A stretch of DNA of 64,000 bases, from the NCBI GenBank assembly GCA_009379815.1, contig WHSY01000005.1, positions 1-64,000 on the forward strand, read 5' to 3'. The position numbers and the translations under genes were made by a program. Origin of the DNA: Pseudonocardiaceae bacterium (GTDB lineage Bacteria; Actinomycetota; Actinomycetes; Mycobacteriales; Pseudonocardiaceae). The notes under the pieces are model-generated. The model did not search any database. It was not told the DNA's origin and worked only from the letters and a program-made list of their open reading frames with translations. This document shows positions 1-64,000 of the stretch, piece after piece; position 1 is the first letter of the stretch; each line of letters starts with the position of its first letter.

Positions 1-1
1 C

Positions 2-487
2 AACAACGCCGGCATGGCTCCGCTGTACCCCAGCCTCGCCGAGGTCGAGGAAGCGCTGTTCGACAAGGTCATCGACGTGAACCTGAAGGGCCCCTTCCGG
101 CTCACGGCACTGGCCGGCGAGCGGATGGTGGCTCGCAACGGTGGCTCCGTCATCAACATCAGCAGCGCGTCCGCGGTCCGGCCCACCCCGCACGAGCTGC
201 CCTACGCGGCCGCCAAGGCCGCCCTCAACGTGCTGACCGCCGGGTTCGCGCAGGCCTACGGACCGACGGTCCGGGTCAACGCCATCATGGCCGGCCCGTT
301 CTTCACCGACATCAGCCGAGCCTGGGACATGGACCGGTTCAACGAGCGGGCCGAGACGTTCCCGCTGCGCCGCGGCGGGCAGCCGAACGAGATCGTCGGC
401 ACGGCCTTGTACTTCGCCACTGACGCGTCGAGCTACACCACCGGAACGGTGCTGCCCGTCGACGGCGGGCGGTCGGTCGCACCCTGA
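2..487 (+). CDS. Short-chain dehydrogenase/reductase (5' end outside window)
   Basis: This is the C-terminal two thirds of a classical NAD(P)-dependent SDR. The frame opens with the NNAG motif that follows the fourth beta strand. Next come the catalytic Ser in INISSAS, the Tyr/Lys pair in YAAAKAAL, and the usual tail ending GTVLPVDGGRS. The N-terminal glycine-rich cofactor motif lies left of the window. The gene converges on the kinase/ACAD pair, so shared function with that operon is inferred from proximity. A hydroxyacyl-CoA or ketoacyl-CoA reductase is the likeliest role; the substrate cannot be read from the sequence. Confidence 0.9.
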   Translation, partial: NNAGMAPLYPSLAEVEEALFDKVIDVNLKGPFRLTALAGERMVARNGGSVINISSASAVRPTPHELPYAAAKAALNVLTAGFAQAYGPTVRVNAIMAGPFFTDISRAWDMDRFNERAETFPLRRGGQPNEIVGTALYFATDASSYTTGTVLPVDGGRSVAP

Positions 488-525
488 CGGGCCCGACGAA
501 GGCCGCCGGCCGCGGTCAGGGCCCG
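488..525. terminator. Possible hairpin between convergent genes
   Basis: CGGGCCC at 488-494 pairs with GGGCCCG at 519-525 across a GC-rich loop. The hairpin lies directly after the SDR stop and overlaps the end of the convergent kinase gene. There is no T-tract, which is common in actinomycetes. Function as a terminator is inferred from position. Confidence 0.3.
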
Positions 526-1607
526 CTCGTGGCGCCGTGCCCGAGCAGCACCAGCGCCCGCCACGCCAGGCCGTCGATCTGCTCACCTCGGGTCGCCATG
601 CGCTCGTCGGTGGTCTCGCCGCGCAGGTAGCGGGCGTAGAGCTGCTGTACGACCACCGCCGTCTTCCAGCAGCCGAACGCCTCGTACCAGCCCGCCGCCG
701 CCACGTCCCGGCCGGTGCCCGCGGCGTAGCGCTCGATCACCTCGGCCCGCGTCGGCAGCCCCAGCTGATCGAGGCCGCGCACCGCCATCGCACCGGTCGC
801 GTCGTCGTCCGAGGGGTCCGGCCAGTAGTTCAACAGCGTCCCCAGGTCGACCAGCGGGTCCCCGAGGGTGGCCATGTCCCAGTCGAAGACCGAGATGACC
901 CGGTCGGGGTCGTCCGGCGCGAACTGGCAATTGTCGATCTTGAAGTCGTTGTGCAGCACCGTCGGGGCACCGGATTCCGGCATCGTGTCGGTGAGCAGTT
1001 CGGCCAGCCGGTCCATCTCGGCGTTGCGACCGGGCTCGGTCACCGCCTCCCAGCGTCGCCGCCACCCGGCCACCTGCCGCTGCAGAAAGCCCTCGGGCTT
1101 GCCCAGATCCGAGAGCCCGGCAGCGGCCACGTCGACGCGGTGCAGGTCGACCAGGGCGTCCACGACCGCCAGCCCGATCCGCCGTCCGGCGTCGGGCGTG
1201 TCGGCCATGCCGGGAGGGATCGCGTCCCAGACCACGACGCCCGGGCGGTACTCGACGACCAGGAACTCGGCACCGATGACATCGGGGTCGGCGCAGTAGT
1301 GCAGCGCCCGGGGCGCCCGGTCATAGGCCCGCCACAGCTTCGACAGCGCCCGATACTCGCGGTGCATGTCGTGGGCACCGGGGGCGAGGCTGCCGAACGG
1401 CGGCCGGCGCACCACCAGATGCTGCTGCCCGAAGCGGACCTGGTAGGTCAGGTTGGCCGCGCCGTTGGGGAACTGCAGGACCGAGAACTCCCCCGCCAGC
1501 TCGGGCAGCTCGGCGCGCAGGTGCGCCTCGAGCGCCGCCCAGTCGAGCTCCTCGTCGGGGCGCACCGCCGCCAGCTCACGCCGCTGCTCGCCGTCGGCTG
1601 CACTCAT
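516..1607 (-). CDS. APH-fold kinase, probable hydroxyacyl-CoA kinase (LvaA/ACAD10-11 kinase type)
   Basis: A 363-residue aminoglycoside-phosphotransferase-fold kinase. The catalytic loop is H219-N-D221-FKID-N226 and the metal-binding DWD is at 242-244. The N-terminal lobe carries PNGAANLTY, typical of the ACAD10/11-like subgroup. The ATG overlaps the stop of the upstream ACAD gene by 4 bp (ATGA), so the two are translationally coupled. In vertebrate ACAD10/11 a kinase of this kind is fused to an ACAD, and in the Pseudomonas levulinate pathway LvaA phosphorylates 4-hydroxyacyl-CoA before an ACAD acts. That role is inferred here from the pairing. Antibiotic resistance is unlikely. Confidence 0.85.
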   Translation of the reverse strand: MSAADGEQRRELAAVRPDEELDWAALEAHLRAELPELAGEFSVLQFPNGAANLTYQVRFGQQHLVVRRPPFGSLAPGAHDMHREYRALSKLWRAYDRAPRALHYCADPDVIGAEFLVVEYRPGVVVWDAIPPGMADTPDAGRRIGLAVVDALVDLHRVDVAAAGLSDLGKPEGFLQRQVAGWRRRWEAVTEPGRNAEMDRLAELLTDTMPESGAPTVLHNDFKIDNCQFAPDDPDRVISVFDWDMATLGDPLVDLGTLLNYWPDPSDDDATGAMAVRGLDQLGLPTRAEVIERYAAGTGRDVAAAGWYEAFGCWKTAVVVQQLYARYLRGETTDERMATRGEQIDGLAWRALVLLGHGATSGP

Positions 1608-2938
1608 GACGCGCGCTCCCCGGCGCCGACGGCGATGTCGGCCAGCTCGCCGGCGACCTCGGCCAGCTCCTCGGCGAACCGTTCCCGGGCGGACGCGGTC
1701 ACCCGCGGCAGGTGCGCGCTCGGGAACAGGTCGGGAGCCGGCTCGACACCCTTGAGCAGCTCGCGGGCCAGACTGAGCTTGTGGATCTCGGTCGGGCCGT
1801 CGGCCAGGCCCATGTGGAAGCTCTCCAGCAGCCACGTGCCCAGCGGCAGCTCCGTCGAGATCCCCAGCGAGCCGTGCAGCTGAATGGCCCGGGCCACGAC
1901 GTCGTGCAGCACCTTCGGCATGGCCGTCTTCACCGCCGCGATGTCGGCGCGGACGGCCCGGTAGTCCTGGTAGCGGTCGATGCGCCACGCGGTGCGCAGC
2001 ACCAGGAGCCGGAACTGCTCCATCTCGACCCACGAGTCGGCGATCATCTGCTGCACGAGCTGCTTGTTGCCCAGCGACTCCCCCTTGGTGTGCCTGCTGA
2101 CCGCGCGCTCGCGCATCATGTCGAAGGTGCGCCGGACCAGGCCGATGGTGCGCATCGCGTGGTGGATCCGCCCACCGCCCAGCCGCGTCTGCGCCACGGC
2201 GAAGCCTGCGCCACGCTCGCCGAGCATCCGGTCGGCGGGCACCCGGACATCGGTGTAGCGCAAGTACGCGTGCGTGCCCTGCTGGCCCTCGTGCCCTGCG
2301 ATGGCGACGTCGCGCACGGTCTCGAGGCCCGGCGTGTCGCGCGGCACGACGAACATCGACATCCGCTGGTGCGGCGGGGCGTCCGGGTCGGTGACGGCCA
2401 GCACGATCAGGAACGACGCGAAGCGGGCGTGCGACGAGAACCACTTCTCGCCGTTGATGACCCACTCGTCGCCGTCGCGCACGGCACGGGTGGCGAACCC
2501 GGTCGGGTCCGACCCGCCCGCAGGCTCGGTCATCGAGTAGCAGGACACGATCTCGTTGGCGATCAACGGTTCGAGGAATCGGCGCTTGAGCTCGGGTGTC
2601 CCGTAGTGCGCCAGGATCTCGGCGTTGCCCGAGTCGGGTGCCTGGCAGCCGAACACGACCGGGCCACTGTGCGTGCGACCGAGGATCTCGTTCATCAGTG
2701 CGAGCTTGACCTGGCCGTATCCCGGACCACCCAGCCGGGGCTCCAGATGACACGCCCACAGTCCCTGCTCGCGCACCTTCTCCTGCAGCGGGCGGATCAG
2801 CCGGTTGCGTACCGGGTCGTCGACATTCCAGGCGTGCTCGATCACGTGGTCGACGGGCTCGACCTCGTCACGGACGAAGGCGTCCATCCAGTCGAGCTTG
2901 GCCTGAAAGTCCGGCTCGGTCTCGAAGTCCCATGCCAT
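1604..2938 (-). CDS. Acyl-CoA dehydrogenase, ACAD10/11 (LvaC) type
   Basis: A 444-residue FAD enzyme with the full ACAD fold. It has the TEPAGGSDPTG flavin/substrate motif, a WVINGEKWFSS strand, and a C-terminal helical domain with QLHGSLGIS and DGPTEIHKLSLARELL. It is longer than canonical ACADs (about 380) because of an extended C-terminus. An ATG with GGAGGTG upstream supports the start. Its stop overlaps the start of the kinase gene, so the pair is a split counterpart of ACAD10/11. The likely job is converting a phosphorylated 4-hydroxyacyl-CoA to an enoyl-CoA; simple 2,3-dehydrogenation is the alternative. Confidence 0.9.
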   Translation of the reverse strand: MAWDFETEPDFQAKLDWMDAFVRDEVEPVDHVIEHAWNVDDPVRNRLIRPLQEKVREQGLWACHLEPRLGGPGYGQVKLALMNEILGRTHSGPVVFGCQAPDSGNAEILAHYGTPELKRRFLEPLIANEIVSCYSMTEPAGGSDPTGFATRAVRDGDEWVINGEKWFSSHARFASFLIVLAVTDPDAPPHQRMSMFVVPRDTPGLETVRDVAIAGHEGQQGTHAYLRYTDVRVPADRMLGERGAGFAVAQTRLGGGRIHHAMRTIGLVRRTFDMMRERAVSRHTKGESLGNKQLVQQMIADSWVEMEQFRLLVLRTAWRIDRYQDYRAVRADIAAVKTAMPKVLHDVVARAIQLHGSLGISTELPLGTWLLESFHMGLADGPTEIHKLSLARELLKGVEPAPDLFPSAHLPRVTASARERFAEELAEVAGELADIAVGAGERAS

Positions 2939-2987
2939 GGTCTTCGCGCCACCTCCGATTCCTCATGCGGTATGAACCTGAGCCTAT

Positions 2988-4262
2988 TTATCGGCGGGAG
3001 CCGATGCTGTCCGCCAACCGGTCCCGATGATCGGGATGGGCGACGGCGAGCAGCGCCTCGTGACGCTGGGACAGGGTCAGACCGCGCAGGTCTGCCACCC
3101 CGTGCTCGGTGACGACGAGCCCGGCATCGCTGCGGGCGGTGCTGACGGGTCCGCTCAGCTCGGCGACGATCCGGCTGTGCTCGCCCGCCGTGGACGCCAG
3201 CACGGTGACGGGCACACCGCCGGTCGCACGCGCGGCTCCCCGGATGAAGTCCACGGCGCCACCGATCGCTCCCAGGTACCGGCCGTCGAGCCCCTCCGAG
3301 TTGATCTGGCCGGTGAGGTCGACCTGCAGCGCGGAGTTGATCGCGACGAACTTGTGCTGCGCGGCGAGCACCTGCGGGTCGTGCGTGTACGACACCGCAC
3401 GCAGCGCGATCCGGGGCTGGGCGTCGGCGTAGCGGAACAGCCGATCGGAGCCCATCAGCACACCGGCCACGGTCAGCCCGCGATCGATCGACTTCCGCGC
3501 GCCGGTGATGACCCCGGCCTCCATCAGGTCCGCGACCGCGTCGCCGATCATGCCCGAGTGGATGCCCAGGTCACGGTGGCCGTCGAGGCCGCGCAGCGCC
3601 GCGGTGGGCATCGCGCCCACCCCGATCTGCAGCGTGGCGCCGTCCTCGACCAACCCGGCGACGTGCGCGGCGACCCGCTGCTCGACCTCGCCCGCCGGGC
3701 GCTCGGTGACCTGCAGCAGCGGGCGGGAGGACTCGACCACGTAGTCGACCTCGTGCGGTTCGAGCACCCTGCCCCCGCCCACCCGGGGGACGTGGTCGTT
3801 GACCTCGGCCACCACGATCCGAGCCCGGTCGGCGGCAGCGCTGAGGTACTCGTCGGCCAGGCCCATGGCGAAGCGCCCGGCGTCGTCCGGAGGTGGCACC
3901 AGCAGCATCACCACGTCGATCGGGAGCCGCCCGGAGGCGACCAGCCGGCCGAGCTCGGAGAAGTGGACCGGCAGGATCTGGAGCCGCCCGCTGTCGTACA
4001 GCGCGCGGTTCGCCCCGCTTCCGATGTAGGACACGAACGACACGAGATCGGTATGCTCCGGACGGCAGGTGTCCGACGCCGGCATGCCGAGGAAGCACCG
4101 GAAACCGCCGATGGCCGCCCGTTGCGCCATCAGGCGTCGGGTCAGCGCCACGGGCTCGGCGACCGACTGGCCCCAGAGCACGGTGTCGCCCGGGCGCACG
4201 AGGGCACCGAGGTCGAGCGTGTCGAGGTCGAGCCTGCTCCCTCCGTTGTCAGGTGCCCGCAC
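2988..4262 (-). CDS. Acetyl-CoA hydrolase/transferase family protein (4-hydroxybutyrate CoA-transferase type)
   Basis: About 424 residues of the acetyl-CoA hydrolase/CoA-transferase family. The N-terminal domain begins near LVRPGDTVLWGQSVAEP. The diagnostic C-terminal segment reads LVVTEHGVADLRG followed by AVAHPDHRDRL. It probably moves CoA between acyl groups, activating a free acid or releasing a product. The GTG start at 4262 is chosen because the frame further upstream runs through an unrelated ACAD tail in another frame. The ribosome site is weak and a start closer to LVRPGD is possible. It lies 49 bp upstream of the ACAD gene on the same strand, probably in one operon. Confidence 0.82.
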   Translation of the reverse strand: MRAPDNGGSRLDLDTLDLGALVRPGDTVLWGQSVAEPVALTRRLMAQRAAIGGFRCFLGMPASDTCRPEHTDLVSFVSYIGSGANRALYDSGRLQILPVHFSELGRLVASGRLPIDVVMLLVPPPDDAGRFAMGLADEYLSAAADRARIVVAEVNDHVPRVGGGRVLEPHEVDYVVESSRPLLQVTERPAGEVEQRVAAHVAGLVEDGATLQIGVGAMPTAALRGLDGHRDLGIHSGMIGDAVADLMEAGVITGARKSIDRGLTVAGVLMGSDRLFRYADAQPRIALRAVSYTHDPQVLAAQHKFVAINSALQVDLTGQINSEGLDGRYLGAIGGAVDFIRGAARATGGVPVTVLASTAGEHSRIVAELSGPVSTARSDAGLVVTEHGVADLRGLTLSQRHEALLAVAHPDHRDRLADSIGSRR

Positions 4263-4374
4263 GAGCTCGCGCCTGCTCGACCAGCTGCCGCCCGATGATG
4301 AGCCGCTGGATCTGGCTGGTTCCCTCGTGGCTGCGAAGCAACCGGACGATGAGCGCCACGTCATCGGACGGCAT
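4249..4374 (-). pseudogene. Remnant: C-terminal tail of an acyl-CoA dehydrogenase
   Basis: This 41-codon frame encodes HEGTSQIQRLIIGRQL, the hallmark last helix of acyl-CoA dehydrogenases, ending in a natural TGA. The other roughly 340 residues of such an enzyme are absent; the frame begins inside the end of the TetR gene. It is wedged between TetR and the CoA-transferase, whose proposed GTG overlaps its stop. I read it as the stub of an ACAD gene removed by a deletion that fused TetR to the transferase operon. Translation of the stub is unlikely to matter. Confidence 0.7.
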
Positions 4375-5011
4375 CAGCGGTCTCCTCTTCCCTCGGACGA
4401 CTCTTTCCCATCCCACCCGGCATGCCGGTGAGGCGCCGGTGCGCGACGATGAGCTGCTCGCCGAGCTCGTGCCGTCGTTCGGGTGACGCGGCGGCCTCCT
4501 CGGCGAACCGCATCACGACCCCGGTGATGACCTCGGAGACCACGGCCGGTGGCACGGCCGGGTCGGCGACGCCCTGCGCGACGAGCCGCTCGATGAACCG
4601 GGTGTGCCGCCGGTTGGGCCGGTCGTGGATCTCGGCCCGCAGCCTGCGCATCTCCGGATCGGACAGCGCCTGGTGCGCGATCACCGTCAGCACGCCGAGG
4701 TGACGGACGTAGGTGTCCAGATAGGCGACCAGGGTGGTTCGCAGCGTCTTCTCGGGTGTGCTGACGTCGGCCCGTTCCTGCAGCGCGAGGAACTCCTGCC
4801 CGACTCGCTGCGCGAGCGCGCGGAACACCTCGTGCTTGGAGCCGAAGTAGGCGTAGATGGTCGGCCGCGACACCGCCGCCTCGCCGGCCAGGTCGGCGAT
4901 GGTGGTGCGGGCATACCCGAGCCGGCGGAAGACCCTCGCAGCGGCGTCGAGGATCTCCTGGCGGGTGCCGCCCTCGCTGTGCCGCCGTGGCAGACGTGCC
5001 TCAGTCGCCAC
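4361..5011 (-). CDS. TetR family transcriptional regulator
   Basis: A 216-residue TetR repressor. The N-terminal helix-turn-helix reads ARVFRRLGYARTTIADLAGEAAVSRPTIYAYF, with sensor helices behind it. The GTG start overlaps the end of the acyl-CoA ligase gene by 11 bp, so the regulator is co-transcribed with the ligase it probably controls. A near-palindrome at 6644-6661 upstream of the ligase is the best candidate operator. The ligand is probably an acyl-CoA of the pathway (inference). Confidence 0.9.
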   Translation of the reverse strand: MATEARLPRRHSEGGTRQEILDAAARVFRRLGYARTTIADLAGEAAVSRPTIYAYFGSKHEVFRALAQRVGQEFLALQERADVSTPEKTLRTTLVAYLDTYVRHLGVLTVIAHQALSDPEMRRLRAEIHDRPNRRHTRFIERLVAQGVADPAVPPAVVSEVITGVVMRFAEEAAASPERRHELGEQLIVAHRRLTGMPGGMGKSRPREEETADAVR

Positions 5012-6596
5012 GGCGCAGCCGGATGCCTGCTGCTTCCCGATCCCACACCGACCGGTCGACCCCGCTGTCGCGCAGCAGATGCTTCTGCACCTTCTGCGTG
5101 GGGGTCTTGGGCAGCTCCGGGGCGAACTCCAGGTAGCGCGGCACCATGAAGTAGGGCAGGCGGTCGATGAGGAACCGGGTCAGCGCTTCGGGGTCGCCCT
5201 CGTGACCGTCCCGCAGCACGACCACCGCCTTGATCTCGTCCTCGGTGAACTCGGAGGGCACCGCCACCACGGCGCTCTCGAACACCCCGGGGTGCTCGTT
5301 GATCACGCTCTCGACCTCGAAGCTGGAGACGTTCTCACCGCGGCGGCGCAGCGCGTCCTTCATCCGGTCGGAGAAGTAGAAGCGACCGTCGGCGTCGGTG
5401 CGGAAGGCGTCGCCGGTGTGCACCCAGCCGTCGCGGACCGTCTCCGCGGTCTTGTCCGGCAGGTTGTGATAGCCCGCCATCACGATGTGCGGCTCGTGCG
5501 GCCGCACCAGCAGCTCGCCGATCTCGCCGGTGGCGACGTCGTGGCCGTTCTCGTCGACCAGCCGCAGGTCGTAGCCGTCGCGCGGGAAACCGGCCTCACC
5601 GCCGACGATCGTCGACGGTGGGCCGTTGAGGACGCACCCGATCTCGCTCATCCCGTAGACCGCGGCAGGCTCGACGCCGAACCGCTTACGGAAGCCCTCG
5701 ACATCGCTGGCCAGCGGGGCCATGGTCGCCAGCTCGAGCGGGTTGTCCGCGTCGTCGCTGCGGGGCGGCTGCTGCTGCAGCAGCTCCGCCATGGCCCCGA
5801 GCATGATCGTGACCGTGATGCCGTGGTGGCGTACCACGTCCCAGAAGCCACTGGCCGAGAACGCCGTTTCCAGCACGCACCGCGCCTGGTGGATCAGCGA
5901 CTGGTAGACACCGAACCACTGCCCGGCGAGGTGGAACAGCGGCAGTGCGACGAGGATGCGGTCGTCGCTGCGAAGCCGGTCCTGGTCCTCTCGGGACGAG
6001 TACGTATAGGCCTGCGCGTGCGGCACCAGCACGCCCTTGGACAGCCCGGTGGTCCCCGAGGTGTACATGTAGCCGATCAGGTCCGCCGGTCCGACCCGCT
6101 CGGGGCTGGCCGGAGTCGCGACATCGAGCTCCTCGAAGGCCACCACCCGGAACCGCCCGGCGGGCAGCGCGTCACCGGACCCGCCACGGACCACGACCGT
6201 GCGCAGCCTGTCGAGGTCGCCGGCGACGGCGGCCAGCCGCTCGCAGTAGCGGTCTTCCACCACCGCGACCTCGACCCCGGAGTCGTTGAGCACGTGGCTG
6301 AGGAATCGGCCCTTGTAGGCGGTGTTGACCGGCACCTCGACGGCGCCCACCAGGCTCAGCCCCGACCAGAGGTGCACCAGGTCCATCGAGTTGTCGAGCA
6401 GCAGCGCCGCCGGCTGCTGCCACCCGACCCCGAGCCCGCGCAACCCGCCTGCCAGGCGCAGCGAGCGCTCGAAGCTCTGCGCGAAGGTCCACTGCCCGTC
6501 CTGGTCGACCAGGGCGAGCTCGTCGGGCCGCGCCGCCAGCGCGCGCTCCATCGTTGCCGGGAAGGTTCGCTGTTCGAGCGGGGGCAGCGACCGCAC
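5001..6596 (-). CDS. Acyl-CoA synthetase (AMP-forming), class I ligase
   Basis: A 531-residue ANL-superfamily adenylate-forming ligase. Signature motif YTSGTTGLSKGVL, then YGMSEIG, the hinge TGDAFRTDADGRFYFSDRMKD, and the catalytic Lys region PKTPTQKVQKHLL near the C-terminus. It activates a carboxylic acid to its CoA thioester via the acyl-AMP. The overall pattern is like crotonobetaine/carnitine-CoA ligases, but no substrate can be assigned. The GTG start has GGAGG seven bases upstream. It is first in the minus-strand operon with TetR, CoA-transferase, ACAD and kinase, so it probably performs the entry activation step. Confidence 0.92.
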   Translation of the reverse strand: MRSLPPLEQRTFPATMERALAARPDELALVDQDGQWTFAQSFERSLRLAGGLRGLGVGWQQPAALLLDNSMDLVHLWSGLSLVGAVEVPVNTAYKGRFLSHVLNDSGVEVAVVEDRYCERLAAVAGDLDRLRTVVVRGGSGDALPAGRFRVVAFEELDVATPASPERVGPADLIGYMYTSGTTGLSKGVLVPHAQAYTYSSREDQDRLRSDDRILVALPLFHLAGQWFGVYQSLIHQARCVLETAFSASGFWDVVRHHGITVTIMLGAMAELLQQQPPRSDDADNPLELATMAPLASDVEGFRKRFGVEPAAVYGMSEIGCVLNGPPSTIVGGEAGFPRDGYDLRLVDENGHDVATGEIGELLVRPHEPHIVMAGYHNLPDKTAETVRDGWVHTGDAFRTDADGRFYFSDRMKDALRRRGENVSSFEVESVINEHPGVFESAVVAVPSEFTEDEIKAVVVLRDGHEGDPEALTRFLIDRLPYFMVPRYLEFAPELPKTPTQKVQKHLLRDSGVDRSVWDREAAGIRLRRGD

Positions 6597-6643
6597 GGTC
6601 CCTCCTCAGAGCGGGGTCGAGGCCGGGCCGAGTCTGCCGTGTA

Positions 6644-6661
6644 CTTGACAGCGGTGTAAAG
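6644..6661. promoter_or_regulatory. Candidate TetR operator upstream of acyl-CoA ligase operon
   Basis: CTTGACAGCGGTGTAAAG is an 18-bp near-palindrome (14 of 18 positions symmetric, ACA-N4-TGT core). It lies about 50 bp upstream of the ligase GTG and is more AT-rich than its surroundings. The size and symmetry suit a TetR dimer; the cognate regulator is presumably the one at 4361-5011. Confidence 0.45.
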
Positions 6662-6718
6662 CGGCACGACAGCAGCGCGCCGGAGCCGACGCCGAGCGTG
6701 CGCCGCGGTCGGGGGCTC

Positions 6719-8152
6719 CTACAGACCGAGGGCCCGGCGCAGCCGCGCCGCGTGACGCCGCGACACCGGAATCGTTTCGTGGCCGCGGTGGTCGGTGGTC
6801 AACGTCAACCCCCCTTTGAATCCTTGGTCCATCTCCCTGATTCTTCCGACATTGACCAGAAACCGCCGGTGTACGCGCAGGAAGCCGAAGCTCAACAGCT
6901 CCTGCTCGGCTCTTTCGAGGGTGCGGCTCGCCGCCCGGAGGCGACCTTGGTCCGACACGAGCCACACCGTATGGCTGTCGGCTTCGGCATACCGGATCTC
7001 ATTCGGCGAGAGCAGGACCAGCGAGTTCTCGCGCATGGCTGCGATCCGCGGCGGGAAGGTGGCCCTTTTGCCCTCGGGTATGTCGTCGAGCGGCTCGCCA
7101 CACGGGCTACCGGAACCGATCAGCAGCATCCCGACGACTTCGTTGTCCCGATATACCGGATCGACCTCGACCTGCACCGCGTCAGCGGCCTCCGCGATGA
7201 CGAGCTCCGTGGCACCGGACCAGCCTGGATCTCGTTGTGCCCGCCGGACAGCTTCCCCGATCGTCCGAACGAATGCAGGAATCTCCAGACCCTGCCGATC
7301 TTCCGGGTGGAGCGCGGGACCGGCGACGGGCATCCCGAGCAGGCGCCGAGCCGCTGCGTTGGCCATGACCAGCTTGCCGGCGGTGTCGACCGCCATCACC
7401 GCACCAGGTGCTGTGGACTCCACGCCCGCGAAAGCGCTGACCAGGTCCGCTGCACTCTTCACGGCGCGCTCACGGAGATCCGCCTCCATCGCAGTGGCCG
7501 TTCGGCTCAACCACCCCGCTGTCGACTCCGCCGGCTCCTGCTGCCAAGCAGACACGTTCAGGGCGGCCAGCGGCTTGCGCGAGACCGGATCGTTGATCGC
7601 GACGCCGGCGCAATACCCGTCCTGGAATCCTTCGCACCAGTGTTCGGCGCCACGGACCAGCATCGCACCCCGCTGCTCGAGAGCGGTGCCCATGCCGTTG
7701 GTTCCGGTGGATTCCTCCGACCACGCGAACCGAGGAGCCAGGCTGGTCTCCGTACCGTGGCGGAGAATCCGCCGCGGGCCCCACGATGCGAGAATCCGGC
7801 CATCACCATCCGTCACCGCGATGACACAATGACGCATGTCGGTGCGGTGTGCGGCGGTGGCCGCCGCGCCTCCCAACTGCGTAAAGATGATGTCGTGTAG
7901 CAGCGAGTGATCGCTGCGACCCGCCGCACCGGGCGCGGCGGCCAACCCGGGATCGACACCGTACACATCTCGGCAGCGATACCAGGAGAGCAGGATACCG
8001 GGCCGGACACCGCAGACCGTGTCGGCTCCCGCCGCGAACTCTTCTCGCGCCGCGCCGATCCGGCGTTGACATTCCACGTCCCGCCGTCCGATGCCCTGCA
8101 CGCCACTCGGGTGCGAGTGGCGACCCGTCGTGCCGGATCGACTGCCGCTCAC
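6719..8152 (-). CDS. GAF-PAS-LytTR transcriptional regulator
   Basis: A 477-residue sensor regulator. The first half resembles the GAF sensor of AcoR-type activators: RRIGAAREEF, RPGILLSWYRCRDVYGVDP, then FAWSEESTGTNGMGTALE. A PAS-like region (AVMAVDTAGKLVMANAAARRLLGM) follows. The last 105 residues are a LytTR DNA-binding domain (IRYAEADSHTVWLV, FLRVHRRFLVNVGRI). No sigma-54 AAA+ domain is present, so the usual AcoR output is replaced. The GTG at 8152 is preferred because AAGGGAG precedes it at good spacing. It is divergent from an ACAD gene 141 bp away, its probable target. Confidence 0.8.
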   Translation of the reverse strand: MSGSRSGTTGRHSHPSGVQGIGRRDVECQRRIGAAREEFAAGADTVCGVRPGILLSWYRCRDVYGVDPGLAAAPGAAGRSDHSLLHDIIFTQLGGAAATAAHRTDMRHCVIAVTDGDGRILASWGPRRILRHGTETSLAPRFAWSEESTGTNGMGTALEQRGAMLVRGAEHWCEGFQDGYCAGVAINDPVSRKPLAALNVSAWQQEPAESTAGWLSRTATAMEADLRERAVKSAADLVSAFAGVESTAPGAVMAVDTAGKLVMANAAARRLLGMPVAGPALHPEDRQGLEIPAFVRTIGEAVRRAQRDPGWSGATELVIAEAADAVQVEVDPVYRDNEVVGMLLIGSGSPCGEPLDDIPEGKRATFPPRIAAMRENSLVLLSPNEIRYAEADSHTVWLVSDQGRLRAASRTLERAEQELLSFGFLRVHRRFLVNVGRIREMDQGFKGGLTLTTDHRGHETIPVSRRHAARLRRALGL

Positions 8153-8293
8153 GCTGTCTCCCTTCCCTCGCTTCGGCAGGGACAGCATGGTGATGCAGGA
8201 AGCCAGGCTAGCCGGGACGGCGCGGCACGGCCAGGCTTCACCGGAGCCCGCCTGGACCAGAACAACGGCGTCGTCGGACGGGAGAAAGATCAT

Positions 8294-9613
8294 ATGACCA
8301 TCGACTTCACCCTCAGTCCGGAACAGAAGAAGGTCCAGCTCGACACCCGGGAGTTCGCCGAGAACGTGCTCGCGCCGTGCGTACGGGATGCTGATCGTGA
8401 ACCTGATCCCCTGAAGGCCTTCCAGCTGACGAAGCCCGCCTACGTGGAGGCCTACAAGCGCGGTATCGCGTTCGGTCTGCTGCCCAGGGAGTACGGTGGC
8501 GGCGGACTCACCAACGTGGAGCTGATCCTCGCTGCAGAAGAGATCTGCGCGGTAGACCCCGGATTCGCGTGCACGATTCTGGTCAACGGGTTGGGATTGC
8601 TGCCCGTGTGGTACTGGGGCACCGAGGAGCAGAAGAAGCGATTCATGGGTGCGGCGACCTCGGACCCGTCGAATGAGTACCTCGCGGGGTATGCGGCGAG
8701 CGAGCCACCCGGCACCCCCGGCGGTACCGCCAACTTCGACGCACCGATGCCGGCACCCGTCGGGATCGGGGTCACGGCACGGTTGGACGGCGATTCCTAC
8801 GTCGTCAACGGCCGCAAGTACTGGCCCTGCAACGTGGGCGGCTGGGATGGTCTGGGCGCCAACGTCAATCTCGTCGTCGTCCGCACCGACCCCGCCAAGG
8901 GTGGCACCGAGGGGTTGTCCGCGCTGCTGGTCGAGCGCGGGACGCCAGGTGTGACCTACAACATCATCGACTCGTTCGGTCACCGGCTGACGCCCAATTC
9001 AGAGATCATCTTCGAAGACGCACGGGTGCCCGCGGCCAATATCGTCGAAGGAACGCGCGGCAACGGCGACCTGCTGATCAATCGCAACTTCGCCTGGTCC
9101 GGACCCGTTGCCGGAATCGCCGCGGTGGGCGTGGCCCGCGCCGCCTACGAAGCAGCCTTGGACTGGGCGAAGACCTACACGGCCGGTGGGCCGCACCCGA
9201 TAATCCACTACCAGAACGTCGGATATGTACTGGGTGACGTCGCAGCCCGCATCGAGGCGTGCCGCTATTTCTGCTGGAAGGCGGCGCACTACATCGACCA
9301 GCACGACTATCATGGCGAACTGGTCGGGGCGATGAACAAGACCTATTGTACCGAGACGATGTTCGACAGTGTCTACAAGTGTCTGCAGGTCGTCGGCGTG
9401 AACAGTGCGGACAAGAAGCACATGTTCGAGAAGTATCTGCGTGAAGCGGCCATCTTCCCCATCTACGACGGCGGCAACTTCGGCATGCAACGTCGTCGGG
9501 TGCACGGCGTGCTGGCCGACCCGGGCTTCGATCCGAGGGCGCTCGTCAACGACGAATTCGTCGAGTTCACCAAGGCGATGGAGACGATCGACACGATGCC
9601 GGTCACGGCATGA
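8294..9613 (+). CDS. Acyl-CoA dehydrogenase family protein, divergent subgroup
   Basis: A 439-residue ACAD-fold flavoprotein starting MTIDFTLSPEQKKVQLD, with GGGAGAAAG upstream of the ATG. The substrate/flavin loop is unusual: SEPPGTPGGTANFDAP replaces the common TEPxAGSD, and the strand VVNGRKYWPCNVGGWDG carries a cysteine. The C-terminus (YDGGNFGMQRRRVHG) differs from the common QIxGG/EGTS ending, so it belongs to a distinct subgroup. The LytTR-type regulator is divergent from it. The chain is otherwise intact. The substrate is unknown. Confidence 0.85.
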   Translation: MTIDFTLSPEQKKVQLDTREFAENVLAPCVRDADREPDPLKAFQLTKPAYVEAYKRGIAFGLLPREYGGGGLTNVELILAAEEICAVDPGFACTILVNGLGLLPVWYWGTEEQKKRFMGAATSDPSNEYLAGYAASEPPGTPGGTANFDAPMPAPVGIGVTARLDGDSYVVNGRKYWPCNVGGWDGLGANVNLVVVRTDPAKGGTEGLSALLVERGTPGVTYNIIDSFGHRLTPNSEIIFEDARVPAANIVEGTRGNGDLLINRNFAWSGPVAGIAAVGVARAAYEAALDWAKTYTAGGPHPIIHYQNVGYVLGDVAARIEACRYFCWKAAHYIDQHDYHGELVGAMNKTYCTETMFDSVYKCLQVVGVNSADKKHMFEKYLREAAIFPIYDGGNFGMQRRRVHGVLADPGFDPRALVNDEFVEFTKAMETIDTMPVTA

Positions 9614-9627
9614 CGCACTGATCACCG

Positions 9628-9663
9628 CTGCGGCGACCGGGCGATGCGCGCCGGTCGCCGCAG
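9628..9663. terminator. Bidirectional terminator hairpin
   Basis: CTGCGGCGACCGG (9628-9640) and CCGGTCGCCGCAG (9651-9663) form a perfect 13-bp stem with a 10-nt loop. It sits 15 bp after the ACAD stop and 28 bp before the end of the convergent hydrolase, so it can end both transcripts. There is no T-tract. Confidence 0.65.
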
Positions 9664-9690
9664 TGGACCCGACCGACCGCGGCCGGCCGA

Positions 9691-10365
9691 CTACGTGCCG
9701 ACGTGCCGGTCGATGAAGTCCAGGATGGCCGCGTTGCTGACGGGGGCCGTGCGCTCGAGGTTGTCGGCGCGGTGTCCACCGCCGGTGAAGACCGCCGCGT
9801 CGACGTCCTGGTACGTGCCGGCTTCGAGATACCCGATAACCGAGCCGAGGCTGTGGCCGACCAGCACGACCTTCTCGAACTGGCTTCCCAGGTCGCCGCC
9901 ACGCGCTGCTTGCACGACCTGGTGCACCGCATTGGCATTGCTGTCATAGGTGACCAGCGCACTCGCCGGGTGCCAGGACTCACCGATGCCCAGCCGGTCG
10001 ATGGCCAGCGTGGCGTAGCCGGCCTGGCCGGCATCCTGCACGTAGGAATAGGTCTCATGCTGGTACGGCAGGTCCCAGTAGTAGCGGCCGTAGCTGAGCC
10101 CGTGCACCAGCACCTGCACGGTCGTCGCGCCCGGCGGCACGCACAGCGTTCCCGCGATGGGACCCGTCTGCCCGGCAATCGTGACCGGGACCGTCACCTC
10201 CCGGCACTCGGTGCCGGCCGGCGCCGCGACGGCCGGCTCCACAGCAGCCGGCTCCGCGGCGGCCGGGGCCGGTGCCACCACCGCCAGCACACCGATCATG
10301 GCGACGGCGCAGGCCGCCGCTCTGCTCCGGAGCCTGCGAACGATCGACCCGAACCACACCGACAT
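9691..10365 (-). CDS. Secreted alpha/beta hydrolase with internal deletion
   Basis: A 224-residue protein with an N-terminal signal peptide (RRLRSRAAACAVAMIGVLAV, then an Ala-rich stretch). The alpha/beta-hydrolase core has the oxyanion strand VLVHGLSYGRYYWD and the nucleophile elbow GHSLGS. After VDAAVFTG the chain jumps directly to GGGHRADNLERTAPVSNAAILDFIDRHV, which matches the catalytic-His C-terminus. About 130 residues usually found between them (cap and acidic residue) are missing, compared with 320-350 residue actinobacterial relatives. The frame is kept. Activity is doubtful. Upstream GAGGGTGA supports the ATG. Confidence 0.65.
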   Translation of the reverse strand: MSVWFGSIVRRLRSRAAACAVAMIGVLAVVAPAPAAAEPAAVEPAVAAPAGTECREVTVPVTIAGQTGPIAGTLCVPPGATTVQVLVHGLSYGRYYWDLPYQHETYSYVQDAGQAGYATLAIDRLGIGESWHPASALVTYDSNANAVHQVVQAARGGDLGSQFEKVVLVGHSLGSVIGYLEAGTYQDVDAAVFTGGGHRADNLERTAPVSNAAILDFIDRHVGT

Positions 10366-10456
10366 GCGGTCACCCTCGCTTTCAGCCGCTACGACTGCCG
10401 GGTGCCCTGACGGCCTCACGGGCGGGCGCCGGCTCGTTCCTCACCGGCCCAACGAA

Positions 10457-10472
10457 TCGAAATTAAAGTAGA
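10457..10472. promoter_or_regulatory. Candidate operator, TCTACTTT type
   Basis: On the minus strand this reads TCTACTTTAATTTCGA and shares its first eight bases with the site at 19880. It is an AT-rich patch about 90 bp upstream of the hydrolase ATG. It is a weaker member of a motif seen at 18685, 19880 and 24985. Confidence 0.3.
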
Positions 10473-10548
10473 TATGCCACTCGTTCGGGCGTCGATGAGC
10501 CGGCCGGCGCTGCTCCATGGCCCGACGTCGGCGCAAGTCGGCCAGCGG

Positions 10549-11253
10549 CTACGAGCCGAACAGGCCGGCGAACTCGTCGAGGCTCGCGTCGATGCCAGCG
10601 CCCAGTGTGGTGTTCTGCCAGGACTCGAACAGTCGCTTCTGGGCGGCCACCACGGCCGGGTTGTGCCCGGCCAGCCGGGTGAGCATCCTGTCGGTCTCGG
10701 CGAGCAGCTCGTCACCGGGGACGACGCGATTGAGCATCCCGTGCCGCGCCATCGCCGCGGCGGAATACAGGTCCCCGGTCAGGATCATCTCCTTCGCCAT
10801 CGACAACCCGACGTGCTGCGACAGCAACGCCGCATCGACCACCGACGGCACCCCGACCTTGATCTCCGGCAGTCCGAAGGTCGCGTGCTCGGCGGCGATC
10901 CGGATATCGCAGGCCAGCGCGAGCTCGAAAGCGGCACCGAGGCAGTGACCGTTGATCGCACACACCGTCGGCACCGGAGCCGACCGGGCCGCAGCGAGGA
11001 AGTCCCGCACGTGGGTGATCAGCGTCCTCGCCCGCTCCCGATCGAGCTCGTGGAACGAGTCAAGGTGCATCCCGGCCGAGAAGGCACGATCGCCGGCACC
11101 GGTGAACACCACCGCCGACGGCGACGGCCGGCCACCGGTCAGCCACCGGGTCGCCTCGACCAGCTCGTCGACGGTCAGGGCGTTGTGCTTGTCCGGCCGA
11201 GCGAACGTGATCCACCGGACACCACTGTCGTCTCGCACCTCGATGGCAGCCAT
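10549..11253 (-). CDS. Enoyl-CoA hydratase/isomerase family protein
   Basis: A 234-residue crotonase-fold protein. Oxyanion-hole motifs are GDRAFSAGMHLDSF and CAINGHCLGAAFELALACDIRIA. A catalytic-type Glu is present in GLPEIKVGVPSVVDAALL, the position of a hydratase general base. The ATG at 11253 is chosen because the longer frame upstream has no homology. It is one of three crotonase genes in this minus-strand stretch. It probably hydrates or isomerises an enoyl-CoA in ring or side-chain degradation; the substrate is unassigned. A 266-bp gap separates it from the next hydratase upstream. Confidence 0.85.
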   Translation of the reverse strand: MAAIEVRDDSGVRWITFARPDKHNALTVDELVEATRWLTGGRPSPSAVVFTGAGDRAFSAGMHLDSFHELDRERARTLITHVRDFLAAARSAPVPTVCAINGHCLGAAFELALACDIRIAAEHATFGLPEIKVGVPSVVDAALLSQHVGLSMAKEMILTGDLYSAAAMARHGMLNRVVPGDELLAETDRMLTRLAGHNPAVVAAQKRLFESWQNTTLGAGIDASLDEFAGLFGS

Positions 11254-11519
11254 GTCCGCTACCGTCGCAGACTCACGGGATTCGTTGCGAGCACCCTGCA
11301 GTCGCCCCGAACGACGGGATCCACGCCGAGTGCTTGCCGTGCCCACCGGCCACGAGGACGTGGATCCGGTCCGGCCCGGTACCCAGTAGTGGTCATCGAC
11401 AGGCACGCACGTCGTCACGCCAGGCCCCAACCGGACGGACCTCGACGCGCAGCCGCCGCTCCTCACCGACCGACAGCGCCGTGGGGCTGAACGTCACGAG
11501 CCGTTCCTTGATCCGGCGC

Positions 11520-12257
11520 TCATGGCGCCTGGCGACGGCGTTGCGACCACATCTGCGTCGCACGCTCGAACTCGAGGGCGACCGACCACGGCACCCCGGG
11601 CGGGCCCAGCTCCTCACGGAAGGACCGGACCGCCTGCCGGGACAGGGCAGGGTCCTTGGCGGCCACCCGGGCGAGGTCGACGGCCCGGCCCTCCACCTCC
11701 CCGTCGGCGACCGACTCCCAGGCCAGCCCGAGCTCGGCGGCGCGGCGCCCGTCGACCTCGTTGCCGAACAGGCCGAGCGCGGCGGTGGCTTCCCGGCCCA
11801 TGAGCCGGCCCGCGAGGGTGAAGAAGCCCCCGCCGGGGTGCAGCCCGATGCGCAGGAAGCCGGCGATGATGCGCGCGTTGTCGGCCACCACCCGCAGGTC
11901 GGTCGCCATCATGAGGTTCATCCCGGCACCCACGGCGGCTCCGCGCACGGCGGCGACGGTGGGCACGGCGAGATGCCCGACGCGGTAGAAGGACTTGTAG
12001 ACCCGGCCCATGCGCTGGTAGGCGGTGTCCTCCGACTGGTCGGCCGAGGGGTCCCATTCGCGCCGGTCGGCACCGGAGCAGAAGGTCCCACCCGCACCAC
12101 GCACCACTGCGGCCCCCACCGACGGGTCGTCGTCGACCTCGTCGCAGATCGCGACGAGCGCGTCGCTCATCTCCGGGGTCAGTCCGTTGCGCACCTCCGG
12201 TGAGTCGACTGTGATCAGCGCGACCTGATCGTCACGCTCGAGGTGTACATCTGGCAC
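11520..12257 (-). CDS. Enoyl-CoA hydratase/isomerase family protein
   Basis: A 245-residue crotonase-fold protein. It has GAGGTFCSGADRREWD and AVRGAAVGAGMNLMMATDLRVVA for the oxyanion hole, then FLRIGLHPGGGFFTLAGRLMG. That segment has Leu-His-Pro-Gly instead of a Glu at the first catalytic position, so it may be an isomerase or a modified hydratase. It lies 89 bp after the LLM enzyme gene on the same strand and is probably co-transcribed. Confidence 0.85.
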   Translation of the reverse strand: MPDVHLERDDQVALITVDSPEVRNGLTPEMSDALVAICDEVDDDPSVGAAVVRGAGGTFCSGADRREWDPSADQSEDTAYQRMGRVYKSFYRVGHLAVPTVAAVRGAAVGAGMNLMMATDLRVVADNARIIAGFLRIGLHPGGGFFTLAGRLMGREATAALGLFGNEVDGRRAAELGLAWESVADGEVEGRAVDLARVAAKDPALSRQAVRSFREELGPPGVPWSVALEFERATQMWSQRRRQAP

Positions 12258-12346
12258 GGTTCAGCAGTCCTCTCGTGTCGGCGCTGCGGTGCCGGCGATC
12301 GCCGGCGCCGCAGCGTTTCCTGGATTGCGTGTGATTCTCGAACGGC

Positions 12347-13360
12347 TCACCCGGCGCGCACTGTGTCGAGGACCTTGCGCCAGCGGTCCGGATCCTCCTC
12401 GATCGGCACCGACAACCCGATACGCGTCGCGACGCCGCCATAGCGGCGCAGCAGCTCGGCGGCAGCGTCCTCGGGAGTGCCGATGACGGCGAACGTGTGC
12501 AGCACCTCGTCGTCGACCACGTCGGCCATGCGGTCCCACTCGCCGCGCTTCGACAGCGCGTTCAGCTCGTCCTGCAGGTCACCCCAGCCGTGCAGGTCGA
12601 GCACCGGGCGGTAGGCCGGGGTGGAGCCGTAGAAGGAGATCTGCCGTCGCACCCGCGCCGCCGCGTCGTCACGTCGCGGTCCCTCGTCGTCGGCCACCAC
12701 GAACGACGGCCCGCTGATCTCGAAGCCCTGCCACGACTTGCCCGCCGCTTCCCGGCCCTGCTGCAGCGCTGGCACCGTCACCTCCCGCAGGTAGCGCTCG
12801 GTGGTGAAGCCGTGGCACAGGAACCCGTCGGCGACCTCGCCCGCGACCCGGGTCATCCGCGGCCCCACGCCCGCCAGGTAGATCGGCGGGTTGCCGTGCG
12901 GGTTGGGGCCCGGGTCGAAGAACGGCGTCATCAGGGTGTGGGTGTAGAAGTCGCCGCGGAAGCCTGGCTTCTCGCCACTGGCCCAGCTGTGCCAGATCGC
13001 CCGGATCGCGGCGACGAACTCGCGCATCCGGGCGGCCGGCCTCGACCAGGGCATGCTGTAGCGCTTGGTGATGTGGGGCTCGATCTGCGAGCCGAGGCCG
13101 AGCATGAAGCGGCCGCCGGTGGCCAGCTGCAGGTCGTTGGCCGCCACCGCCACCGTCATCGGGTTGCGCGCGAACGCCACGGCGATCGCCGTGCCCAGCT
13201 CGATGCGCCGGGTGCGCTCCGCCGCGATCGCCACCCCGAGGAATGGGTCGCTCGTCGTCTCCGGTACCCAGCTCGCGTCGTAGCCGTCGCTCTCTGCGCC
13301 GGCCGCCGAACGTCCGACCTCGACGACGTCGGACGGGTAGCCGCCAGTGTCCACCTTCAT
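12347..13360 (-). CDS. LLM-class (F420-type) flavin-dependent oxidoreductase
   Basis: A 337-residue luciferase-like TIM-barrel protein. Typical segments are SWVPETTSDPFLGVAIAAER, RFMLGLGSQIEPHITKRY, NPPIYLAGVGPRMTRVAGEVADGFL and the C-terminal FAVIGTPEDAAAELLRRYGG. In actinomycetes most such proteins use coenzyme F420; FMN is possible. It is probably a redox or monooxygenase step in the same pathway as the Rieske oxygenase upstream. It is intact, with a clear start (MKVDTGGYPSDVVEV). Confidence 0.85.
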   Translation of the reverse strand: MKVDTGGYPSDVVEVGRSAAGAESDGYDASWVPETTSDPFLGVAIAAERTRRIELGTAIAVAFARNPMTVAVAANDLQLATGGRFMLGLGSQIEPHITKRYSMPWSRPAARMREFVAAIRAIWHSWASGEKPGFRGDFYTHTLMTPFFDPGPNPHGNPPIYLAGVGPRMTRVAGEVADGFLCHGFTTERYLREVTVPALQQGREAAGKSWQGFEISGPSFVVADDEGPRRDDAAARVRRQISFYGSTPAYRPVLDLHGWGDLQDELNALSKRGEWDRMADVVDDEVLHTFAVIGTPEDAAAELLRRYGGVATRIGLSVPIEEDPDRWRKVLDTVRAG

Positions 13361-13405
13361 GCTGCGCCAGCCTCCATTGCCGCTCGCGGTCCGTCGATCG
13401 GCACG

Positions 13406-14302
13406 TTACGGCAGACCGGCGTGGGGGACCTGCACGGTGGCCGACAGCAGGACGGCTTCGCGGGTGTCGCGGCGCTCGTGCTCGGCGAACGACGGCGCGG
13501 TGCACAGGAACAGCGTGCGGCCGTCGTCGCCGCCGAGCATGCAGGCGAACACCCCGAGGTCGCCGGCGGAGACCTCGTCGACGATCTCGCCGTCGCGCAC
13601 CCGCACGACGCGGTGCCCGATCGCGTCCGCAACCCACACCGCGCCCTCGGTGTCCAGGCACATCCCGTCCGGGACCAGCGTGATGCCGGCGAGCGCCTCG
13701 TTCAGGTCGTCGGTCTCGGGCACGGCGCCGAACCGCGCCCACTCCCGGCGGTTGCGCAGCGAGCCGTCGCCGTCGACGTCGAACGCGGTCAGCCGCTGGC
13801 CGAACGACTCGGCCGCGATCAGCGTGGCGCCGTCCGGGGTGATCGCCATGCCGTTCGGGAACAGCATGTCCTCCGCGACCACGGTCGCCGTCGAGTCCGG
13901 GTCGACGCGGACGATGTTGGCAGGCCGCATCGGCGCCCCGCCCATCAGGTCGAAACCGAAGTTCCCGACATACGCGCGTCCCGCGGCGTCGACCACCATG
14001 TCGTTGAGATGCCAGCTCGCCAGCTGCGACAGGTCGGCGTGCTCGACGAGCCGGCCGGAGTCCTCACGCCGCAGCAGCCGCCGGTCGCGCATCGACACCG
14101 CGAGCATCCGGCCATCGGGCAGCCAGCCGAGACCGGAGGGCTGCTGCGGCACCTCCGCGACCGTCTCCACCTCCCCTTGTGCGCTGACCGCGACCACGCG
14201 GTGGGTGTAGAAGTCCGACACCCACAGCCGGCCGTCGTGCCAACGCGGACCCTCCAGGAACGAGAACCCACTCGCCACCACGTCAAGATCGGAATCGCCC
14301 AT
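13406..14302 (-). CDS. SMP-30/gluconolactonase family lactonase
   Basis: About 298 residues of a six-bladed beta-propeller. It has GFSFLEGPRWHDGRLWVSDF (metal-ligand Glu), QPSGLGWLPDGRML, WHLNDMVVDAAGRAYVGN and LFPNGMAITPDGATL. These proteins hydrolyse lactones using a divalent metal. In a ring-cleavage pathway an enol-lactone or similar is a sensible substrate (inference). The ATG at 14302 (MGDSDLDVV) is preferred; the longer frame reaches into a palindromic repeat and lacks homology. Confidence 0.85.
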   Translation of the reverse strand: MGDSDLDVVASGFSFLEGPRWHDGRLWVSDFYTHRVVAVSAQGEVETVAEVPQQPSGLGWLPDGRMLAVSMRDRRLLRREDSGRLVEHADLSQLASWHLNDMVVDAAGRAYVGNFGFDLMGGAPMRPANIVRVDPDSTATVVAEDMLFPNGMAITPDGATLIAAESFGQRLTAFDVDGDGSLRNRREWARFGAVPETDDLNEALAGITLVPDGMCLDTEGAVWVADAIGHRVVRVRDGEIVDEVSAGDLGVFACMLGGDDGRTLFLCTAPSFAEHERRDTREAVLLSATVQVPHAGLP

Positions 14303-14354
14303 CGGGTCAATCTGGCACACCGTCGGCCGGTGGGTCCACCTCACGCTCCCCGCC

Positions 14355-14425
14355 GTGTCCACGAACTCGACGATATGGGGGTCGGCAGCCGCTACGAGCC
14401 CCACCGCGTCGAGTTCACGGACACC
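14355..14425. repeat. 71-bp dispersed palindromic repeat, copy A
   Basis: The outer arms GTGTCCACGAACTCGAC (14355-14371) and GTCGAGTTCACGGACAC pair at 15 of 17 positions. An inner GGGG/CCCC pair is also present. A second 71-bp copy with the same architecture lies at 41846-41916. It is intergenic, between the SMP-30 start and the CrtI-like stop. Confidence 0.7.
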
Positions 14426-14451
14426 AGCGTCCCGGCGTCGGCCCGGTTGGG

Positions 14452-15756
14452 TCAGGCGCCGGCGCCGACGGGGTGGCGCGTCGCGATCTGGTCGACCACG
14501 AGCTTCGCGGTCTCGGCACACGCCGTGGTGCCGCCGTTGGCGTACTCCTTGACACCGTCACCGACGTTGAAGAGATTGCCGATCGGCGTGGTGGGTGACA
14601 GGTCGAACCCGGCGACGGCGCGCTGCGGCGGCCAGTGGTCACGGGTGACCACAGTGGACAGTATCCGTGCCTGATCGAAGCCGGGAACCTCGTCGCGCAG
14701 GTCGGCCAGCAGCAACTCGGTCTCCGCCGCCTCGTCGAAGTCACCGACGGCAGGCCGCGGCACCGAGGTGCCCACGTAGAGGTTCCAACCCTCCGGGGAC
14801 ATCTCAGGGCAGACCTCGGAGAAGTTGGCGACGTAGGCCATCCGGCGGGTTGCCGCGAAGCTGAGCAGGCCGGGCGCGTCGACCAGCCTGTCCCGGCCGG
14901 CGAAGTTGACGGCGATCATGGCGCAGGGCCGGTCGGCGCGGCGCACCGACTCCCGGTACTCCGCCGGCAGGTGCTCGTCCCCGACGAGCGCCACGGTGGC
15001 AGCCGGACCGGTGTCGCTGACGGCGACCCGGCACGCGACCTGCACGTCCTGCCCGTCGCGGCGGACGACCGCACCGGTGACCTGCCCGTCGGTGACGGTC
15101 ACCGACCGGACCTCGCAGGACAGCCACACCTGCCCACCATTGGCCGTGACCACCTCGGCCAGGCAGCGCCAGATCCCGATCGTGCCCTCAGGGCAGAAGC
15201 CGAACTTCTTGAACGCGCTGCGGCGGGTGAAGTAGGTGAGGAACACCCGCGCGGGCAGCTCGTCGGAGTTGACGGCGAACACCGACGCGCACATGGTGCG
15301 GAAGATGCCGTGCACGGACTCGTTGCCGGTGTAGCGCGCCACCCAGTCCGCAGTGGACAGTTCGTCGGCCGGCAGGCCGCTGTCGTCACGCGCGGCACCG
15401 AGCCCGTTCAGCAGCTTCGCGCCCTGCCGGGTCAGCTTCGACAGCAGGAATCCCCAGCCACCGCCCGTGACGTCGACGTCCTTGCCGCCGACGCGGTAGA
15501 GGATCGGCGGGTCGGGCGGGCGCACGTCGAACTTCGCGCCCACCTCCTCGAACGTCTGCTGGGTCGGCCCCTCGAGCTCGATCACGATGGCCCCGTTGTT
15601 GACCTTGAAGCCGTCGATGTCGTGGGTCGAGGCCCGGCCGCCCACCTGGTCGAGCCGCTCGACCACGAGCGTGCGGTACCCGAGATGCGACAGCCGGGCA
15701 GCGGCGCACAGCCCCCCGGCACCGGCACCGATCACCAGCGCGTCGAAGCGCTCCAT
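14452..15756 (-). CDS. FAD-dependent oxidoreductase, CrtI/phytoene desaturase-like
   Basis: A 434-residue flavoprotein. The N-terminal Rossmann motif is VIGAGAGGLCAAARLSHLGYRTLVVE, followed by VGGRASTHDIDGFKVNNGA. The C-terminal FAD-binding motif is IGNLFNVGDGVKEYANGG. This architecture is shared by phytoene desaturases and many NAD(P)/FAD oxidoreductases of unknown substrate. Placement between a hydratase and a lactonase in a ring-hydroxylating operon argues for a catabolic dehydrogenation rather than carotenoid synthesis. No other carotenoid gene is near. Confidence 0.85.
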   Translation of the reverse strand: MERFDALVIGAGAGGLCAAARLSHLGYRTLVVERLDQVGGRASTHDIDGFKVNNGAIVIELEGPTQQTFEEVGAKFDVRPPDPPILYRVGGKDVDVTGGGWGFLLSKLTRQGAKLLNGLGAARDDSGLPADELSTADWVARYTGNESVHGIFRTMCASVFAVNSDELPARVFLTYFTRRSAFKKFGFCPEGTIGIWRCLAEVVTANGGQVWLSCEVRSVTVTDGQVTGAVVRRDGQDVQVACRVAVSDTGPAATVALVGDEHLPAEYRESVRRADRPCAMIAVNFAGRDRLVDAPGLLSFAATRRMAYVANFSEVCPEMSPEGWNLYVGTSVPRPAVGDFDEAAETELLLADLRDEVPGFDQARILSTVVTRDHWPPQRAVAGFDLSPTTPIGNLFNVGDGVKEYANGGTTACAETAKLVVDQIATRHPVGAGA

Positions 15757-15768
15757 CTCGTCCTCCGA

Positions 15769-16578
15769 TCAGTTGCCGGTGAAGCGGGGGGCGCGCCGCT
15801 CGATCACCGCGGCCAGCCCCTCCCGCGAGTCGGCCGTGCCGGAGAGCTCGGACACCGTGCGCGCCTCCTCGGGCAGCTGCGCCTCGACGCGCGACCCGAG
15901 CCCGGACCACATCAGCCGCTTCGCCGCTGCCAGCGCCCGCGGCGCGCCCGCAGCGAGCTGCCCGGCGAGCATGCGGGCCTCGCCCACGAGTTCGTCGTCG
16001 GCCACCACACGGGTGATGAGGCCGATCTCGAGCGCGTCCGATGCGGACAGCATCGGGTTGGTCAACGTGATCTCCAGTGCCTTGCGCAGGCCGACGAGCT
16101 GCGGCAGCGTCACCGACACCCCCGCATCCGGCGCCATCCCGACCCGCGTGGCACCGGCCAGGAACGTGGCGGACTCGGCGGCGAGCACGAGGTCGGCCGC
16201 GCACACCAGCCCGAACCCGCCGCCACCGGCGGCGAACCCGTGGACGGCGGCGACCACCGGCGCCTGCAGCGCCAGCAGGCCCGAGGTGGAGATCTGCAAC
16301 CAGGAGGTCGCCTCCCGCAGGTAGTCGGGCAACTCCTCGCCCTTGCCGGCGAACGTCTTGACGTCGCCGCCCGCGCAGAAGTTCGGACCCTCCCCCGTCA
16401 ACAGCAGCGCGCGCAGCCGCGGCTCCCCGTGGCACCGCATGATCGCGTCGTAGAGCGCCCGCAGCAAGGGCACGTCCAGGCCGTTGGACGCCTCAGGTCG
16501 GTTGAGCCGCAGGTGCCCGACCCCGTCGGGATCGAGGTCCAGCAGCACCGGACCGGACGGGATCAGCTGCTCCGTCAC
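15769..16578 (-). CDS. Enoyl-CoA hydratase/isomerase family protein
   Basis: A 269-residue crotonase. Motifs include LTGEGPNFCAGGDVKTF and AVHGFAAGGGGFGLVCAADLVLAAESATF for the oxyanion hole, and RVGMAPDAGVSVTLPQLVG in the catalytic region (Asp in place of the second Glu). The C-terminus GTADSREGLAAVIERRAPRFTG is typical. It stops 12 bp upstream of the CrtI-like gene, so it sits in the same operon. It may be a 1,2-epoxyphenylacetyl-CoA isomerase-like or general enoyl-CoA hydratase; the sequence alone does not decide. Confidence 0.88.
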   Translation of the reverse strand: MTEQLIPSGPVLLDLDPDGVGHLRLNRPEASNGLDVPLLRALYDAIMRCHGEPRLRALLLTGEGPNFCAGGDVKTFAGKGEELPDYLREATSWLQISTSGLLALQAPVVAAVHGFAAGGGGFGLVCAADLVLAAESATFLAGATRVGMAPDAGVSVTLPQLVGLRKALEITLTNPMLSASDALEIGLITRVVADDELVGEARMLAGQLAAGAPRALAAAKRLMWSGLGSRVEAQLPEEARTVSELSGTADSREGLAAVIERRAPRFTGN

Positions 16579-16624
16579 GAGCGCATGCCTCCTCGGTAGT
16601 GAACTGTCGGATACCGCTGCCCGG

Positions 16625-16846
16625 TCAACGGTGCTCGTCGGGATCGTCGCGCCAGCGGTCGGCGGACGGGTCGAGCAGCTGCCGCAGATGGCCTTCCGGC
16701 AACCACACCACCGCCTGCAGCTCCACGGCGTCGAGGTAGCGCACCCGGCCCGAACTCAGGTCCTCCAACCGCAGCCGGGGACTGTTGGCTTCGAGGTCGA
16801 CCCGGCAGGCGACCTCGGCGAACTCGTTGCTGATGATGCCGTCCAC
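16625..16846 (-). CDS. Small conserved-looking protein of the Rieske oxygenase operon
   Basis: 73 residues starting at a GTG (VDGIISNEFAEVACRVD) preceded by GAGG that overlaps the stop region of the dioxygenase beta gene. The spacing is only 8 bp. Composition is ordinary for a folded acidic protein: alternating hydrophobic strands (EVACRVDLE, LRLEDLSS, ELQAVVWLPEG), then a charged C-terminus. I recognise no family. Its fixed position between beta subunit and hydratase suggests an accessory or expression-coupled role for the oxygenase, which is inference. Confidence 0.55.
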   Translation of the reverse strand: MDGIISNEFAEVACRVDLEANSPRLRLEDLSSGRVRYLDAVELQAVVWLPEGHLRQLLDPSADRWRDDPDEHR

Positions 16847-16854
16847 CTGCGACC

Positions 16855-17349
16855 TCAGATCAGGAAGGCCAGCGTCGGCAACACCCGGTCGTTGTCGACC
16901 AGCACGACCTTCTTGTACGCCAGCCGGAGCTGCCCGTCGACGACCCGCAGCCGGTAGGTCGTGCGCCCGGCCCACAGCTGGTTGCCGCGTTCGCGGGACT
17001 CCACGAGCACGAAGTTCGCCCCCACGACGGTGTCGGCGCCCTCGGTTCCCACGATCTCGACGTTGGAGATCACCCGCCGCAGCCGCGACGGCGGTACCTG
17101 GGCGTGCCGCCGGCCCGTCTTGAGCTGCTCGATGCGGGTCGAGATCCGGTTGCGGTTGTCGTGGATCACCGACATCTGCTGCATCGGGTCGGTGTCGTCA
17201 CCGCCGGCGGGCACCCAGTAGACGGCGTCGTCGGTCCACAACGACTCCCACCCCTCGTAGTCGTGCTCGTCGGCCAGCCGCGCCTCGCGGTAGAGGAACT
17301 GCTCGACCGATCGCAGGTCGAGCTTCGCCCCCTCGGCCACTGCCGTCAC
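16855..17349 (-). CDS. Aromatic-ring-hydroxylating dioxygenase beta subunit
   Basis: 164 residues with the NTF2-like fold of ring-hydroxylating oxygenase small subunits: FLYREARLADEHDYEGWESLWTDDAVYWVPA, then RRVISNVEIVG and LWAGRTTYRLRVVDGQLRLAYKKVVLV. It supports the hexameric alpha3beta3 structure and has no metal site. The GTG at 17349 is preceded by GGGAGAGGG and lies 13 bp after the alpha stop, so the pair is co-translated. No ferredoxin or reductase gene is in this window; electrons must come from elsewhere. Confidence 0.9.
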   Translation of the reverse strand: MTAVAEGAKLDLRSVEQFLYREARLADEHDYEGWESLWTDDAVYWVPAGGDDTDPMQQMSVIHDNRNRISTRIEQLKTGRRHAQVPPSRLRRVISNVEIVGTEGADTVVGANFVLVESRERGNQLWAGRTTYRLRVVDGQLRLAYKKVVLVDNDRVLPTLAFLI

Positions 17350-17362
17350 CGGCCCTCTCCCA

Positions 17363-18622
17363 TCACGCTGCGCCCTCCATGACATTGCGGTAGTGCGACC
17401 AGAACCCGCGCATCGCGGTCTCGTCGGTGGCCGTCCCGACAGCGAAGCCGCGCTCGTCGACACCCTCGCGGTGCACCCCCCTGCGCAGGTCCAGCCACTC
17501 GGGCCGGCCCTGCGCCAGGCCACGCTGGTTGCGCTCGTACATCTCGGTGTCGTCTGCCAGCAGCAGGCCGGCAGGCCCGACCGAGCCCACACTCTGCTGC
17601 AGCATCCGGCGGTTGATGTCGGGCGCGCCCCGCAGCTGCACCGCGGTGACGTGCTGCACCGTCTCGTCCACCGCCAGCGGCTGCAGCACGAAGATGCTGA
17701 CCTCGGCGATGAACAGGTTCGGGAAGATCATCACATGCGGTGAGCCCTCGACGAGAATCTCCTCGGCGCGCTCGCCGTAGACCTCCCGCATCCGGGACAC
17801 ATAGTCGGGCACCTTCGACTCCGACGTGCCGAACCAGCCCATCGGCTGCCCGAGGCGCCGGAACTCCGGACGCAGGTCGTTCTCGCTGTGCCCGCCGCCG
17901 AACGCCCGCGTCACCGCGGCGGACTTGTCACTGTAGAGCGCCCCGATCCCGCTGTCGGCGACGCTGAAGATCGACCCGTGCACGAACTGCGGGTGGTACC
18001 CGTCGGTCTCGTTCTCGGCGAGCAGCTTCCAGTTCGCCCGCGTGCGGTGCTTGAGCCAGCCCGCGGTGACCTCGACCTCGCCCTCCGGTGACAGCCGCAC
18101 CAGGCGGTCGATCTCGTCCGCCGCGGCGCCCAGGTGCTCGGCCAGCGACGGTCCCTCCGGGGCGAGGCTGGCGAACACGAAGCCCTGGTGGGTGCCGACC
18201 CGCGGCACCGGTGCCAGGCCGAGGTCGAGCTTGCCGCTGCCGCCGTAACCCCGGTTGAACGGGTAGCCGAGCAGCTCGCCGGTGTTGCGGTAGGTCCACC
18301 CGTGGTACGGGCAACGGAAGGAGCTGGAGTTGCCTCGCTGGTCCTCGCAGACCAGGTTGCCGCGGTGCGCGCACCGGTTCATCAGCAGGTGCACCCGGCC
18401 GTCGGAGTCGCGCGTCATGATGACGTCCTGCGGGCCGATGCTCTTGCGCACGTAGTCGTTCGGCCTCGCGATCTCGCTGACGTGGCCCACGTAGACCCAG
18501 CTGCGGTACCAGATCCGCTCCAGCTCGTCGGCGAAGATGCCGGGGTCGGTGTAGAGCGACCCGTGCACCCGTTCCGGCTCGATGAGCTCGTCGTACCGGG
18601 TACCCGCCCGTACCGTCGTCAC
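17363..18622 (-). CDS. Aromatic-ring-hydroxylating dioxygenase alpha subunit (Rieske)
   Basis: A 419-residue catalytic subunit. The Rieske [2Fe-2S] ligands are C84-A-H86 and C104-P-Y-H107. The mononuclear iron site shows D207-G-Y-H210-P-Q-F-V-H215. Overall it resembles benzoate/toluate-type alpha subunits, though the substrate is open. The GTG at 18622 is chosen over a further upstream ATG because AAAGGAG lies just upstream. It heads a minus-strand operon that runs through hydratases, lactonase and an LLM enzyme. A perfect 16-bp palindrome 62 bp upstream of the start is a likely operator. Confidence 0.92.
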   Translation of the reverse strand: MTTVRAGTRYDELIEPERVHGSLYTDPGIFADELERIWYRSWVYVGHVSEIARPNDYVRKSIGPQDVIMTRDSDGRVHLLMNRCAHRGNLVCEDQRGNSSSFRCPYHGWTYRNTGELLGYPFNRGYGGSGKLDLGLAPVPRVGTHQGFVFASLAPEGPSLAEHLGAAADEIDRLVRLSPEGEVEVTAGWLKHRTRANWKLLAENETDGYHPQFVHGSIFSVADSGIGALYSDKSAAVTRAFGGGHSENDLRPEFRRLGQPMGWFGTSESKVPDYVSRMREVYGERAEEILVEGSPHVMIFPNLFIAEVSIFVLQPLAVDETVQHVTAVQLRGAPDINRRMLQQSVGSVGPAGLLLADDTEMYERNQRGLAQGRPEWLDLRRGVHREGVDERGFAVGTATDETAMRGFWSHYRNVMEGAA

Positions 18623-19053
18623 GAACGCTCCTTTCGTGCCGCGCAGCACAGCGACATCCACTGACAGCGCGACCCACCCAGACTTCTAATGTACATTAGA
18701 TTACGCGCCACCGTCCGGCACTGCAACGCCACGACTCCGAGTGCCACCCGCAGCGGGCCGTTCCTCGCCCATCCACAGTCGTCATGAAGAGGCCTGCGGA
18801 TGACCTCGCTGTGCGATGGCGCCCGTCCGCTATCCCTTCACCGCCAGGCACCGAGTGCCGCAGCGAGGAGGGTGGTAGCCACCTCCCGCAACGCTCGAAG
18901 ATCGGCCAGGTCCTGCGGCCGGACATCATCGTCACGTGCGAGCCGGTCGAGATCGGCGGCGACTCGCTGCAGTGCCGACTCGACGGTGGCACCACCCGTG
19001 GCAAGGTGTTCGAATCTCGGTTAAGCCAGCTGCTCGGAGTAGGAGGTCGACCG
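18623..19053. other. Divergent intergenic region between Rieske operon and SDR
   Basis: 430 bp without a convincing gene. It holds the palindrome at 18685-18700. On the minus strand at 18838-19020 is a short coding-like frame (ATVESALQRVAADLDRLA) with no start codon and a stop just upstream, possibly a gene scrap. The last bases provide AGGAGGT for the SDR. Confidence 0.4.
18685..18700. promoter_or_regulatory. Perfect 16-bp palindromic operator upstream of Rieske operon
   Basis: TCTAATGTACATTAGA is a perfect palindrome in AT-rich sequence between the divergent Rieske alpha and SDR genes. Related sequences stand upstream of the SnoaL-hydratase gene (19880) and the acyl-CoA ligase (24985). The nearest candidate regulator is the TetR at 22438-23085. 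Confidence 0.65.
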
Positions 19054-19851
19054 ATGGATCTGAGCCACGACGGCGCGCGCGTGATCGTCACCGGTGGCGC
19101 CTCCAACATCGGCCGCGGGATCGTGCACGGCTTCGCCCGGGAGGGCGCCCGGATCCTGATCTGCGACTCGGACGCCGAGCAGGGCGCGCGGGTCCGGGAC
19201 GAGGCCGCACAGCTCGGCGCGCAGCAGGCAGAGCTGCTCACCCTCGACCTGACCACCGAGGGCTCGGGGGCCCGCGCGGTCGGCACCGCCGTGCAGGCAT
19301 GGGGCGGCCTCGACGTCCTGGTGAACAACGCGGGCTGGAACGTCCCCGGCTTTCTGGCCGAGCAGACCGACCGGGCGATGTGGCAGCGCACCGTCGAGGT
19401 GAACCTGTTCGCCGCCATCGACTGCACCCAGGAGGCGCTCGGCCCGATGTGCGAGGCCGGGCGCGGCTCGATCGTGTTCATCTCCAGCGACGCAGCGTTC
19501 GGGGCGATCCGGCAGGGCATCTACGGCACCACCAAGGCCGGGCTCATCTCGCTGGCGCGGACGACCGCGCGCGAGCACGGGCGCCACGGCGTTCGCTCGA
19601 ACGTGGTGTGCCCCGGACTGGTGCTGCCCGAGGACGAGAACGCCGTCGGCGAGCAGAGCCTCTGGGCGGCCGACCGCGACGCGATCTTCAACGAGGACCA
19701 GATCGAGTACGTGCGCAAGCAGACCCCGCTGCGCCGTCTCACGTCGCCGCGCGACATCGCCGATGCGGTGCTGTGGATCTCCTCCGAGACGGCCGCTCGC
19801 CAGGTGACCGGCCAGGTCGTCGCGGTGGGTGGCGGCTCGACGATGCCCTGA
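19054..19851 (+). CDS. Short-chain dehydrogenase/reductase
   Basis: A 265-residue classical SDR. The cofactor motif is VTGGASNIGRG and an acidic D follows at ILICDSD, favouring NAD. NNAG is followed by WNVPGF. Catalytic Ser is in VFISSDAAFG and the Tyr/Lys pair in YGTTKAGL. The C-terminus ends VVAVGGGSTM. AGGAGGT seven bases before the ATG sets the start. Divergent from the Rieske operon, it may oxidise the cis-diol product (cis-diol dehydrogenases are often SDRs). That role is an inference from context. Confidence 0.9.
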   Translation: MDLSHDGARVIVTGGASNIGRGIVHGFAREGARILICDSDAEQGARVRDEAAQLGAQQAELLTLDLTTEGSGARAVGTAVQAWGGLDVLVNNAGWNVPGFLAEQTDRAMWQRTVEVNLFAAIDCTQEALGPMCEAGRGSIVFISSDAAFGAIRQGIYGTTKAGLISLARTTAREHGRHGVRSNVVCPGLVLPEDENAVGEQSLWAADRDAIFNEDQIEYVRKQTPLRRLTSPRDIADAVLWISSETAARQVTGQVVAVGGGSTMP

Positions 19852-19879
19852 CCCGCCGTTGACCGGCGACCGCAAGTCG

Positions 19880-19895
19880 TCTACTTTCGATTAAA
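19880..19895. promoter_or_regulatory. Candidate operator TCTACTTTCGATTAAA
   Basis: This 16-bp site lies about 35 bp upstream of the GTG of the SnoaL-hydratase gene. It shares TCTACT-N3-GATTAA with the site at 24985 and TCTAMT-N4-ATTA with the palindrome at 18685. It probably belongs to the same TetR regulon. Confidence 0.45.
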
Positions 19896-19929
19896 TTCCG
19901 ACGTCGAGCGGGCCGAACGGAGGAACCCG

Positions 19930-21180
19930 GTGCCAGAGTCAGAGCCAGTGCCGCGTTCGACTGCGGCCGCACCCGCTGACCTGGCGCGGGCGCTCTACCG
20001 CGCGCTCGCCGACGGGGACCGGGAGACGCTCGACGGGCTGCTGCACCCCGAGTTCGAGGGCCGCATCGCCGACGGCATGCCCCTCGGGACAGGCGGTGAC
20101 TACGACGGTCCGGACGCGATGCGCCGGGACTTCTGGAAGGTCATCGGCCAGCACTTCGAGGCCCGCGCGGAGCCGGCAGAGATCCACGAGGTCGACGACG
20201 GGCGGCTGCTGGTGACCGGCCACTACACGGGTCGTGCCCGAGGCAGCGGAACATCGCTGCGCGCCTCGTTCGCCCACCTGCTCACCGTCGCCGACAACCG
20301 CATCCGCCGCCTCGTGCAGTTCACCGACACCCGGCGGTGGTCGGATGCCCTCGCCGATGGCGCTGCTGCGACGGAGCCGTCCGGCCGGCGCGAGCTGTCG
20401 GTCGTCGCCTACGACGTCAGCGACGGGGTCGCGACGGTGCGGCTGAACCGCCCGGATGCGGGCAACGCGCTGGACCGGGCGATGGCCGAAGACCTCGCCG
20501 AGGTCGCCACCCGCTGCGCCGAGGACGAGCGCGTGCGCGCCGTACTGCTGTGCGCATCCGGTGCGACCTTCAGCTACGGCGGTGACGTCGCACTGTTCGC
20601 CGCCACCCCGCACGGCGAGCTCGGCGCGGCACTGCGGCGGATGATCGACAGCTACCATCTCGCGCTGCAGCGGTTCACCGACCTCGACGCACCGGTGGTA
20701 GCGGCGGTGCGCGGCGCGGCGGCCGGGGGCGCGCTGGGCCTGGTGCACTGCGCCGACGTGGTGGTCGCGGCGCAGGACAGCAAGTTCGCGCTGGGCTACG
20801 GCACCCTCGGACTGTCCAGTGACGGCGGCAACACGTGGTTCCTGCCGAGGCTGGTCGGCCTGCGGCGGGCGCAGCAGCTGTTGTTGCAGCAGCGCACACT
20901 GTCCGCGCCGGAAGCCCTGGAGTGGGGGCTGGTCACCGAGGTCGTGCCGGCCGAGGACGTCGAGCCCGACGCCATCGCGATCGCCCGGCAGCTCGCTACG
21001 GGACCCACCCGGGCGTTCGGTGCGGTGCGCCGGCTGCTGCGCGACTCGATGTCGACCCCGCTGGACGAGCAGCTCGCCGCGGAGCAGCGGTCGATCGTCG
21101 AGGCGGCCGCGACCTCCGACGCGGCCGAGGGAATCGCGAGCTTCGCGGCCAAGCGTCACCCGCGGTTTCGCGGGCAGTGA
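19930..21180 (+). CDS. SnoaL-like domain fused to enoyl-CoA hydratase
   Basis: A 416-residue two-domain protein from a GTG with GAGGA upstream. Residues about 15-130 form a SnoaL/NTF2-like domain (LARALYRALADGDRETLDGLLHPEFEGR, ending VQFTDTRRW). After a short linker, residues about 150-416 form a complete crotonase domain. That domain has CASGATFSYGGDVALF and AVRGAAAGGALGLVHCADVVVAAQ, and ends RFRGQ. No stop or frameshift lies between them. NTF2-like domains bind hydrophobic ring substrates, so the fusion may couple isomerisation or capture to hydration. It is followed 23 bp later by an ACAD, probably in one operon. Confidence 0.85.
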   Translation: MPESEPVPRSTAAAPADLARALYRALADGDRETLDGLLHPEFEGRIADGMPLGTGGDYDGPDAMRRDFWKVIGQHFEARAEPAEIHEVDDGRLLVTGHYTGRARGSGTSLRASFAHLLTVADNRIRRLVQFTDTRRWSDALADGAAATEPSGRRELSVVAYDVSDGVATVRLNRPDAGNALDRAMAEDLAEVATRCAEDERVRAVLLCASGATFSYGGDVALFAATPHGELGAALRRMIDSYHLALQRFTDLDAPVVAAVRGAAAGGALGLVHCADVVVAAQDSKFALGYGTLGLSSDGGNTWFLPRLVGLRRAQQLLLQQRTLSAPEALEWGLVTEVVPAEDVEPDAIAIARQLATGPTRAFGAVRRLLRDSMSTPLDEQLAAEQRSIVEAAATSDAAEGIASFAAKRHPRFRGQ

Positions 21181-21203
21181 CAGCTCGAGAAGGGACCGAG
21201 CCG

Positions 21204-22370
21204 ATGGCCATGCCACCGATCGTGGCGGACACCGACGAGCACCGGCAGCTGCGCGCGAGCGTCGCGGCGCTGGTCGGGCGGTACGGCCACGGGTACTTCG
21301 TCGAGCGTGCCCGCCGCCATGAGGAGCCGGCCGATCTGTGGTGCGACCTCGGCTCCGCCGGCTTCCTCGGCGTGCACCTGTCCGAGGACTACGGCGGCGG
21401 GGGCGGCACCCTCGCCGACCTCGCGGTGATCATCGAGGAGGCGTCGGCGGCCGGCTGCCCGCTGCTGATGATGGTCATCTCCCCCGCGATCTGCGGCACC
21501 GTCATCGACCGGCACGGCTCGCCCGAGCTCAAGCTGCGCTGGCTGCCCGGCATCGCCGACGGTTCGATGAAGATGGCCTTCGCCGTCACCGAGCCCGATG
21601 CCGGCTCCAACACTCACCAGATCACCACCACCGCGCACCGCGACGGGGACGGGTGGCGGCTGCGGGGCACGAAGTACTGGACGTCCGGTGTGGACGAATC
21701 CGACGCGATCCTCGTCGTGGCCCGCGACTCCGAGCCGGGCCCGGACGGGCGGCACCCGCTGTCGCTGTTCATCGTCCCCACCGGAGCGGCGGGCCTGTCG
21801 TACCAGGTCATCGAGTCCGCGCTGGTGCAGCCGGAACACCAGTTCACCGTCTACTTCGACGACGTCGCCGTCGGGCCCGAGGCGCTGATCGGCGAGGCAG
21901 GCAACGGGCTGCGCCAGGTGTTCTCCGGGTTGAATCCCGAACGGATCACCGCGGCCGCGATCAGCAACGGGATCGCGCGCTACGCCCTCGACAAGGCCGC
22001 GGCGTATGCCACCGAGCGCGCGGTCTGGTCGGTGCCGATCGGTGCGCACCAGGGCGTCGCGCACCCGCTGGCCGAGGCCTACATCGGCATGCAGCTCGCC
22101 CGGCTGATGGCCGCCCGCGCGGCGGCACTGTTCGACAGCGGCCAGGACGCCGCCGAGGCCGCCAACATCGCGAAGTTCGCCGCTGCCGACGCCTCGCTGC
22201 GCGCTCTCGACCAGTCGATGCAGACCCACGGGGGTAACGGGCTGGCGCTGGAGTACGGGCTGGCCGACCTGTGGTTCCTGGCCCGGATGCTGCGCACCGC
22301 ACCGGTGAGCCGGGAGATGGTGCTCAACTTCGTCGCCCAGCGCAGCCTCGGCCTGCCCCCCTCCTATTGA
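21204..22370 (+). CDS. Acyl-CoA dehydrogenase
   Basis: A 388-residue flavoprotein. It has LSEDYGGGGGTLADLAVIIEE, FAVTEPDAGSNTHQITT, the lid strand WRLRGTKYWTSGVDE and a C-terminal MQTHGGNGLALEYGLADLWFLAR segment. The ATG has AAGGGA upstream. It follows the SnoaL-hydratase fusion on the same strand and precedes a TetR gene. It probably introduces the 2,3 double bond that a hydratase of this block then hydrates. Confidence 0.9.
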   Translation: MAMPPIVADTDEHRQLRASVAALVGRYGHGYFVERARRHEEPADLWCDLGSAGFLGVHLSEDYGGGGGTLADLAVIIEEASAAGCPLLMMVISPAICGTVIDRHGSPELKLRWLPGIADGSMKMAFAVTEPDAGSNTHQITTTAHRDGDGWRLRGTKYWTSGVDESDAILVVARDSEPGPDGRHPLSLFIVPTGAAGLSYQVIESALVQPEHQFTVYFDDVAVGPEALIGEAGNGLRQVFSGLNPERITAAAISNGIARYALDKAAAYATERAVWSVPIGAHQGVAHPLAEAYIGMQLARLMAARAAALFDSGQDAAEAANIAKFAAADASLRALDQSMQTHGGNGLALEYGLADLWFLARMLRTAPVSREMVLNFVAQRSLGLPPSY

Positions 22371-22437
22371 CGACACCGTCCAACTGACCCGACACAGCCG
22401 ACCGATCTCGATCCGATGCGGCGTGCCTGCCGATACG

Positions 22438-23085
22438 ATGCGTGACGTGGCGAAACAGCGTGGTGCGCGGGGCGAGCACAGCACCAGCGACCTCCCGAAG
22501 TCGGCCCGGACGCGGGAGCGGATCCTCGATGCCGCGGCGAAGGTGCTGGCCCGCAACGGGTACGCCGGCACCCGACTGTCGGACATCGCGGAGCTGGCCG
22601 AGGTGCAGGCGCCTGCCCTCTACTACTACTTCTCCTCGCGCGAGGAGCTCATCGAAGAGGTCATGACGTTGGGGCAGCACCGCACCTTCGAGTACGTGCG
22701 GTCCGCGCTCGATGCGCTGCCCGACGACGCCACCCCGATGGACCGCATCTGCGAGGCGGTCGGCGCGCACCTGGAGGTGGGGCTGCAGCTGTCGGACTTC
22801 GCGTCGGCGACCATCCGCAACGGCGGCCAGCTACCTCCCGACATGCGGGAGCGGCAGCTCGTCGAGCAGCACAGCTACGGCGATCTGTGGCGCCAGCTGT
22901 TCGAGGACGCCCGGAAGGCGGGCGAGATCAATCCCGCACTCGACCCGAGCGCGGTCAGAATGCTCGTGCTGGGTGCGATGAACTGGTCGCCGGAGTGGTG
23001 GGACCCCGGCCGCGGATCGTTGCGCAGCCTCATCACGACGGCCCAGACGCTCGTCCGCCAGGGCCTGTCCGCACCCCCGGGCTGA
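22438..23085 (+). CDS. TetR family transcriptional regulator
   Basis: About 215 residues with a TetR helix-turn-helix (RERILDAAAKVLARNGYAGTRLSDIAELAEVQAPALYYYFSSREELI) and a C-terminal sensor domain. The DNA-binding region is like KstR2/FadR-type repressors of acyl-CoA metabolism. Start choice among GTG 22423, ATG 22438 and GTG 22447 is uncertain because no clear ribosome site is seen. It is the best candidate to bind the TCTAMT-type operators flanking this block. Confidence 0.88.
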   Translation: MRDVAKQRGARGEHSTSDLPKSARTRERILDAAAKVLARNGYAGTRLSDIAELAEVQAPALYYYFSSREELIEEVMTLGQHRTFEYVRSALDALPDDATPMDRICEAVGAHLEVGLQLSDFASATIRNGGQLPPDMRERQLVEQHSYGDLWRQLFEDARKAGEINPALDPSAVRMLVLGAMNWSPEWWDPGRGSLRSLITTAQTLVRQGLSAPPG

Positions 23086-23094
23086 GCCACCGGC

Positions 23095-23236
23095 CGGTCG
23101 CCGCGAAGGGCACCTCCACCGCGACCGAGCAACGAGCGGTCGCCGCGAAGGGCACCTCCACGGCGTGCGAAGCAGTGAAGGTGCCCCTCGCGGCATCACC
23201 GTAGTAGGCAATCGCAGTGAAGGTGCCCCTCGCGGC
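23095..23236. repeat. Four-copy inverted repeat cluster between convergent genes
   Basis: Two direct 25-bp copies (23095-23119, 23137-23161) carry CGCGAAGGGCACCTCCAC. Two 23-bp copies in the opposite sense (23172-23194, 23214-23236) carry GTGAAGGTGCCCCTCGCGG. Any forward copy can pair with any reverse copy. Lying between the convergent TetR and acyl-CoA ligase genes, the array can act as a bidirectional terminator. It also looks like a mobile intergenic palindrome. Confidence 0.75.
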
Positions 23237-23256
23237 AAATCCCGCAGGGCGGCAGG

Positions 23257-24954
23257 TCAGGCGTCCAGCTCCTCGGTGGCCCGCTGGACCAGGCGGAACT
23301 TCTGCACCTTGCCGGTCGGCGTCGTCGGCAACCCGGCCGCGTCGGTGAACAGCACGTGCCGAGGAACCTTGAAACGCGCGAGCTTGTCGCGGCACAGCGT
23401 GATCAGCTCCTCGGCGGTGACCGCCGCACCGGGCTCGGGCACGATCCAGGCGCAGCCGATCTCACCCCACCGCTCGTCGGGCACGCCGACCGCGTAGGCC
23501 TGGCTCACGCCCGGATGCTGGGTGAGCAGCTCCTCGATCTCCTTGGGCATCACGAGCTCGCCGCCGCTCTTGTACAGCTCCTTGCTGCGTCCCGTCACCT
23601 GCAGGTACCCGTCCTCGCGGACCCGGCCGAGGTCGCCCGAGCGCACCCACCCGTCCTGCAGCGCCAGCGCCGTCTCCTCCGGCTTGTTCCAGAACCCGGA
23701 CATGTGGGTGGGCCCCCGCGACGTGAGTTCGCCCTCGGCGCCGGCGGGCAGGTCCTCGCCCGTCATCGGGTCGACGGTCTTGTAATGGGCGAGGTCGCCG
23801 TCGCGGTCGTGCAGGCCAGCCACCCCGGCCAGCTTCACCCTGCCCACAGTGGACGATGCGCGCTCGAGCGGATCCTCCGGCAGCGACAGCGTCATCGCAC
23901 CGCCGCATTCGGTCATGCCGTAACCCGTGACGATCTCGTCGATACCGAGCTCGCTGCGTGCCCGCTCCCACACCCACACCGGTGCCGGCGCGGCACCGGA
24001 GAGCAGCGCGTTGACCGACGAGAGGTCGTAGCGTTCCCGGTCGGCGTGCTCGAGCAGCGCCACCGTCATGGTGGGGACGCACAGGATATCGGTGGCCCGG
24101 TGCCGGTCGATGCCGGCGAAGTAGCCGGCCGGATCGAACGACGTCTGCGGGATGATCGCACCGCCGACGAACATCGCGCCGAGCAGTCCCTCGACGTAGC
24201 CGAACATGTGGTAGCACGGCAGCGAGAACAGGATGCGGCGGCCGTCCTCGAATGCCCTCGTCAGCGCCGAGGCGTAGCCGGTGCGCTGCACGGCGTCGTG
24301 CGCCACCATGACGCCCTTGGGCGACCCCGTGGTCCCCGAGGTGTAGAGGATGTCGCCGATGTCGTCCGGCTGGGCCCGCCCGCCGTCCGCAGCTGCGGGA
24401 TGGGTCGATCCGAGCTCGTCGAGCTCGGTCAGCGTGCGGACCCCCTCGCGGCCCCGCCCGTCGGTCGACAGCAGCACCACCTCGCGCAGCGCGGGCAACG
24501 CCTTCCCGCCGCCGCGTTCCCAGCCCGGTGCGATGCTGTCGAGCATCGCGAGGTAGTCCAGATTCGCGAAGCCGGTCATCGTCACCAGCACCGAGCACTC
24601 GGACTGGCGCAGGACGTACTCGAGCTCCTCTGTCCGGTACAGGTAGTTGAACGGGATCGCGACCGCGCCTGCCCGAGCGATCGCGAACTTCAGCGGGACG
24701 AACTCCACGTAGTTGGCCATCACCACGCCCACCCGGTCCCCCGGGCGCACGCCGAGCGCGGCGAGGCCGTCGGCGAGGCGGCGCGACCACGCCGCGGTCT
24801 CGGAGTAGCTCACCGTCCGCTCGTCGGTGATCACCAACGGCCGGTCGGCGAACTCGCGGGCGCACCGGTCGAGCAGCCCGTCGAGGGTAGTCGGCTCCCA
24901 CTGCGGATGGCGCGCCTGCAGCGCGTCCCGCCGCCGGTCGATGCTCTCGCTCAT
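23257..24954 (-). CDS. Acyl-CoA synthetase (AMP-forming)
   Basis: A 565-residue ANL ligase. It has the P-loop-like motif LYTSGTTGSPKGVM, YGMTECGGAMTL, the hinge GDLGRVREDGYLQVTGRSKEL and the C-terminal Lys region PTTPTGKVQKFRL. It activates a carboxylic acid to its CoA ester. GGAGG before the ATG supports the start. An operator-like motif at 24985 links it to the Rieske block, so an aromatic or alicyclic acid is a reasonable substrate (inference). Confidence 0.92.
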   Translation of the reverse strand: MSESIDRRRDALQARHPQWEPTTLDGLLDRCAREFADRPLVITDERTVSYSETAAWSRRLADGLAALGVRPGDRVGVVMANYVEFVPLKFAIARAGAVAIPFNYLYRTEELEYVLRQSECSVLVTMTGFANLDYLAMLDSIAPGWERGGGKALPALREVVLLSTDGRGREGVRTLTELDELGSTHPAAADGGRAQPDDIGDILYTSGTTGSPKGVMVAHDAVQRTGYASALTRAFEDGRRILFSLPCYHMFGYVEGLLGAMFVGGAIIPQTSFDPAGYFAGIDRHRATDILCVPTMTVALLEHADRERYDLSSVNALLSGAAPAPVWVWERARSELGIDEIVTGYGMTECGGAMTLSLPEDPLERASSTVGRVKLAGVAGLHDRDGDLAHYKTVDPMTGEDLPAGAEGELTSRGPTHMSGFWNKPEETALALQDGWVRSGDLGRVREDGYLQVTGRSKELYKSGGELVMPKEIEELLTQHPGVSQAYAVGVPDERWGEIGCAWIVPEPGAAVTAEELITLCRDKLARFKVPRHVLFTDAAGLPTTPTGKVQKFRLVQRATEELDA

Positions 24955-24984
24955 CGTCGCCTCCTACGCACCCGGCACAGCTTG

Positions 24985-25000
24985 CTTAATCCGGAGTAGA
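24985..25000. promoter_or_regulatory. Candidate operator upstream of acyl-CoA ligase
   Basis: The minus strand reads TCTACTCCGGATTAAG, 31 bp upstream of the ligase ATG. Extended by GTAA on its left, it shares GTAATCTA with the minus-strand reading of the 18685 palindrome, and ATTA at the same spacing. Confidence 0.45.
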
Positions 25001-25044
25001 TTACTTGCTGCCCGGGTGCCGCGTACAGCCGCACGACTCCAGTG

Positions 25045-25116
25045 GCGACCCCGATTCGGAACCGGAACGGGGTTCCGACCCGGCTGCGACCCCGATTCGG
25101 AACCGGAACGGGGTTC
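25045..25116. repeat. Two identical 31-bp direct repeats
   Basis: Copies at 25045-25075 and 25086-25116 are identical, 10 bp apart, and each contains an imperfect palindrome (CCCCGATTCGG versus CCGGAACGGGG). They lie after the thiolase stop and upstream of the acyl-CoA ligase promoter, so they may end thiolase transcription. Confidence 0.7.
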
Positions 25117-25144
25117 AGGCGGCCGCGGCTACCACCGTGTCGGG

Positions 25145-26353
25145 TCAGGCGCTGGGTTCCGAGCCGACGACGGAGACGAAGGAGACGCAGTCGCCCGGGC
25201 CACCGCCGAGGTTGTGGGTCAGTGCCAGTTTCTTGCCCTGGGCGATCGAGGCGATGGTGCGGTCCTCGGGGGCCTCGCCGCGCAGCTGCAGCCACGCCTC
25301 GAACATCATCCGCAGCCCGGACGCGCCGATGGGGTGGCCGAAGGCCTTCAGCCCGCCGTCGGGGTTGACGGGCAGCTCGCCATCGAGGTCGAAGACCCCG
25401 GACTGCACGTCCTTCCACGCGGTACCGCGCTGCGAGAACGCGAGGTCCTCCATCAACACCAGCTCGGTGGGGGTGAAGCAGTCGTGCACCTCGGCCATCG
25501 CCAGCTGCTCGCGCGGGTCGGTGACGCCCGCCTGGGCGTAGGCATCCGCCGCCGAGGCGGCCACCTCGGGGAAGGTGGTGAAGTCGTAGTCCGTACTCGA
25601 CAGCCCCTCGGCCGGGCCTGCCACGAACGACAGCCCCTTCACATAGATCGGCCGGTCGGTGTAGCGGTGGGCGTCCTCGGCGGGCACCACGATCGCCGCG
25701 GCCGAGCCGTCCGAGACCCCCGAGCAGTCGAACACCCCGAGCATCCCGGCGACCGAGGGGGCGCCCTTGATCTTCTCGATCGGGACCTCCTTGCGGAACT
25801 GCGCCCGCGGGTTGCGCGCACCGTTGGCGTGGTTCTTCCACGCGATCCGCGACAGCACGTCCTTCATCGTGTCCAGATCGACGCCGTACTTGTCCGCATA
25901 CGCCGGCGCCAGCAGGCTGAAGTTCGCCGGGGCGGTCGCCTCGCCCCGCCCGTCGTCACCCGCACCGGGCGGCGGCGACGTCGTCAACCCGGAGAACCCC
26001 GAGTCCTTGAGCTTCTCCACACCGACCGCCATCGCGACCTCGTATGCCCCCGACGCCACGGCATAGCACGCGTTGCGCAACGCCTCCGACCCCGAGGCGC
26101 ACATGTTCTCCACCCGCGTCACCGGCTTGTAGTCCAGCTTCAGCGGGCGAGACAGCACCAGCCCGGAGTTGCCCGTCCCGAGCGTGCCCAGCCAGAACGC
26201 ATCGACGTCGGCGGCGCTCATCCCGGCCGAGCCGACAGCCTGGGTGACGGCGTCGACGAGCATGTCCTCCGGGGACAGGGCCCAATGCTCCCCGAACGGG
26301 GTACACCCCATTCCTACGATCGCGACCCGGTCCCGGATGCCACGAGAACCCAT
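25145..26353 (-). CDS. Thiolase family protein, SCP-x/Ltp type
   Basis: A 402-residue thiolase-fold enzyme. The nucleophile is C85 in ENMCASGSEAL. His290 is in EVHDCFTPTEL and His340 in KAFGHPIGASG. The end HNLGGGPGDCVSFV is normal for SCP-x thiolases. All catalytic positions are filled, so condensation or thiolysis is likely. GAGGAGG precedes the ATG, whose first bases overlap the stop of the DUF35 fusion gene (translational coupling). Thiolase-DUF35 pairs act as complexes in archaeal acetoacetyl-CoA/HMG-CoA synthesis and in actinobacterial steroid side-chain retro-aldol cleavage. Confidence 0.9.
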   Translation of the reverse strand: MGSRGIRDRVAIVGMGCTPFGEHWALSPEDMLVDAVTQAVGSAGMSAADVDAFWLGTLGTGNSGLVLSRPLKLDYKPVTRVENMCASGSEALRNACYAVASGAYEVAMAVGVEKLKDSGFSGLTTSPPPGAGDDGRGEATAPANFSLLAPAYADKYGVDLDTMKDVLSRIAWKNHANGARNPRAQFRKEVPIEKIKGAPSVAGMLGVFDCSGVSDGSAAAIVVPAEDAHRYTDRPIYVKGLSFVAGPAEGLSSTDYDFTTFPEVAASAADAYAQAGVTDPREQLAMAEVHDCFTPTELVLMEDLAFSQRGTAWKDVQSGVFDLDGELPVNPDGGLKAFGHPIGASGLRMMFEAWLQLRGEAPEDRTIASIAQGKKLALTHNLGGGPGDCVSFVSVVGSEPSA

Positions 26354-27897
26354 CACGCCTCCTCGGTACTGATGCTCGAACCCGCAAGCGGTTCTTCGGT
26401 ACTGATGCTCGAACCCGCAAGCGGTTCTTCGGTACTGATGCTCGAACCCGCAAGCGGTTCTTCGGTAATCACACCGCCGTCGGCCGATCGGATCGGCCGC
26501 GCCTTCCAGAAGTAGTTGTGGATGCCCCCGGCGGTGACGGTCTTGCGGAACGTCATCTCCACCCGTCCGCCGATCGTCGCCTCCTCCGGGGCCGCGTCGG
26601 TCAGCTCGCAGCGGAACCGGCCACCCCCGTCGTAGTCGCAGACCACCATCAGCAGCGGCGGGCTCGGCGTCGATGCCAGCCGGTCCACTGTGTACGTCGC
26701 GATCCGCGCCGGCAGGTCGGCCATCGGCTCCGGGACCATCGCGTCGGCGGCGTGGCATCGCCCGCACACCCGCGACGGCGGCAGGTGCCGCATCCCGCAC
26801 GCCACACACCGCGACGCCACGAACCCGAACTTCCACGCCACCCGGCGCAACGACGGCGGGGCGTACGGGTGCTCCGGATCCGGTCGCCGCGGCGGCTCCC
26901 GATCCAGCATGCCCCGCCACGACAGGAACGTCGCGTACGGCAGCCCGTCGTTGCCCCCGGCCACCTGCGCGGCCACCGAGCGCTGCGGCCGGCGGTGCGC
27001 GAGTGCCTCGGTGGTGCGCCACAGCAGCACGCTCACCCCGTCACCGACCACGACCAGCGCGACCGTCTGCCCGGCGTCGGCGCGGTCGAGCGCGTCGGCC
27101 AGCACGATCCCCGGCTGCGCCGTGCCCGCGTTGCCGATCGAGCCCGTCAGGTCGTCGACCGCAGCATCGGGACGGGTACCCAGGGACCGCGCGATCCGGC
27201 CGACCGCGCGGGAGTGCAGCCCCGCGACCACCAGGTCGTCGATCTCATCGGCGGTGACACCGGCCTGCTTGCACGCATCGCCGAACACCTCGGCCGCGAG
27301 CGGGACGTACACCTCCTCACCGAAGCGCTCCTCCCACACCCTCGAGGCCACCGCACCGGGGATCCGCCAGCGCTCCAGCGCCTCCACCGACGCCGACGCC
27401 GAGCCCAACAACTCGACCACAACCGGGGCGCCGTCGATGCCGTCGCCCAACACGAATGCCGCCGCGCCGTCACCGCCCGCACTCTCGTCGGCACCGCCCG
27501 GCAGCCCCGTCCGCACGTCCGACAGCACCGCCAGCGCCGGCTCCCGCGACCCCGCGGCTGCCAGCAGCGCGCCGACTCCGGAGCGCACCGAACCCACCGC
27601 GTCGACGGCCAGCGCGCTGCGGTCGAGGTCCAGCGCCGCGTGCACCGCGGTCGCATTCGTCTTGTCGAGATAGGCGGGCGTCGCCGTGGCGAAGTGCAGC
27701 GAGCGCACCGTGGAGCGGTCCGGTAGCGAACTCACCGCCACCCGCGCCGCCTCCACGCCCATCGACGTGGAGTCCTCGTCATAGGAGGCCACCGACCGGG
27801 TACCGCTGCCACCGCCCGAGCCCAGCACCCCACCGATCGCCGCCCGCTGCAAGCGGTGGTAGGGCACATAAGCCCCGTAAGCGAGCAGACCGACCAT
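26353..27897 (-). CDS. HMG-CoA synthase/KAS III-like protein fused to DUF35 Zn-ribbon/OB domain
   Basis: A 514-residue fusion. Residues 1 to about 330 are an HMG-CoA synthase/KAS III-like thiolase fold (SYDEDSTSMGVEAAR, GSIGNAGTAQPGIVL). From about 340 a DUF35 module follows: Zn ribbon C364-x2-C367 and C378-x2-C381, then an OB fold ending TVTAGGIHNYFWKAR. Where condensing enzymes have their cysteine, this chain has GSVRSG (V104), so the first domain may be structural or differently catalytic. The C-terminus carries three identical 11-residue repeats. GGAGG precedes the ATG. It is coupled to the thiolase gene. Confidence 0.85.
   Translation of the reverse strand: MVGLLAYGAYVPYHRLQRAAIGGVLGSGGGSGTRSVASYDEDSTSMGVEAARVAVSSLPDRSTVRSLHFATATPAYLDKTNATAVHAALDLDRSALAVDAVGSVRSGVGALLAAAGSREPALAVLSDVRTGLPGGADESAGGDGAAAFVLGDGIDGAPVVVELLGSASASVEALERWRIPGAVASRVWEERFGEEVYVPLAAEVFGDACKQAGVTADEIDDLVVAGLHSRAVGRIARSLGTRPDAAVDDLTGSIGNAGTAQPGIVLADALDRADAGQTVALVVVGDGVSVLLWRTTEALAHRRPQRSVAAQVAGGNDGLPYATFLSWRGMLDREPPRRPDPEHPYAPPSLRRVAWKFGFVASRCVACGMRHLPPSRVCGRCHAADAMVPEPMADLPARIATYTVDRLASTPSPPLLMVVCDYDGGGRFRCELTDAAPEEATIGGRVEMTFRKTVTAGGIHNYFWKARPIRSADGGVITEEPLAGSSISTEEPLAGSSISTEEPLAGSSISTEEA
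26363..26461. repeat. Three perfect 33-bp tandem repeats inside the DUF35 fusion gene
   Basis: Units at 26363-26395, 26396-26428 and 26429-26461 are identical. They encode (TEEPLAGSSIS)x3 at the extreme C-terminus, just before the thiolase start. Being a multiple of three, copy number can change without breaking the frame. Confidence 0.9.
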
Positions 27898-28108
27898 CCG
27901 TTGCCTCCAGTACCTTCGCCAGGCTGTCGTTTCCGAGCCTAGGTTAGATTCTGCGTGTCGGGTACCGGGGAAACGAGGGTGACCGGACCGTGACGACAGG
28001 TCAGCGCAGCGTTCTTCCTCTTTCCCAAATTTAATCGCGCTTCTATGGTCTGCGTCACGGCCGGCCCGCACGGCTGCACCGACACCCCTGCCGATCCGTG
28101 GAGGCCCG

Positions 28109-29731
28109 ATGACCGCGCCGCAGACAACGAGCGTCGATCAGGTCCTGGAGGCGTCCGTCTGGCCGTCCGACGAGCGGATCCCGCTGATCGAGCAGACGGT
28201 CGGCGGTCTGCTCACCGAGCGCGCCGAGCAGCACCCGGACGTGATGGCTCTGGTGGGTACCCGGCACGGCAGCGGGGAGCAGCAGCGCTGGACCTACGCG
28301 GAGTTGTTGCACGACGCGCGCCGGGTGGCGGGCGGGCTGCTGCGACTCGCGCGGCCCGGCGACCACGTCGCCATCTGGGCGCCGAACGTCGTCGAATGGC
28401 CGCTCGTGCAGTACGGCGCCGCGCTGGCCGGCGTCACGCTGGTCACGCTCAACCCCGCGCTGCGCCGCGGCGAGCTGAGCTACGCGCTGCGGCTGTCCCG
28501 GGCCGGCGTGCTGCTGCACGCCGACGTCAGCCGTGACTACGACATGGCGTCGGTGGCGCGTGAGGTCGGCGGCGAGCTGTCCGAGCTGCGGGATCTGGTG
28601 AGCCTCTCGGACACCGAACGGCTGTTCGACGAGCCGGCCGACCTCGTCGAACGCAGTGCACCGGACGCCCCGGCGATGATGCAGTTCACCTCGGGCACCA
28701 CCGGCGACCCGAAGGGCGTGTTGCTGGCGCACCGGTCGCTGGTCAACAACGCGCGGCTGACGCTGCTGACCGCGCAGGTGCCCGACGGCGCGGTCGCCGT
28801 CGCGCCGCTGCCCACGTTCCACACCGCCGGCTGCGTGATCTCCACGCTGGGCCCGCTGTGGTGTGCCGGCACCATGGTCCTCATCGAGAAGTTCGAGCCG
28901 GGCGCGGTGCTGCGCGCGATCGGCGACGAGGGCGCCGGCGTGCTGATGAGCGTCCCGACGGTGCTCGGAGCGGTGCTGTCGGCCGCCCAGCACGCCGACG
29001 CCCCGGCGCCGCACCTCGACACGGTGCTGGTCGGCGCCTCGACGGTGCCGCGCACCATGATCGAGCAGGTGCAGCAGATGTTCGGAGCGTGGGTGCACAA
29101 CCTGTACGGGCAGACGGAGCTGTCCCCGGTGCTGACCCTCACCCGCCGAAGCGACACGGCCGAGGACCTCGTGACCGCGGTCGGGCGGCCGATCCCGCAG
29201 ACCGCCGCCAAGATCGTCGATCCGGCGACCGGGAAGGTGGCGCCACTGGGCGTACCCGGCGAGGTGTGCGCGCGGGGCCACTCGCAGATGATCGAGTACT
29301 ACGGCGATCCCGAGGCGACCGCCGCCACCGTCGACGCCGACGGCTGGCTGCACACCGGCGACCTGGGCTCGATGGACTCCCGGGGGTTGATCACGCTGAC
29401 CGGGCGGCTCAAGGAGCTCATCATCCGGGGCGGGGAGAACATCGCGCCCGCCGAGATCGAGGTCTGCCTCGCGGCGCACCCCGCAGTGGCCGAATCCGCC
29501 GTCGTCGGATTGCCGGACGAGACGTGGGGCGAGATCGTCGCGGCGTTCGTCACGACCCGCCAGCCCGCCTCGCCGGAACTGGAGGACTCGCTGATCGCGC
29601 ACTGCCGGGAGCACCTGGCCCACTTCAAGGTGCCCGTGCGGTGGTACTTCCGTGACGAGCTGCCGCACACCCCGTCGGGCAAGGTGCAGAAGTTCCTGCT
29701 GCGCGCCGCGCTCACGGGCGAGCAGTCATGA
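28109..29731 (+). CDS. Acyl-CoA synthetase (AMP-forming)
   Basis: A 540-residue ANL ligase. It has MQFTSGTTGDPKGVLLAH, YGQTELSPVLTLTRR, the GDLGSMDSRGLITLTGRLKELIIRGGENI hinge and PHTPSGKVQKFLL. It is divergent from the thiolase/DUF35 operon with 211 bp between, and GGAGG precedes the ATG. It probably supplies the CoA substrate for that operon. An AT-rich patch at 28030-28045 upstream (TTTAATCGCGCTTCTA) weakly resembles the operator family at 18685/19880. Confidence 0.92.
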   Translation: MTAPQTTSVDQVLEASVWPSDERIPLIEQTVGGLLTERAEQHPDVMALVGTRHGSGEQQRWTYAELLHDARRVAGGLLRLARPGDHVAIWAPNVVEWPLVQYGAALAGVTLVTLNPALRRGELSYALRLSRAGVLLHADVSRDYDMASVAREVGGELSELRDLVSLSDTERLFDEPADLVERSAPDAPAMMQFTSGTTGDPKGVLLAHRSLVNNARLTLLTAQVPDGAVAVAPLPTFHTAGCVISTLGPLWCAGTMVLIEKFEPGAVLRAIGDEGAGVLMSVPTVLGAVLSAAQHADAPAPHLDTVLVGASTVPRTMIEQVQQMFGAWVHNLYGQTELSPVLTLTRRSDTAEDLVTAVGRPIPQTAAKIVDPATGKVAPLGVPGEVCARGHSQMIEYYGDPEATAATVDADGWLHTGDLGSMDSRGLITLTGRLKELIIRGGENIAPAEIEVCLAAHPAVAESAVVGLPDETWGEIVAAFVTTRQPASPELEDSLIAHCREHLAHFKVPVRWYFRDELPHTPSGKVQKFLLRAALTGEQS

Positions 29732-29759
29732 CATGACGCCCAACCTCGCGCGCCACGCC

Positions 29760-29773
29760 TGTGAGTAGTCACA
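29760..29773. promoter_or_regulatory. Short inverted repeat TGTGA-N4-TCACA
   Basis: A perfect 5-bp inverted repeat with a 4-bp spacer, about 190 bp upstream of the Mo-hydroxylase operon. It looks CRP-like but the spacer is two bases short, so the binder is unknown. The rest of the 228-bp gap shows no gene. Confidence 0.3.
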
Positions 29774-29959
29774 GCATGGGGGCTATCGCAGCGGAGTAGG
29801 CTCGGCCGCGGCGAGCGGCATCGGTGGTGCCCGACGCCCGGCAAGCGCGAGCCGTCATCCGGACGCGGTGCGCCGCAACCGCCAACCACACCCCACCACA
29901 CGCCACCGAGCGCCAGTCCTTCGTGGACCTGCTCGCCGGACAGGCAAGGACGACAGGCA

Positions 29960-30844
29960 ATGAAGCCGCCCAAGTTCATGTACTGCGATCCCGACACGGT
30001 CGAGGACGCGGTCGCCCTCAAGGCCCGGTACGGCCACGACTCGGTCGTGCTGGCCGGCGGGCAGAGCCTGATGCCATTGCTCAACATGCGGCTGGCCAAC
30101 CCCGACGTGGTCATCGACATCAACCGGGTCACCGACCTGCAGCGCATCACGCGTGACGGCGAGGTCCTCCAGATCGGGGCCGGCGTCCGGCAGTCGGTGC
30201 TGGAGACCGAGCCGCTCGTCGCTGACCTCGTCCCGCTGCTCGGCCAGGTCGCCCCGTACATCGGCCACGTCGAGAACCGCCACCGCGGCACGGTCGGCGG
30301 CAGCCTCGCCCACGCCGACTCGGCCGCCGAGCTGCCGTGCGCCGCCGTCACCCTGGACGCCACCATGGTCGTGCAGGGGCCCGCCGGCACCCGCACCATC
30401 GCCGCCGGTGACTTCTTCCAAGGCTTGATGACCAGTGCCCTCGATCCTGACGAGCTCGTGATCGCGGTCCGCCTGCCGGTGACGACGCGCACCGCGGGGA
30501 CCGCGTTCGTCGAGGTCGCACGCCGTGAGGGCGACTTCGCCCTCGCCGCCGCCGCCGCCGTGGTCGAGCTGGCCGCTGACGGCCGCTTCGCGTCCCTGTC
30601 CGTCGGTGTCGCCGGCATCGCCGCGACCCCGGTCCGGGCGACGGCCGTCGAGCAGGCACTCACCGGGCAGCCTGCGACCGCTGCGACCATCGCCGCCGCG
30701 GCGAAGGAGATCGCCGGCCAGGTCACCTCGGCCGACGACATGCACGCCACCAGCGCTTATCGCAAGCACCTGGCCGTGACCGTGGTGAAGCGGGCGCTCG
30801 GCGCCGCCGTCGCCACCGCCCAGGAGAGGAGTGACGGGTCGTGA
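29960..30844 (+). CDS. Molybdenum hydroxylase FAD-binding (medium) subunit
   Basis: A 294-residue CoxM/CutM-like subunit that binds FAD and passes electrons from the Fe-S subunit to the acceptor. FAD motifs are VLAGGQSLMPLLNMRLANP and NRHRGTVGGSLAHADSAAELP. The stop overlaps the GTG of the Fe-S subunit (GTGA). It is first in an M-S-L operon followed by CoxD- and CoxE-like genes. AAGGA lies upstream of the ATG. Confidence 0.92.
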   Translation: MKPPKFMYCDPDTVEDAVALKARYGHDSVVLAGGQSLMPLLNMRLANPDVVIDINRVTDLQRITRDGEVLQIGAGVRQSVLETEPLVADLVPLLGQVAPYIGHVENRHRGTVGGSLAHADSAAELPCAAVTLDATMVVQGPAGTRTIAAGDFFQGLMTSALDPDELVIAVRLPVTTRTAGTAFVEVARREGDFALAAAAAVVELAADGRFASLSVGVAGIAATPVRATAVEQALTGQPATAATIAAAAKEIAGQVTSADDMHATSAYRKHLAVTVVKRALGAAVATAQERSDGS

Positions 30845-31398
30845 CGACCTCCGAGCACAGCACAGATCTCGATACCCGGTACGGCAGCGATACGCGGACC
30901 GTGACCCTGCGGGTCAACGGCCGCGGCGTCACCCGCGAGGTCGCCACCCGCACCACGCTCGCCGACTTCCTGCGCGACGACCTCGACCTGGTCAGCGTGC
31001 ACCTCGGCTGCGAGCACGGCGTCTGCGGCTGCTGCACCGTGCTGCTCGACGGCGGATCCGTGCGGTCCTGCCTGATGCTGGCCGTGCAGGCCGGGGGTCA
31101 GGAGGTGGAGACGGTCGAGAGCCTGTCCCCGGACCAGGACAGGCTGCACCCGATCCAGCAGGCGTTCGCCGAGGAGCAAGGCCTGCAGTGCGGCTTCTGC
31201 ACCCCGGCCATGGCGCTGCGCGCCAGGGAAATCCTGGCGGACGGCAAGGAGTGGACCGACGAGGAGGTGCGCCAGGAGATCTCCGGGATCCTGTGCCGCT
31301 GTACCGGCTACCAGAACATCATCAACGCGGTCCAGAACGCCGGCCGGAAGCTTCGCGGCGGGCCCGGAGCCGCCCGCGACGAGACGAAGGGGTCGTAG
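30841..31398 (+). CDS. Molybdenum hydroxylase [2Fe-2S] (small) subunit
   Basis: 185 residues. The N-terminal plant-ferredoxin cluster is C57-x4-C62-x2-C65-x11-C77. The C-terminal cluster is C117-x2-C120 with C152-R-C154-TGY. All eight ligands are present. It relays electrons between the Mo site and FAD. The stop lies only 4 bp before the large-subunit ATG. Confidence 0.95.
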
Positions 31399-31402
31399 AG
31401 CC

Positions 31403-33823
31403 ATGGCCGCTCCCGATATCGAGAAGCCCCGGTACAAGTACATCGGCGCCGACCGCAAGCGCGTCGAGGACCCGCGCCTGCTGGTCGGGCGCGGCGGCTT
31501 CATCGCCGACCTGAAGATGCAGGGTCTGCTGCACGCCGCGATCCTGCGCAGCCCCGCGCCGCACGCGAGGATCGTCTCGATCGACACCTCGGAAGCGCTG
31601 CAGATCCCGGGCGTCGTCGCCGTCCTGACCGGCGAGGACGTCAAGGCGCACATGAACCCCTGCATGAACTTCGGGCCGCCGACGATCGCGCAGTACCCGA
31701 TCGCGGTGGACAAGGTGCGCTACGTGGGCGAGGCGGTCGCGGCCGTCGTCGCCGAGAGCCGCTACACCGCCGAGGACGGCGTCGAGGCGCTCGTCGCCGA
31801 GTTCGAGGACCTGCCCGTGGTCACCGACCCGAGGAAGGCGCTGGAGCCGGAGTCGGCCCTGCTGCACGACGACCACGGCAGCAACCTCGGCTACGAGCGC
31901 ACCTTCGAGTTCGGCGACATCTCCCGGGCGCTGTCCGACGCCGACCTCGTCGTGGAGGACACGCTGCACTGGGGCCGCTCCGCGGGCATGCCCATGGAGA
32001 CCAGCGGCGCGACAGCGCGGCCGGGCCTCAACGGCGTCCTGGAGATCCACTGCAACTCGCTGAACTTCAGCTACCTGCAGTTCCTGGTCGCCAACGCGCT
32101 GAAGATCCCGTCGAACAAGCTGACCATGCAGCCGGTCCCCGCCGGCGGCAGCTTCGGCAGCAAGTTCACCGCGCACAAGGTGCCGACGCTGGCGGGCTTC
32201 CTCGCGCTGCGCACGGGCCGCCCGGTGTCCTACGTCGAGGACCGCCTCGATCACCTGATGAACTCCGACCACCACGGGTCGGACCGCTACTACGAGGCCA
32301 AGATGGGCGTGACGGCGGACGGCATGATCACCGGCCTCGACATCGACGTGGTCGACGACTACGGCGCCTACCTGCAGTTCGGCGTCGGAACGCACGGCAA
32401 CGCGTTCTCGCAAGCCGTCGGGCCGTACACGTTCCGCGACCTGAAGTACCGGCTACGCGCGGCGCTGACCAACAAGTGCCAGCAGGGCGCCTACCGTGGC
32501 TTCGGCTCCGAGGTCCACAACTGGGTGCTGGAACGGATGGTGGACAAGGCCGCGGCCGAGCTCGGGCTCGAGCCCGAGGAGATCCGGCGGCGCAACTTCA
32601 TCCAGCAGGACCAGTTCCCGTACAAGATCCCCGGCGGCAACATCTACGACAGCGGGAACTACCCGGCGGTGCTGGACAAGGCGCTCGGGATGATCGACCT
32701 GGAGTACTGGCGGACCGAGCAGCAGCGACTGCGCGAGCAGGAGGGCCGCTACATCGGCATCGGCCTGGCCACCACCCAGGAGCGGTCGGTCTTCAGCTCG
32801 ACGGAGTTCTGGTTCTGGTTCGACGAGCCGGCCTTCCCGATCACGTCGAGCCCGGAGAGCGCGACGATCACGATCGACCCGACCGGGCAGTTCCAGCTGC
32901 AGCTGCACTGCCAGTCGATGTGGGGCAACAGCCCCGAGACGGTCAGCACGACGGTCGTGGCCGAGGAGTTCGGCGTCGAGCCGGAGTCGGTCAACGTCAG
33001 CTACGCCGATACCGCTCACGCCCTGCCGGGCACCGGCCCAGGCGGCAGCCGGTACACGGTCATGGTGGCCGGCGCGGTCCGCGGCGCGGGCCGCAAGCTG
33101 AAGAAGAAGCTCATCGACATCGCCGCGCACACCCTCGAGGTGGCCGCCGAGGATCTGGAGCTGGTCGACGCCCGGGTCCAGGTCAAGGGGGCGCCGGAGA
33201 AGTCGCTCGGCCTGCCGGAGCTGGCGGCATCGGCCTACTTCTTCGCGCTCAACCTGCCCCCGAGCATGGAGAGCGGCCTCGAGGAAAGCTACACCTACGA
33301 CCACCCGTACACGACGCTGCCCTCGCCGGATCGCACGGACCTCGGTGTCTTCTACCCGATCGTGGGCCACGCGTGCCATATCGCGGTCCTCGAGGTCGAC
33401 CCGGACACCGGGCAGACGGCCTTCCACGACTACGTCGCGGTGCACGATGCCGGCACCGTGGTCAATCCGAAGAGCCTGGACGGCCATGTCACCGGCGGTG
33501 CCGCGCAGGGCCTCGGGTCGACGCTGTACGAGGAACTGGCCTACGACGCCGACGGGCAGTTCACGTCGTCGACGTTCATGGACTACCTCGTTCCGACGGC
33601 CAACGAGGTGCCGCCGTTCCGGATCGGGCACGTCGAGACCCCGTCGCCGTACACCGAGTACGGCATCAAGGGCGGCGGTGAGGGCGGCCGCCTGGTCACG
33701 CCGTCGGTGGTGTCGGCGGCCATCGACGACGCCCTGCGGGAGTACGGCATGCGCGTCCGCGAGCTGCCGGTGAAGCCGGCGGACATCGTCGAGGCCGTGC
33801 AGGGCGCCATGGCGCGGTCCTGA
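31403..33823 (+). CDS. Molybdenum hydroxylase large (Mo-binding) subunit
   Basis: An 806-residue xanthine-oxidase-family catalytic subunit with molybdopterin cytosine dinucleotide. The N-terminal ald_xan_dh domain begins near RKRVEDPRLLVGRGGF. The active-site loop is AYRGFGSE around residue 363, and the conserved catalytic Glu is near 760 in GIKGGGEGGRL. True aerobic CO dehydrogenases have AYRCSFR, so CO oxidation is not supported. An aldehyde, N-heterocycle or aromatic carbon is a likelier substrate. A GC-rich hairpin follows the stop. Confidence 0.92.
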   Translation: MAAPDIEKPRYKYIGADRKRVEDPRLLVGRGGFIADLKMQGLLHAAILRSPAPHARIVSIDTSEALQIPGVVAVLTGEDVKAHMNPCMNFGPPTIAQYPIAVDKVRYVGEAVAAVVAESRYTAEDGVEALVAEFEDLPVVTDPRKALEPESALLHDDHGSNLGYERTFEFGDISRALSDADLVVEDTLHWGRSAGMPMETSGATARPGLNGVLEIHCNSLNFSYLQFLVANALKIPSNKLTMQPVPAGGSFGSKFTAHKVPTLAGFLALRTGRPVSYVEDRLDHLMNSDHHGSDRYYEAKMGVTADGMITGLDIDVVDDYGAYLQFGVGTHGNAFSQAVGPYTFRDLKYRLRAALTNKCQQGAYRGFGSEVHNWVLERMVDKAAAELGLEPEEIRRRNFIQQDQFPYKIPGGNIYDSGNYPAVLDKALGMIDLEYWRTEQQRLREQEGRYIGIGLATTQERSVFSSTEFWFWFDEPAFPITSSPESATITIDPTGQFQLQLHCQSMWGNSPETVSTTVVAEEFGVEPESVNVSYADTAHALPGTGPGGSRYTVMVAGAVRGAGRKLKKKLIDIAAHTLEVAAEDLELVDARVQVKGAPEKSLGLPELAASAYFFALNLPPSMESGLEESYTYDHPYTTLPSPDRTDLGVFYPIVGHACHIAVLEVDPDTGQTAFHDYVAVHDAGTVVNPKSLDGHVTGGAAQGLGSTLYEELAYDADGQFTSSTFMDYLVPTANEVPPFRIGHVETPSPYTEYGIKGGGEGGRLVTPSVVSAAIDDALREYGMRVRELPVKPADIVEAVQGAMARS

Positions 33824-33830
33824 CACCCCA

Positions 33831-33872
33831 GCCGGCCCGGCTCCGGAACCCTGGTCCCGAGGCCGGGCCGGG
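33831..33872 (+). terminator. Intra-operon hairpin between large subunit and CoxD-like gene
   Basis: GCCGGCCCGGC (33831-33841) pairs with GCCGGGCCGGG (33862-33872) at 10 of 11 positions. It fills most of the 56-bp gap. It may act as a partial terminator or RNA-stabilising stem that lowers expression of the maturation genes relative to the structural subunits. Confidence 0.45.
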
Positions 33873-33879
33873 TCACGCG

Positions 33880-34755
33880 ATGAGGATCGAGATGCAGCAC
33901 CCCTTCACCTCGCCCGCCGAGCTGAAGCAGCGGCTCGGCGGGGTCAGCTACCTGGCCGACGACCCGTTGGCGATGGCGACCTTCCTCGCCCTGGGACTGG
34001 GCCGGCCGCTGCTGCTGGAGGGCGCGAACGGTGCCGGCAAGACCGAGATCGCGAAGGCGCTGGCCGCGCTGCTGGGCAGGGACCTGATCCGGCTGCAGTG
34101 CTACGAGGGGATCGACACCAGCCAGGCGCTCTACGACTGGCACTACGGCCGCCAGTTGCTCGCGGTGCGCGGGTCGGACGAGCGGGAGGCGGCTGAGGTC
34201 TTCACCCGCGAGTACCTGCTCTCCCGCCCGCTGCTGCAGGCGCTGGAGGCGGGCGACCGCGCGGTGCTGCTCATCGACGAGCTCGACCGCGCCGACGACG
34301 AGTTCGAGGCCTTCCTGCTCGAGCTGCTGTCGGACTTCGCGGTCACGATACCCGAGATCGGTCGGGTGGCGGCGCCCGCGCCGCCGCTGGTGGTGCTCAC
34401 CTCGAACCGCACCCGGGATCTGCACAGCGCGCTGCGCCGCCGCTGCCTGTACCACTGGGTGGTTCATCCCGACGCAGAGCGCGAGTTCCAGATCCTGCGG
34501 GTGCGCGCCCCGCACGTGCCGGAGGAGCTGGCTCGGCAGGTCGCGGCGGCGGTGCAGCGCATCCGCGGCCTCGGGCTGGGCAACCCGCCCGGCGTCGGCG
34601 AGTCGATCGACTGGGCCGGGGCGCTGCACCTGGTGGGCATCGCGACGCTGTCCCCGGAGGTCGCAGGCGCCACGTTGAGCGCACTGGTCAAGGATATCGA
34701 CGACCAGCAGCTGGTGGCCGAGCGGATCGACGACGTGGTCCCATCGACCCCGTGA
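33880..34755 (+). CDS. MoxR-type AAA+ ATPase, CoxD-like
   Basis: 291 residues. Walker A is EGANGAGKTE, Walker B VLLIDELDRADDE and sensor 1 VVLTSNRTRDL. In CO dehydrogenase systems the CoxD ATPase works with the VWA protein CoxE to finish the Mo-Cu centre or unfold the apo enzyme. Here it probably serves an analogous maturation step for the preceding hydroxylase. The stop overlaps the GTG of the CoxE-like gene by 4 bp. Confidence 0.88.
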   Translation: MRIEMQHPFTSPAELKQRLGGVSYLADDPLAMATFLALGLGRPLLLEGANGAGKTEIAKALAALLGRDLIRLQCYEGIDTSQALYDWHYGRQLLAVRGSDEREAAEVFTREYLLSRPLLQALEAGDRAVLLIDELDRADDEFEAFLLELLSDFAVTIPEIGRVAAPAPPLVVLTSNRTRDLHSALRRRCLYHWVVHPDAEREFQILRVRAPHVPEELARQVAAAVQRIRGLGLGNPPGVGESIDWAGALHLVGIATLSPEVAGATLSALVKDIDDQQLVAERIDDVVPSTP

Positions 34756-35990
34756 GCGAACCCGTCGAGGTCACCGGGCGGACCTGCGTCGAGTTCGCCG
34801 CGCTGCTGCGCCGCCGCGGGCTCGCACTCGGTGCCGAGCAGACGATGGCGTTCTACTCGGCACTGCACCTGCTCGACCGCGTCCGGCTCTACGACGTGTA
34901 CTGGGCCGGCCGCGTCGTGCTGACCAACCAGCGCGAGCAGTACCCGATCTACGACGCCGCGTTCACCGAGTTCTTCTCGCCCGCTGCGGCCGACGACGGT
35001 GCGCCGACGCCGCCCCGCGCCGTGCCCGTGTCGACCGTTCCCCGCGACGCCGAGACCGCCGGCACCCCGAGCGCGCAGCCGGCCGGGCCGGACGACGAGC
35101 AGGCCGACCGGGCGCGGCTGGTGCCCAGCGAGATCCAGCTGCTCAAGACCAAGTCGTTTGCCGCGATGGACGCCGACGAGCGACGCAAGGCCGCCGCGCT
35201 GATCCGCCGGCTGCGTCCGGAGCTGCCACGGCGGCGGGGCCGGCGGCGAACCCCCGCCGCGACCGGCCCGTTCCTCGACGTGCGCGGCCTGCTGCGGGCG
35301 TCGCTGCCTACCGACGGCGAGCCGATGCGGCTGCCGCGGCGGCGCACCCCCGCCCGGGAGCGCCCGCTGACCCTGGTGATCGATGTATCCGGCTCGATGG
35401 GGCCGTACGCGCGCGCGCTGCTGCACTTCGGGCACGCGATGTTGCACGACGGCCACCGCGTCGAGGTCTTCACCTGCGGCGTGCACCTCACCCGGATCAC
35501 CGAGGCGCTGCGCCGCACCTCGGCCGACGCGGCGCTGCGACGGATCGCCGGCGCCGTCGACGACTGGGACGGGGGCACACTGCTCGGTACCTCGGTACGC
35601 GAGCTCGTCGACCGGTTCGGCGGGCACACCGCTGTGCGCGGCGCGCAGGTCGTCGTCTGCTCGGACGGGCTGGACCGCGACGCGCCCGAGGTGCTCGGCG
35701 ACGCGATGTGCGCGCTCCATCGCCGAGCGCACCGGCTGGTCTGGCTGAACCCGCTCAAGGGTGACCCGCGGTACCGACCGCTGGCGCGCGGGATGGCCGC
35801 GGCGCTGCCGCACGTCGACGTCTTCCTCGCCGGGCACAACCTGGCGAGCTTCGAACAGATGTGCCGCGCGCTCGTTCCCCGGCGGCAGCGGCACGACGTG
35901 CTCACCGAGGATCCGGGCCGGTTCGAGGAGTCCAGCGCGGCCGCAGGCGACGGGTGGCTGCACGAGCGCGCCGGGGACGCCGCGGGATGA
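34752..35990 (+). CDS. VWA-domain protein, CoxE-like
   Basis: A 412-residue protein. The N-terminal region is GRTCVEFAALLRRRGLALG, the middle is a charged RRRRGRR linker, and the C-terminal VWA domain has the metal-ion-dependent adhesion site VIDVSGSMG near residue 211. It is the partner of the MoxR ATPase. Translationally coupled at both ends (GTGA in, ATGA out). The presence of D and E genes confirms a maturation-dependent Mo hydroxylase. Confidence 0.88.
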   Translation: MSEPVEVTGRTCVEFAALLRRRGLALGAEQTMAFYSALHLLDRVRLYDVYWAGRVVLTNQREQYPIYDAAFTEFFSPAAADDGAPTPPRAVPVSTVPRDAETAGTPSAQPAGPDDEQADRARLVPSEIQLLKTKSFAAMDADERRKAAALIRRLRPELPRRRGRRRTPAATGPFLDVRGLLRASLPTDGEPMRLPRRRTPARERPLTLVIDVSGSMGPYARALLHFGHAMLHDGHRVEVFTCGVHLTRITEALRRTSADAALRRIAGAVDDWDGGTLLGTSVRELVDRFGGHTAVRGAQVVVCSDGLDRDAPEVLGDAMCALHRRAHRLVWLNPLKGDPRYRPLARGMAAALPHVDVFLAGHNLASFEQMCRALVPRRQRHDVLTEDPGRFEESSAAAGDGWLHERAGDAAG

Positions 35991-36733
35991 GCTGGGTGCT
36001 GGTGGCCGGCGGCTCCGGCGGCATCGGCGCCGCCGTGTGCCGCGCGCTGGCCGACGACGGCTGGGATGTCGCCCTGACCTACCGCAGCAACGCCGAGGCG
36101 GCGCAGCGGGTGGCCGGCGAGGTCACGGCGCGCAGGCGGCAGGTTCGAGTCGGCCAGGTCGACCTCACCGACCAGGAGGCCACCGCGAGCGTCGTCGGTG
36201 ACCTCGCCCCGGAGCCGCTGTCCGGGGTGGTCTACGCCGCCGGGCCGTCGATCACGATGCGCTACATCTCGCAGCTGCCCCCGGAGTGGTTCCGCGACCA
36301 GCTGCTCGGCGACGCCGTGGCCGCCTACAACCTGCTGCAGCCGAGCATCGAGCCGCTGCGGGCCACCCGCGGCGCGGCCGTCGCCGTCGTCACCCCCGCC
36401 GTCGAGCAGTACGCGAAGAAGGACCTGCTGTCCGCCGCGCCCAAGGCCGCCGTGCAGACCGTCATGCGGGGCATCGCGTCCGAGGAGGGCCGCAACGGCG
36501 TGCGGGCGAACTGCGTCGGCGCCGGGATCCTGGAAGGCGAGGGCATGTGGCGCGACCTCATCGCCCGGGGCGACTACACCGACGAGCTGCTCGCCGCGGC
36601 GCGGCGAAACCTCGCGCTGCGCCGGTTCGGCGACGTGTCCGACGTCGCCGAGGCGGTGCGCTTCCTCATCTCCGACCGCGCGAAGTGGATCACCGGCCAG
36701 ACCCTGCACGTCGACGGCGGCTACGCGGCCTGA
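35987..36733 (+). CDS. SDR-fold protein lacking the catalytic tyrosine
   Basis: 248 residues with an SDR Rossmann fold (VAGGSGGIGAAV) and an SDR C-terminus (WITGQTLHVDGGYAA). In the active-site helix the usual YxxxK is replaced by SAAPKAAVQ: a Ser stands where Tyr is expected, and the catalytic Ser region reads VVTPAVEQY. Normal dehydrogenase chemistry is therefore doubtful. It overlaps the CoxE-like stop by 4 bp, so it is the sixth gene of the hydroxylase operon. It may bind a cofactor or product rather than oxidise it. Confidence 0.8.
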   Translation: MSWVLVAGGSGGIGAAVCRALADDGWDVALTYRSNAEAAQRVAGEVTARRRQVRVGQVDLTDQEATASVVGDLAPEPLSGVVYAAGPSITMRYISQLPPEWFRDQLLGDAVAAYNLLQPSIEPLRATRGAAVAVVTPAVEQYAKKDLLSAAPKAAVQTVMRGIASEEGRNGVRANCVGAGILEGEGMWRDLIARGDYTDELLAAARRNLALRRFGDVSDVAEAVRFLISDRAKWITGQTLHVDGGYAA

Positions 36734-36757
36734 TCCTGGCCCGATTCCGACCGGGCC

Positions 36758-37612
36758 TCACTTCACGGCGGCGGCGGCGTCCACCGGCAGCATCGCGCCC
36801 GACACGTACTGCGCCTCGTCGGAGGCGAGGAACAGCACCGCGTTCGAGACGTGGACCGGGTCGATGAACGGCACCCCCATCGGGTTCAGCGTCGCGAACG
36901 ACGGCGCCGCGTCGTCGGCCGTGGGGTCGTCGAGGTCGGGGCGGAACAGCCGGTAGGTGGAGGAATTCTTGATCATGGGGGTGTCGATGGCGTTCGGGTG
37001 AATGGTGTTGACCCGGATGCCGTGCGGGCCGAGTTCGTTGGCCAGCACCTTCATCAGGCCCACGATGCCGTGCTTGGTCGTGGTGTAGGCGGCCACGTTG
37101 GCCAGACCCTTGAACCCCGCCAGCGAGCTGATGAGCGTGATCGACCCACCCCGGCCGCCGTCGAGGAGGTGCGGGGTCGCCGCCGAGCAGGTGTGCCAGA
37201 CCCCGGTGACGTTGATGTCCATGAGGTCGCGCCACGACTGCTCCGGGATCTGGTGCGTCTCGTGGCCGAACGTGAAGATCCCCGCGTTGGCGACCACGGC
37301 GTCGAGCCGTCCCAGCTGCGAGACGCCCTGGTCAACCGCCGCGGACAGCGCCCCGGCGTCGCGCACGTCCGCTCTGGTTGCCACGATGCGCCGGTCCAGC
37401 GCCTCGACCTGACGAACGGTCTCGGCGAGGTCCTCCTCGGTGGCGAGGTGGTAGAAGCCCGTGACGCTGTCGATGTCGGCGGCCAGGTCGACGGTGATGA
37501 TGTCGGCGCCCTCCCTGGCGAACGTCACCGCGTGCGACCGCCCCTGGCCCCTGGCCCCGCCCGTGATGAAGGCGACCTTGCCCGCCATGCGCCCTCCGTT
37601 CGGTCCCGCCAT
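36758..37612 (-). CDS. Mycofactocin-type SDR family oxidoreductase
   Basis: 284 residues. The start MAGKVAFITGGARGQGRSHAVTFAREGADIITVDL and the insert FYHLATEEDLAETVRQVEALDRR are diagnostic of the mycofactocin-coupled SDR subfamily, which keeps its nicotinamide bound and passes electrons to mycofactocin. The catalytic Tyr/Lys are in YTTTKHGIVGL and the Ser in LISSLAG. GAGGAGGAG precedes the ATG at 37612. It is divergent from a TetR gene 109 bp away, which probably represses it. The alcohol substrate is unknown. Confidence 0.9.
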   Translation of the reverse strand: MAGPNGGRMAGKVAFITGGARGQGRSHAVTFAREGADIITVDLAADIDSVTGFYHLATEEDLAETVRQVEALDRRIVATRADVRDAGALSAAVDQGVSQLGRLDAVVANAGIFTFGHETHQIPEQSWRDLMDINVTGVWHTCSAATPHLLDGGRGGSITLISSLAGFKGLANVAAYTTTKHGIVGLMKVLANELGPHGIRVNTIHPNAIDTPMIKNSSTYRLFRPDLDDPTADDAAPSFATLNPMGVPFIDPVHVSNAVLFLASDEAQYVSGAMLPVDAAAAVK

Positions 37613-37721
37613 GTGCTCCTCCTCGAACTCGTGGTCGCCCCGCGCGTGACAGGCTGGGGACGATGACAGCATCGACGGCCGCGGTCCGCGACCCGAGCCG
37701 CCACGTCGGCGATCGGGCGAC

Positions 37722-38342
37722 GTGAGCAGCGGCTTGGTGCGGCCGTGGGGCAAGCGGGCCGCCAAGGACCGCACCGACAGTCCCACCAGGACGGCGATCC
37801 TCGACGCCGCGGAGACGCTCTTCACGCTCCACGGTTACGCCCGCACGACCATGGCGCACATCGCCGACGAGGCGTCGGTGTCACGGGCGACGACCTACGT
37901 CTACTTCGCCTCCCGAGCCGACGTCTTCCGGGCGCTGGCGCGCCGGGTCCGTGACGAGATCGCCGAGGTGCAGCGGACCGCCGCCGCCAGCCGCGAGCCG
38001 CACGAGATCATCGAGTCCTCGATCCGGGCCGGCCTGCAGGTCTATGCGGCGAAATCCCGGTTCCTGACCGTGCTGGCACACCAGGCGCTGGCCGACGACG
38101 ACATGCGCGGCCTCGCCGAGGAGATCCACGGCGACTCGATCGACGTCAACGCGCGTTTCATCGCCCTGTTGCAGCAGCGGCGCCAGGCCGACCCCGCAGC
38201 GTCACCGCACGCGGTGGCCCACGCCGTGAACGCGATCATGCTCCGGTTCTCGATGGACGCGGCCGACGACCCCGCGGAGCTGGACCGGCTGGCCTCGGAC
38301 ACCGTCGCGATGTACTGCCGCCTGGTCGGCCTCGAGCGCTGA
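37722..38342 (+). CDS. TetR family transcriptional regulator
   Basis: A 206-residue TetR protein from a GTG start. The HTH reads AAETLFTLHGYARTTMAHIADEASVSRATTYVYFASR. Its sensor domain is close in pattern to the TetR at 4361-5011 (FLTVLAHQALADDDMRGLAEEIH versus VLTVIAHQALSDPEMRRLRAEIH), suggesting paralogues. It precedes the carboxylase pair by 17 bp and is divergent from the mycofactocin SDR, so it may control both. Confidence 0.88.
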   Translation: MSSGLVRPWGKRAAKDRTDSPTRTAILDAAETLFTLHGYARTTMAHIADEASVSRATTYVYFASRADVFRALARRVRDEIAEVQRTAAASREPHEIIESSIRAGLQVYAAKSRFLTVLAHQALADDDMRGLAEEIHGDSIDVNARFIALLQQRRQADPAASPHAVAHAVNAIMLRFSMDAADDPAELDRLASDTVAMYCRLVGLER

Positions 38343-38359
38343 GGCCCACTCGCGACGGT

Positions 38360-39937
38360 ATGGTGACGTTCATGTCACCGCAGGACTCAGCGCAGCGGGC
38401 CGAGACCGTGCGGGCCCGCCACGTCCAGGTGTCGGACGAGGGAAGGCCCGAGGCGGTGGGTCGCCAGCACGACCTGGGCAAGCTCACCGCCCGGGAGCGG
38501 ATCGGCCTGCTGGCCGACGCGGAGACCTTCCACGAGTTCGGCGCGCTGGTCGGGCCGGGGCCAGCGCAACAGGGCAGCGAGCAGGCCAGCGCCCCCGCCG
38601 ACGGCGTCATCACCGGCACGGCACGGGTCGACGGGCGCCCGGTGGTCGTCGCGTCGTTCGACTTCACCGTCCTCGGCGGCAGCAACGGCGCGGCCGGCGG
38701 GCTGAAGGTGGCGCACTGCGCGGAGCGCGCGACCCACGACCGCACCCCGTTGATCATGTTGCTCGACGGCGGCGGCCACCGCATCCAGGAAGGACTCGAC
38801 AGCCGCCACTTCGCCCACGGCTTCAGGTTCTTCCAGCGGATGGTCGACCTGTCCGGGCTGGTCCCCACGGTGTCGGTGATGATGGGACCGGGCTTCGCCG
38901 GACCGTCCAACTTCGCCGCACTGTGCGACCTCGTGGTGATGGTGCGCGGCACCTCGACCATGGGCATCGCGGGGCCCACCCTCGTGGCCGCCGCCACCGG
39001 CGAGCAGCTGTCCAAGGACGAGCTCGGCGGCGCCGACGTGCAGACCGGGCACGGGATCGCCGACCTCGCCACGGACACCGAGCAGGAGGCCCTGGACGCC
39101 GTGCGGGTGTTCCTGGGCTACCTGCCCTCGCACACCGACGCGCCACCATTCACCATCGACACCCCGGTCGAGGAGCCGCCCGGCGCGGCGAACATCGACG
39201 GCCTCGTGCCGGCAGGCACCCGACAGGCCTACGACGTCGGCGACGTCATCGAGGCGCTGGCCGACCGCGACACGGCCTTCGAGCTGTGCGCGGCCCACGC
39301 GCCCAACGTCATCACCGCACTGACCCGCATCGGCGGTCGTCCGGTCGGCGTCGTGGCCAACCAGCCGCTGCACCTCGGCGGCGCGCTCGACAGCGCGGGC
39401 TGCGAGAAGAGCGCCCACTTCGTGTCGATGTGCGACGCCTTCGGGGTGGCCCTGCTGTTCCTGATCGACATTCCGGGCTTCCTGGTCGGGACCGCCGCCG
39501 AGTCCACCCAGCTGGCACGACGCAGCGGGCGGCTGCTCTTCGAGCTCGGCCAGGCCAGCGTGCCGCGCTTCAGCGTGGTGCTGCGCAAGGGGTACGGCGC
39601 CGGCTACATCGCGATGGCCGGGGGGCGCAGCTTCGCCGCCGACCTCGCGCTCGCGTGGCCGACCGCCGAGATCTGCGCGATGCCCGTCGAGGGCGCCGTC
39701 GACATCGCCTACCGCCGTGACGTCGACGCGGCACCGGATCCGGCGATGCGGCGCGAGGAGCTCATCAGCGGGTTTCGCGCGAACATCGACCCCTACCTCG
39801 CCGCGGACGGCTTCGGGGTCGACGGCGTGGTCACACCCTCACGGACCCGCGCGCTGCTGCTCGAGGCACTCGCACGGGTGCCGGCCCGCCGGGAGGTTCG
39901 GGTCGCGGGCAAGCGCCACGCCATCTCGCCGATCTAG
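38360..39937 (+). CDS. Acyl-CoA carboxylase carboxyltransferase (beta) subunit
   Basis: 525 residues with the two-crotonase carboxyltransferase architecture. The N-half has KLTARERIGLLADAETFHEFG and VVVASFDFTVLGGSNGAAGGLK; the C-half has ALTRIGGRPVGVVANQP and LLFLIDIPGFLVGTAAE. It transfers carboxyl from biotin to an acyl-CoA (acetyl-, propionyl- or branched). An alternative ATG at 38372 has GGTGA upstream and could be the true start. The gene ends 10 bp before the biotin carboxylase gene. Confidence 0.9.
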   Translation: MVTFMSPQDSAQRAETVRARHVQVSDEGRPEAVGRQHDLGKLTARERIGLLADAETFHEFGALVGPGPAQQGSEQASAPADGVITGTARVDGRPVVVASFDFTVLGGSNGAAGGLKVAHCAERATHDRTPLIMLLDGGGHRIQEGLDSRHFAHGFRFFQRMVDLSGLVPTVSVMMGPGFAGPSNFAALCDLVVMVRGTSTMGIAGPTLVAAATGEQLSKDELGGADVQTGHGIADLATDTEQEALDAVRVFLGYLPSHTDAPPFTIDTPVEEPPGAANIDGLVPAGTRQAYDVGDVIEALADRDTAFELCAAHAPNVITALTRIGGRPVGVVANQPLHLGGALDSAGCEKSAHFVSMCDAFGVALLFLIDIPGFLVGTAAESTQLARRSGRLLFELGQASVPRFSVVLRKGYGAGYIAMAGGRSFAADLALAWPTAEICAMPVEGAVDIAYRRDVDAAPDPAMRREELISGFRANIDPYLAADGFGVDGVVTPSRTRALLLEALARVPARREVRVAGKRHAISPI

Positions 39938-39947
39938 GAGCCGCCTG

Positions 39948-41546
39948 GTGCTGTCGAAGGTCCTGGTCGCCAACCGCGGCGAGATCGCCGTGCGGATCCT
40001 GCGCAGCTGCCAGGAGCTCGGGATCGCCACCGTTGCGGTGCATCCCGGCTACGGGTTCCTCGCCGAGAATGCGGACTTCGCGCGCCGCTGCGAGCAGGCC
40101 GGGGTCGTGTTCGTCGGGCCTGCTGCCGAGACCCTCGCCGAACTCGGCGACAAGGTCCGGGCACGGGCGCTGGCCGCCCGCGCCGACGTCGCGATGGTCC
40201 CCGGCACCGAGAGCCCGACCGGATCGGTCGGCGAGCTGCTGCACTTCGGCGCGCGCCACGGCTGGCCGGTGGCGGTCAAGGCCGTGCACGGCGGGGGTGG
40301 GCGCGGCCTGCGGGTGGTCGATGACCCGTCGACGGCGGCAGCGGCGCTCGACGCCGCGCGCGACGAGGCCGCGTCGGTCTTCGGTGACCCCGCCGTCTAC
40401 CTCGAGCGGTACCTGGACGCGCCCCGCCACATCGAGGTGCAGCTCTTCGCCGACCGGCACGGCTCGGCCGTGTGGCTGGGTGATCGGGACTGCTCGGTGC
40501 AGCGCCGCCACCGGAAGGTGGTCGAGGAGGCACCGGCGCCGGGGCTGCGCCCGGCGCTGCGGCGGGAGATGGGCGATACCGCGCTGCGGCTCGCCCGCGC
40601 GGCGGGCTACGTCGGGGCGGGAACGGTCGAGTTCCTCGTGTCCGGCGGGGAGTTCTGCTTCCTCGAGGTCAATCCGCGCATCCAGGTCGAGCACCCGGTC
40701 ACCGAGCAGGTCCTCGGGATCGACCTGGTCCGCGAGCAGCTCCTCGTGGCCGGGGGCGCTCCGTTGTCATGGTCGGAGTCCGGGCCCGAGCCGCGCGGCC
40801 ACGCCGTGCAGTGCCGGCTGTCCGCCGAGGATCCCCGGTCGCTGCTCCCCAACCCGGGGCCGATCGACGAGCTGGCCGTGCCGTGGCGGGTCGGGCTGCG
40901 GTTCGACGGCGGCTACGAGGCAGGCGACGACGTCCCGCCGCAGTACGACAGCCTGATCGGCAAGCTGATCGCGTGGGCGCCGACCCGCGACGTCGCGCTG
41001 CGGCGGCTCGCCGACGCCGTCGGTGCCCTGACGATCCGGGGCGTGGACACCACCGCTTCGCTGCTGCGCGCCGTGCTCGCCCACCCTGACGTCATCGCCG
41101 GCGGCGTCAGCACCCGCTGGCTCGAGGACGCGCTCCACGAGCTCGTGCCGGCCGTCGAGGCACCCACCACAGTGGATGGTCAGATCGGCGGCGGTGAGGG
41201 GTGGATCGGCGGCCGCCGCTACGTGGTTCCCCGGCCCGCGGCGCCGCCGAACGGCAGCCCGGGGGCGCGCCGTGGCGCCCGACCGACCGCGACGACGCGC
41301 GCCGGCAACGTCGGGCACGCGGCCGGAGCGGGTGTCGTGACCAGTCCCGTGCCGGGAACGGTCGTCGCCATCGAGGTCGAGCCCGGTGCGGCCGTGGCGG
41401 CCGGCTCGGTGCTGGTCACCGTGGAGGCGATGAAGATGGAGAACCCGCTGCGGGCACCGTGTGCGGGCACCGTCGACAGCGTCGGCGTCAGCGCAGGCGA
41501 TGCGGTCACCGCAGGCGCCCCGCTGGTCGTGGTCCGCCCGAGCTGA
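39948..41546 (+). CDS. Biotin carboxylase/BCCP subunit with N-terminal in-frame deletion
   Basis: 532 residues from a GTG with GGAG upstream. The ATP-grasp core is present (HGGGGRGLRVV, FLEVNPRIQVEHPVTEQ), and the C-terminal biotinyl domain has VEAMKMENPL with K496 as the biotin site. The N-terminal subdomain is abnormal: VLVANRGEIAVRILRSCQELGIATVAV31 is followed at once by H32-PGYGFLAENADFA. The roughly 45 residues normally between these motifs (the YSDAD...HVRLADEA...GADAI region) are absent. The frame is intact. Biotin carboxylation may be impaired. Confidence 0.85.
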   Translation: MLSKVLVANRGEIAVRILRSCQELGIATVAVHPGYGFLAENADFARRCEQAGVVFVGPAAETLAELGDKVRARALAARADVAMVPGTESPTGSVGELLHFGARHGWPVAVKAVHGGGGRGLRVVDDPSTAAAALDAARDEAASVFGDPAVYLERYLDAPRHIEVQLFADRHGSAVWLGDRDCSVQRRHRKVVEEAPAPGLRPALRREMGDTALRLARAAGYVGAGTVEFLVSGGEFCFLEVNPRIQVEHPVTEQVLGIDLVREQLLVAGGAPLSWSESGPEPRGHAVQCRLSAEDPRSLLPNPGPIDELAVPWRVGLRFDGGYEAGDDVPPQYDSLIGKLIAWAPTRDVALRRLADAVGALTIRGVDTTASLLRAVLAHPDVIAGGVSTRWLEDALHELVPAVEAPTTVDGQIGGGEGWIGGRRYVVPRPAAPPNGSPGARRGARPTATTRAGNVGHAAGAGVVTSPVPGTVVAIEVEPGAAVAAGSVLVTVEAMKMENPLRAPCAGTVDSVGVSAGDAVTAGAPLVVVRPS

Positions 41547-41726
41547 TCAAGGGCGCGCCGCTCGACGGTCCCAGGTCGACTCGGTGATCCCCACCGGCAG
41601 CAACTCCAGCGAGGTCGCGCCGGCCTCGATGCCCGCGCCGCGGAACGCGGCCGCCCAGCGGCGGACGTCCCGGTCCGCGGCCCGACGACCGATCACCGTC
41701 GGAAGGACGTCCTCGGCAGCCAGCAC
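41547..41726 (-). CDS. Possible small protein (59 aa)
   Basis: A GTG with GAGGAG nine bases upstream opens a 59-codon frame whose composition looks coding (VLAAEDVLPTVIGRRAADRD, ending WDRRAARP). No family is recognised. It converges on the biotin carboxylase gene, abutting its stop. It could be a truncated remnant. Weakly supported. Confidence 0.35.
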   Translation of the reverse strand: MLAAEDVLPTVIGRRAADRDVRRWAAAFRGAGIEAGATSLELLPVGITESTWDRRAARP

Positions 41727-41845
41727 CGTCTCATCTCCTCGTCAGCGGTGGTCGCGGTGGCACGGAGCCGTGGCTCCGGGGGCTCAACCTCTCGCGCGGT
41801 GACGGAAGTGTCAACGGCTCCTGTGACCCCGGCGCGGGTGCCACG

Positions 41846-41916
41846 GCGTCCGTGAACTCGACGAGAAGGGGGTTGCGAGACCGGATGACCCCGCTGGTGT
41901 CGACTTCACGGACACC
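41846..41916. repeat. 71-bp dispersed palindromic repeat, copy B
   Basis: The arms GCGTCCGTGAACTCGAC and GTCGACTTCACGGACAC pair at 15 of 17 positions around an inner GGGG/CCCC pair. Length and order match copy A at 14355-14425. It lies upstream of the GntR promoter. Confidence 0.7.
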
Positions 41917-41955
41917 GGCGGGCCGCGGAGCGAGCTGCGCTACAGTAGGAGTGTT

Positions 41956-41970
41956 GACTACATACTATAG
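41956..41970 (-). promoter_or_regulatory. GntR-type operator motif, site 1
   Basis: The minus strand reads CTATAGTATGTAGTC, matching site 2 at 13 of 15 positions. It lies 55 bp upstream of the GntR ATG and would allow autoregulation. Confidence 0.6.
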
Positions 41971-42025
41971 ATCTCTGCATCGATCGCACCGTCCGTCCCG
42001 TACGCACCACTGACCGGGGGCTGAG

Positions 42026-42703
42026 ATGACCGAAGCTCGAGCCGCGCGAGCCAGGAGCGGGGCGGACGAACACCTGCGTCCGCCGATGAGCAAGGCAGCG
42101 TACGTACTCGAGCGGCTGCGCGACGAGATCGCGGCCGGTGTCGTCGTCGCCGGATCCTCGCTGCGACAGGCCGAGATCGCCGAGAGGTACGGCGTGAGCG
42201 CCACGCCCGTGCGCGAGGCGCTGCGACTCCTCGAGGCGGAAGGCACCATCACCTATGCGCCGCACCGGGGCGCGACGGTGCGTGAGTTGTCGCCGACCCG
42301 CACGGAGGACGTCTACCTGCTGCGCGCCGAGATCGAGGGCCTCGGGACCGCCATCGCCGCCGAACGCATGGCAGACGGCGACATGGCCGGCATCAACGCC
42401 GTGCAAGCCGAGCTCGAAGCCGCGATGCGGCGGGGTGACGGTGAGGAGCTCGCGGTACTGAACCGGCGACTGCACTTCACCATCTACCAGGCCGGCTCGG
42501 AGACCATCGCGGCGCACGCCGCCAACCTGTGGGCGCTGTTCCCGCCACACGTGACCATCTGGCGTGATCCCAGCGCCGCCCGCGCGCTCATGAACGACCA
42601 CGAGGGGATACTCGAGGCGCTCGCGGCCCGCGATCCCCGGTTGGCCCGGGAGCGCGCCGCCGCGCACATCTTCCACGCCGCGGAGCTGCGCAAGCAGCTC
42701 TGA
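42026..42703 (+). CDS. GntR family regulator, FCD-domain (FadR subfamily)
   Basis: 225 residues. The winged HTH is at about 20-90 (VLERLRDEIAAGVVVAGSSLRQAEIAERYGVSATPVREALRLLEAEGTI). The FCD all-helical ligand domain follows, with metal/ligand residues suggested by VYLLRAEIEG, LHFTIYQAG and MNDHEGILEALAARD. FCD ligands are usually small organic acids. Five sites with a shared TATAGWAW core occur at promoters of the 42-62 kb block, including its own. It is therefore probably the master regulator of that block. Confidence 0.92.
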   Translation: MTEARAARARSGADEHLRPPMSKAAYVLERLRDEIAAGVVVAGSSLRQAEIAERYGVSATPVREALRLLEAEGTITYAPHRGATVRELSPTRTEDVYLLRAEIEGLGTAIAAERMADGDMAGINAVQAELEAAMRRGDGEELAVLNRRLHFTIYQAGSETIAAHAANLWALFPPHVTIWRDPSAARALMNDHEGILEALAARDPRLARERAAAHIFHAAELRKQL

Positions 42704-42712
42704 GACCTGGCC

Positions 42713-43897
42713 TCACGAGGTCGCGGAGGCGCGGTGGGCGGCCGCTGACGCCGTCGCGAGCACGGCGCAGGCCAGCCACAGCGCCCCGGCGCCGGTGGAC
42801 CCGGCCACCAGCGCCGCCGCGGCCGGCAGCGCCACCTGCCCTATCCGGTTGGCGACCATGCGCAGCGCCAGGCCCCTGCTGCGGGCCTCGACGGGGACGG
42901 CCCGGACCATCAGCGTCATCGTCAGTGGCTGGCCCACTCCCAGCAAGAAGCCTCCCACGACCAGCGCGACACCCATGCCGACCAGGCCGAGCCCGGGCAC
43001 CGGAACGAGGGCGAAGGCCGCCGCGGAGCCGGCCGCGCTCGCGACGATGAGCACGTCGTGGCGCCAGTGGATCAGCAGCCGGTCGAGCAGCAGCCGGGAG
43101 CAGATCGTCGCGGCCGCCCGGAGTCCGAGCAGCACCCCGACGACAGCGGGAGCGATGCCGCGGCTGTCGGCGATGAGCGGGAGGTAGGCGGTGAGGATGT
43201 CCGCAGCGGCCAGCAGTGCGAGGCTGGCGAACAGCTTGGTCGGCACCCCGGAGCGTTGCAGCAGGGCGAGCGTCGACGAGGGCGCCTCCGCCGCCCGCTC
43301 GGGCGCTCGCCGGCGGACGGGCGTGCGGACTGCGACGACGGCGACGACGGGCAGCGCGAGCAGCGCGGTGCCGGCGCAGACCCAGAAGGCGTGCCTGCTG
43401 GCGGTGGCGAGCGCCTCACCGGTGGCCGAACCGAGCAGGGCGCCGGTCAGCAGCGGCCCGAGCAACTGCCCTACCGAGACCGCGGCGGTCAGCCAGCCGA
43501 ACCCGCGGTCGAGCAGCGGCCCCGACGACCACCGCGCGACCGTGCCCTGGGCGGCGACCAGGAACACCAGCTGGCCGAGTCCGACGACCGCGCTGTTGAG
43601 TGCGAGCGCCGGCACCGAGCCGCTCACCGACATGAGCAGCGAGCCGGCCGCGAGCAGGCACGTCCCGGCGGCCAGCAGCAGACCGAGGCGGCTCAGCCGG
43701 TCGGACAGCCGCCCGAGCGGGATCGCGACGAGCAGCGGCAGCACGGCGAACGCCGCGGCCACCAGGCCGACCGCGCGGGCATCTCCCCCGAGCGCGATCA
43801 CCCGGTAGCTCACCAAGGGCCGGGCGAGGTGGACCGTGGTCTGGGTGAGCACGGCACAGACCAGCAGCGGCAGGAACCAGTTCCGCTGCCGCCTCAC
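42713..43897 (-). CDS. MFS transporter
   Basis: A 394-residue, about 12-helix major facilitator. The loop 2-3 motif reads GRLSDRLSRLGLLLAAG. The first helix starts at NWFLPLLVCAVLTQTTVH. The GTG start overlaps the stop of the selenoprotein gene (GTGA), so the two are translationally coupled. Co-expression suggests it imports the substrate or exports a product of the selenoprotein pathway. It converges on the GntR gene with 9 bp between stops. Confidence 0.88.
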   Translation of the reverse strand: MRRQRNWFLPLLVCAVLTQTTVHLARPLVSYRVIALGGDARAVGLVAAAFAVLPLLVAIPLGRLSDRLSRLGLLLAAGTCLLAAGSLLMSVSGSVPALALNSAVVGLGQLVFLVAAQGTVARWSSGPLLDRGFGWLTAAVSVGQLLGPLLTGALLGSATGEALATASRHAFWVCAGTALLALPVVAVVAVRTPVRRRAPERAAEAPSSTLALLQRSGVPTKLFASLALLAAADILTAYLPLIADSRGIAPAVVGVLLGLRAAATICSRLLLDRLLIHWRHDVLIVASAAGSAAAFALVPVPGLGLVGMGVALVVGGFLLGVGQPLTMTLMVRAVPVEARSRGLALRMVANRIGQVALPAAAALVAGSTGAGALWLACAVLATASAAAHRASATS

Positions 43898-45498
43898 TGC
43901 ACAGCATCGACGTCGGCGGTCACCGCGACTGTGGGGCCGAACGTCGGCACGACGACCGAGTGCTTGCCGGGGCCGCCGGCGACGAGCAGCAGCACGTCCT
44001 CCGGGTGGTCGACCATCGGCACGAGGCCGTCCGCGGGGACGTCACCGAAGACGTGCGGCGCCGTCGCGCGGAAGCGCTCGAGGTTGCCCGGCGAGATGCC
44101 GCGAACATCGACGCGGGCCCGGGCCGCCAGATCCTGCTGCACCGTGCGCCGGTCGTGGCCGTCGCGGGCGACCACCTCGGCGTGCTCGGGCGAGAGCACC
44201 AGGAGCATCTGCCCGCGCAGGTAGACGTTGTTGCAGCCGAGGGTGGCCATCGTGCCCGCGACGTTGCGCAGGATGCCGGCCGCGCTGGTGCTGCCATGGT
44301 CGTTGACGTTGTGCGGGCCCTCGCCGCCGACGACCGTGACCGCGCCGCGGCTGCCGCGGCTGCCGCCGCCGCGGTCGTCGTGGAACGTCGGCCACGGCGA
44401 CGCCGCCGCGTTCTCGGCGATGCAGTAGGCGTACTTCGTCGGGCCACCGTGCGTCGCCCGATCGGTCTCGCCCGGCCGCGCCTCGCCGATGTTCTGCAGC
44501 ACCAGCCGCAGCGCCCGCCCGACGCCCGCGTTGGCCCGGTTGCCCTGGCCGAAGGTGTTGGCCGCCGGGTTGAACCCGAGCTCGTCGACCACCGGTCCGT
44601 GCACGATCACGAGGGGGGTGACGGGGTGCGTGGTCGTGGTCAGGGCCTGCAGGTTGAAGCGGGGCTCCAGGGCGGCGCGCACCGCGGCGAGAACCACCGG
44701 AAGCAGTGCCGGTGGGCAGCCCGCCATGACCGCGTTGGCGGCCACGGCCCGGACCGTCGCACCACGGTTGGCCGGGGTGACGACACCCACCAGCTCGTCG
44801 CCGTCACGCCCGCTCGCCGCCACGGCCCGGTCGACGAGCTCGGCCGTCGGGGGTACCAGCGGCAAGCCGTCGCTGAACCGGTGCTCCTCGGCGAAGGAGA
44901 GGAAGCCGAGGACGTCGCCCGGAGCGTCATGCACTCGCAGGTGGTGCTCCCCGGCCGCTGCGGCAGCGGGCGCGGTCAGCAGCGCCTCGGCCACCCGGTC
45001 GACGGCGGCCGCGAGCATGTCGTCGAGCCGCTCCGGCTCCACCCCGCCGATCGGGTGGGGGATCGTGACGACCGCCAGCGACTCCAGCCCCTCCTGACGG
45101 GCCACCGCCCGTGCCAGCGGCAGGAACGGCTCGGTGCACAGCAGGACCGTCGGGATGCCGCGACGCTCCAGCTCGACGGAGTCGTGGACACTCCACGACG
45201 TGCACGAGCCTCAATCGCCGACACCGACGATGGCGGCGTCGAAGCCCCGGAACCCGACGAGCACCTCGTCCGGGCAGGGCTGCGAGGCGACGGCCTTGCC
45301 GGCGGCCATCGGCTCCTGAGTGTCGAACCGGCGGCGAAGGTACCGGGCGAGCCGGCCCACCACGTGGTCGGCGTTGGGCTTGCCGTTGTCGAGCGCGCCG
45401 ATGTGCGCGCCGGCCAGCACGGAAGGCCTGGCTGCGGTGGCGACGTGTGCCGACGGCGGCTCGCTCCCGCTCGGATCGACGACCTGAACGCTGCTCAC
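43894..45498 (-). CDS. UGSC-family selenoprotein (in-frame TGA = Sec96)
   Basis: One 535-codon frame is interrupted only by a TGA at 45211-45213. Translating it as selenocysteine gives FDAAIVGVGD-U96-GSC99-TSWSVHDSVELERRGIPTV, the U-G-S-C motif that names this family. The frame is continuous on both sides: the N-part (AHIGALDNGKPNADHV) and the long C-part (DGLPLVPPTAELVDRAV, TFGQGNRANAGVGRALRL) fit one protein. A hairpin resembling a bacterial SECIS starts right after the TGA (45171-45209). The U-x-x-C pair implies redox or reductive chemistry, distantly like GrdB. The function is not established. The GTG start at 45498 follows a G-rich ribosome site. Standard callers would split it in two. 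Confidence 0.85.
45171..45209 (-). promoter_or_regulatory. Putative bacterial SECIS hairpin
   Basis: In the mRNA the TGA is followed by GCTCG, a 5-nt internal loop, GTCGTGGA, loop GTG, TCCACGAC, a 5-nt internal loop and CGAGC. The inner stem is a perfect 8 bp (45181-45199) and the outer stem 5 bp. The apical loop begins 19 nt after the TGA, inside the usual bacterial SECIS window of about 16-37 nt. SelB recognition is inferred. Confidence 0.7.
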
Positions 45499-45540
45499 TT
45501 GGCCCGTCCCCCTGAGTTCGAGACGCTGGAATGATCGATA

Positions 45541-45555
45541 CTATAGAAAGTAGTC
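45541..45555 (+). promoter_or_regulatory. GntR-type operator motif, site 2
   Basis: CTATAGAAAGTAGTC lies in the 97-bp gap between the divergent selenoprotein and small CxxC genes, so one site can control both. ACTA-N7-TAGT within it is an inverted repeat. Confidence 0.6.
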
Positions 45556-45595
45556 TGTGTCTGACCAGTGGCCCCACCAGGACTGGAGCGCCCCG

Positions 45596-45823
45596 ATGCC
45601 GATCCACGAGACCGAGCAGGAGCTCAACGAGATGCTGGACGAGGGCGTCCACGTCGAGATCACCGACATCGAGGAGGGCGCGTACCGGCTCCGCGTGGTC
45701 GTCGACGACCAGGCGTGTGCGGACTGCCTCGTCCCCGACGGCACGCTCGAGTCCATCGCATCGGACTCGCTGCGACGACGGGGGGCGCAGGTGACGTCCA
45801 TGTCGGTGGAGCACGGCCCCTGA
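45596..45823 (+). CDS. Small CxxC protein, NifU C-terminal-like
   Basis: 75 residues: MPIHETEQELNEML, then EITDIEEGAYRLRVVVDDQA-C41-AD-C44-LVPDGTLESIASDSLRRRG. The strand-CxxC-helix pattern and length resemble the NifU C-terminal scaffold domain (GaCxxCpssxxTL), though similarity is by eye only. GGAG lies 8 bases before the ATG; a GTG at 45557 would add 13 residues but overlaps the operator edge. It is divergent from the UGSC selenoprotein and ends 10 bp from the convergent LLM gene. A redox or Fe-S partner for the selenoprotein is a plausible role (inference). Confidence 0.7.
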   Translation: MPIHETEQELNEMLDEGVHVEITDIEEGAYRLRVVVDDQACADCLVPDGTLESIASDSLRRRGAQVTSMSVEHGP

Positions 45824-45833
45824 AACGGCGGGC

Positions 45834-46847
45834 TCACCGCTGCCGGGCCGCCTCGGCGACCCGCTCCCAGCTGTCGAGGAAGCCGTAGCGGTCGACCACC
45901 TGCGGCCGCATGATGACGTTGCCGACGCCGAGCCCTTGCAGCTGTCGCAGCTTCGCGACGCAGTCGGCCTCGGTCCCGACGACGGCCATCCGCTCCGCGA
46001 GGTAGTCGGTCAGCCCCAGCTCCTCGACGAGCCGGCCGTTGGGATTGTCGCGGCCGGGCTCGTTGTGGACGGTCAGGTCGTAACGGCGCTCGAGCTCGCG
46101 GATCGGCTCGGTGAACTCCGCGGGGACGGCCTTGCCGTCCAGCGAGATGCGGAAGGCATGCGCGGACGCGGCGGCCAGGCTCGGCGCAACCAGGCGCAGC
46201 GCGTCCTCGCGGCGGTCGGCCACGGCGGCCCGCGCCATGTACCAGACGTCGACCTCCTCGACCGAGCGGCCGGCCTGCTCGGCACCCTCGCGCAGGTACT
46301 GCTGCACCAGTGGCACGGTTTCCGGCAGGAAGCCCAAGCCCACCACGACCCCGTCGGCGACCTTGCCAGCGAGCCGCAGCGCCCGGGGACCGTCGGCCGC
46401 GAGGTAGATGGGCACGGGACGCTCGACCCACTTCAGTCGGACGTCGTCGCCCTGGTACCGGGCACGGCCGGACTCGAACAGGTCGCGCAGCACCAGGACG
46501 TACTCCTCGAGCTGTGCCAGCTTCGCGGGGCGCAGCCCGAGGTTGAAGACCCCGGTGTCACCCGTGGCCAGGCAGATGAAGGCCCGGCCGCCGGACAGCT
46601 CGTCCGCGCTGGCGATGGCGGCCGCCGACACGGCCGGGTGCCGGGTGAGCGGGTTGGAGACGACCGGTCCCGCCTCCACCCTGCTCGTGTGGCCGAACAA
46701 ATGCGTCAGCGTGACGTAGCACTCGCGGTACTGCGCCGCCTGCGTGTCGGGGACACCGATGCGGTCCAGCCCGGCGGCCTCGGTGCGCGCGACGAGGTCG
46801 GCGTAGTTCCCGAGGTCGTCGGGCACCCATGTGATCCCGAGCTTCAT
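45834..46847 (-). CDS. LLM-class flavin-dependent oxidoreductase
   Basis: 337 residues resembling F420-dependent methylene-H4MPT reductase-type LLM enzymes: MKLGITWVPDDLGNYADLVARTEAAGLDRIGVPD, GGRAFICLATGDTGVFNLG, then VPIYLAADGPRALRLAGKVADGVVVG. GAGGAG precedes the ATG at 46847. It is on the same strand as the CitE-like gene, 59 bp downstream. It probably catalyses a hydride-transfer or monooxygenation step on the block's substrate; F420 rather than FMN use is likely but not proven. Confidence 0.85.
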   Translation of the reverse strand: MKLGITWVPDDLGNYADLVARTEAAGLDRIGVPDTQAAQYRECYVTLTHLFGHTSRVEAGPVVSNPLTRHPAVSAAAIASADELSGGRAFICLATGDTGVFNLGLRPAKLAQLEEYVLVLRDLFESGRARYQGDDVRLKWVERPVPIYLAADGPRALRLAGKVADGVVVGLGFLPETVPLVQQYLREGAEQAGRSVEEVDVWYMARAAVADRREDALRLVAPSLAAASAHAFRISLDGKAVPAEFTEPIRELERRYDLTVHNEPGRDNPNGRLVEELGLTDYLAERMAVVGTEADCVAKLRQLQGLGVGNVIMRPQVVDRYGFLDSWERVAEAARQR

Positions 46848-46906
46848 GCTGCTCCTCGTGGTCGTCGGGTCGTTGCGGGGGCGCGTGGCGCCTCCGGCCG
46901 GGCCGG

Positions 46907-47758
46907 TCATCGGCGGCGGCCGTAGGACAGCGTCCGGCGGGCCGCGAGGACGACGGCGTTGTCGACGAAGCGCCCGTCGGGCAGCTGCAGACCTGCGGAG
47001 CCGGCATCGACCGCGTCCGTGAGCCGCTGCGCCAGCGCCTCGGCCTCGGCGAGTTCGGCAGCCGTCGGGGTGAACACCTCGTTGATGACGGGCACCTGGC
47101 GGGGATGCAGGGCGGAGCGCCCGAAGAAGCCGAGCCGCTTGCCCCGTTCGCAGCTCGCCCGCAGCCCGTCGAGGTCTGCCAGCCCGGACCACACGCTCTG
47201 CACCGGCGGGGGCAGCCCCGCAGCCCGGGATGCGAGGACCACACGGGAGCGGGCGTAGAGCAGGCCCTCGTCGGTGGCGCCGATATCAGCCTGCAGGTCC
47301 TGCTCACCGAGCGCGACCCCGGCGACGCGCTCGTGCGCCGAGGCGATCTGCGTGACCTGCTCGACCGCGACCGCGCTCTCGAGCAGGACCTGGATCCGGA
47401 CCGGCGACCCCATCTCGTCCAGCCAGCCCGCGACCGTGTGAACGTCGCGCGCGGACTCGGTCTTCGGGAGCCGGATGCCCTCGATGTCCGTACCGGCCAC
47501 GGCATCGAGGTCGGCGCGGGCCAGCCCGGTCCCGAGCGGGTTGACGCGGACGAACGTCGGCTTCGGCGGGGGTGAGGCGAGCACCCGCGCCACCGTGCTG
47601 CGGGCCCGCTCCTTCATGCTCGGCGCCACCGCGTCCTCCAGCTCCAGCACCACCGCGTCCGCGTCGGACGCGTATGCCTTCTCGACGTGGTCCTCGCGGT
47701 GGCCGACCACGTACAGGTAGCTGCGGTGCAGCCCGACCTCATCCACTGGACACCTCAT
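46907..47758 (-). CDS. HpcH/HpaI aldolase/citrate lyase (CitE-like) family protein
   Basis: About 283 residues of the CitE-like TIM barrel: VVLELEDAVAPSMKERAR (metal-binding Glu/Asp), FVRVNPLGTGLARADLDAV, IQVLLESAVAVEQ, VALGEQDLQADIGA and GFFGRSALHPRQVPVIN. Members cleave or hydrolyse malyl-CoA, citramalyl-CoA and similar beta-hydroxyacyl-CoAs. The start lies inside a triplicated 16-bp repeat, giving alternative starts at ATG 47758 and GTG 47746, each with GAGGTG upstream. Activity towards a 3-hydroxyacyl-CoA made by the synthetase/hydratase genes upstream fits the context. Confidence 0.85.
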   Translation of the reverse strand: MRCPVDEVGLHRSYLYVVGHREDHVEKAYASDADAVVLELEDAVAPSMKERARSTVARVLASPPPKPTFVRVNPLGTGLARADLDAVAGTDIEGIRLPKTESARDVHTVAGWLDEMGSPVRIQVLLESAVAVEQVTQIASAHERVAGVALGEQDLQADIGATDEGLLYARSRVVLASRAAGLPPPVQSVWSGLADLDGLRASCERGKRLGFFGRSALHPRQVPVINEVFTPTAAELAEAEALAQRLTDAVDAGSAGLQLPDGRFVDNAVVLAARRTLSYGRRR

Positions 47759-47788
47759 TCACCGGGCACCTCATTCACCGGGCACCTC
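47741..47788. repeat. Triplicated 16-bp unit across a stop/start junction
   Basis: Units at 47773-47788 and 47757-47772 are identical (minus strand GAGGTGCCCGGTGAAT). The unit at 47741-47756 differs at three positions. Each supplies a GAGGTG ribosome site and an ATG, in different frames since 16 is not a multiple of 3. Confidence 0.8.
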
Positions 47789-47869
47789 CGGGTCGGCCAG
47801 CGCGAGCACGGCGTCGAGCGCGATCACCCGGCCGGTCGACCGCTCGACGGCGAGGGGGTTGAGCTCGGC

Positions 47870-49894
47870 CTACTGCGGGGCTTCCGCGGACACCACGAAC
47901 CACCGCGACAGCCGGGCGATGCAGGCCCCGAGCCCGGTGCGCGCGCTGACCGGCACCCCGCACGCCGTCAGCCAGGCCGCCAACCGCTCGTCGGCCAGCA
48001 GCTCGCCGGCGCCGCGCTCGTCGAGCGGGCAGGTCGCCCAGACGACGTGGGGCTCGAGCTCGACGTCGCCGCCGCCGCGCCCGACGCCGATCACCGCCCC
48101 GAAGTGGGGCTCCACGGTGGCGCCGACGTAGAGCTGGGCCGCCACGTCGTGCTGCTGTTCCAGCAGGAACTGCCAGCCGGCCGGCCCGAGGGCGGCTCGC
48201 GCCCGCCGCGCGAGCTGCTCGGCCGCGTCCCGCAGCGCGGTCTCGTCGCCGATCCCGAGCACGAGCAGGCCGGCGGTCGCCTTGTGGAGCACCTCCGCGG
48301 CCACGACCTTGAGCACCCACGGTGCCGGGACGCGGCCCGCTGCCGCCACCAGTTCCACGACGCCGTCGGCGACCTCACCGGCGGGCACGGCCACACCCAT
48401 CTCGCGCAGCCGGTGCTTGCCTGCCGCCTCGGACACGACGGTGGCGGCGCGGCGGCGCACCGGCGTACCGGGCAGCTCGGGTGGCGCCGCTGCCGCCGCG
48501 TCCCGGCAGCGGCCCAGCACCGTCGCCGCGATGCCCGTGCCGGAAAACCACGGCACGTCGCCGGCATCGAGTGCCTCGAGGTCACCGCCGGTCCGCACGC
48601 CGCCGGTCCAGACGACGCAGACGGGAGGCGCGCAGCGGCCGGCCTCCCGCACCCCGGCCGCGACCCGCGCCGGCAACTCGGTGTCGCCGGCCGTGACCAC
48701 CGCCACGACGTCGGGCTGGTCGCGCAGCAGTGCCCGCACCACGCCGGAGACCACCGGCCGGCGCAGCGCCATGGTGACGTCCACGGGGTTCGACCGCCCG
48801 CCGACCGCGCCGAGCAGCTCGTCGAGCTCCCGCTGCGCCCGTGCCGACAGCTTCGGCAGCACGAATCCGGCGACGCCGAGCGCGTCGGCGGCGAGCGCCC
48901 CGAGCCCGCCGGAGTGCGACAACACGACGGCCCGCCGCCCGCCGGGGTGGGGGGCGGAGGCCAGGAACCGCACGCACTGCACCAGCTCGTCGACATCGGA
49001 CACCCGGACCACCCCGTGCCGGCGCAGCACGCCGTCGACGACCGCGTCGTCCGCGGCGAGCGCGGCGGTGTGGGTCGCGGTCGCCGACCGCCCGGCCGCC
49101 GACCGCCCGATCTTCAGCACGACCACCGACCGCCCCCGTGCCCGTGCGGTCCGAGCGGCCCGCAGCAGCGCAGGCCCGTCGTGGAAGTCCTCGCACACCA
49201 TCGCGACGACCTCGGTGTCACCGGCCAGCAACTGCTCGGCGAGCTGCTCGGACGCCGCTACCTCCTCGTTGCCGGTCGACAGGATCGCCGAGAAGGAGAA
49301 CCCGTGGTCCTGCGCGCGTTCGTGCACCGCGCCGAAGGCGGTGCCGCCGCTCTGCGACAGCAGCACCGCCGGCAGCGGCGCCCGGGCCTGCCGGGGGCGC
49401 AGGCCGGAGAACGTCGTCGCCCAGACGCCCGCCGCGACGCTCGAGTAGCCGTTGCCGTTCGGTCCGATGACGAGCACGCCCGCCCGGGCCGCCGCCTCCC
49501 GCAGCAGCTCCCGTCGACGCAGCCCCGCCGCGCCTGCCTCACCGAAGCCGGCGGTGATGACGACGGCGGCCGCCACGCCGGCGGCTCCGCAGTCCGCCAC
49601 CACTGCCGGGACGTCGTCGGCGGGGACGACCACGACGGCCACGTCCACCGGTTCGGGCACGTCGCGCAGCGAGCGGAACGCCCGCCGGCCGAAGACGGTC
49701 TCCCGCGACCTGCTCACCGGGTGGATCGCGCCCGGGTAGCCACCGTCGACCAGGTTGGTCAGCAGCCGCGCCGCGTAGCCGGGCCGCTCCGTCGCCCCGA
49801 CCACGGCGATCGACCGGGGAGCCAGCAGCCGGTCGAGCCGGGTCGGCGTTCCGCTGCGACCTGCTTGCAGGGTCGAAGCATCGATACCGCTCAC
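47870..49894 (-). CDS. ADP-forming acyl-CoA synthetase (alpha-beta order), C-terminus cut by amber codon
   Basis: 674 residues. The CoA-binding domain is first (LLAPRSIAVVGATERPGYAARLLTNLVDGGYPG), then ligase domains with IGPNGNGYSS and SHSGGLGALAADALG. The ATP-grasp part comes last (WVLKVVAAEVLHKATAGLLVLGI). The frame ends at TAG (47870-47872) after SAEAPQ. Beyond it the same frame continues 32 codons with AELNPLAVERSTGRVIALDA, the normal ATP-grasp ending, to a TGA at 47771. The TAG therefore removes about 32 native residues. The GTG at 49894 overlaps the hydratase stop (GTGA) and has GGAGGG upstream. Confidence 0.82.
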   Translation of the reverse strand: MSGIDASTLQAGRSGTPTRLDRLLAPRSIAVVGATERPGYAARLLTNLVDGGYPGAIHPVSRSRETVFGRRAFRSLRDVPEPVDVAVVVVPADDVPAVVADCGAAGVAAAVVITAGFGEAGAAGLRRRELLREAAARAGVLVIGPNGNGYSSVAAGVWATTFSGLRPRQARAPLPAVLLSQSGGTAFGAVHERAQDHGFSFSAILSTGNEEVAASEQLAEQLLAGDTEVVAMVCEDFHDGPALLRAARTARARGRSVVVLKIGRSAAGRSATATHTAALAADDAVVDGVLRRHGVVRVSDVDELVQCVRFLASAPHPGGRRAVVLSHSGGLGALAADALGVAGFVLPKLSARAQRELDELLGAVGGRSNPVDVTMALRRPVVSGVVRALLRDQPDVVAVVTAGDTELPARVAAGVREAGRCAPPVCVVWTGGVRTGGDLEALDAGDVPWFSGTGIAATVLGRCRDAAAAAPPELPGTPVRRRAATVVSEAAGKHRLREMGVAVPAGEVADGVVELVAAAGRVPAPWVLKVVAAEVLHKATAGLLVLGIGDETALRDAAEQLARRARAALGPAGWQFLLEQQHDVAAQLYVGATVEPHFGAVIGVGRGGGDVELEPHVVWATCPLDERGAGELLADERLAAWLTACGVPVSARTGLGACIARLSRWFVVSAEAPQ

Positions 49895-50670
49895 CGGGCC
49901 CTCCACTGTGGCTCGCGCTTCTCGGCGAACGCGCGGACGCCCTCGACGCGGTCCTCGCTGCCGTAGGGGTCGGGCGCCAGCTCGAGCCGCAGCGCCGCGG
50001 ACAGCGGTAGCTGCAGGCTGCTCTGGATCGAGGCCTTGTAGCGGCGCAGGGTCAGCGGCGCGCGCGACAGCACGGTGCGCACGTAGTCCTCGGCCGCTGC
50101 GGCCAGCTGCTCGCCCGGGACGACGGCGTTGACCAGGCCCCAGCGCGCGGCCTCGTCCGCGGTCAGCGAACGGCCCGTGTAGAGCAGGTCGTAGGCGATC
50201 CCGACCGGCAACAGCCGCGGCAGGATGGCCGCGCCGAAGTTGGCGCCCATGCCGCGCAGCGCCTCCGGCAGCCCGAGCGTGGCGTGGGCGGCGGCGATGC
50301 GCACGTCACAGGCCATGGCCAGCTCGAGACCGCCGCCGACGGCCGCCCCGTTCAGCGCCGCCACCACCGGCTTGCGGCACTCGTAGACGACCTCGAACGG
50401 GTTGCGCAGCAGGCCCCGCATCGGAGCGGGCGGCGGCGCATCGCGGCTGTCGCGGCCGGCCAGCTCCTTGAGGTCGCGTCCGGCACAGAACGCGTCGCTG
50501 CCGGCGCCCGTGACGAGCACGGCCCAGACGTCGTCGTCGTGGTCGAAGCGGTGGAAGGTCTCGACCAGACCCTCCATCACCGCGTGGCTGAGCGCGTTGC
50601 GGCGTGGCTGCCGGTCGAGCGTCACGTAGCCCACCCGATCGAAGACCTCCACCACCAGTCCCTCGGCCAT
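49891..50670 (-). CDS. Enoyl-CoA hydratase/isomerase family protein
   Basis: 259 residues. GAGSDAFCAGRDLKELAG and ALNGAAVGGGLELAMACDVRIAAAHATLGLPEALRGMGANFGAAILPRL give a complete crotonase active site, with a Glu in LPEALRG. GAGGAG precedes the ATG. It is coupled to the synthetase (GTGA overlap), so product of one is probably substrate of the other: acid activation, then hydration. A crotonyl-type substrate is an inference. Confidence 0.88.
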   Translation of the reverse strand: MAEGLVVEVFDRVGYVTLDRQPRRNALSHAVMEGLVETFHRFDHDDDVWAVLVTGAGSDAFCAGRDLKELAGRDSRDAPPPAPMRGLLRNPFEVVYECRKPVVAALNGAAVGGGLELAMACDVRIAAAHATLGLPEALRGMGANFGAAILPRLLPVGIAYDLLYTGRSLTADEAARWGLVNAVVPGEQLAAAAEDYVRTVLSRAPLTLRRYKASIQSSLQLPLSAALRLELAPDPYGSEDRVEGVRAFAEKREPQWRAR

Positions 50671-50696
50671 GCCGCTCCTCCTCCCCGCCGTGACGG

Positions 50697-51578
50697 TCAG
50701 TCCAGCGCCAGCGCCGCGGCCGGGTTGTGCACCGTCATGGCCTCGACGTCGTCCTGGGAGAACCCGAGCGAGCGCATCGAGTCGACGTACCGGCTCATCC
50801 CGAGGACGGGCGAGACGTTGTGCGCCTGGCCGAAGTCGGTCGCCATCACGGTCGAGTCCACGCCGACGGTGCGGACCGCCTCGGCGATGTCGCCGATCGG
50901 CACGTCGTCGCTGGTCGGCAGGGTGACGACCAGCACCCGCTCGAACCACACCCCGTCGAGCTCGGCGAGCTGCAACTGGTCGTCGACGCCCAGGCCGACG
51001 CAGTGCAGCTCGGGGTGGGTGATGAGCACGTGGGGCACACCGCGCCTGCGTGCCTCGGGGACGACCTGCATGATCTCCGCTGGCGAGATGTGCCCCGTCG
51101 CCAGCGTGGCCCCGGCCGTGGCGATCAGGTCCAGCACCGCGCACACGTCCGCCGTCGGCCGGCCGTGCTCGTCGAGCACGGAGATGCCGCTGCCCTCGAT
51201 GGTGCCCAGCCGCTTGAGATTGGCGCTCGCGACGCCCACCTCGGCGGCGTAGCGGATCTGGTTGGCGGAGGTGAAGGTGGGCAGCCAGATCACCCTCGCG
51301 CCCAGCTGCAGGGCGGTCTGCACCGCGTAGGGGTTGATGCCGCCGGTCGCGTGCAGGTTGAGCACGACACCACCGAGGATCTGTGCCTGTGCCGCGTGCT
51401 GCTGCGCCATCGTCGCCCTGGCTGCGGTGACGGTGTGGTGGCTCTTGAGGACGACGGCCCGGTAACCGGCCTCGTCCGCCGCGCGGGCGAACTCGGAGTC
51501 GGTCATGAGGCGGGGGACGACGTCCGGCGCGGTGTGGACGTGGGTGTCGACGATGTCGCGGGGCCACCTGCGGTTCAT
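50697..51578 (-). CDS. Metal-dependent hydrolase, DUF6282-like amidohydrolase fold
   Basis: 293 residues. IVDTHVHTAPDVVPR has the HxH metal motif near the N-terminus. VVLKSHHTVTAARATM, LNLHATGGINPYAV and TGHISPAEIMQVV give further His ligands. The end is typical of amidohydrolase-superfamily proteins (MATDFGQ, VHNPAAALAL). The pattern fits the DUF6282 group, whose reaction is unknown to me. GAGGAGGA precedes the ATG. It may open a lactone, lactam or amide in the pathway. Confidence 0.78.
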   Translation of the reverse strand: MNRRWPRDIVDTHVHTAPDVVPRLMTDSEFARAADEAGYRAVVLKSHHTVTAARATMAQQHAAQAQILGGVVLNLHATGGINPYAVQTALQLGARVIWLPTFTSANQIRYAAEVGVASANLKRLGTIEGSGISVLDEHGRPTADVCAVLDLIATAGATLATGHISPAEIMQVVPEARRRGVPHVLITHPELHCVGLGVDDQLQLAELDGVWFERVLVVTLPTSDDVPIGDIAEAVRTVGVDSTVMATDFGQAHNVSPVLGMSRYVDSMRSLGFSQDDVEAMTVHNPAAALALD

Positions 51579-51615
51579 CGCTGTCCTCCTCGGCCGACGG
51601 GGTCGTGGTGGCTGG

Positions 51616-52629
51616 TCACAGCACGCGGTTCTCGAGTGACTCGCCTGCCCACATCCGGGCGATGTTGGCGAGGACGGCACGTGCCTTGACGATCTGGGTC
51701 TGCTTCGTCCCGGCCCCGGTGTGCGGCGTGAGCACGACGTTGGGCAGCGTGAGCAGGGGGGAGCCGCCCGGGGGCGGCTCGGTCGCGAGGACGTCGAGAC
51801 CGGCAGCCGCCGGCCGGGAGCAGCGCAGTGCCTCGACGAGGTCGTCCTCGATCACCAGCGCGCCTCGGGCGGTGTTGACCAGGACCGCGTCGGCCTTCAT
51901 CAGTCCCAGCAGCCTGCCGTCGACCATGCCGCGGGTCTCCGGCAGCAGCGGGCAGTGCAGCGTCACGACGTCGGACCGGCCGAACAGCTCCTCGAGCGTC
52001 GAGCACACCTGCACGTGCGGGCCCGCCCACTCACCCGGCAGCGGCGCCCCGCCGCGCCGGTGGACGAGCAGCTCGCTGCCGAAGGCCAGCAGGCGCCGGG
52101 CCACGGCGCGCCCGATGCGGCCGAAGCCGACGATGCCGACCAGCGCGCCGTGCAGCCCGAGCGATCGGTTGCGGTAGTCCCACTTCGGCCAGCTCCCACC
52201 GACGACCCCCTCGTGCAGCCGCAGCAGGTGCCGGCCGGCCGCGAGCATGAGCATCAGGGTGTGCTCGGCCACCGCCGCCGCGGTGCCGTCCGGGCAGATC
52301 GCCACCGCGACGCCGTGGTCGCGCAGCGCGGGCAGGTCCAGCGCGTCCACCCCGACGCCCTGGCGCTGCACGAGTGCGAGGTGCGGTGCGGCCTCCACAT
52401 GCCTGCGGCTGATCGGTGTGTCGGTGTGGACGACGACGTCCGCGTCGGCCAGCAGCCTCAGCTGCTCGCGCTCGTCACCGCGATCGCGCAGCGCCGCGAA
52501 CCGCCAACCCGCTGGAAGGTGGCTGCGGTAGACGTCCGCGACGGGCCCGTCCTGGCTGAAGTACACGACGCGCGGCCCGGGCCCGGTGGCTGCACCCGGA
52601 CCCCGCACCGGTGCGGTCGTCTCGGCCAT
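51616..52629 (-). CDS. D-isomer-specific 2-hydroxyacid dehydrogenase
   Basis: 337 residues. The NAD-binding motif is VGIVGFGRIGRAVARRLL. The catalytic set is Arg in VNTARGALV, Glu in LATEPPPGGSP and His in VLTPHTGAG. The N-terminal substrate domain has VQRQGVGVDALDLPALRDHGVAVA. It interconverts a 2-keto acid and a D-2-hydroxy acid, or acts on a related hydroxyacid. It lies 7 bp downstream of the MmgE/PrpD gene, so the two probably act in sequence. Confidence 0.9.
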   Translation of the reverse strand: MAETTAPVRGPGAATGPGPRVVYFSQDGPVADVYRSHLPAGWRFAALRDRGDEREQLRLLADADVVVHTDTPISRRHVEAAPHLALVQRQGVGVDALDLPALRDHGVAVAICPDGTAAAVAEHTLMLMLAAGRHLLRLHEGVVGGSWPKWDYRNRSLGLHGALVGIVGFGRIGRAVARRLLAFGSELLVHRRGGAPLPGEWAGPHVQVCSTLEELFGRSDVVTLHCPLLPETRGMVDGRLLGLMKADAVLVNTARGALVIEDDLVEALRCSRPAAAGLDVLATEPPPGGSPLLTLPNVVLTPHTGAGTKQTQIVKARAVLANIARMWAGESLENRVL

Positions 52630-52636
52630 CGCGCCC

Positions 52637-54016
52637 TCAGTCCGAGGTGCGCAGCTCGGCGAACAGCTGCTCCGGCGCGTCGAAGGACCAGATTTCGGAG
52701 GTGATGCGCTTGCACCGGTCGGGGCCCACGACCGGTCCGGCGAGCCGGTGCAGCTTGGCCTCGAGGTCGACGTCTGCCACCGGGTTGCCGGGCTCGCCGT
52801 AGGGCTGGTCGACCCGCAGCTGCCGCTGCTCGCCGTCGCCGCGCAGCACCACCCGGGCCGGTCGCATCGCCGGGAAGTCCCTGCTGCAGTCCGGCGCCTC
52901 CCGGACCTCCACCAGGTCGATGAGGCGCCGCACCCGCGGGTCCCGGCGCGCGTCGGCCTCGAAGTGCTCGAGGCTCGGCACGCCGTGCAGCAGGGTGACC
53001 GCGACGGCGTACGGGATGCTCATCTGGGCATCGAGGAAGTCGCCGATCGAGGTGCCGCCGTGACGCGCCGCCGAGGTGAACGTCTCCACCGTGATCGACT
53101 CGAGCGCGTCGACGTCGATCGGTGCCCGCTCGCTCAGCGCCAGGATGGCGTCGATCGGCCCGTGCAGGTGACGGCAGCACGGGTAGGGCTTGATGTAGGT
53201 CTGGAGCGTCCTCCACTCGGTGCCGAGGCCGGCGAGCAGGTGCTGCTCGTCGAACTCGTCGCCCGCGAACGCGTGCAGGTAGCCGTGCGGCCCCTCGAGC
53301 ACCGTCGCCGGCCCGGTGAGGCCGCGGGCCGCCAGCTCGGCGCTGACGAGCCCGTCACGACCGGCCTTGCCCGCGTGCAGCCGCTTGACCTCGGCGCCGT
53401 GGCCGAGGAACTCGAACAGGCCGCCGGCGTGCGAGCCGGCCAGGCCCAGCGCGCTGGCGGCGAGGCCGGCGGGGTGCTCGGTGCGGCCCTCGAGCAGTTT
53501 CGCGACACCGGCCGCCGCGCCGAACACCCCCACGACCGGGGTGTTGTGGAAACCACGGTGCCACGTGGCCGGGTGGCCGGCACCGGCCAGCCGGCAGGAC
53601 AGCTCGTACCCGACCACGGTGGCGAGCAGGATGTCGTGCGCGCCCGACCCGGTCGCCTCCGCGATCGCCAGCACCGCGGACAGGGTGGGCCCGCCGGGGT
53701 GGTAGCCACCGCGGGTGTAGCCGTCGTCGACCTCGAGGCCGTGTGCCGCGGTGCCGTTGGCCAGCGCCGCGTTGGCGGCCGACAAGCGCAGCGGCGTGCC
53801 CACGACCGTGGCCGGGCCCGGTCCCTCGACCTCGGCGAGGTAGTCCTGCACGATCCTGGCCGGCCCCGATGTCGAGCCGACGAGGGTCGCCGCCGCGTAG
53901 TCGAGGACGGCCCGCTTGGCCTGGTGGACGACGCCCGCGGGGAGGTCCTCGTAGCGCAGCGACGTGGCCCACTCCGCGAGGGTCGTGGTCAGCGGTGCCC
54001 GGGTCGACGTGCTCAT
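52637..54016 (-). CDS. MmgE/PrpD family protein
   Basis: 459 residues of the 2-methylcitrate dehydratase/cis-aconitate decarboxylase fold. Features are VLDYAAATLVGSTSGPAR, ANGTAAHGLEVDDGYTRGGYHPGGPTLSAVLA and KPYPCCRHLHGPIDAI. The HGxExDDxxxxxxxHPG pattern is the family signature. It probably dehydrates a hydroxy-carboxylate or isomerises a related acid. No methylcitrate synthase or lyase is present, so propionate metabolism is unlikely. It lies between the second synthetase and the D-hydroxyacid dehydrogenase. Confidence 0.9.
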   Translation of the reverse strand: MSTSTRAPLTTTLAEWATSLRYEDLPAGVVHQAKRAVLDYAAATLVGSTSGPARIVQDYLAEVEGPGPATVVGTPLRLSAANAALANGTAAHGLEVDDGYTRGGYHPGGPTLSAVLAIAEATGSGAHDILLATVVGYELSCRLAGAGHPATWHRGFHNTPVVGVFGAAAGVAKLLEGRTEHPAGLAASALGLAGSHAGGLFEFLGHGAEVKRLHAGKAGRDGLVSAELAARGLTGPATVLEGPHGYLHAFAGDEFDEQHLLAGLGTEWRTLQTYIKPYPCCRHLHGPIDAILALSERAPIDVDALESITVETFTSAARHGGTSIGDFLDAQMSIPYAVAVTLLHGVPSLEHFEADARRDPRVRRLIDLVEVREAPDCSRDFPAMRPARVVLRGDGEQRQLRVDQPYGEPGNPVADVDLEAKLHRLAGPVVGPDRCKRITSEIWSFDAPEQLFAELRTSD

Positions 54017-54059
54017 GGTGCCCCCTGTCCGACGCTGCCGGCGGGTGTGGCGGGGCCGG

Positions 54060-56120
54060 TCACGGTTGTGCCGCCAGCACGGCTCGCCGGCCGGCCATCA
54101 CGGCCGCGATCGCCAGGGTCGCGCGGTCCGGCGCATCGAGGACGTGTACCCCCGCGTCCCGGTACACGCCCAGCGCCTCCGGCGCCAGCTGCGCACCGCC
54201 GTAGCGGGAGACGTAGAGCGGGAGATCGAGCTGGTCGCGAAGGGCGACGACCTCGTGGGCGATGGCGGCGGCGTAGGGGTCGGCGTTCGTCGTGAACTGC
54301 AGCAGGATCGCGTCGAACTCGTCGCGCGCGCTGAGGTGCTCGACCACCCGCTCGAGGGCGTCGGGCCGGGTCAACATCTGGTAGCTGCAGTCGAGCGGGT
54401 TACGCACCGCCGCGTAGGAGGGCACGTGCGGACGGATCGCCTCGCGGGTGACGTCCGAGAGCTCGGGAAGCTCGACACCGGATGTCTGCGCCTCGTCGGC
54501 GATGATGGAGCACGCCCCGCCGGAGAAGGTCACGGCCGCCAGCCGCGAGCCTGCCGGCGGCGGGCCTGCGGAGGAGAGCAGCAGCGCGTCCTCCAGCACC
54601 CGCAGCGACGGCACGCTGACCATTCCGGCGGCGTGGACGACCGCCTCGCGGACGGCGAACGATCCGACCATCGCGCCCGTGTGACTCAGGGCTGCCTCCC
54701 GGCCCTTGTCGGACCGGACCATGTTGTAGGCGAACATGGGCTTTCCGGCCTGCGCCATCCGCTGCCCGGCCTGGATCACCCGGGGGCCGTCCTTGATGTC
54801 CTCCAGCAGCAGCCCCACGGACGTGGTCGCGTCGTCGCCGGCGAGCCATTGCAGGTAGTCGGCGATGACGAGGTCGGCCTCGTTGCCGGCGTGGACCCAG
54901 TAGGAGAGCCCGACCCCGGCGTCCATGAGCCGGGTGGCCACGCAGCTGCCGAGCGCACCCGAACTGGTCAGCAGGGCCACGCCGCCCGGCACGAGGTCGG
55001 ACTCGAGACCCCCGGAGATGGAGGCGGTCAGGTTGCGGTGCGGCGCCACCACGCCCATGTTGTTCGGTCCGGCCAGCGGGATCCCCGCCTCCGACAGCAC
55101 CGCGACGAGCTCGTCCTGCACGGCCCGTCCCTCCGGTCCCACCTCGGCGAAGTCGGAGCTGTGCACGATGACGCCGCCGACCTTCTTCTCGACGGCCTCG
55201 TGGGCGACCTCGAGCACGAAACGGCTGGGCACGGTGATGCACACGAGGTCTGGTGAGCCCTCGACGTTCGACAGCGAGGTGGCGCGTTCGTACCCGCGCA
55301 CGGTGCCACCGGAGGGGTGCACGGGGTCGAGCCGCCCCGGGTACCCGTGTGCGTCGAGGTAGCGGAACAGTCGCGCCCCGACCTTGTGCTCGTCGTCGGA
55401 GACGCCGACGACCGCGACGTGGTCGGGCCGCAGCATCCGGTCGAGATCGGGGTGCGGCCGGTCGCCGCCCGCAGGCGACCCGCCGCGGATCATCCGCGCG
55501 TCGACGGCCACCGCGCCGTGCCCGTCCGGGCCGACCATGACGGGGTTGAGGTCGAGCTCCACGATCTCGGGGTCCTCGGTGACCAGGGTCGAGACGGCCA
55601 CGAGGACGTCGACGAGAGCCGCCACGTCGCGCCCGACCTCGCCCCGGTAACCCTGCAGCAGCGGCCACGTCCGGAGCCGCTGCAACAGCGCGCGCGCCTG
55701 CTGCCGCGTCACCGGCGCGACCCCTGTGACGATGTCCTGGTGGACCTCGGTGGCCACGCCTCCCAGGCCGACGACCAGCGCCGCTCCCAGCTGCGGGTCG
55801 CGACGGGCTCCGACGAGCATCTCCATGCCGGTGACCTGCTGCTGCAGCACGAAGGGCAGGGCCGCCTCGCCGGCGCGGTCGAGAATGGCGCGGGCCGCCG
55901 CCACCGCGCCGGCCGCGTCGGCCAGGTCGACGACGACGCCGCCCGACTCGGTCTTGTGCAGCAACCCGCCCGCCTTGAGGACCGCCGGGCCGGCGCCCAG
56001 CCGGGCGAACGCATCGGCGACGTCCTCGAGCGAGCCCGCGGTCTCGGTCGCGGCGAACGGGATCCCGGCCGAGTGCAGCCGGGACACGACCGCGTCGTGA
56101 TCCATGACCTGGAGTTCCAA
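54060..56120 (-). CDS. ADP-forming acyl-CoA synthetase (beta-alpha order)
   Basis: About 686 residues. The ATP-grasp part comes first (AVLKAGGLLHKTESGGVVVDL, EIVELDLNPVMV), then the CoA-binding domain (MLRPDHVAVVGVSDDEHKVGARLFRYLDAHGYPG) and the ligase domain (AGPNNMGVVAPHRNLTAS, LSHTGAMVGSFAVREA). This order is opposite to the synthetase at 47870. It makes an acyl-CoA with ADP release. The TTG at 56120 is chosen because AGGGAG lies six bases upstream; ATG 56105 and GTG 56156 are alternatives. An operator motif is at 56158. Confidence 0.85.
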   Translation of the reverse strand: MELQVMDHDAVVSRLHSAGIPFAATETAGSLEDVADAFARLGAGPAVLKAGGLLHKTESGGVVVDLADAAGAVAAARAILDRAGEAALPFVLQQQVTGMEMLVGARRDPQLGAALVVGLGGVATEVHQDIVTGVAPVTRQQARALLQRLRTWPLLQGYRGEVGRDVAALVDVLVAVSTLVTEDPEIVELDLNPVMVGPDGHGAVAVDARMIRGGSPAGGDRPHPDLDRMLRPDHVAVVGVSDDEHKVGARLFRYLDAHGYPGRLDPVHPSGGTVRGYERATSLSNVEGSPDLVCITVPSRFVLEVAHEAVEKKVGGVIVHSSDFAEVGPEGRAVQDELVAVLSEAGIPLAGPNNMGVVAPHRNLTASISGGLESDLVPGGVALLTSSGALGSCVATRLMDAGVGLSYWVHAGNEADLVIADYLQWLAGDDATTSVGLLLEDIKDGPRVIQAGQRMAQAGKPMFAYNMVRSDKGREAALSHTGAMVGSFAVREAVVHAAGMVSVPSLRVLEDALLLSSAGPPPAGSRLAAVTFSGGACSIIADEAQTSGVELPELSDVTREAIRPHVPSYAAVRNPLDCSYQMLTRPDALERVVEHLSARDEFDAILLQFTTNADPYAAAIAHEVVALRDQLDLPLYVSRYGGAQLAPEALGVYRDAGVHVLDAPDRATLAIAAVMAGRRAVLAAQP

Positions 56121-56157
56121 GACCGCTCCCTCGCGCCCCGTGTGGATCCGCCGCACG

Positions 56158-56172
56158 AACTACATTCTATAA
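56158..56172 (-). promoter_or_regulatory. GntR-type operator motif, site 3
   Basis: The minus strand reads TTATAGAATGTAGTT, 12 of 15 identical to site 2. It lies 38 bp upstream of the chosen start of the second ADP-forming synthetase, the first gene of the long minus-strand operon. Confidence 0.55.
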
Positions 56173-56212
56173 TCTACTGGATTCATCTCGGTTCCGGTCC
56201 GGTGTCACGAGG

Positions 56213-57319
56213 TCAGCTCTCCGGGGCGTACCCGAAGATCTGGAACCACTCCTGCATGTACGCGTCCCGCTTGCTCGCATACTCGGGCGTGAGCTCGGGA
56301 TACACCAGCTCCACCTCTTCGCGGGTGGGAAGGGGCGTGCCGTTGAAGTCGGGCCCCGGTGCGCCGTCGATGACGGGGTAGTCGCCGCCCTTCTGGGCCA
56401 CCGCGGTCTGGCCGGGCATGGACAGGTACCAGTTGAGGAAGACCTTTGCCGCGTTCGGATGCGCGGCGTTACTCGCCAGGCCGGTCCAGTGCGCGTAGCT
56501 GGGGATGCCGTCCGCCGGCACGATCAGGTCCAGCGGCGCGCCCTGCGACGCCGTCACACTCTGGTTCCCGGGCAGCACCATGCCCAGCTGCACCTCACCG
56601 CGGGCCATCTGCTGCGTGACGCCGGCCGCGCCACCGGTGATGAGCGGCTGCTGGGCGGCCAGCGCCTCCCAGTACTCGATGCCGTACTTCTGCCGCAGGA
56701 ACAGGTCACGGGCCCACGTGCTGCCGCCCGCCCCGATATGGGCCAGGCCGATCTTGCCCTTGAACCTCGGGTCCAGCAGGTCCTGCCAGGTCCGGGGAGC
56801 CTGCTCCGCCGGGATCAGCTCGGTGTTCGTCCCGATCGCATAGATCGGTGTCTGGGCCGCATAGAAGCTGCAGTCCTCCTGCTTGAGCTGGGGCTCGACC
56901 GTCTCCAGGCCGGGCGGGCAGTAGGGTTCGAACGCCCCCGCCTCGTTCTCCTGCGTCGCCAGCACCAGATCCGACTGCATGATCACATCGGCGCCGAGCT
57001 GCCCGGCGCCCTGCTCGGTCAGCACCCGCTCCACCAGCCGGCCACCGGGCAAGCGGACGAGCTCGACCTCCAGGCCCGTCTGTTCCCGGAAGACGTCCAC
57101 CACCTCGTTCGCGCGCTCCTCACCGACCGCGGTGTAGAGGGTGAGGGTGCCTTCCTCCTGGGCGGCCGCCCACAGCTGTTCGTCCGCGAGCCTTTCGCCC
57201 GCCACCATCAAGGGGCCGTCCTCCGGTGCAGCGGTCCCGCCCCCCGAGCCGCATGCAGCGGTACCGAGCGCCACGAACGCACCGAGCGTCGCTGCGAGCA
57301 TCTTCTTCGACGTGCGCAT
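56213..57319 (-). CDS. ABC transporter substrate-binding lipoprotein (Fe3+/AfuA-like fold)
   Basis: 368 residues. The signal peptide with lipobox LGTAAC places the lipidated cysteine at C23. The mature part is a class II binding protein of the COG1840 kind (LTLYTAVGEERANEVVDVFREQTGLEVELV, GKIGLAHIGAGGSTWARDLF, VFLNWYLSMPGQTAVAQKGGDYPV). Relatives bind ferric iron, 2-aminoethylphosphonate or other small anions. In this catabolic setting a carboxylate or phosphonate-like substrate is as likely as iron. It is first characterised by its operon with permease and ATPase upstream. Confidence 0.9.
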   Translation of the reverse strand: MRTSKKMLAATLGAFVALGTAACGSGGGTAAPEDGPLMVAGERLADEQLWAAAQEEGTLTLYTAVGEERANEVVDVFREQTGLEVELVRLPGGRLVERVLTEQGAGQLGADVIMQSDLVLATQENEAGAFEPYCPPGLETVEPQLKQEDCSFYAAQTPIYAIGTNTELIPAEQAPRTWQDLLDPRFKGKIGLAHIGAGGSTWARDLFLRQKYGIEYWEALAAQQPLITGGAAGVTQQMARGEVQLGMVLPGNQSVTASQGAPLDLIVPADGIPSYAHWTGLASNAAHPNAAKVFLNWYLSMPGQTAVAQKGGDYPVIDGAPGPDFNGTPLPTREEVELVYPELTPEYASKRDAYMQEWFQIFGYAPES

Positions 57320-57359
57320 GAGTCGCCTACCTCTCGTCAGTTCGACAGTCCCCGACCTC

Positions 57360-59066
57360 CTAACCGGCTTGCTTCACCCCCATCCAGCGGCGTGCTGCCA
57401 GCACGATCACCGTCAGCAGTGCGCTGTAGAGCAGGCTGGCCGCAGCAGCCCGTCCCAGCGATCCGCCGTTCCAGAAATCGAAGATGACGATCGACAGCAC
57501 CCGCGTGTCCGTCGTGAACAGGAACAGCGCGACGCTGAGCTCACGGAAGGACAGGATCAGCAGCAGCAGCATCGCGGCGATGACGCTGCTGCGGATGAGC
57601 GGGACGGTGACCTCGAGGCTCGAACGGGTCTTGGAGGCGCCGGACACGACCGCCGACTCCTCGAGGTCGGTGTGCACCTGCCGGATACTCGCCGCGATAC
57701 TGGTGAAGCCCTGCGGCATGAAACGCCCGATGTAGGCGAACACCAGGATCGCCAGCGTCCCGTAGATGGGCAGCGGCAGCAGGAACCACGCCCAGAGAAT
57801 CCCCATGCCCATGACGATCGCCGGGACGGCCACCGGCACCATCGCGAGGTACTCGATCACCTGCCTGCCCGGCAGCTTCGACCGTGCGACCGTGAAGGCC
57901 ATGGCGAAGCAGAAGACGACACCGAGAAGTGCGGCGGACACGGCGACGACGACGCTGTTCGTGATACCCGTCTGGAACGACGAGTACGTGAGCACATCGA
58001 TCATGGTGTCGAGGCCGAACGCCGAGGGGTCGAACAGCTCGGCGGCACCCGCGATGTACAGATTGTTGCGGAACGCCATCTGCAGCAGCGCCATGAGCGG
58101 GAGGACGACCGCGAGAAAGATGTAGGTGGCCGCGAAGGCGAACCCCGCCCAGCGCCACCTGCCCAGGGTGACGACCCGCGGGCGAAAGCCCTTCCCCGCC
58201 ACCGTCGTGTACTCCCGCCTGCTCAATACCTTGCGCTGCACGAACACGATGACGACGAGCAGCGCCATCAGCAGGGCACCGACGGCCGCCGCCTGGTTCG
58301 CGTCCGGCGGAGCCGCATTCATCAGCCGGTAGATGAACGTGGGAAGTGTGTTCACGCCCGCCGGTGTCCCGAGCACCGTGGGCACCGAGAAGTTCTCCAG
58401 GATGAGAGCGAACGTGAGCAACCCTCCGCCGATGATCGCGGGCGCGACGAGCGGGAGGGTCACGATGCGCATGACCGTGAAGTTGGTCGCGCCGTGCGTG
58501 TGCGCCGACTCCTCGAGCTCCGGGTTCATCAGCGACAGCGCGCTGTACACCAGGAGGAATGAGTACGGCGCGTAGTACAGCCCGAACACGAAGATGATGC
58601 CCGGTATCGAGTAGACGTTGATGACGTCGAGGCCGATGGGGCGTAGCAGGATGTTCAGGAATCCCTGGTTGGGCGAACCGAGGAAGCTCCATGCGAGTGC
58701 GCCGACCAGCGAGGAGACGAAGAGCGGGACGATGCCGGCCAGCGCGACGATCGACTTGCCCGGCACGTCGGTCCTGGCCCCGATCCAGGCGAGGCCGGTC
58801 CCGAACAGCAGCGCCAGGGACGTGCCGCCGATCGCGATCACCATCGAGTTGCGCCCGGCGACGAGGTATGCCCGGTTGGCGATGTTGCTGTACCACTCCC
58901 TCGTGAGCGCACCGCCGGTCGATCCCGGCCTCGGCACGACATCGATGATGCTGGCATAGATCAGCATGCCGATCGGCAGCACCGCGAGTACCGCGAGGAT
59001 CAGCAGGATGACCGACATCGGAAGGTACCGCGTGGACCGCCGGAACGTTTGTTGCAGGACGCTCAT
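57360..59066 (-). CDS. ABC transporter permease, duplicated FbpB-like
   Basis: 568 residues with about 12 membrane segments, two BinB-type permease halves in one chain. The EAA-loop regions are SAHTHGATNFTVMRIVTLPLVAPAI in the first half and ESAVVSGASKTRSSLEVTVPLIRSSV in the second. This fused form is normal for ferric/AfuB-type importers. It forms the channel for the lipoprotein and ATPase on either side. Confidence 0.92.
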   Translation of the reverse strand: MSVLQQTFRRSTRYLPMSVILLILAVLAVLPIGMLIYASIIDVVPRPGSTGGALTREWYSNIANRAYLVAGRNSMVIAIGGTSLALLFGTGLAWIGARTDVPGKSIVALAGIVPLFVSSLVGALAWSFLGSPNQGFLNILLRPIGLDVINVYSIPGIIFVFGLYYAPYSFLLVYSALSLMNPELEESAHTHGATNFTVMRIVTLPLVAPAIIGGGLLTFALILENFSVPTVLGTPAGVNTLPTFIYRLMNAAPPDANQAAAVGALLMALLVVIVFVQRKVLSRREYTTVAGKGFRPRVVTLGRWRWAGFAFAATYIFLAVVLPLMALLQMAFRNNLYIAGAAELFDPSAFGLDTMIDVLTYSSFQTGITNSVVVAVSAALLGVVFCFAMAFTVARSKLPGRQVIEYLAMVPVAVPAIVMGMGILWAWFLLPLPIYGTLAILVFAYIGRFMPQGFTSIAASIRQVHTDLEESAVVSGASKTRSSLEVTVPLIRSSVIAAMLLLLILSFRELSVALFLFTTDTRVLSIVIFDFWNGGSLGRAAAASLLYSALLTVIVLAARRWMGVKQAG

Positions 59067-59081
59067 ACCCTCGGGGCCCCT

Positions 59082-60218
59082 CTACTCGCTCAACAGCCGG
59101 ACATCGGCCGGATCGACCGACACCGTCACCGTGTCGCCGCGAGCGAAGATCTTCCGGCGGGAGAACGTGACGACGTCGAACGAGACGGCGTCGTCGACGT
59201 CGATGCGGTAGCGGACATGCGTTCCGAGGAAGCTGGACGCGTGCACGACGCCGCTGAAGCGGTTGCCGCCGCTTCGGGGCGCTGCGGGATCGTCGATGGT
59301 CACGGCGTCCGGGCGCACGCAGACCGATACCTCGGCGCCCGCCGGTCGGTCGGCGACCGCCGCGACCTCCGTGTCGCAGCCGTCGAGCCGGACCGTGTTC
59401 ACACCACCGTCGCTTGACGCCACCTGCCCGGGGAAGAGGTTGGTCACGCCGAGGAAGTCGGCCACGAACCTGGTCTGCGGCCGGTCGTAGAGCGACATGG
59501 GCTCGCCGAGCTGCATGACCTCCCCCTCCCGCATCACCGCGACGCGGTCGGCGAGCGCCAGCGCCTCGCTCTGGTCGTGCGTCACGTAGACGCTCGTGAC
59601 GCCGATCTGCTGCTGGATGTCCTTGAGCTCGAAGCGCAGCCGGTCGCGCAACTTGGCGTCCAGGTTGGACAGCGGCTCGTCGAGCAGCAGCACGCGCGGG
59701 CGCATGACGAGACTCCGTGCCAGGGCGACCCGCTGCATCTGGCCACCGGACAGCAGGCTGGCGCCCCTCGAACCCTCGTCCTTGAGCCCGACGGTCTCGA
59801 GCATCTCCTCGGTTCGCTCGCGGATCTCGGTTCGCGGCAGCCGCTGCATCCGCAGCGGAAAGGCGACGTTCTGGAACACCGTCTTGTGCGGCCAGATCGC
59901 ATAGGACTGGAAGACCATGCCGATGCCGCGCTTGTCCGGGGGGACGCTCACGCCCTTCGCGGAGTCGAACATGGTCTTACCGGCGATGCGGATGACCCCC
60001 TGCGACGGCGTTTCGAGCCCGACGATGCTGCGCATGGTGCTCGTCTTGCCGCAGCCGGACGGGCCGAGGAGCACGAGCATCTCGCCGCTGTTCATGTCGA
60101 GGTCGAGGTCGTTGACGGCGACGGTGTCGCCGTACTTCATGGTGAGGTTGCGGATCTCGATCTCCGCCACCGCGTCCTCGCCGGCCACCGGTGCCTCGTG
60201 GGCTGCCGTGCTGGTCAT
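59082..60218 (-). CDS. ABC transporter ATPase (FbpC/PotA-like)
   Basis: 378 residues. Walker A is GPSGCGKTS at 52-60. The signature is LLSGGQMQRVALARSL, Walker B VLLLDEPLSNLD, and the switch His is in VYVTHDQSEA. A C-terminal TOBE domain follows (VSVCVRPDAVTIDD, GVVHASSFLGTHVRY). The ATG at 60218 is chosen over a 21-residue N-terminal extension because GAGGGACC precedes it. It is first gene of the ABC operon, divergent from the Ldh2-type dehydrogenase, with an operator motif between. Confidence 0.93.
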   Translation of the reverse strand: MTSTAAHEAPVAGEDAVAEIEIRNLTMKYGDTVAVNDLDLDMNSGEMLVLLGPSGCGKTSTMRSIVGLETPSQGVIRIAGKTMFDSAKGVSVPPDKRGIGMVFQSYAIWPHKTVFQNVAFPLRMQRLPRTEIRERTEEMLETVGLKDEGSRGASLLSGGQMQRVALARSLVMRPRVLLLDEPLSNLDAKLRDRLRFELKDIQQQIGVTSVYVTHDQSEALALADRVAVMREGEVMQLGEPMSLYDRPQTRFVADFLGVTNLFPGQVASSDGGVNTVRLDGCDTEVAAVADRPAGAEVSVCVRPDAVTIDDPAAPRSGGNRFSGVVHASSFLGTHVRYRIDVDDAVSFDVVTFSRRKIFARGDTVTVSVDPADVRLLSE

Positions 60219-60300
60219 GGTCGGTCCCTCGCGTTTCCGCCGGCGGAAGTCGTCGGAGGCCGTCACGCGACCGCATCGCACGGACGTGTGACACCAAACA

Positions 60301-60315
60301 CGTTATTTTCTATAT
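60301..60315 (-). promoter_or_regulatory. GntR-type operator motif, site 4
   Basis: The minus strand reads ATATAGAAAATAACG, sharing TATAGAAA with site 2. It lies in the 224-bp divergent gap between the ABC ATPase and Ldh2-type genes. It can serve both. Confidence 0.5.
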
Positions 60316-60442
60316 GGTGCTTAACACTCGGTCAAGCGAGGGTTGCAGAACCGATACCCGGCGGCCCGACCTGCGTGGGGCTGTACCGGCCCAGGCCAGC
60401 GGTGGCTCGCGCCAGGGCCACGACAGGGAAGGTGGGACGACC

Positions 60443-61528
60443 GTGAAGTTCTCCAGTGCCAGGCTGACCGAACAGGTGGCCGCCGTCCTCACGGCCTGGG
60501 GCCTACCGCCCGACCTCGTCGGCACCACGGCCGAGGTCATGGTCGAGGCCGACCTGGCGGGCATCGACTCCCACGGGATGTCCATGCTGCCGACGTACGA
60601 GACCCTGCTGCGGCGTGGCGGGTTGGACGTGACGGCGCGTCCGACCGTCGCGCAGCAGGGCCCGGTCACGGCGCTCATCGACGCCGGCGGAGGCTTCGGA
60701 CACCCGGCCGCGGTGATGGCCATGGAGCTGGCCCTGGACAAGGCCGGCTGCATGGGAGTCGGCCTCGTCTGCGTCCGCCGGTCCCACCACTTCGGGGCGA
60801 CCGGCTACTACGCCTCGTTGGCAGCGCAGCGCTGCATGGTCGGCCTGGTCACGACGTCGGCCCGGACCGTGTGCGTCTCGCCCACCCGAGGCGCACAGCC
60901 GCGGCTGCCGACCAACCCGCTGGCCTTCGCCGCTCCGGCCGGGCGCAACCGGCCGTTCCTACTGGACATGTCGACCAGCACCGTCGCGATCAACAAGGTC
61001 AAGGTGTACGACTACCACGGCCGGCCACTGCCGGACGGCTGGGTGCTCGACGGCAGCGGTGCCCCGATCCGGGACGCGCAGCTGGCCATGCGGTGCATCC
61101 GAGCCGGCGAACGCGGTGGGCTGGCCCCGCTCGGTGGCACGGCCGAGATGGCCAGCCACAAGGGTTACGGGCTCGGTCTGATGGTGCAGATCCTGTCGGC
61201 CACCCTTGCCGGTGCGGGCTTGGCGGCGTCCCCGGCGGCGTCGGGCGAGTCGGACGGACCCGCTGACATCGGCCACTTCTTCCTGGCGATCGACCCGCAG
61301 AGCTTCCGGGACAAGGGTGCCTTCGAGGCCGATCTCGACGAGGCGATCGACCTGATGCACGCGACTCTCCCGATCGACCCCGAGCTGCCGGTCCTGGTGC
61401 CGGGCGACCCCGAGGCCGCCTCCCGCGAGGAGCGGCGCCGGGACGGAGTGCCGGTGCCCACGGCACTGCTGCGCCAACTGCGCGGAGTCTGCGAGCGGGC
61501 GGGCGCGCCGTACCTGCTGCACGACTGA
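60443..61528 (+). CDS. Ldh2/malate-lactate-sulfolactate dehydrogenase family protein
   Basis: 361 residues of the NAD(P)-dependent Ldh2/ComC fold, unrelated to classical lactate dehydrogenases. It has ADLAGIDSHGMSMLPTYETLLRRGGLD, VRRSHHFGATGYYASLAAQRCMVGLVTTSA (catalytic His region) and RLPTNPLAFAAPA. The family oxidises malate, lactate, sulfolactate, ureidoglycolate and similar hydroxyacids. The GTG start has GGTGGG upstream. Next to a transporter and under a shared operator, it probably oxidises the imported hydroxyacid. Confidence 0.9.
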   Translation: MKFSSARLTEQVAAVLTAWGLPPDLVGTTAEVMVEADLAGIDSHGMSMLPTYETLLRRGGLDVTARPTVAQQGPVTALIDAGGGFGHPAAVMAMELALDKAGCMGVGLVCVRRSHHFGATGYYASLAAQRCMVGLVTTSARTVCVSPTRGAQPRLPTNPLAFAAPAGRNRPFLLDMSTSTVAINKVKVYDYHGRPLPDGWVLDGSGAPIRDAQLAMRCIRAGERGGLAPLGGTAEMASHKGYGLGLMVQILSATLAGAGLAASPAASGESDGPADIGHFFLAIDPQSFRDKGAFEADLDEAIDLMHATLPIDPELPVLVPGDPEAASREERRRDGVPVPTALLRQLRGVCERAGAPYLLHD

Positions 61529-61554
61529 CCGGGCGCGGTTTGCGTTGCCCGTAT

Positions 61555-61568
61555 GAAATTTTCTATAT
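61555..61568 (-). promoter_or_regulatory. GntR-type operator motif, site 5
   Basis: The minus strand reads ATATAGAAAATTTC, sharing ATATAGAAAAT with site 4. It lies about 70 bp upstream of the ACAD ATG. It is the most AT-rich patch in this region. Confidence 0.5.
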
Positions 61569-61637
61569 AACATATCGCCTGCGGCGACCAGCGCAGCATG
61601 CCGCCGCCGGGTGCTGCCCGACCCTCAGGGGGGCGCC

Positions 61638-62783
61638 ATGCACTTCCGACTCACCGACGAACAGGAGGCCTTCGCGCAGTCCGTGCGTCGGTTCGCCCGC
61701 GAGCAACTGCTGGTGGACGCGGTGGCGCGGGCGCACGAGGCGCGATATCCGTGGGATCTCGCCCGGCTGCTCGCCAAGAACAACCTGCTCGGGATCACCC
61801 TGCGCGAGCAGGACGGCGGCCAGGGCGGCTTGCTGACCGACGCCGTCGTCGCGATCCAGGAAGTCGCGCTGGTCTCGCCGAAGGCGGCCGACGTGGTGCA
61901 GGCAGGCAGCTTCGGCGCCATCCGCACCTTCGCCGAGTACGCGACCCCCGAGCAGAAGGGGCGCTTCCTGCCGCGGCTGATGTCCGGGGACGAGCTGCTG
62001 GGCCTCGGCATGACCGAATCGGAGGCAGGCTCGGCCGTCACGGACCTGCGCACCACCGCACACGCCGACGGCGGGGACTACGTCCTCAACGGCAGCAAGA
62101 TCTTCTCCAGCCACAGCCCGGACGCCACCGTCTTCCTCGTCTACGTCCGATACGGTCCGGGCGTCGGTGGCATCGGGTCGGTCCTCGTCGAACGCGACAC
62201 CCCGGGTCTGACGATCGGCGCGCCCCACTCCTACATGAGCGGCGAGGAGTGGGCCGAGCTGGTGTTCGAGGACTGCCGGATCCCCGCCGGGAACGTCCTG
62301 CTCGGCCCGGGCGGGTTCAAGAAGCAGATCAGCGGCTTCAACGTGGAGCGCATCGGCAACGCCGCCCGATCGATCGCGCTCGGCCGCTACGCGTTCAACA
62401 CCGCGCGCGAGCACGCGAAGACGCGCGAGCAGTTCGGCAAGCCGCTGTGCGAGTTCCAGGGACTGCAGTGGAAGTTCGCCGACATGGCGATCAAGCTCGA
62501 CTCCGCGCAGCTGCTGCTCCACCGCGCGGCCACCAACGCCGACGACGGGATGCCGTCGGCCTACGAGACGTCGGTGGCCAAGGCCGCGTGCAACGTGACC
62601 GGCTTCGAGGTGGCCAGCGAGGCGCTGCAGGTCATGGGCGGAACCGGCTACAGCACGGACTCGCTCGTGGAGTACTGCCTGCGTCGCACCCGCGGGTGGA
62701 TGATCGCAGGCGGCTCGGTCGAGATCCTCAAGAACCGTATCGCCGAGTCCGTCTTCGATCGGCGCTTCGACCAGCGGGCCTGA
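61638..62783 (+). CDS. Acyl-CoA dehydrogenase
   Basis: 381 residues, canonical length. It has LREQDGGQGGLLTDAVVAIQE, LGMTESEAGSAVTDLRTTA, the lid strand YVLNGSKIFSSHSPDA and the C-terminal QVMGGTGYSTDSLVEYCLRRTRGWMIAGGSVEILKNRI. A catalytic Glu position is replaced by GGSVEI at the EGTS-type site. The ATG at 61638 has AGGGGGG upstream. It probably supplies an enoyl-CoA to the hydratase of the block. Confidence 0.92.
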   Translation: MHFRLTDEQEAFAQSVRRFAREQLLVDAVARAHEARYPWDLARLLAKNNLLGITLREQDGGQGGLLTDAVVAIQEVALVSPKAADVVQAGSFGAIRTFAEYATPEQKGRFLPRLMSGDELLGLGMTESEAGSAVTDLRTTAHADGGDYVLNGSKIFSSHSPDATVFLVYVRYGPGVGGIGSVLVERDTPGLTIGAPHSYMSGEEWAELVFEDCRIPAGNVLLGPGGFKKQISGFNVERIGNAARSIALGRYAFNTAREHAKTREQFGKPLCEFQGLQWKFADMAIKLDSAQLLLHRAATNADDGMPSAYETSVAKAACNVTGFEVASEALQVMGGTGYSTDSLVEYCLRRTRGWMIAGGSVEILKNRIAESVFDRRFDQRA

Positions 62784-62798
62784 CGGGTCGAGCGCAGT

Positions 62799-62847
62799 GG
62801 TACTAGCGATCGGGGGTACTAGCGACCGGGGAGTACTAGCGATCGGG
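62799..62847. repeat. Three tandem 16-17-bp repeats
   Basis: GGTACTAGCGATCGGG (62799-62814), GGTACTAGCGACCGGG (62815-62830) and a 17-bp variant (62831-62847). They start 16 bp after the ACAD stop. No coding content. Confidence 0.75.
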
Positions 62848-62891
62848 CGCCGTCGGGGGCCAGGATCAGGGCAGTGGCCGCACGCCGAACC

Positions 62892-62933
62892 CGTGAGTGG
62901 CGATACGAGCCATGACTCGTATCGCCACTCACG
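62892..62933. terminator. Perfect 18-bp-stem hairpin
   Basis: CGTGAGTGGCGATACGAG and its exact reverse complement flank a 6-nt loop (CCATGA). It lies between the ACAD stop and the molybdopterin oxidoreductase start, 22 bp before the latter. There is no T-tract. It may terminate the ACAD transcript or be a mobile palindrome. Confidence 0.6.
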
Positions 62934-62955
62934 ACCTGAGCTCGAGGAGGTCGTG

Positions 62956-64000
62956 ATGACCGCAGCACCCACATCCGAACCAACGGTGGTACGCGCCGCC
63001 TGCCCGCACGACTGCCCCGACACCTGCGCCATGCTGGTCACCGTCGAGGACGGCCGCGCCACCGAGGTCCGCGGCGACCCGGAGCACCCCTTCACCCGGG
63101 GCGGGCTGTGCGTGAAGGTCAACAACTACACCGACCGCGTCTACAGCGAGGGCCGGGTGCTGCACCCGTTGCGCCGCGTGGGGCCCAAGGGCAGCGGTCG
63201 CTTCGAGCAGATCTCCTGGGACGACGCGCTCGACGAGATCGCCACCCGGTTCCGCTCGGTGATCGCCGAGCACGGCCCGGAGGCGATCATGCCGGTCAGC
63301 TACCTGGGCACCGAGGGCATCCTCAACGGCCTCAACGCGGGAGACGCGTTCTTCAACTCGCTGGGCGCGACGATCAGCGAGCGGACCTACTGCGACTCCG
63401 GCTCGTGCACCGCCTACACCATGACGATCGGAGCGACCGCGGGCATCGACCCGGAGAGCTTCGTGCACTCCCGCTACATCATCATCTGGGCCTGCAACAT
63501 GGTCAGCACCAACCTGCACATGTGGCCGTTCGTCGCCGAGGCGCAGCGGCGCGGCGCGAAGGTCGTCGTGATCGACCCCGTGCAGCACCGCACGGCCAAG
63601 CACGCGGACTGGCACATCCCGATCCGCCCCGGCACCGACGGTGCGCTCGCGCTGGCGATGATGCACGTCATCATCGACGAGGGCCTCACCGACGACGACT
63701 ACGTCGCCCGCTACACGGTCGGCTACGACGAGCTCGCCGAGCGGGTGCGCGACTACACCCCGGAGTGGGCGGCGCGCGAGACCGGGGTACCGGCCGACGA
63801 CATCCGCACCCTGGCCCGGGAGTACGCCGGTAGCCAGCCGTCGGCGATCCGCATCGGGGTGGCGATCGAGCGCCACAGCGGCGGCGGCCAGACCGTCCGC
63901 TCGATCGCGTGCCTGCCGGCGCTCGTCGGCGCGTGGCGGCGCCCCGGTGGCGGGTTGCTGCAGCTGCCGCTGTGGGCGTTCCCGGTCAACTGGGGCTCGT
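62956..64000 (+). CDS. Molybdopterin (bis-MGD) oxidoreductase, 3' end outside window
   Basis: 348 codons, open at the right edge. An N-terminal [4Fe-4S] motif is C16-x3-C20-x3-C24-x27-C52 (CPHDCPDTC, GLCVKV). The DMSO-reductase/formate-dehydrogenase superfamily fold follows (ISWDDALDEIATRFRSVI, RYIIIWACNMVSTNLHMW, IPIRPGTDGALALAMMHVI). The Mo-ligand region reads ERTYCDSGSC. The substrate is not evident; anaerobic dehydrogenase or hydratase-like members share this pattern. GAGGAGG precedes the ATG. No signal peptide is seen, so it is probably cytoplasmic. Confidence 0.9.
   Translation, partial: MTAAPTSEPTVVRAACPHDCPDTCAMLVTVEDGRATEVRGDPEHPFTRGGLCVKVNNYTDRVYSEGRVLHPLRRVGPKGSGRFEQISWDDALDEIATRFRSVIAEHGPEAIMPVSYLGTEGILNGLNAGDAFFNSLGATISERTYCDSGSCTAYTMTIGATAGIDPESFVHSRYIIIWACNMVSTNLHMWPFVAEAQRRGAKVVVIDPVQHRTAKHADWHIPIRPGTDGALALAMMHVIIDEGLTDDDYVARYTVGYDELAERVRDYTPEWAARETGVPADDIRTLAREYAGSQPSAIRIGVAIERHSGGGQTVRSIACLPALVGAWRRPGGGLLQLPLWAFPVNWGS

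Follow-up and report, generated by a model that had tools for sequence, protein, structure and literature searches.

A probable selenocysteine-containing UGSC protein fused to a conserved partner family in a Pseudonocardiaceae bacterium

The window analysed here, a 64-kb stretch of DNA from a Pseudonocardiaceae bacterium, carries on its minus strand a UGSC-family gene of 534 codons with a GTG start (43894..45498), whose in-frame TGA at codon 96 (45211..45213) is, judging from the sequence, very probably decoded as selenocysteine (Sec). The product joins an N-terminal UGSC domain to a C-terminal stretch of 340 residues, here called P, which is a second, separate family that the preliminary description of this DNA had passed over. 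With a probability of roughly two in three, UGSC and P would together form a two-domain, thiol-recycled and substrate-specific selenoenzyme of a catabolic pathway.

The interrupted frame, its selenocysteine codon and the hairpin

Read from the GTG at 45498 to the terminal TGA at 43896-43894, the frame has a sole interruption, the TGA at 45213-45211, with 95 open codons 5' and 438 open codons 3' of it, precisely as the preliminary description had stated. Translation with TGA as U also returns the local protein sequence given there (FDAAIVGVGD-U-GSCTSWSV). The Pfam model PF24696 matches residues 5-174 (44977..45486, minus strand) without a break at the TGA and scores 155.7 bits (cut-off 25), which upholds both the assignment to the UGSC family and the placing of the TGA at the Sec site of the U-G-S-C motif; the cut-off of a further model, NF041046 ('UGSC family (seleno)protein'), is narrowly cleared (126.3 vs 125 bits). 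The window protein shares with this family the profile match over the Sec codon, the U/C-G-S-C motif, the interchange of Sec and Cys, and the hairpin, but both models cover only about 170 N-terminal residues and the window protein differs in being fused to P. The anticipated breakage of the gene by ordinary gene calling does occur: a mechanical listing of open reading frames yields a downstream frame of 403 residues (43894-45105), and callers blind to UGA miss both the Sec residue and the UGSC-P fusion.

The proposed alternation of Sec and Cys at residue 96 is evident among homologues, where 117 TGA-bearing and 10 Cys-bearing copies were scored and seven rows skipped; the TGA occupies the same codon in all 117, which span several phyla. 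The motif residue (Sec or Cys) and the Cys at +3 are invariant columns in alignments of 40 and 56 rows, which were hand-chosen and omit partial copies and two matches lacking the motif (L077, L080). The +3 Cys is likewise found in 117 of the 118 copies with exactly one TGA, the remaining one, a partial copy (L132), having Ser. A quick and weakly supported tree implies at least five Sec/Cys changes at the motif position. UGSC selenoproteins with UAG-encoded Sec have been noted in Geodermatophilaceae, by citation of other work, in a passage of PMC5330540. A Blastococcus locus of this UAG-Sec lineage (L139) belongs to the same family; TAG takes the place of its Sec codon, and its hairpin is preserved. 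It differs from the window gene, with its TGA, both in this codon and in the fusion of UGSC to a flavoprotein resembling thioredoxin reductase (TrxR).

The genome is equipped for Sec insertion: selA, selB, selC and selD, whose presence had been named as a check, all lie on one contig, and the tRNA-Sec has the anticodon TCA. Two more UGSC genes with one TGA each bring the total in this genome to three. Across genomes, selA is present in 22 of 23 that have a TGA-bearing UGSC gene, compared with 214 of 373 others; the sole exception (G036), where selA was not found, has tRNA-Sec. At least two UGSC matches occur in 12 of the 29 UGSC-positive genomes, although the second match is a short fragment in two genomes (G123, G156).

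Behind the TGA lies a bSECIS-type hairpin (45181..45199, minus strand), with the perfect 8-bp stem reported earlier (45199-45192 paired with 45188-45181) and a 3-nt loop (45191-45189) that starts 20 nt past the TGA. The folding check suggested at the time gave a divided answer. The energy of the window hairpin is unremarkable, as 29 of 100 synonymous re-codings fold equally well or better, while covariation across the family speaks for the structure; it is the UGSC family copies, not its own stability in the window, that support the hairpin. Across the 117 aligned Sec copies, 92.5% of the hairpin cells are paired and the covariation score is 0.203, compared with 0.090 in shuffles, none of 500 reaching the observed value. 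Val is GTC in all 46 copies where it faces the Trp codon TGG, and GTG in all 15 where it faces the Cys codon TGC. Changes on both sides are seen in seven pairs, a measure that does not discriminate, being reached also by one of 500 shuffles and three of six slid versions. In a subset of 93 copies, from which 24 had been omitted without a rule, including the divergent L075 and L076, 93.2% of cells were paired and seven of eight pairs scored, with none of 500 shuffles matching on any of five measures; the result for all 117 copies is slightly weaker. Taken with the contrast between Sec and Cys copies, the comparative evidence indicates that the hairpin is under selection. No Rfam family matched within the 64-kb window at gathering thresholds. 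SelB-directed insertion of Sec at TGA 96 is strongly supported as the predicted mode of decoding, in which SelB would be guided by the hairpin 3' of the codon.

P, a partner family of UGSC

The P domain (43897..44916, minus strand) has no Pfam family and no sequence match in the PDB, where searches with the whole protein and with UGSC and P profiles returned chance-level matches only. It occurs three times in the genome, each time at a UGSC gene, once fused and twice adjacent. Of 44 actinobacterial loci, 41 have UGSC and P side by side on one strand, with no more than 325 nt between them; among the named loci this holds for 77 of 80, with gaps no larger than 672 nt. The relationship is not strictly one-to-one: tandem P copies occur, and in one locus (L061) P lies 5.3 kb from the UGSC gene. 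In-frame pairs with P preceding UGSC were left out of the fusion count, because the intervening TGA could simply terminate translation. P contains near-invariant polar residues, among them Asp19, Asn132 and Arg137 in 67 of 67 members, and two conserved cysteines.

The two domains were modelled separately, and MAFFT misaligned combined sets of UGSC-only and P-only rows. Foldseek gives no match to the model of P (pLDDT 93) with an E value of 1e-3 or lower, and the best listed candidates are too weak for a fold to be assigned: a chain of a two-subunit fumarase reaches E 3.8e-3 and TM 0.31, cyclic amide hydrolases also rank among the best, and VIA-align gives Z of at most 6.7. Comparison of P with UGSC and glycine reductase B (GrdB) profiles revealed no relation.

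The UGSC family and its fusion to a domain called 'Unknown_1' have been in print since 2008, in the selenoproteome paper of the Global Ocean Sampling (GOS) data (PMC2398784); the passages seen there place UGSC, with 255 sequences, fifth in a table and among the commonest selenoproteins of the ocean-sampling metagenomes, and state that fused domains of this kind have a conserved Cys as a rule. As in the window, the fusion described in that account joins UGSC to a domain that is conserved but has no function assigned to it; P has two conserved cysteines. P is likely to be Unknown_1. What is added here, on present sequence comparisons, is P as a family outside Pfam and the PDB that is regularly paired with UGSC, together with the thioredoxin and GrdB connections described below. 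The earlier remark that the UGSC reaction is undescribed agrees with these literature passages, including one in a 2026 review (PMC13188914) in which the functions of a group of selenoproteins including UGSC are called largely uncharacterised.

Fold, remote relatives and thioredoxin links

The predicted UGSC domain is a sandwich of five strands and five helices in alternation, in which Sec96 follows strand 88-94 and precedes helix 97-112, with Cys99 at +3. The structural matches listed for the model include receiver, flavodoxin-type and cobalamin-domain proteins with Z up to 11.3, the best listed being 8s7v_H from the MCR activation complex (Z 11.3, rmsd 2.6, 127 residues), and no thioredoxin is among them, an absence that carries no weight against a thioredoxin fold. 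The alternating arrangement in the model is unlike the usual order of elements in that fold.

Profile comparison reveals a remote relationship between the UGSC domain and the Sec domain of GrdB: hhalign aligns the two over 92 columns (E 7.5e-6, probability 84%), with the Sec of UGSC on the TGA-coded residue of GrdB. The likeness to selenoprotein B of the glycine, sarcosine and betaine reductases (GrdB/F/H) is confined to some 90 residues round the Sec; the N-terminal region of GrdB and its GrdE-type partner are both missing from the window protein, and in the actinobacterial GrdB rows used for comparison position +3 is Gly and the Cys stands at +6, in contrast to the Cys at +3 of UGSC. TIGR01917 gives the window protein 23.8 bits, far under its cut-off of 602.2, and matches only four of 40 UGSC rows at E 0.001, while PF07355 is absent from the Pfam matches of the window protein up to E 1. 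Against a nine-row GrdE profile P scores a probability of 0.3% (E 0.19), and PF09338 has no match in 32 P members.

Several loci connect the pair to thioredoxin (Trx). A Trx-like N-terminal domain is present on 15 of 42 actinobacterial P proteins, and a gene for a TrxR-like CxxC flavoprotein lies near UGSC in ten of 124 loci, L160 among them, and is upstream and on the same strand in nine of the ten. The Blastococcus locus is one of these nine, its fusion combining Pyr_redox_2 (residues 6-273) with UGSC (312-402). Either trait could be lineage-specific: the Trx domain does not occur among 107 named P, and no more than ten of 124 loci have the TrxR-like gene. With the UGSC unit usually a pair, its partner family unnamed and a Trx/TrxR link in view, the function of UGSC becomes a question for the bench, and the natural Cys versions, such as the pairs of Natronomonas gomsonensis (L135) and a Sphingomonas (L134), could be made in ordinary expression hosts. 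Cultivable carriers of UGSC include Actinomycetospora straminea and Vineibacter terrae (L113).

Genomic surroundings and proposed role

The selenoprotein gene overlaps by 4 nt at its stop (GTGA) with the gene of an MFS transporter (42713..43897, minus strand; PF07690, 6e-35), and the two likely form one operon; a GntR/FCD regulator (42086..42703, plus strand; PF00392, PF07729) is convergent with the transporter gene. On the other side lies a catabolic setting, all on the minus strand: a luciferase-like monooxygenase (45834..46910; PF00296), an HpcH/HpaI aldolase/citrate lyase-like protein (46907..47746; PF03328 on the longer frame 46907-47758), a CoA-binding/ATP-grasp acyl-CoA synthetase-like protein (47870..49804; PF13607 and PF13549 on 47870-49906), an enoyl-CoA hydratase/isomerase (49891..50670; PF00378 on 49891-51567), the starts of these last three following the gene calls, a DUF6282 protein (50697..51578; PF19799), a D-2-hydroxyacid dehydrogenase (51616..52629; PF02826) and an MmgE/PrpD protein (52637..54016; PF03972). 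Neighbouring families differ between UGSC loci, and raw neighbour counts, taken without a background control, indicate no substrate.

In the proposed two-domain enzyme, P would hold a small organic substrate for attack by the selenolate of Sec96, which is placed between a beta strand and the helix that follows it in the predicted flavodoxin/receiver-like sandwich. Sec96 and Cys99, three residues on, would then form a selenide-sulphide that a thioredoxin-type system may reduce. The enzyme would serve a substrate-specific catabolic step, here with acyl-CoA-type genes and the MFS transporter gene as neighbours, and its paralogues would act on other substrates; the reaction might, as a guess, be a reductive cleavage adjacent to a carboxylate, of the kind seen with GrdB. 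A wider picture can be offered tentatively: UGSC and P may constitute a widespread, as yet undescribed class of two-component selenoenzymes, distantly akin to GrdB and at work in aerobic bacteria and, in its Cys form, in haloarchaea. Its members would cleave small organic acids reductively and depend on a dedicated thioredoxin/TrxR-like chain for recharging, with a separate catabolic pathway for each paralogue.

As a rival reading, the 2008 paper suggested a general thiol-oxidoreductase or peroxide-detoxifying selenoprotein of Trx-like fold, to which P would be accessory. The UxxC motif and the Trx and TrxR links at UGSC loci agree with such a role, and parts of PMC2398784 describe most selenoprotein families as homologues of thiol oxidoreductases or Trx-fold proteins; the alternating five-strand, five-helix model, with receiver, flavodoxin-type and cobalamin-domain proteins among its listed matches, makes it rather unlikely, and divergent paralogues in some genomes together with the catabolic surroundings fit substrate-specific enzymes better. 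Direct attack by Sec leading to reductive cleavage of a C-X bond, which would make UGSC a mechanistic relative of GrdB in aerobes, draws on the profile similarity round the Sec and on the proposal, in a passage of PMC10838667, that GrdB-type Sec attacks C-N and C-F bonds. It is possible though doubtful, as only one domain is shared with GrdB, P is unrelated to PF09338 members, and TIGR01917 falls so far below its cut-off and recognises so few UGSC rows.

A pseudogene or sequencing error, with the TGA a true stop and the halves separate or dead genes, might be suspected from the frame split by gene calling and from an assembly in 733 contigs, but is highly improbable given a TGA at the same codon in 117 copies from several phyla with Cys as the alternative, a TAG at that codon in the UAG-Sec-lineage locus, and a hairpin that covaries.

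The window gene and the selenocysteine machinery

The minus-strand frame that begins with GTG at 45498 and ends with the TGA at 43896-43894 is broken solely by the TGA at 45213-45211, and its translation bears out the preliminary description, according to which 95 codons precede this TGA in frame and 438 follow it. Reading the codon as selenocysteine (Sec96) gives a protein of 534 residues; a mechanical ORF listing breaks the gene at the TGA, just as had been predicted for standard gene calling. The proposed membership of the UGSC family likewise holds, with Pfam UGSC covering residues 5-174 (155.7 bits, cut-off 25) in an alignment that spans the TGA, and with a narrow pass for the NCBIfam model NF041046 'UGSC family (seleno)protein' (126.3 bits, cut-off 125).

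Judging by its genes, the cell is able to make selenocysteine. The 5.4 Mb assembly (733 contigs, 97% complete) contains all of the genes that had been suggested as a check, namely selA, selB, selD and a tRNA-Sec gene (selC; anticodon TCA, 76.7 bits), and all of them are located on one contig, C21. Two more UGSC genes, with one TGA apiece, lie on contigs C421 and C222. The SelD gene beside the tRNA-Sec gene (G000:C21:10304-11227, locus L016) has one in-frame TGA of its own (...GAGUACK...), and its product is a probable selenoprotein.

Among 396 genomes drawn from the phylum Actinomycetota, 29 have a UGSC match (27 above the cut-off) and 12 of these 29 have at least two, the second match being a fragment in two of the 12. 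selA is present in 22 of the 23 genomes with a TGA-bearing UGSC gene versus 214 of the 373 others (one-sided Fisher 8e-5), and the single exception, G036, does have tRNA-Sec. In G150 and G102, which have no TGA-bearing copy, neither selA nor tRNA-Sec is found above the cut-off; G136, with a degenerate UGSC match, is without selA and has a tRNA-Sec match (49.9 bits) barely above the cut-off of 47. The association is not strict, since G294, a Cys form, has both selA and tRNA-Sec.

Sec/Cys exchange and the hairpin behind the Sec codon

The family was followed in two sets of loci, one found via UGSC and the other via P, the C-terminal partner family usually adjacent to it. From the phylum matches 46 stretches were fetched, with one 57-residue fragment row (G123:C127) excluded; they include the contig with selA, selB, selC and selD (L083) and two stretches without UGSC by our own profile (L078, L079). 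The 44 actinobacterial loci with UGSC, the window among them, comprise 37 with one TGA, five with Cys at the aligned site and two that lack the motif (L077, L080). A P-profile scan of named genome contigs found at least 569 relatives among the 588 pattern matches listed, and the best 80 were kept. UGSC is present in 77 of these 80 named loci, with a TGA copy in 70. In the remaining three (L101, L104, L125) the available DNA on the other side of P holds no UGSC gene, and because P lies at or close to the contig end the gene may have been cut off. Cys forms occur here in Natrialba, Natronomonas, Sphingomonas, one Sphingomonadales MAG and one Binatia MAG; the copy in L136 is broken.

The anticipated U/C alternation at the residue aligned with Sec96 is seen in 117 Sec and 10 Cys scorable copies from both sets (seven rows skipped). 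A quick tree built from 116 Sec and 9 Cys rows, 125 in all, implies at least five Sec/Cys changes, with 49 of its 122 inner branches unsupported. A partial copy at a locus edge, L132:20646-20915, has Ser in place of the Cys at +3 (UGSS), the sole exception among 118 single-TGA copies.

The perfect 8-bp inner stem of the preliminary description was recovered exactly (minus strand, 45199-45192 with 45188-45181, loop 45191-45189). Standard pairs fill 92.5% of the pair cells across the 117 Sec copies, 115 of them distinct, against 84.2% in shuffled alignments and at most 47.4% with the partner slid; the covariation score is 0.203, compared with 0.090 for shuffles (none of 500 as high) and at most 0.120 for slid versions. 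Changes on both sides affect seven of the eight pairs, which one shuffle and three slid versions equal. One pair joins two third codon positions; of the 115 distinct Sec copies, 82 have G-C there and 29 have C-G, because the Val codon tracks the residue opposite: GTC opposite Trp (TGG) in 46 of 46 cases, GTG opposite Cys (TGC) in 15 of 15. These Val codon choices are synonymous and therefore argue that the hairpin is selected as RNA. The full stem occurs in 84 of 117 Sec copies versus none of the 10 Cys copies. Folding energy is a weaker sign of the hairpin than covariation and codon choice, and the proposed bSECIS hairpin draws its support from the family: relative to synonymous re-coding, Sec copies have a mean z of -1.22 and Cys copies one of -0.36, while the energy of the window hairpin is unremarkable, 29 of 100 re-codings folding equally well or better. 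On the sequence evidence, it is nearly certain (probability about 0.97) that the window gene encodes a selenoprotein.

A variant Sec codon is found in Blastococcus sp. CT_GayMR19 (L139), where TAG occupies the Sec position with the hairpin behind it intact. The gene (L139:8460-9887) joins a thioredoxin-reductase-like flavoprotein with a CAGC motif to a UGSC domain in one reading frame (Pyr_redox_2 6-273, UGSC 312-402). A tRNA-Sec with anticodon CUA is reported in Geodermatophilaceae, for which UGSC-motif selenoproteins are also cited (PMC5330540), and the TAG fits it: with the Sec codon altered, the UGSC position is altered too. The DNA of the L139 locus itself contains no tRNA gene.

The partner P

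The remaining 340 residues of the window protein, P, match no Pfam family at cut-off and no PDB sequence. The window genome has exactly three copies of P, one at each UGSC gene: fused in the window, as the next gene on C421, and as the preceding gene on C222, there with a Trx-like N-terminal domain. UGSC and P are same-strand neighbours, at most 325 nt apart, in 41 of the 44 actinobacterial loci (the exceptions are L070 and L072, with copies close to contig ends, and the fragment L080), and in the 77 named loci with UGSC the two lie no more than 672 nt apart. Since the named loci were found via P and the actinobacterial ones via UGSC, the pairing holds both ways, for the named loci within the best 80 of at least 569 relatives. 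Apart from the window gene, a single open frame interrupted solely by the Sec codon spans both UGSC and P in five actinobacterial and 26 named pairs.

Some loci have tandem copies of P, and L061 has an extra P, 5.3 kb away, without a UGSC of its own. In L102, L111, L113, L117, L129, L140, L160, L162 and L167, P is trailed by a second, often shorter P that may be a second subunit. L118, L179 and L165 hold two to three UGSC-P pairs within 21 kb, as if serving several substrates. The pair is also found in records titled Bordetella parapertussis MAGs (L109, L161, L166, L169, L176), a label that looks doubtful because the isolate names suggest environmental bins.

Near-invariant residues of P (Asp19, Asn132 and Arg137 in 67 of 67 rows; Asp155, Glu171 and Cys70 in 66; Lys164 in 64) look like an active site. 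The predicted model is confident (pLDDT 93.0, pTM 0.92), and structure comparison with it gave no convincing match.

Relation to GrdB, proposed chemistry and gene surroundings

In the predicted model of the UGSC domain (pLDDT 93.4) five strands alternate with five helices, and Sec96 sits between strand 88-94 and helix 97-112. Structural matches are chiefly receiver, flavodoxin-like and cobalamin-domain proteins (top row 8s7v_H, Z 11.3, rmsd 2.6 over 127); as predicted, the domain does not look like the Trx-like fold expected in 2008 (PMC2398784). GrdB, the glycine reductase selenoprotein B, is a distant relative. Its family models match weakly (TIGR01917, E 1.9e-5 with the window protein; at E 0.001, four of 40 UGSC rows). 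Actinobacterial genomes yielded 13 full-length GrdB-type proteins, and a profile built from 11 of them aligns with that of UGSC across 92 columns, placing Sec on Sec (E 7.5e-6, probability 84%). P shows no relation to the GrdB profile or to a 9-row profile of the GrdE-type partner of GrdB (PF09338). UGSC therefore has one domain in common with GrdB yet does not belong to the GrdB family. In all 12 actinobacterial GrdB-type genes checked (L182-L193) the Sec position is a TGA, directly after the stretch covered by PF07355; Gly follows at +3 and Cys at +6, in contrast to the Cys at +3 of UGSC.

At the level of sequence, the signals for decoding Sec and the coupling to a partner have been demonstrated. 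P would hold a small substrate of organic-acid type, Sec96 would react with it, and Sec96 and Cys99 would then close to a selenide-sulphide that a thioredoxin-type donor would reopen. Models for this chemistry are provided by the glycine reduction chain of TrxR, Trx, GrdA and GrdB (PMC3091704) and by the attack on a C-F bond proposed for a GrdB-type Sec (PMC10838667). We consider a thiol-recycled two-domain enzyme the probable form of UGSC-P; bond cleavage in the manner of GrdB is a tentative and rather unlikely specification. The family and a UGSC/Unknown_1 fusion have already been published (PMC2398784), and UGSC is also listed in PMC9312934 and PMC13188914, the latter describing the functions of a selenoprotein group that includes UGSC as largely uncharacterised; titles and abstract starts of the open-licence literature on UGSC and selenoproteins or selenocysteine give no function. 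The UGSC-P pair, the recycling link and the GrdB relation are useful additions, which may be in print under other names.

A CxxC Trx-like domain stands N-terminal to P in 15 of 42 actinobacterial and none of 107 named P copies (motif search), and a Pfam scan gave it no family name in L064 or L089. Ten of 124 loci have a thioredoxin-reductase-like CxxC flavoprotein near UGSC, upstream and on the same strand in nine, including the fused L139. Neighbour clusters were named after one scanned representative each, and in raw counts of loci without background control (n=124) the recurrent ones are TctC receptors (32), short-chain dehydrogenases (24), enoyl-CoA hydratases (22), CoA-transferases (17), acyl-CoA dehydrogenases (17) and MmgE/PrpD (10). 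TctC is also the commonest (12, raw count) among 110 operon-like neighbours hand-picked from 218. Within the window, the selenoprotein gene shares 4 nt at its stop with an MFS gene. Upstream of the selenoprotein gene come luciferase-like monooxygenase, HpcH/HpaI, acyl-CoA synthetase-like and enoyl-CoA hydratase genes and, further upstream, DUF6282, hydroxyacid dehydrogenase and MmgE/PrpD genes. The DUF6282 family (window 50697-51578) is seen twice among the neighbours of other UGSC-P loci.
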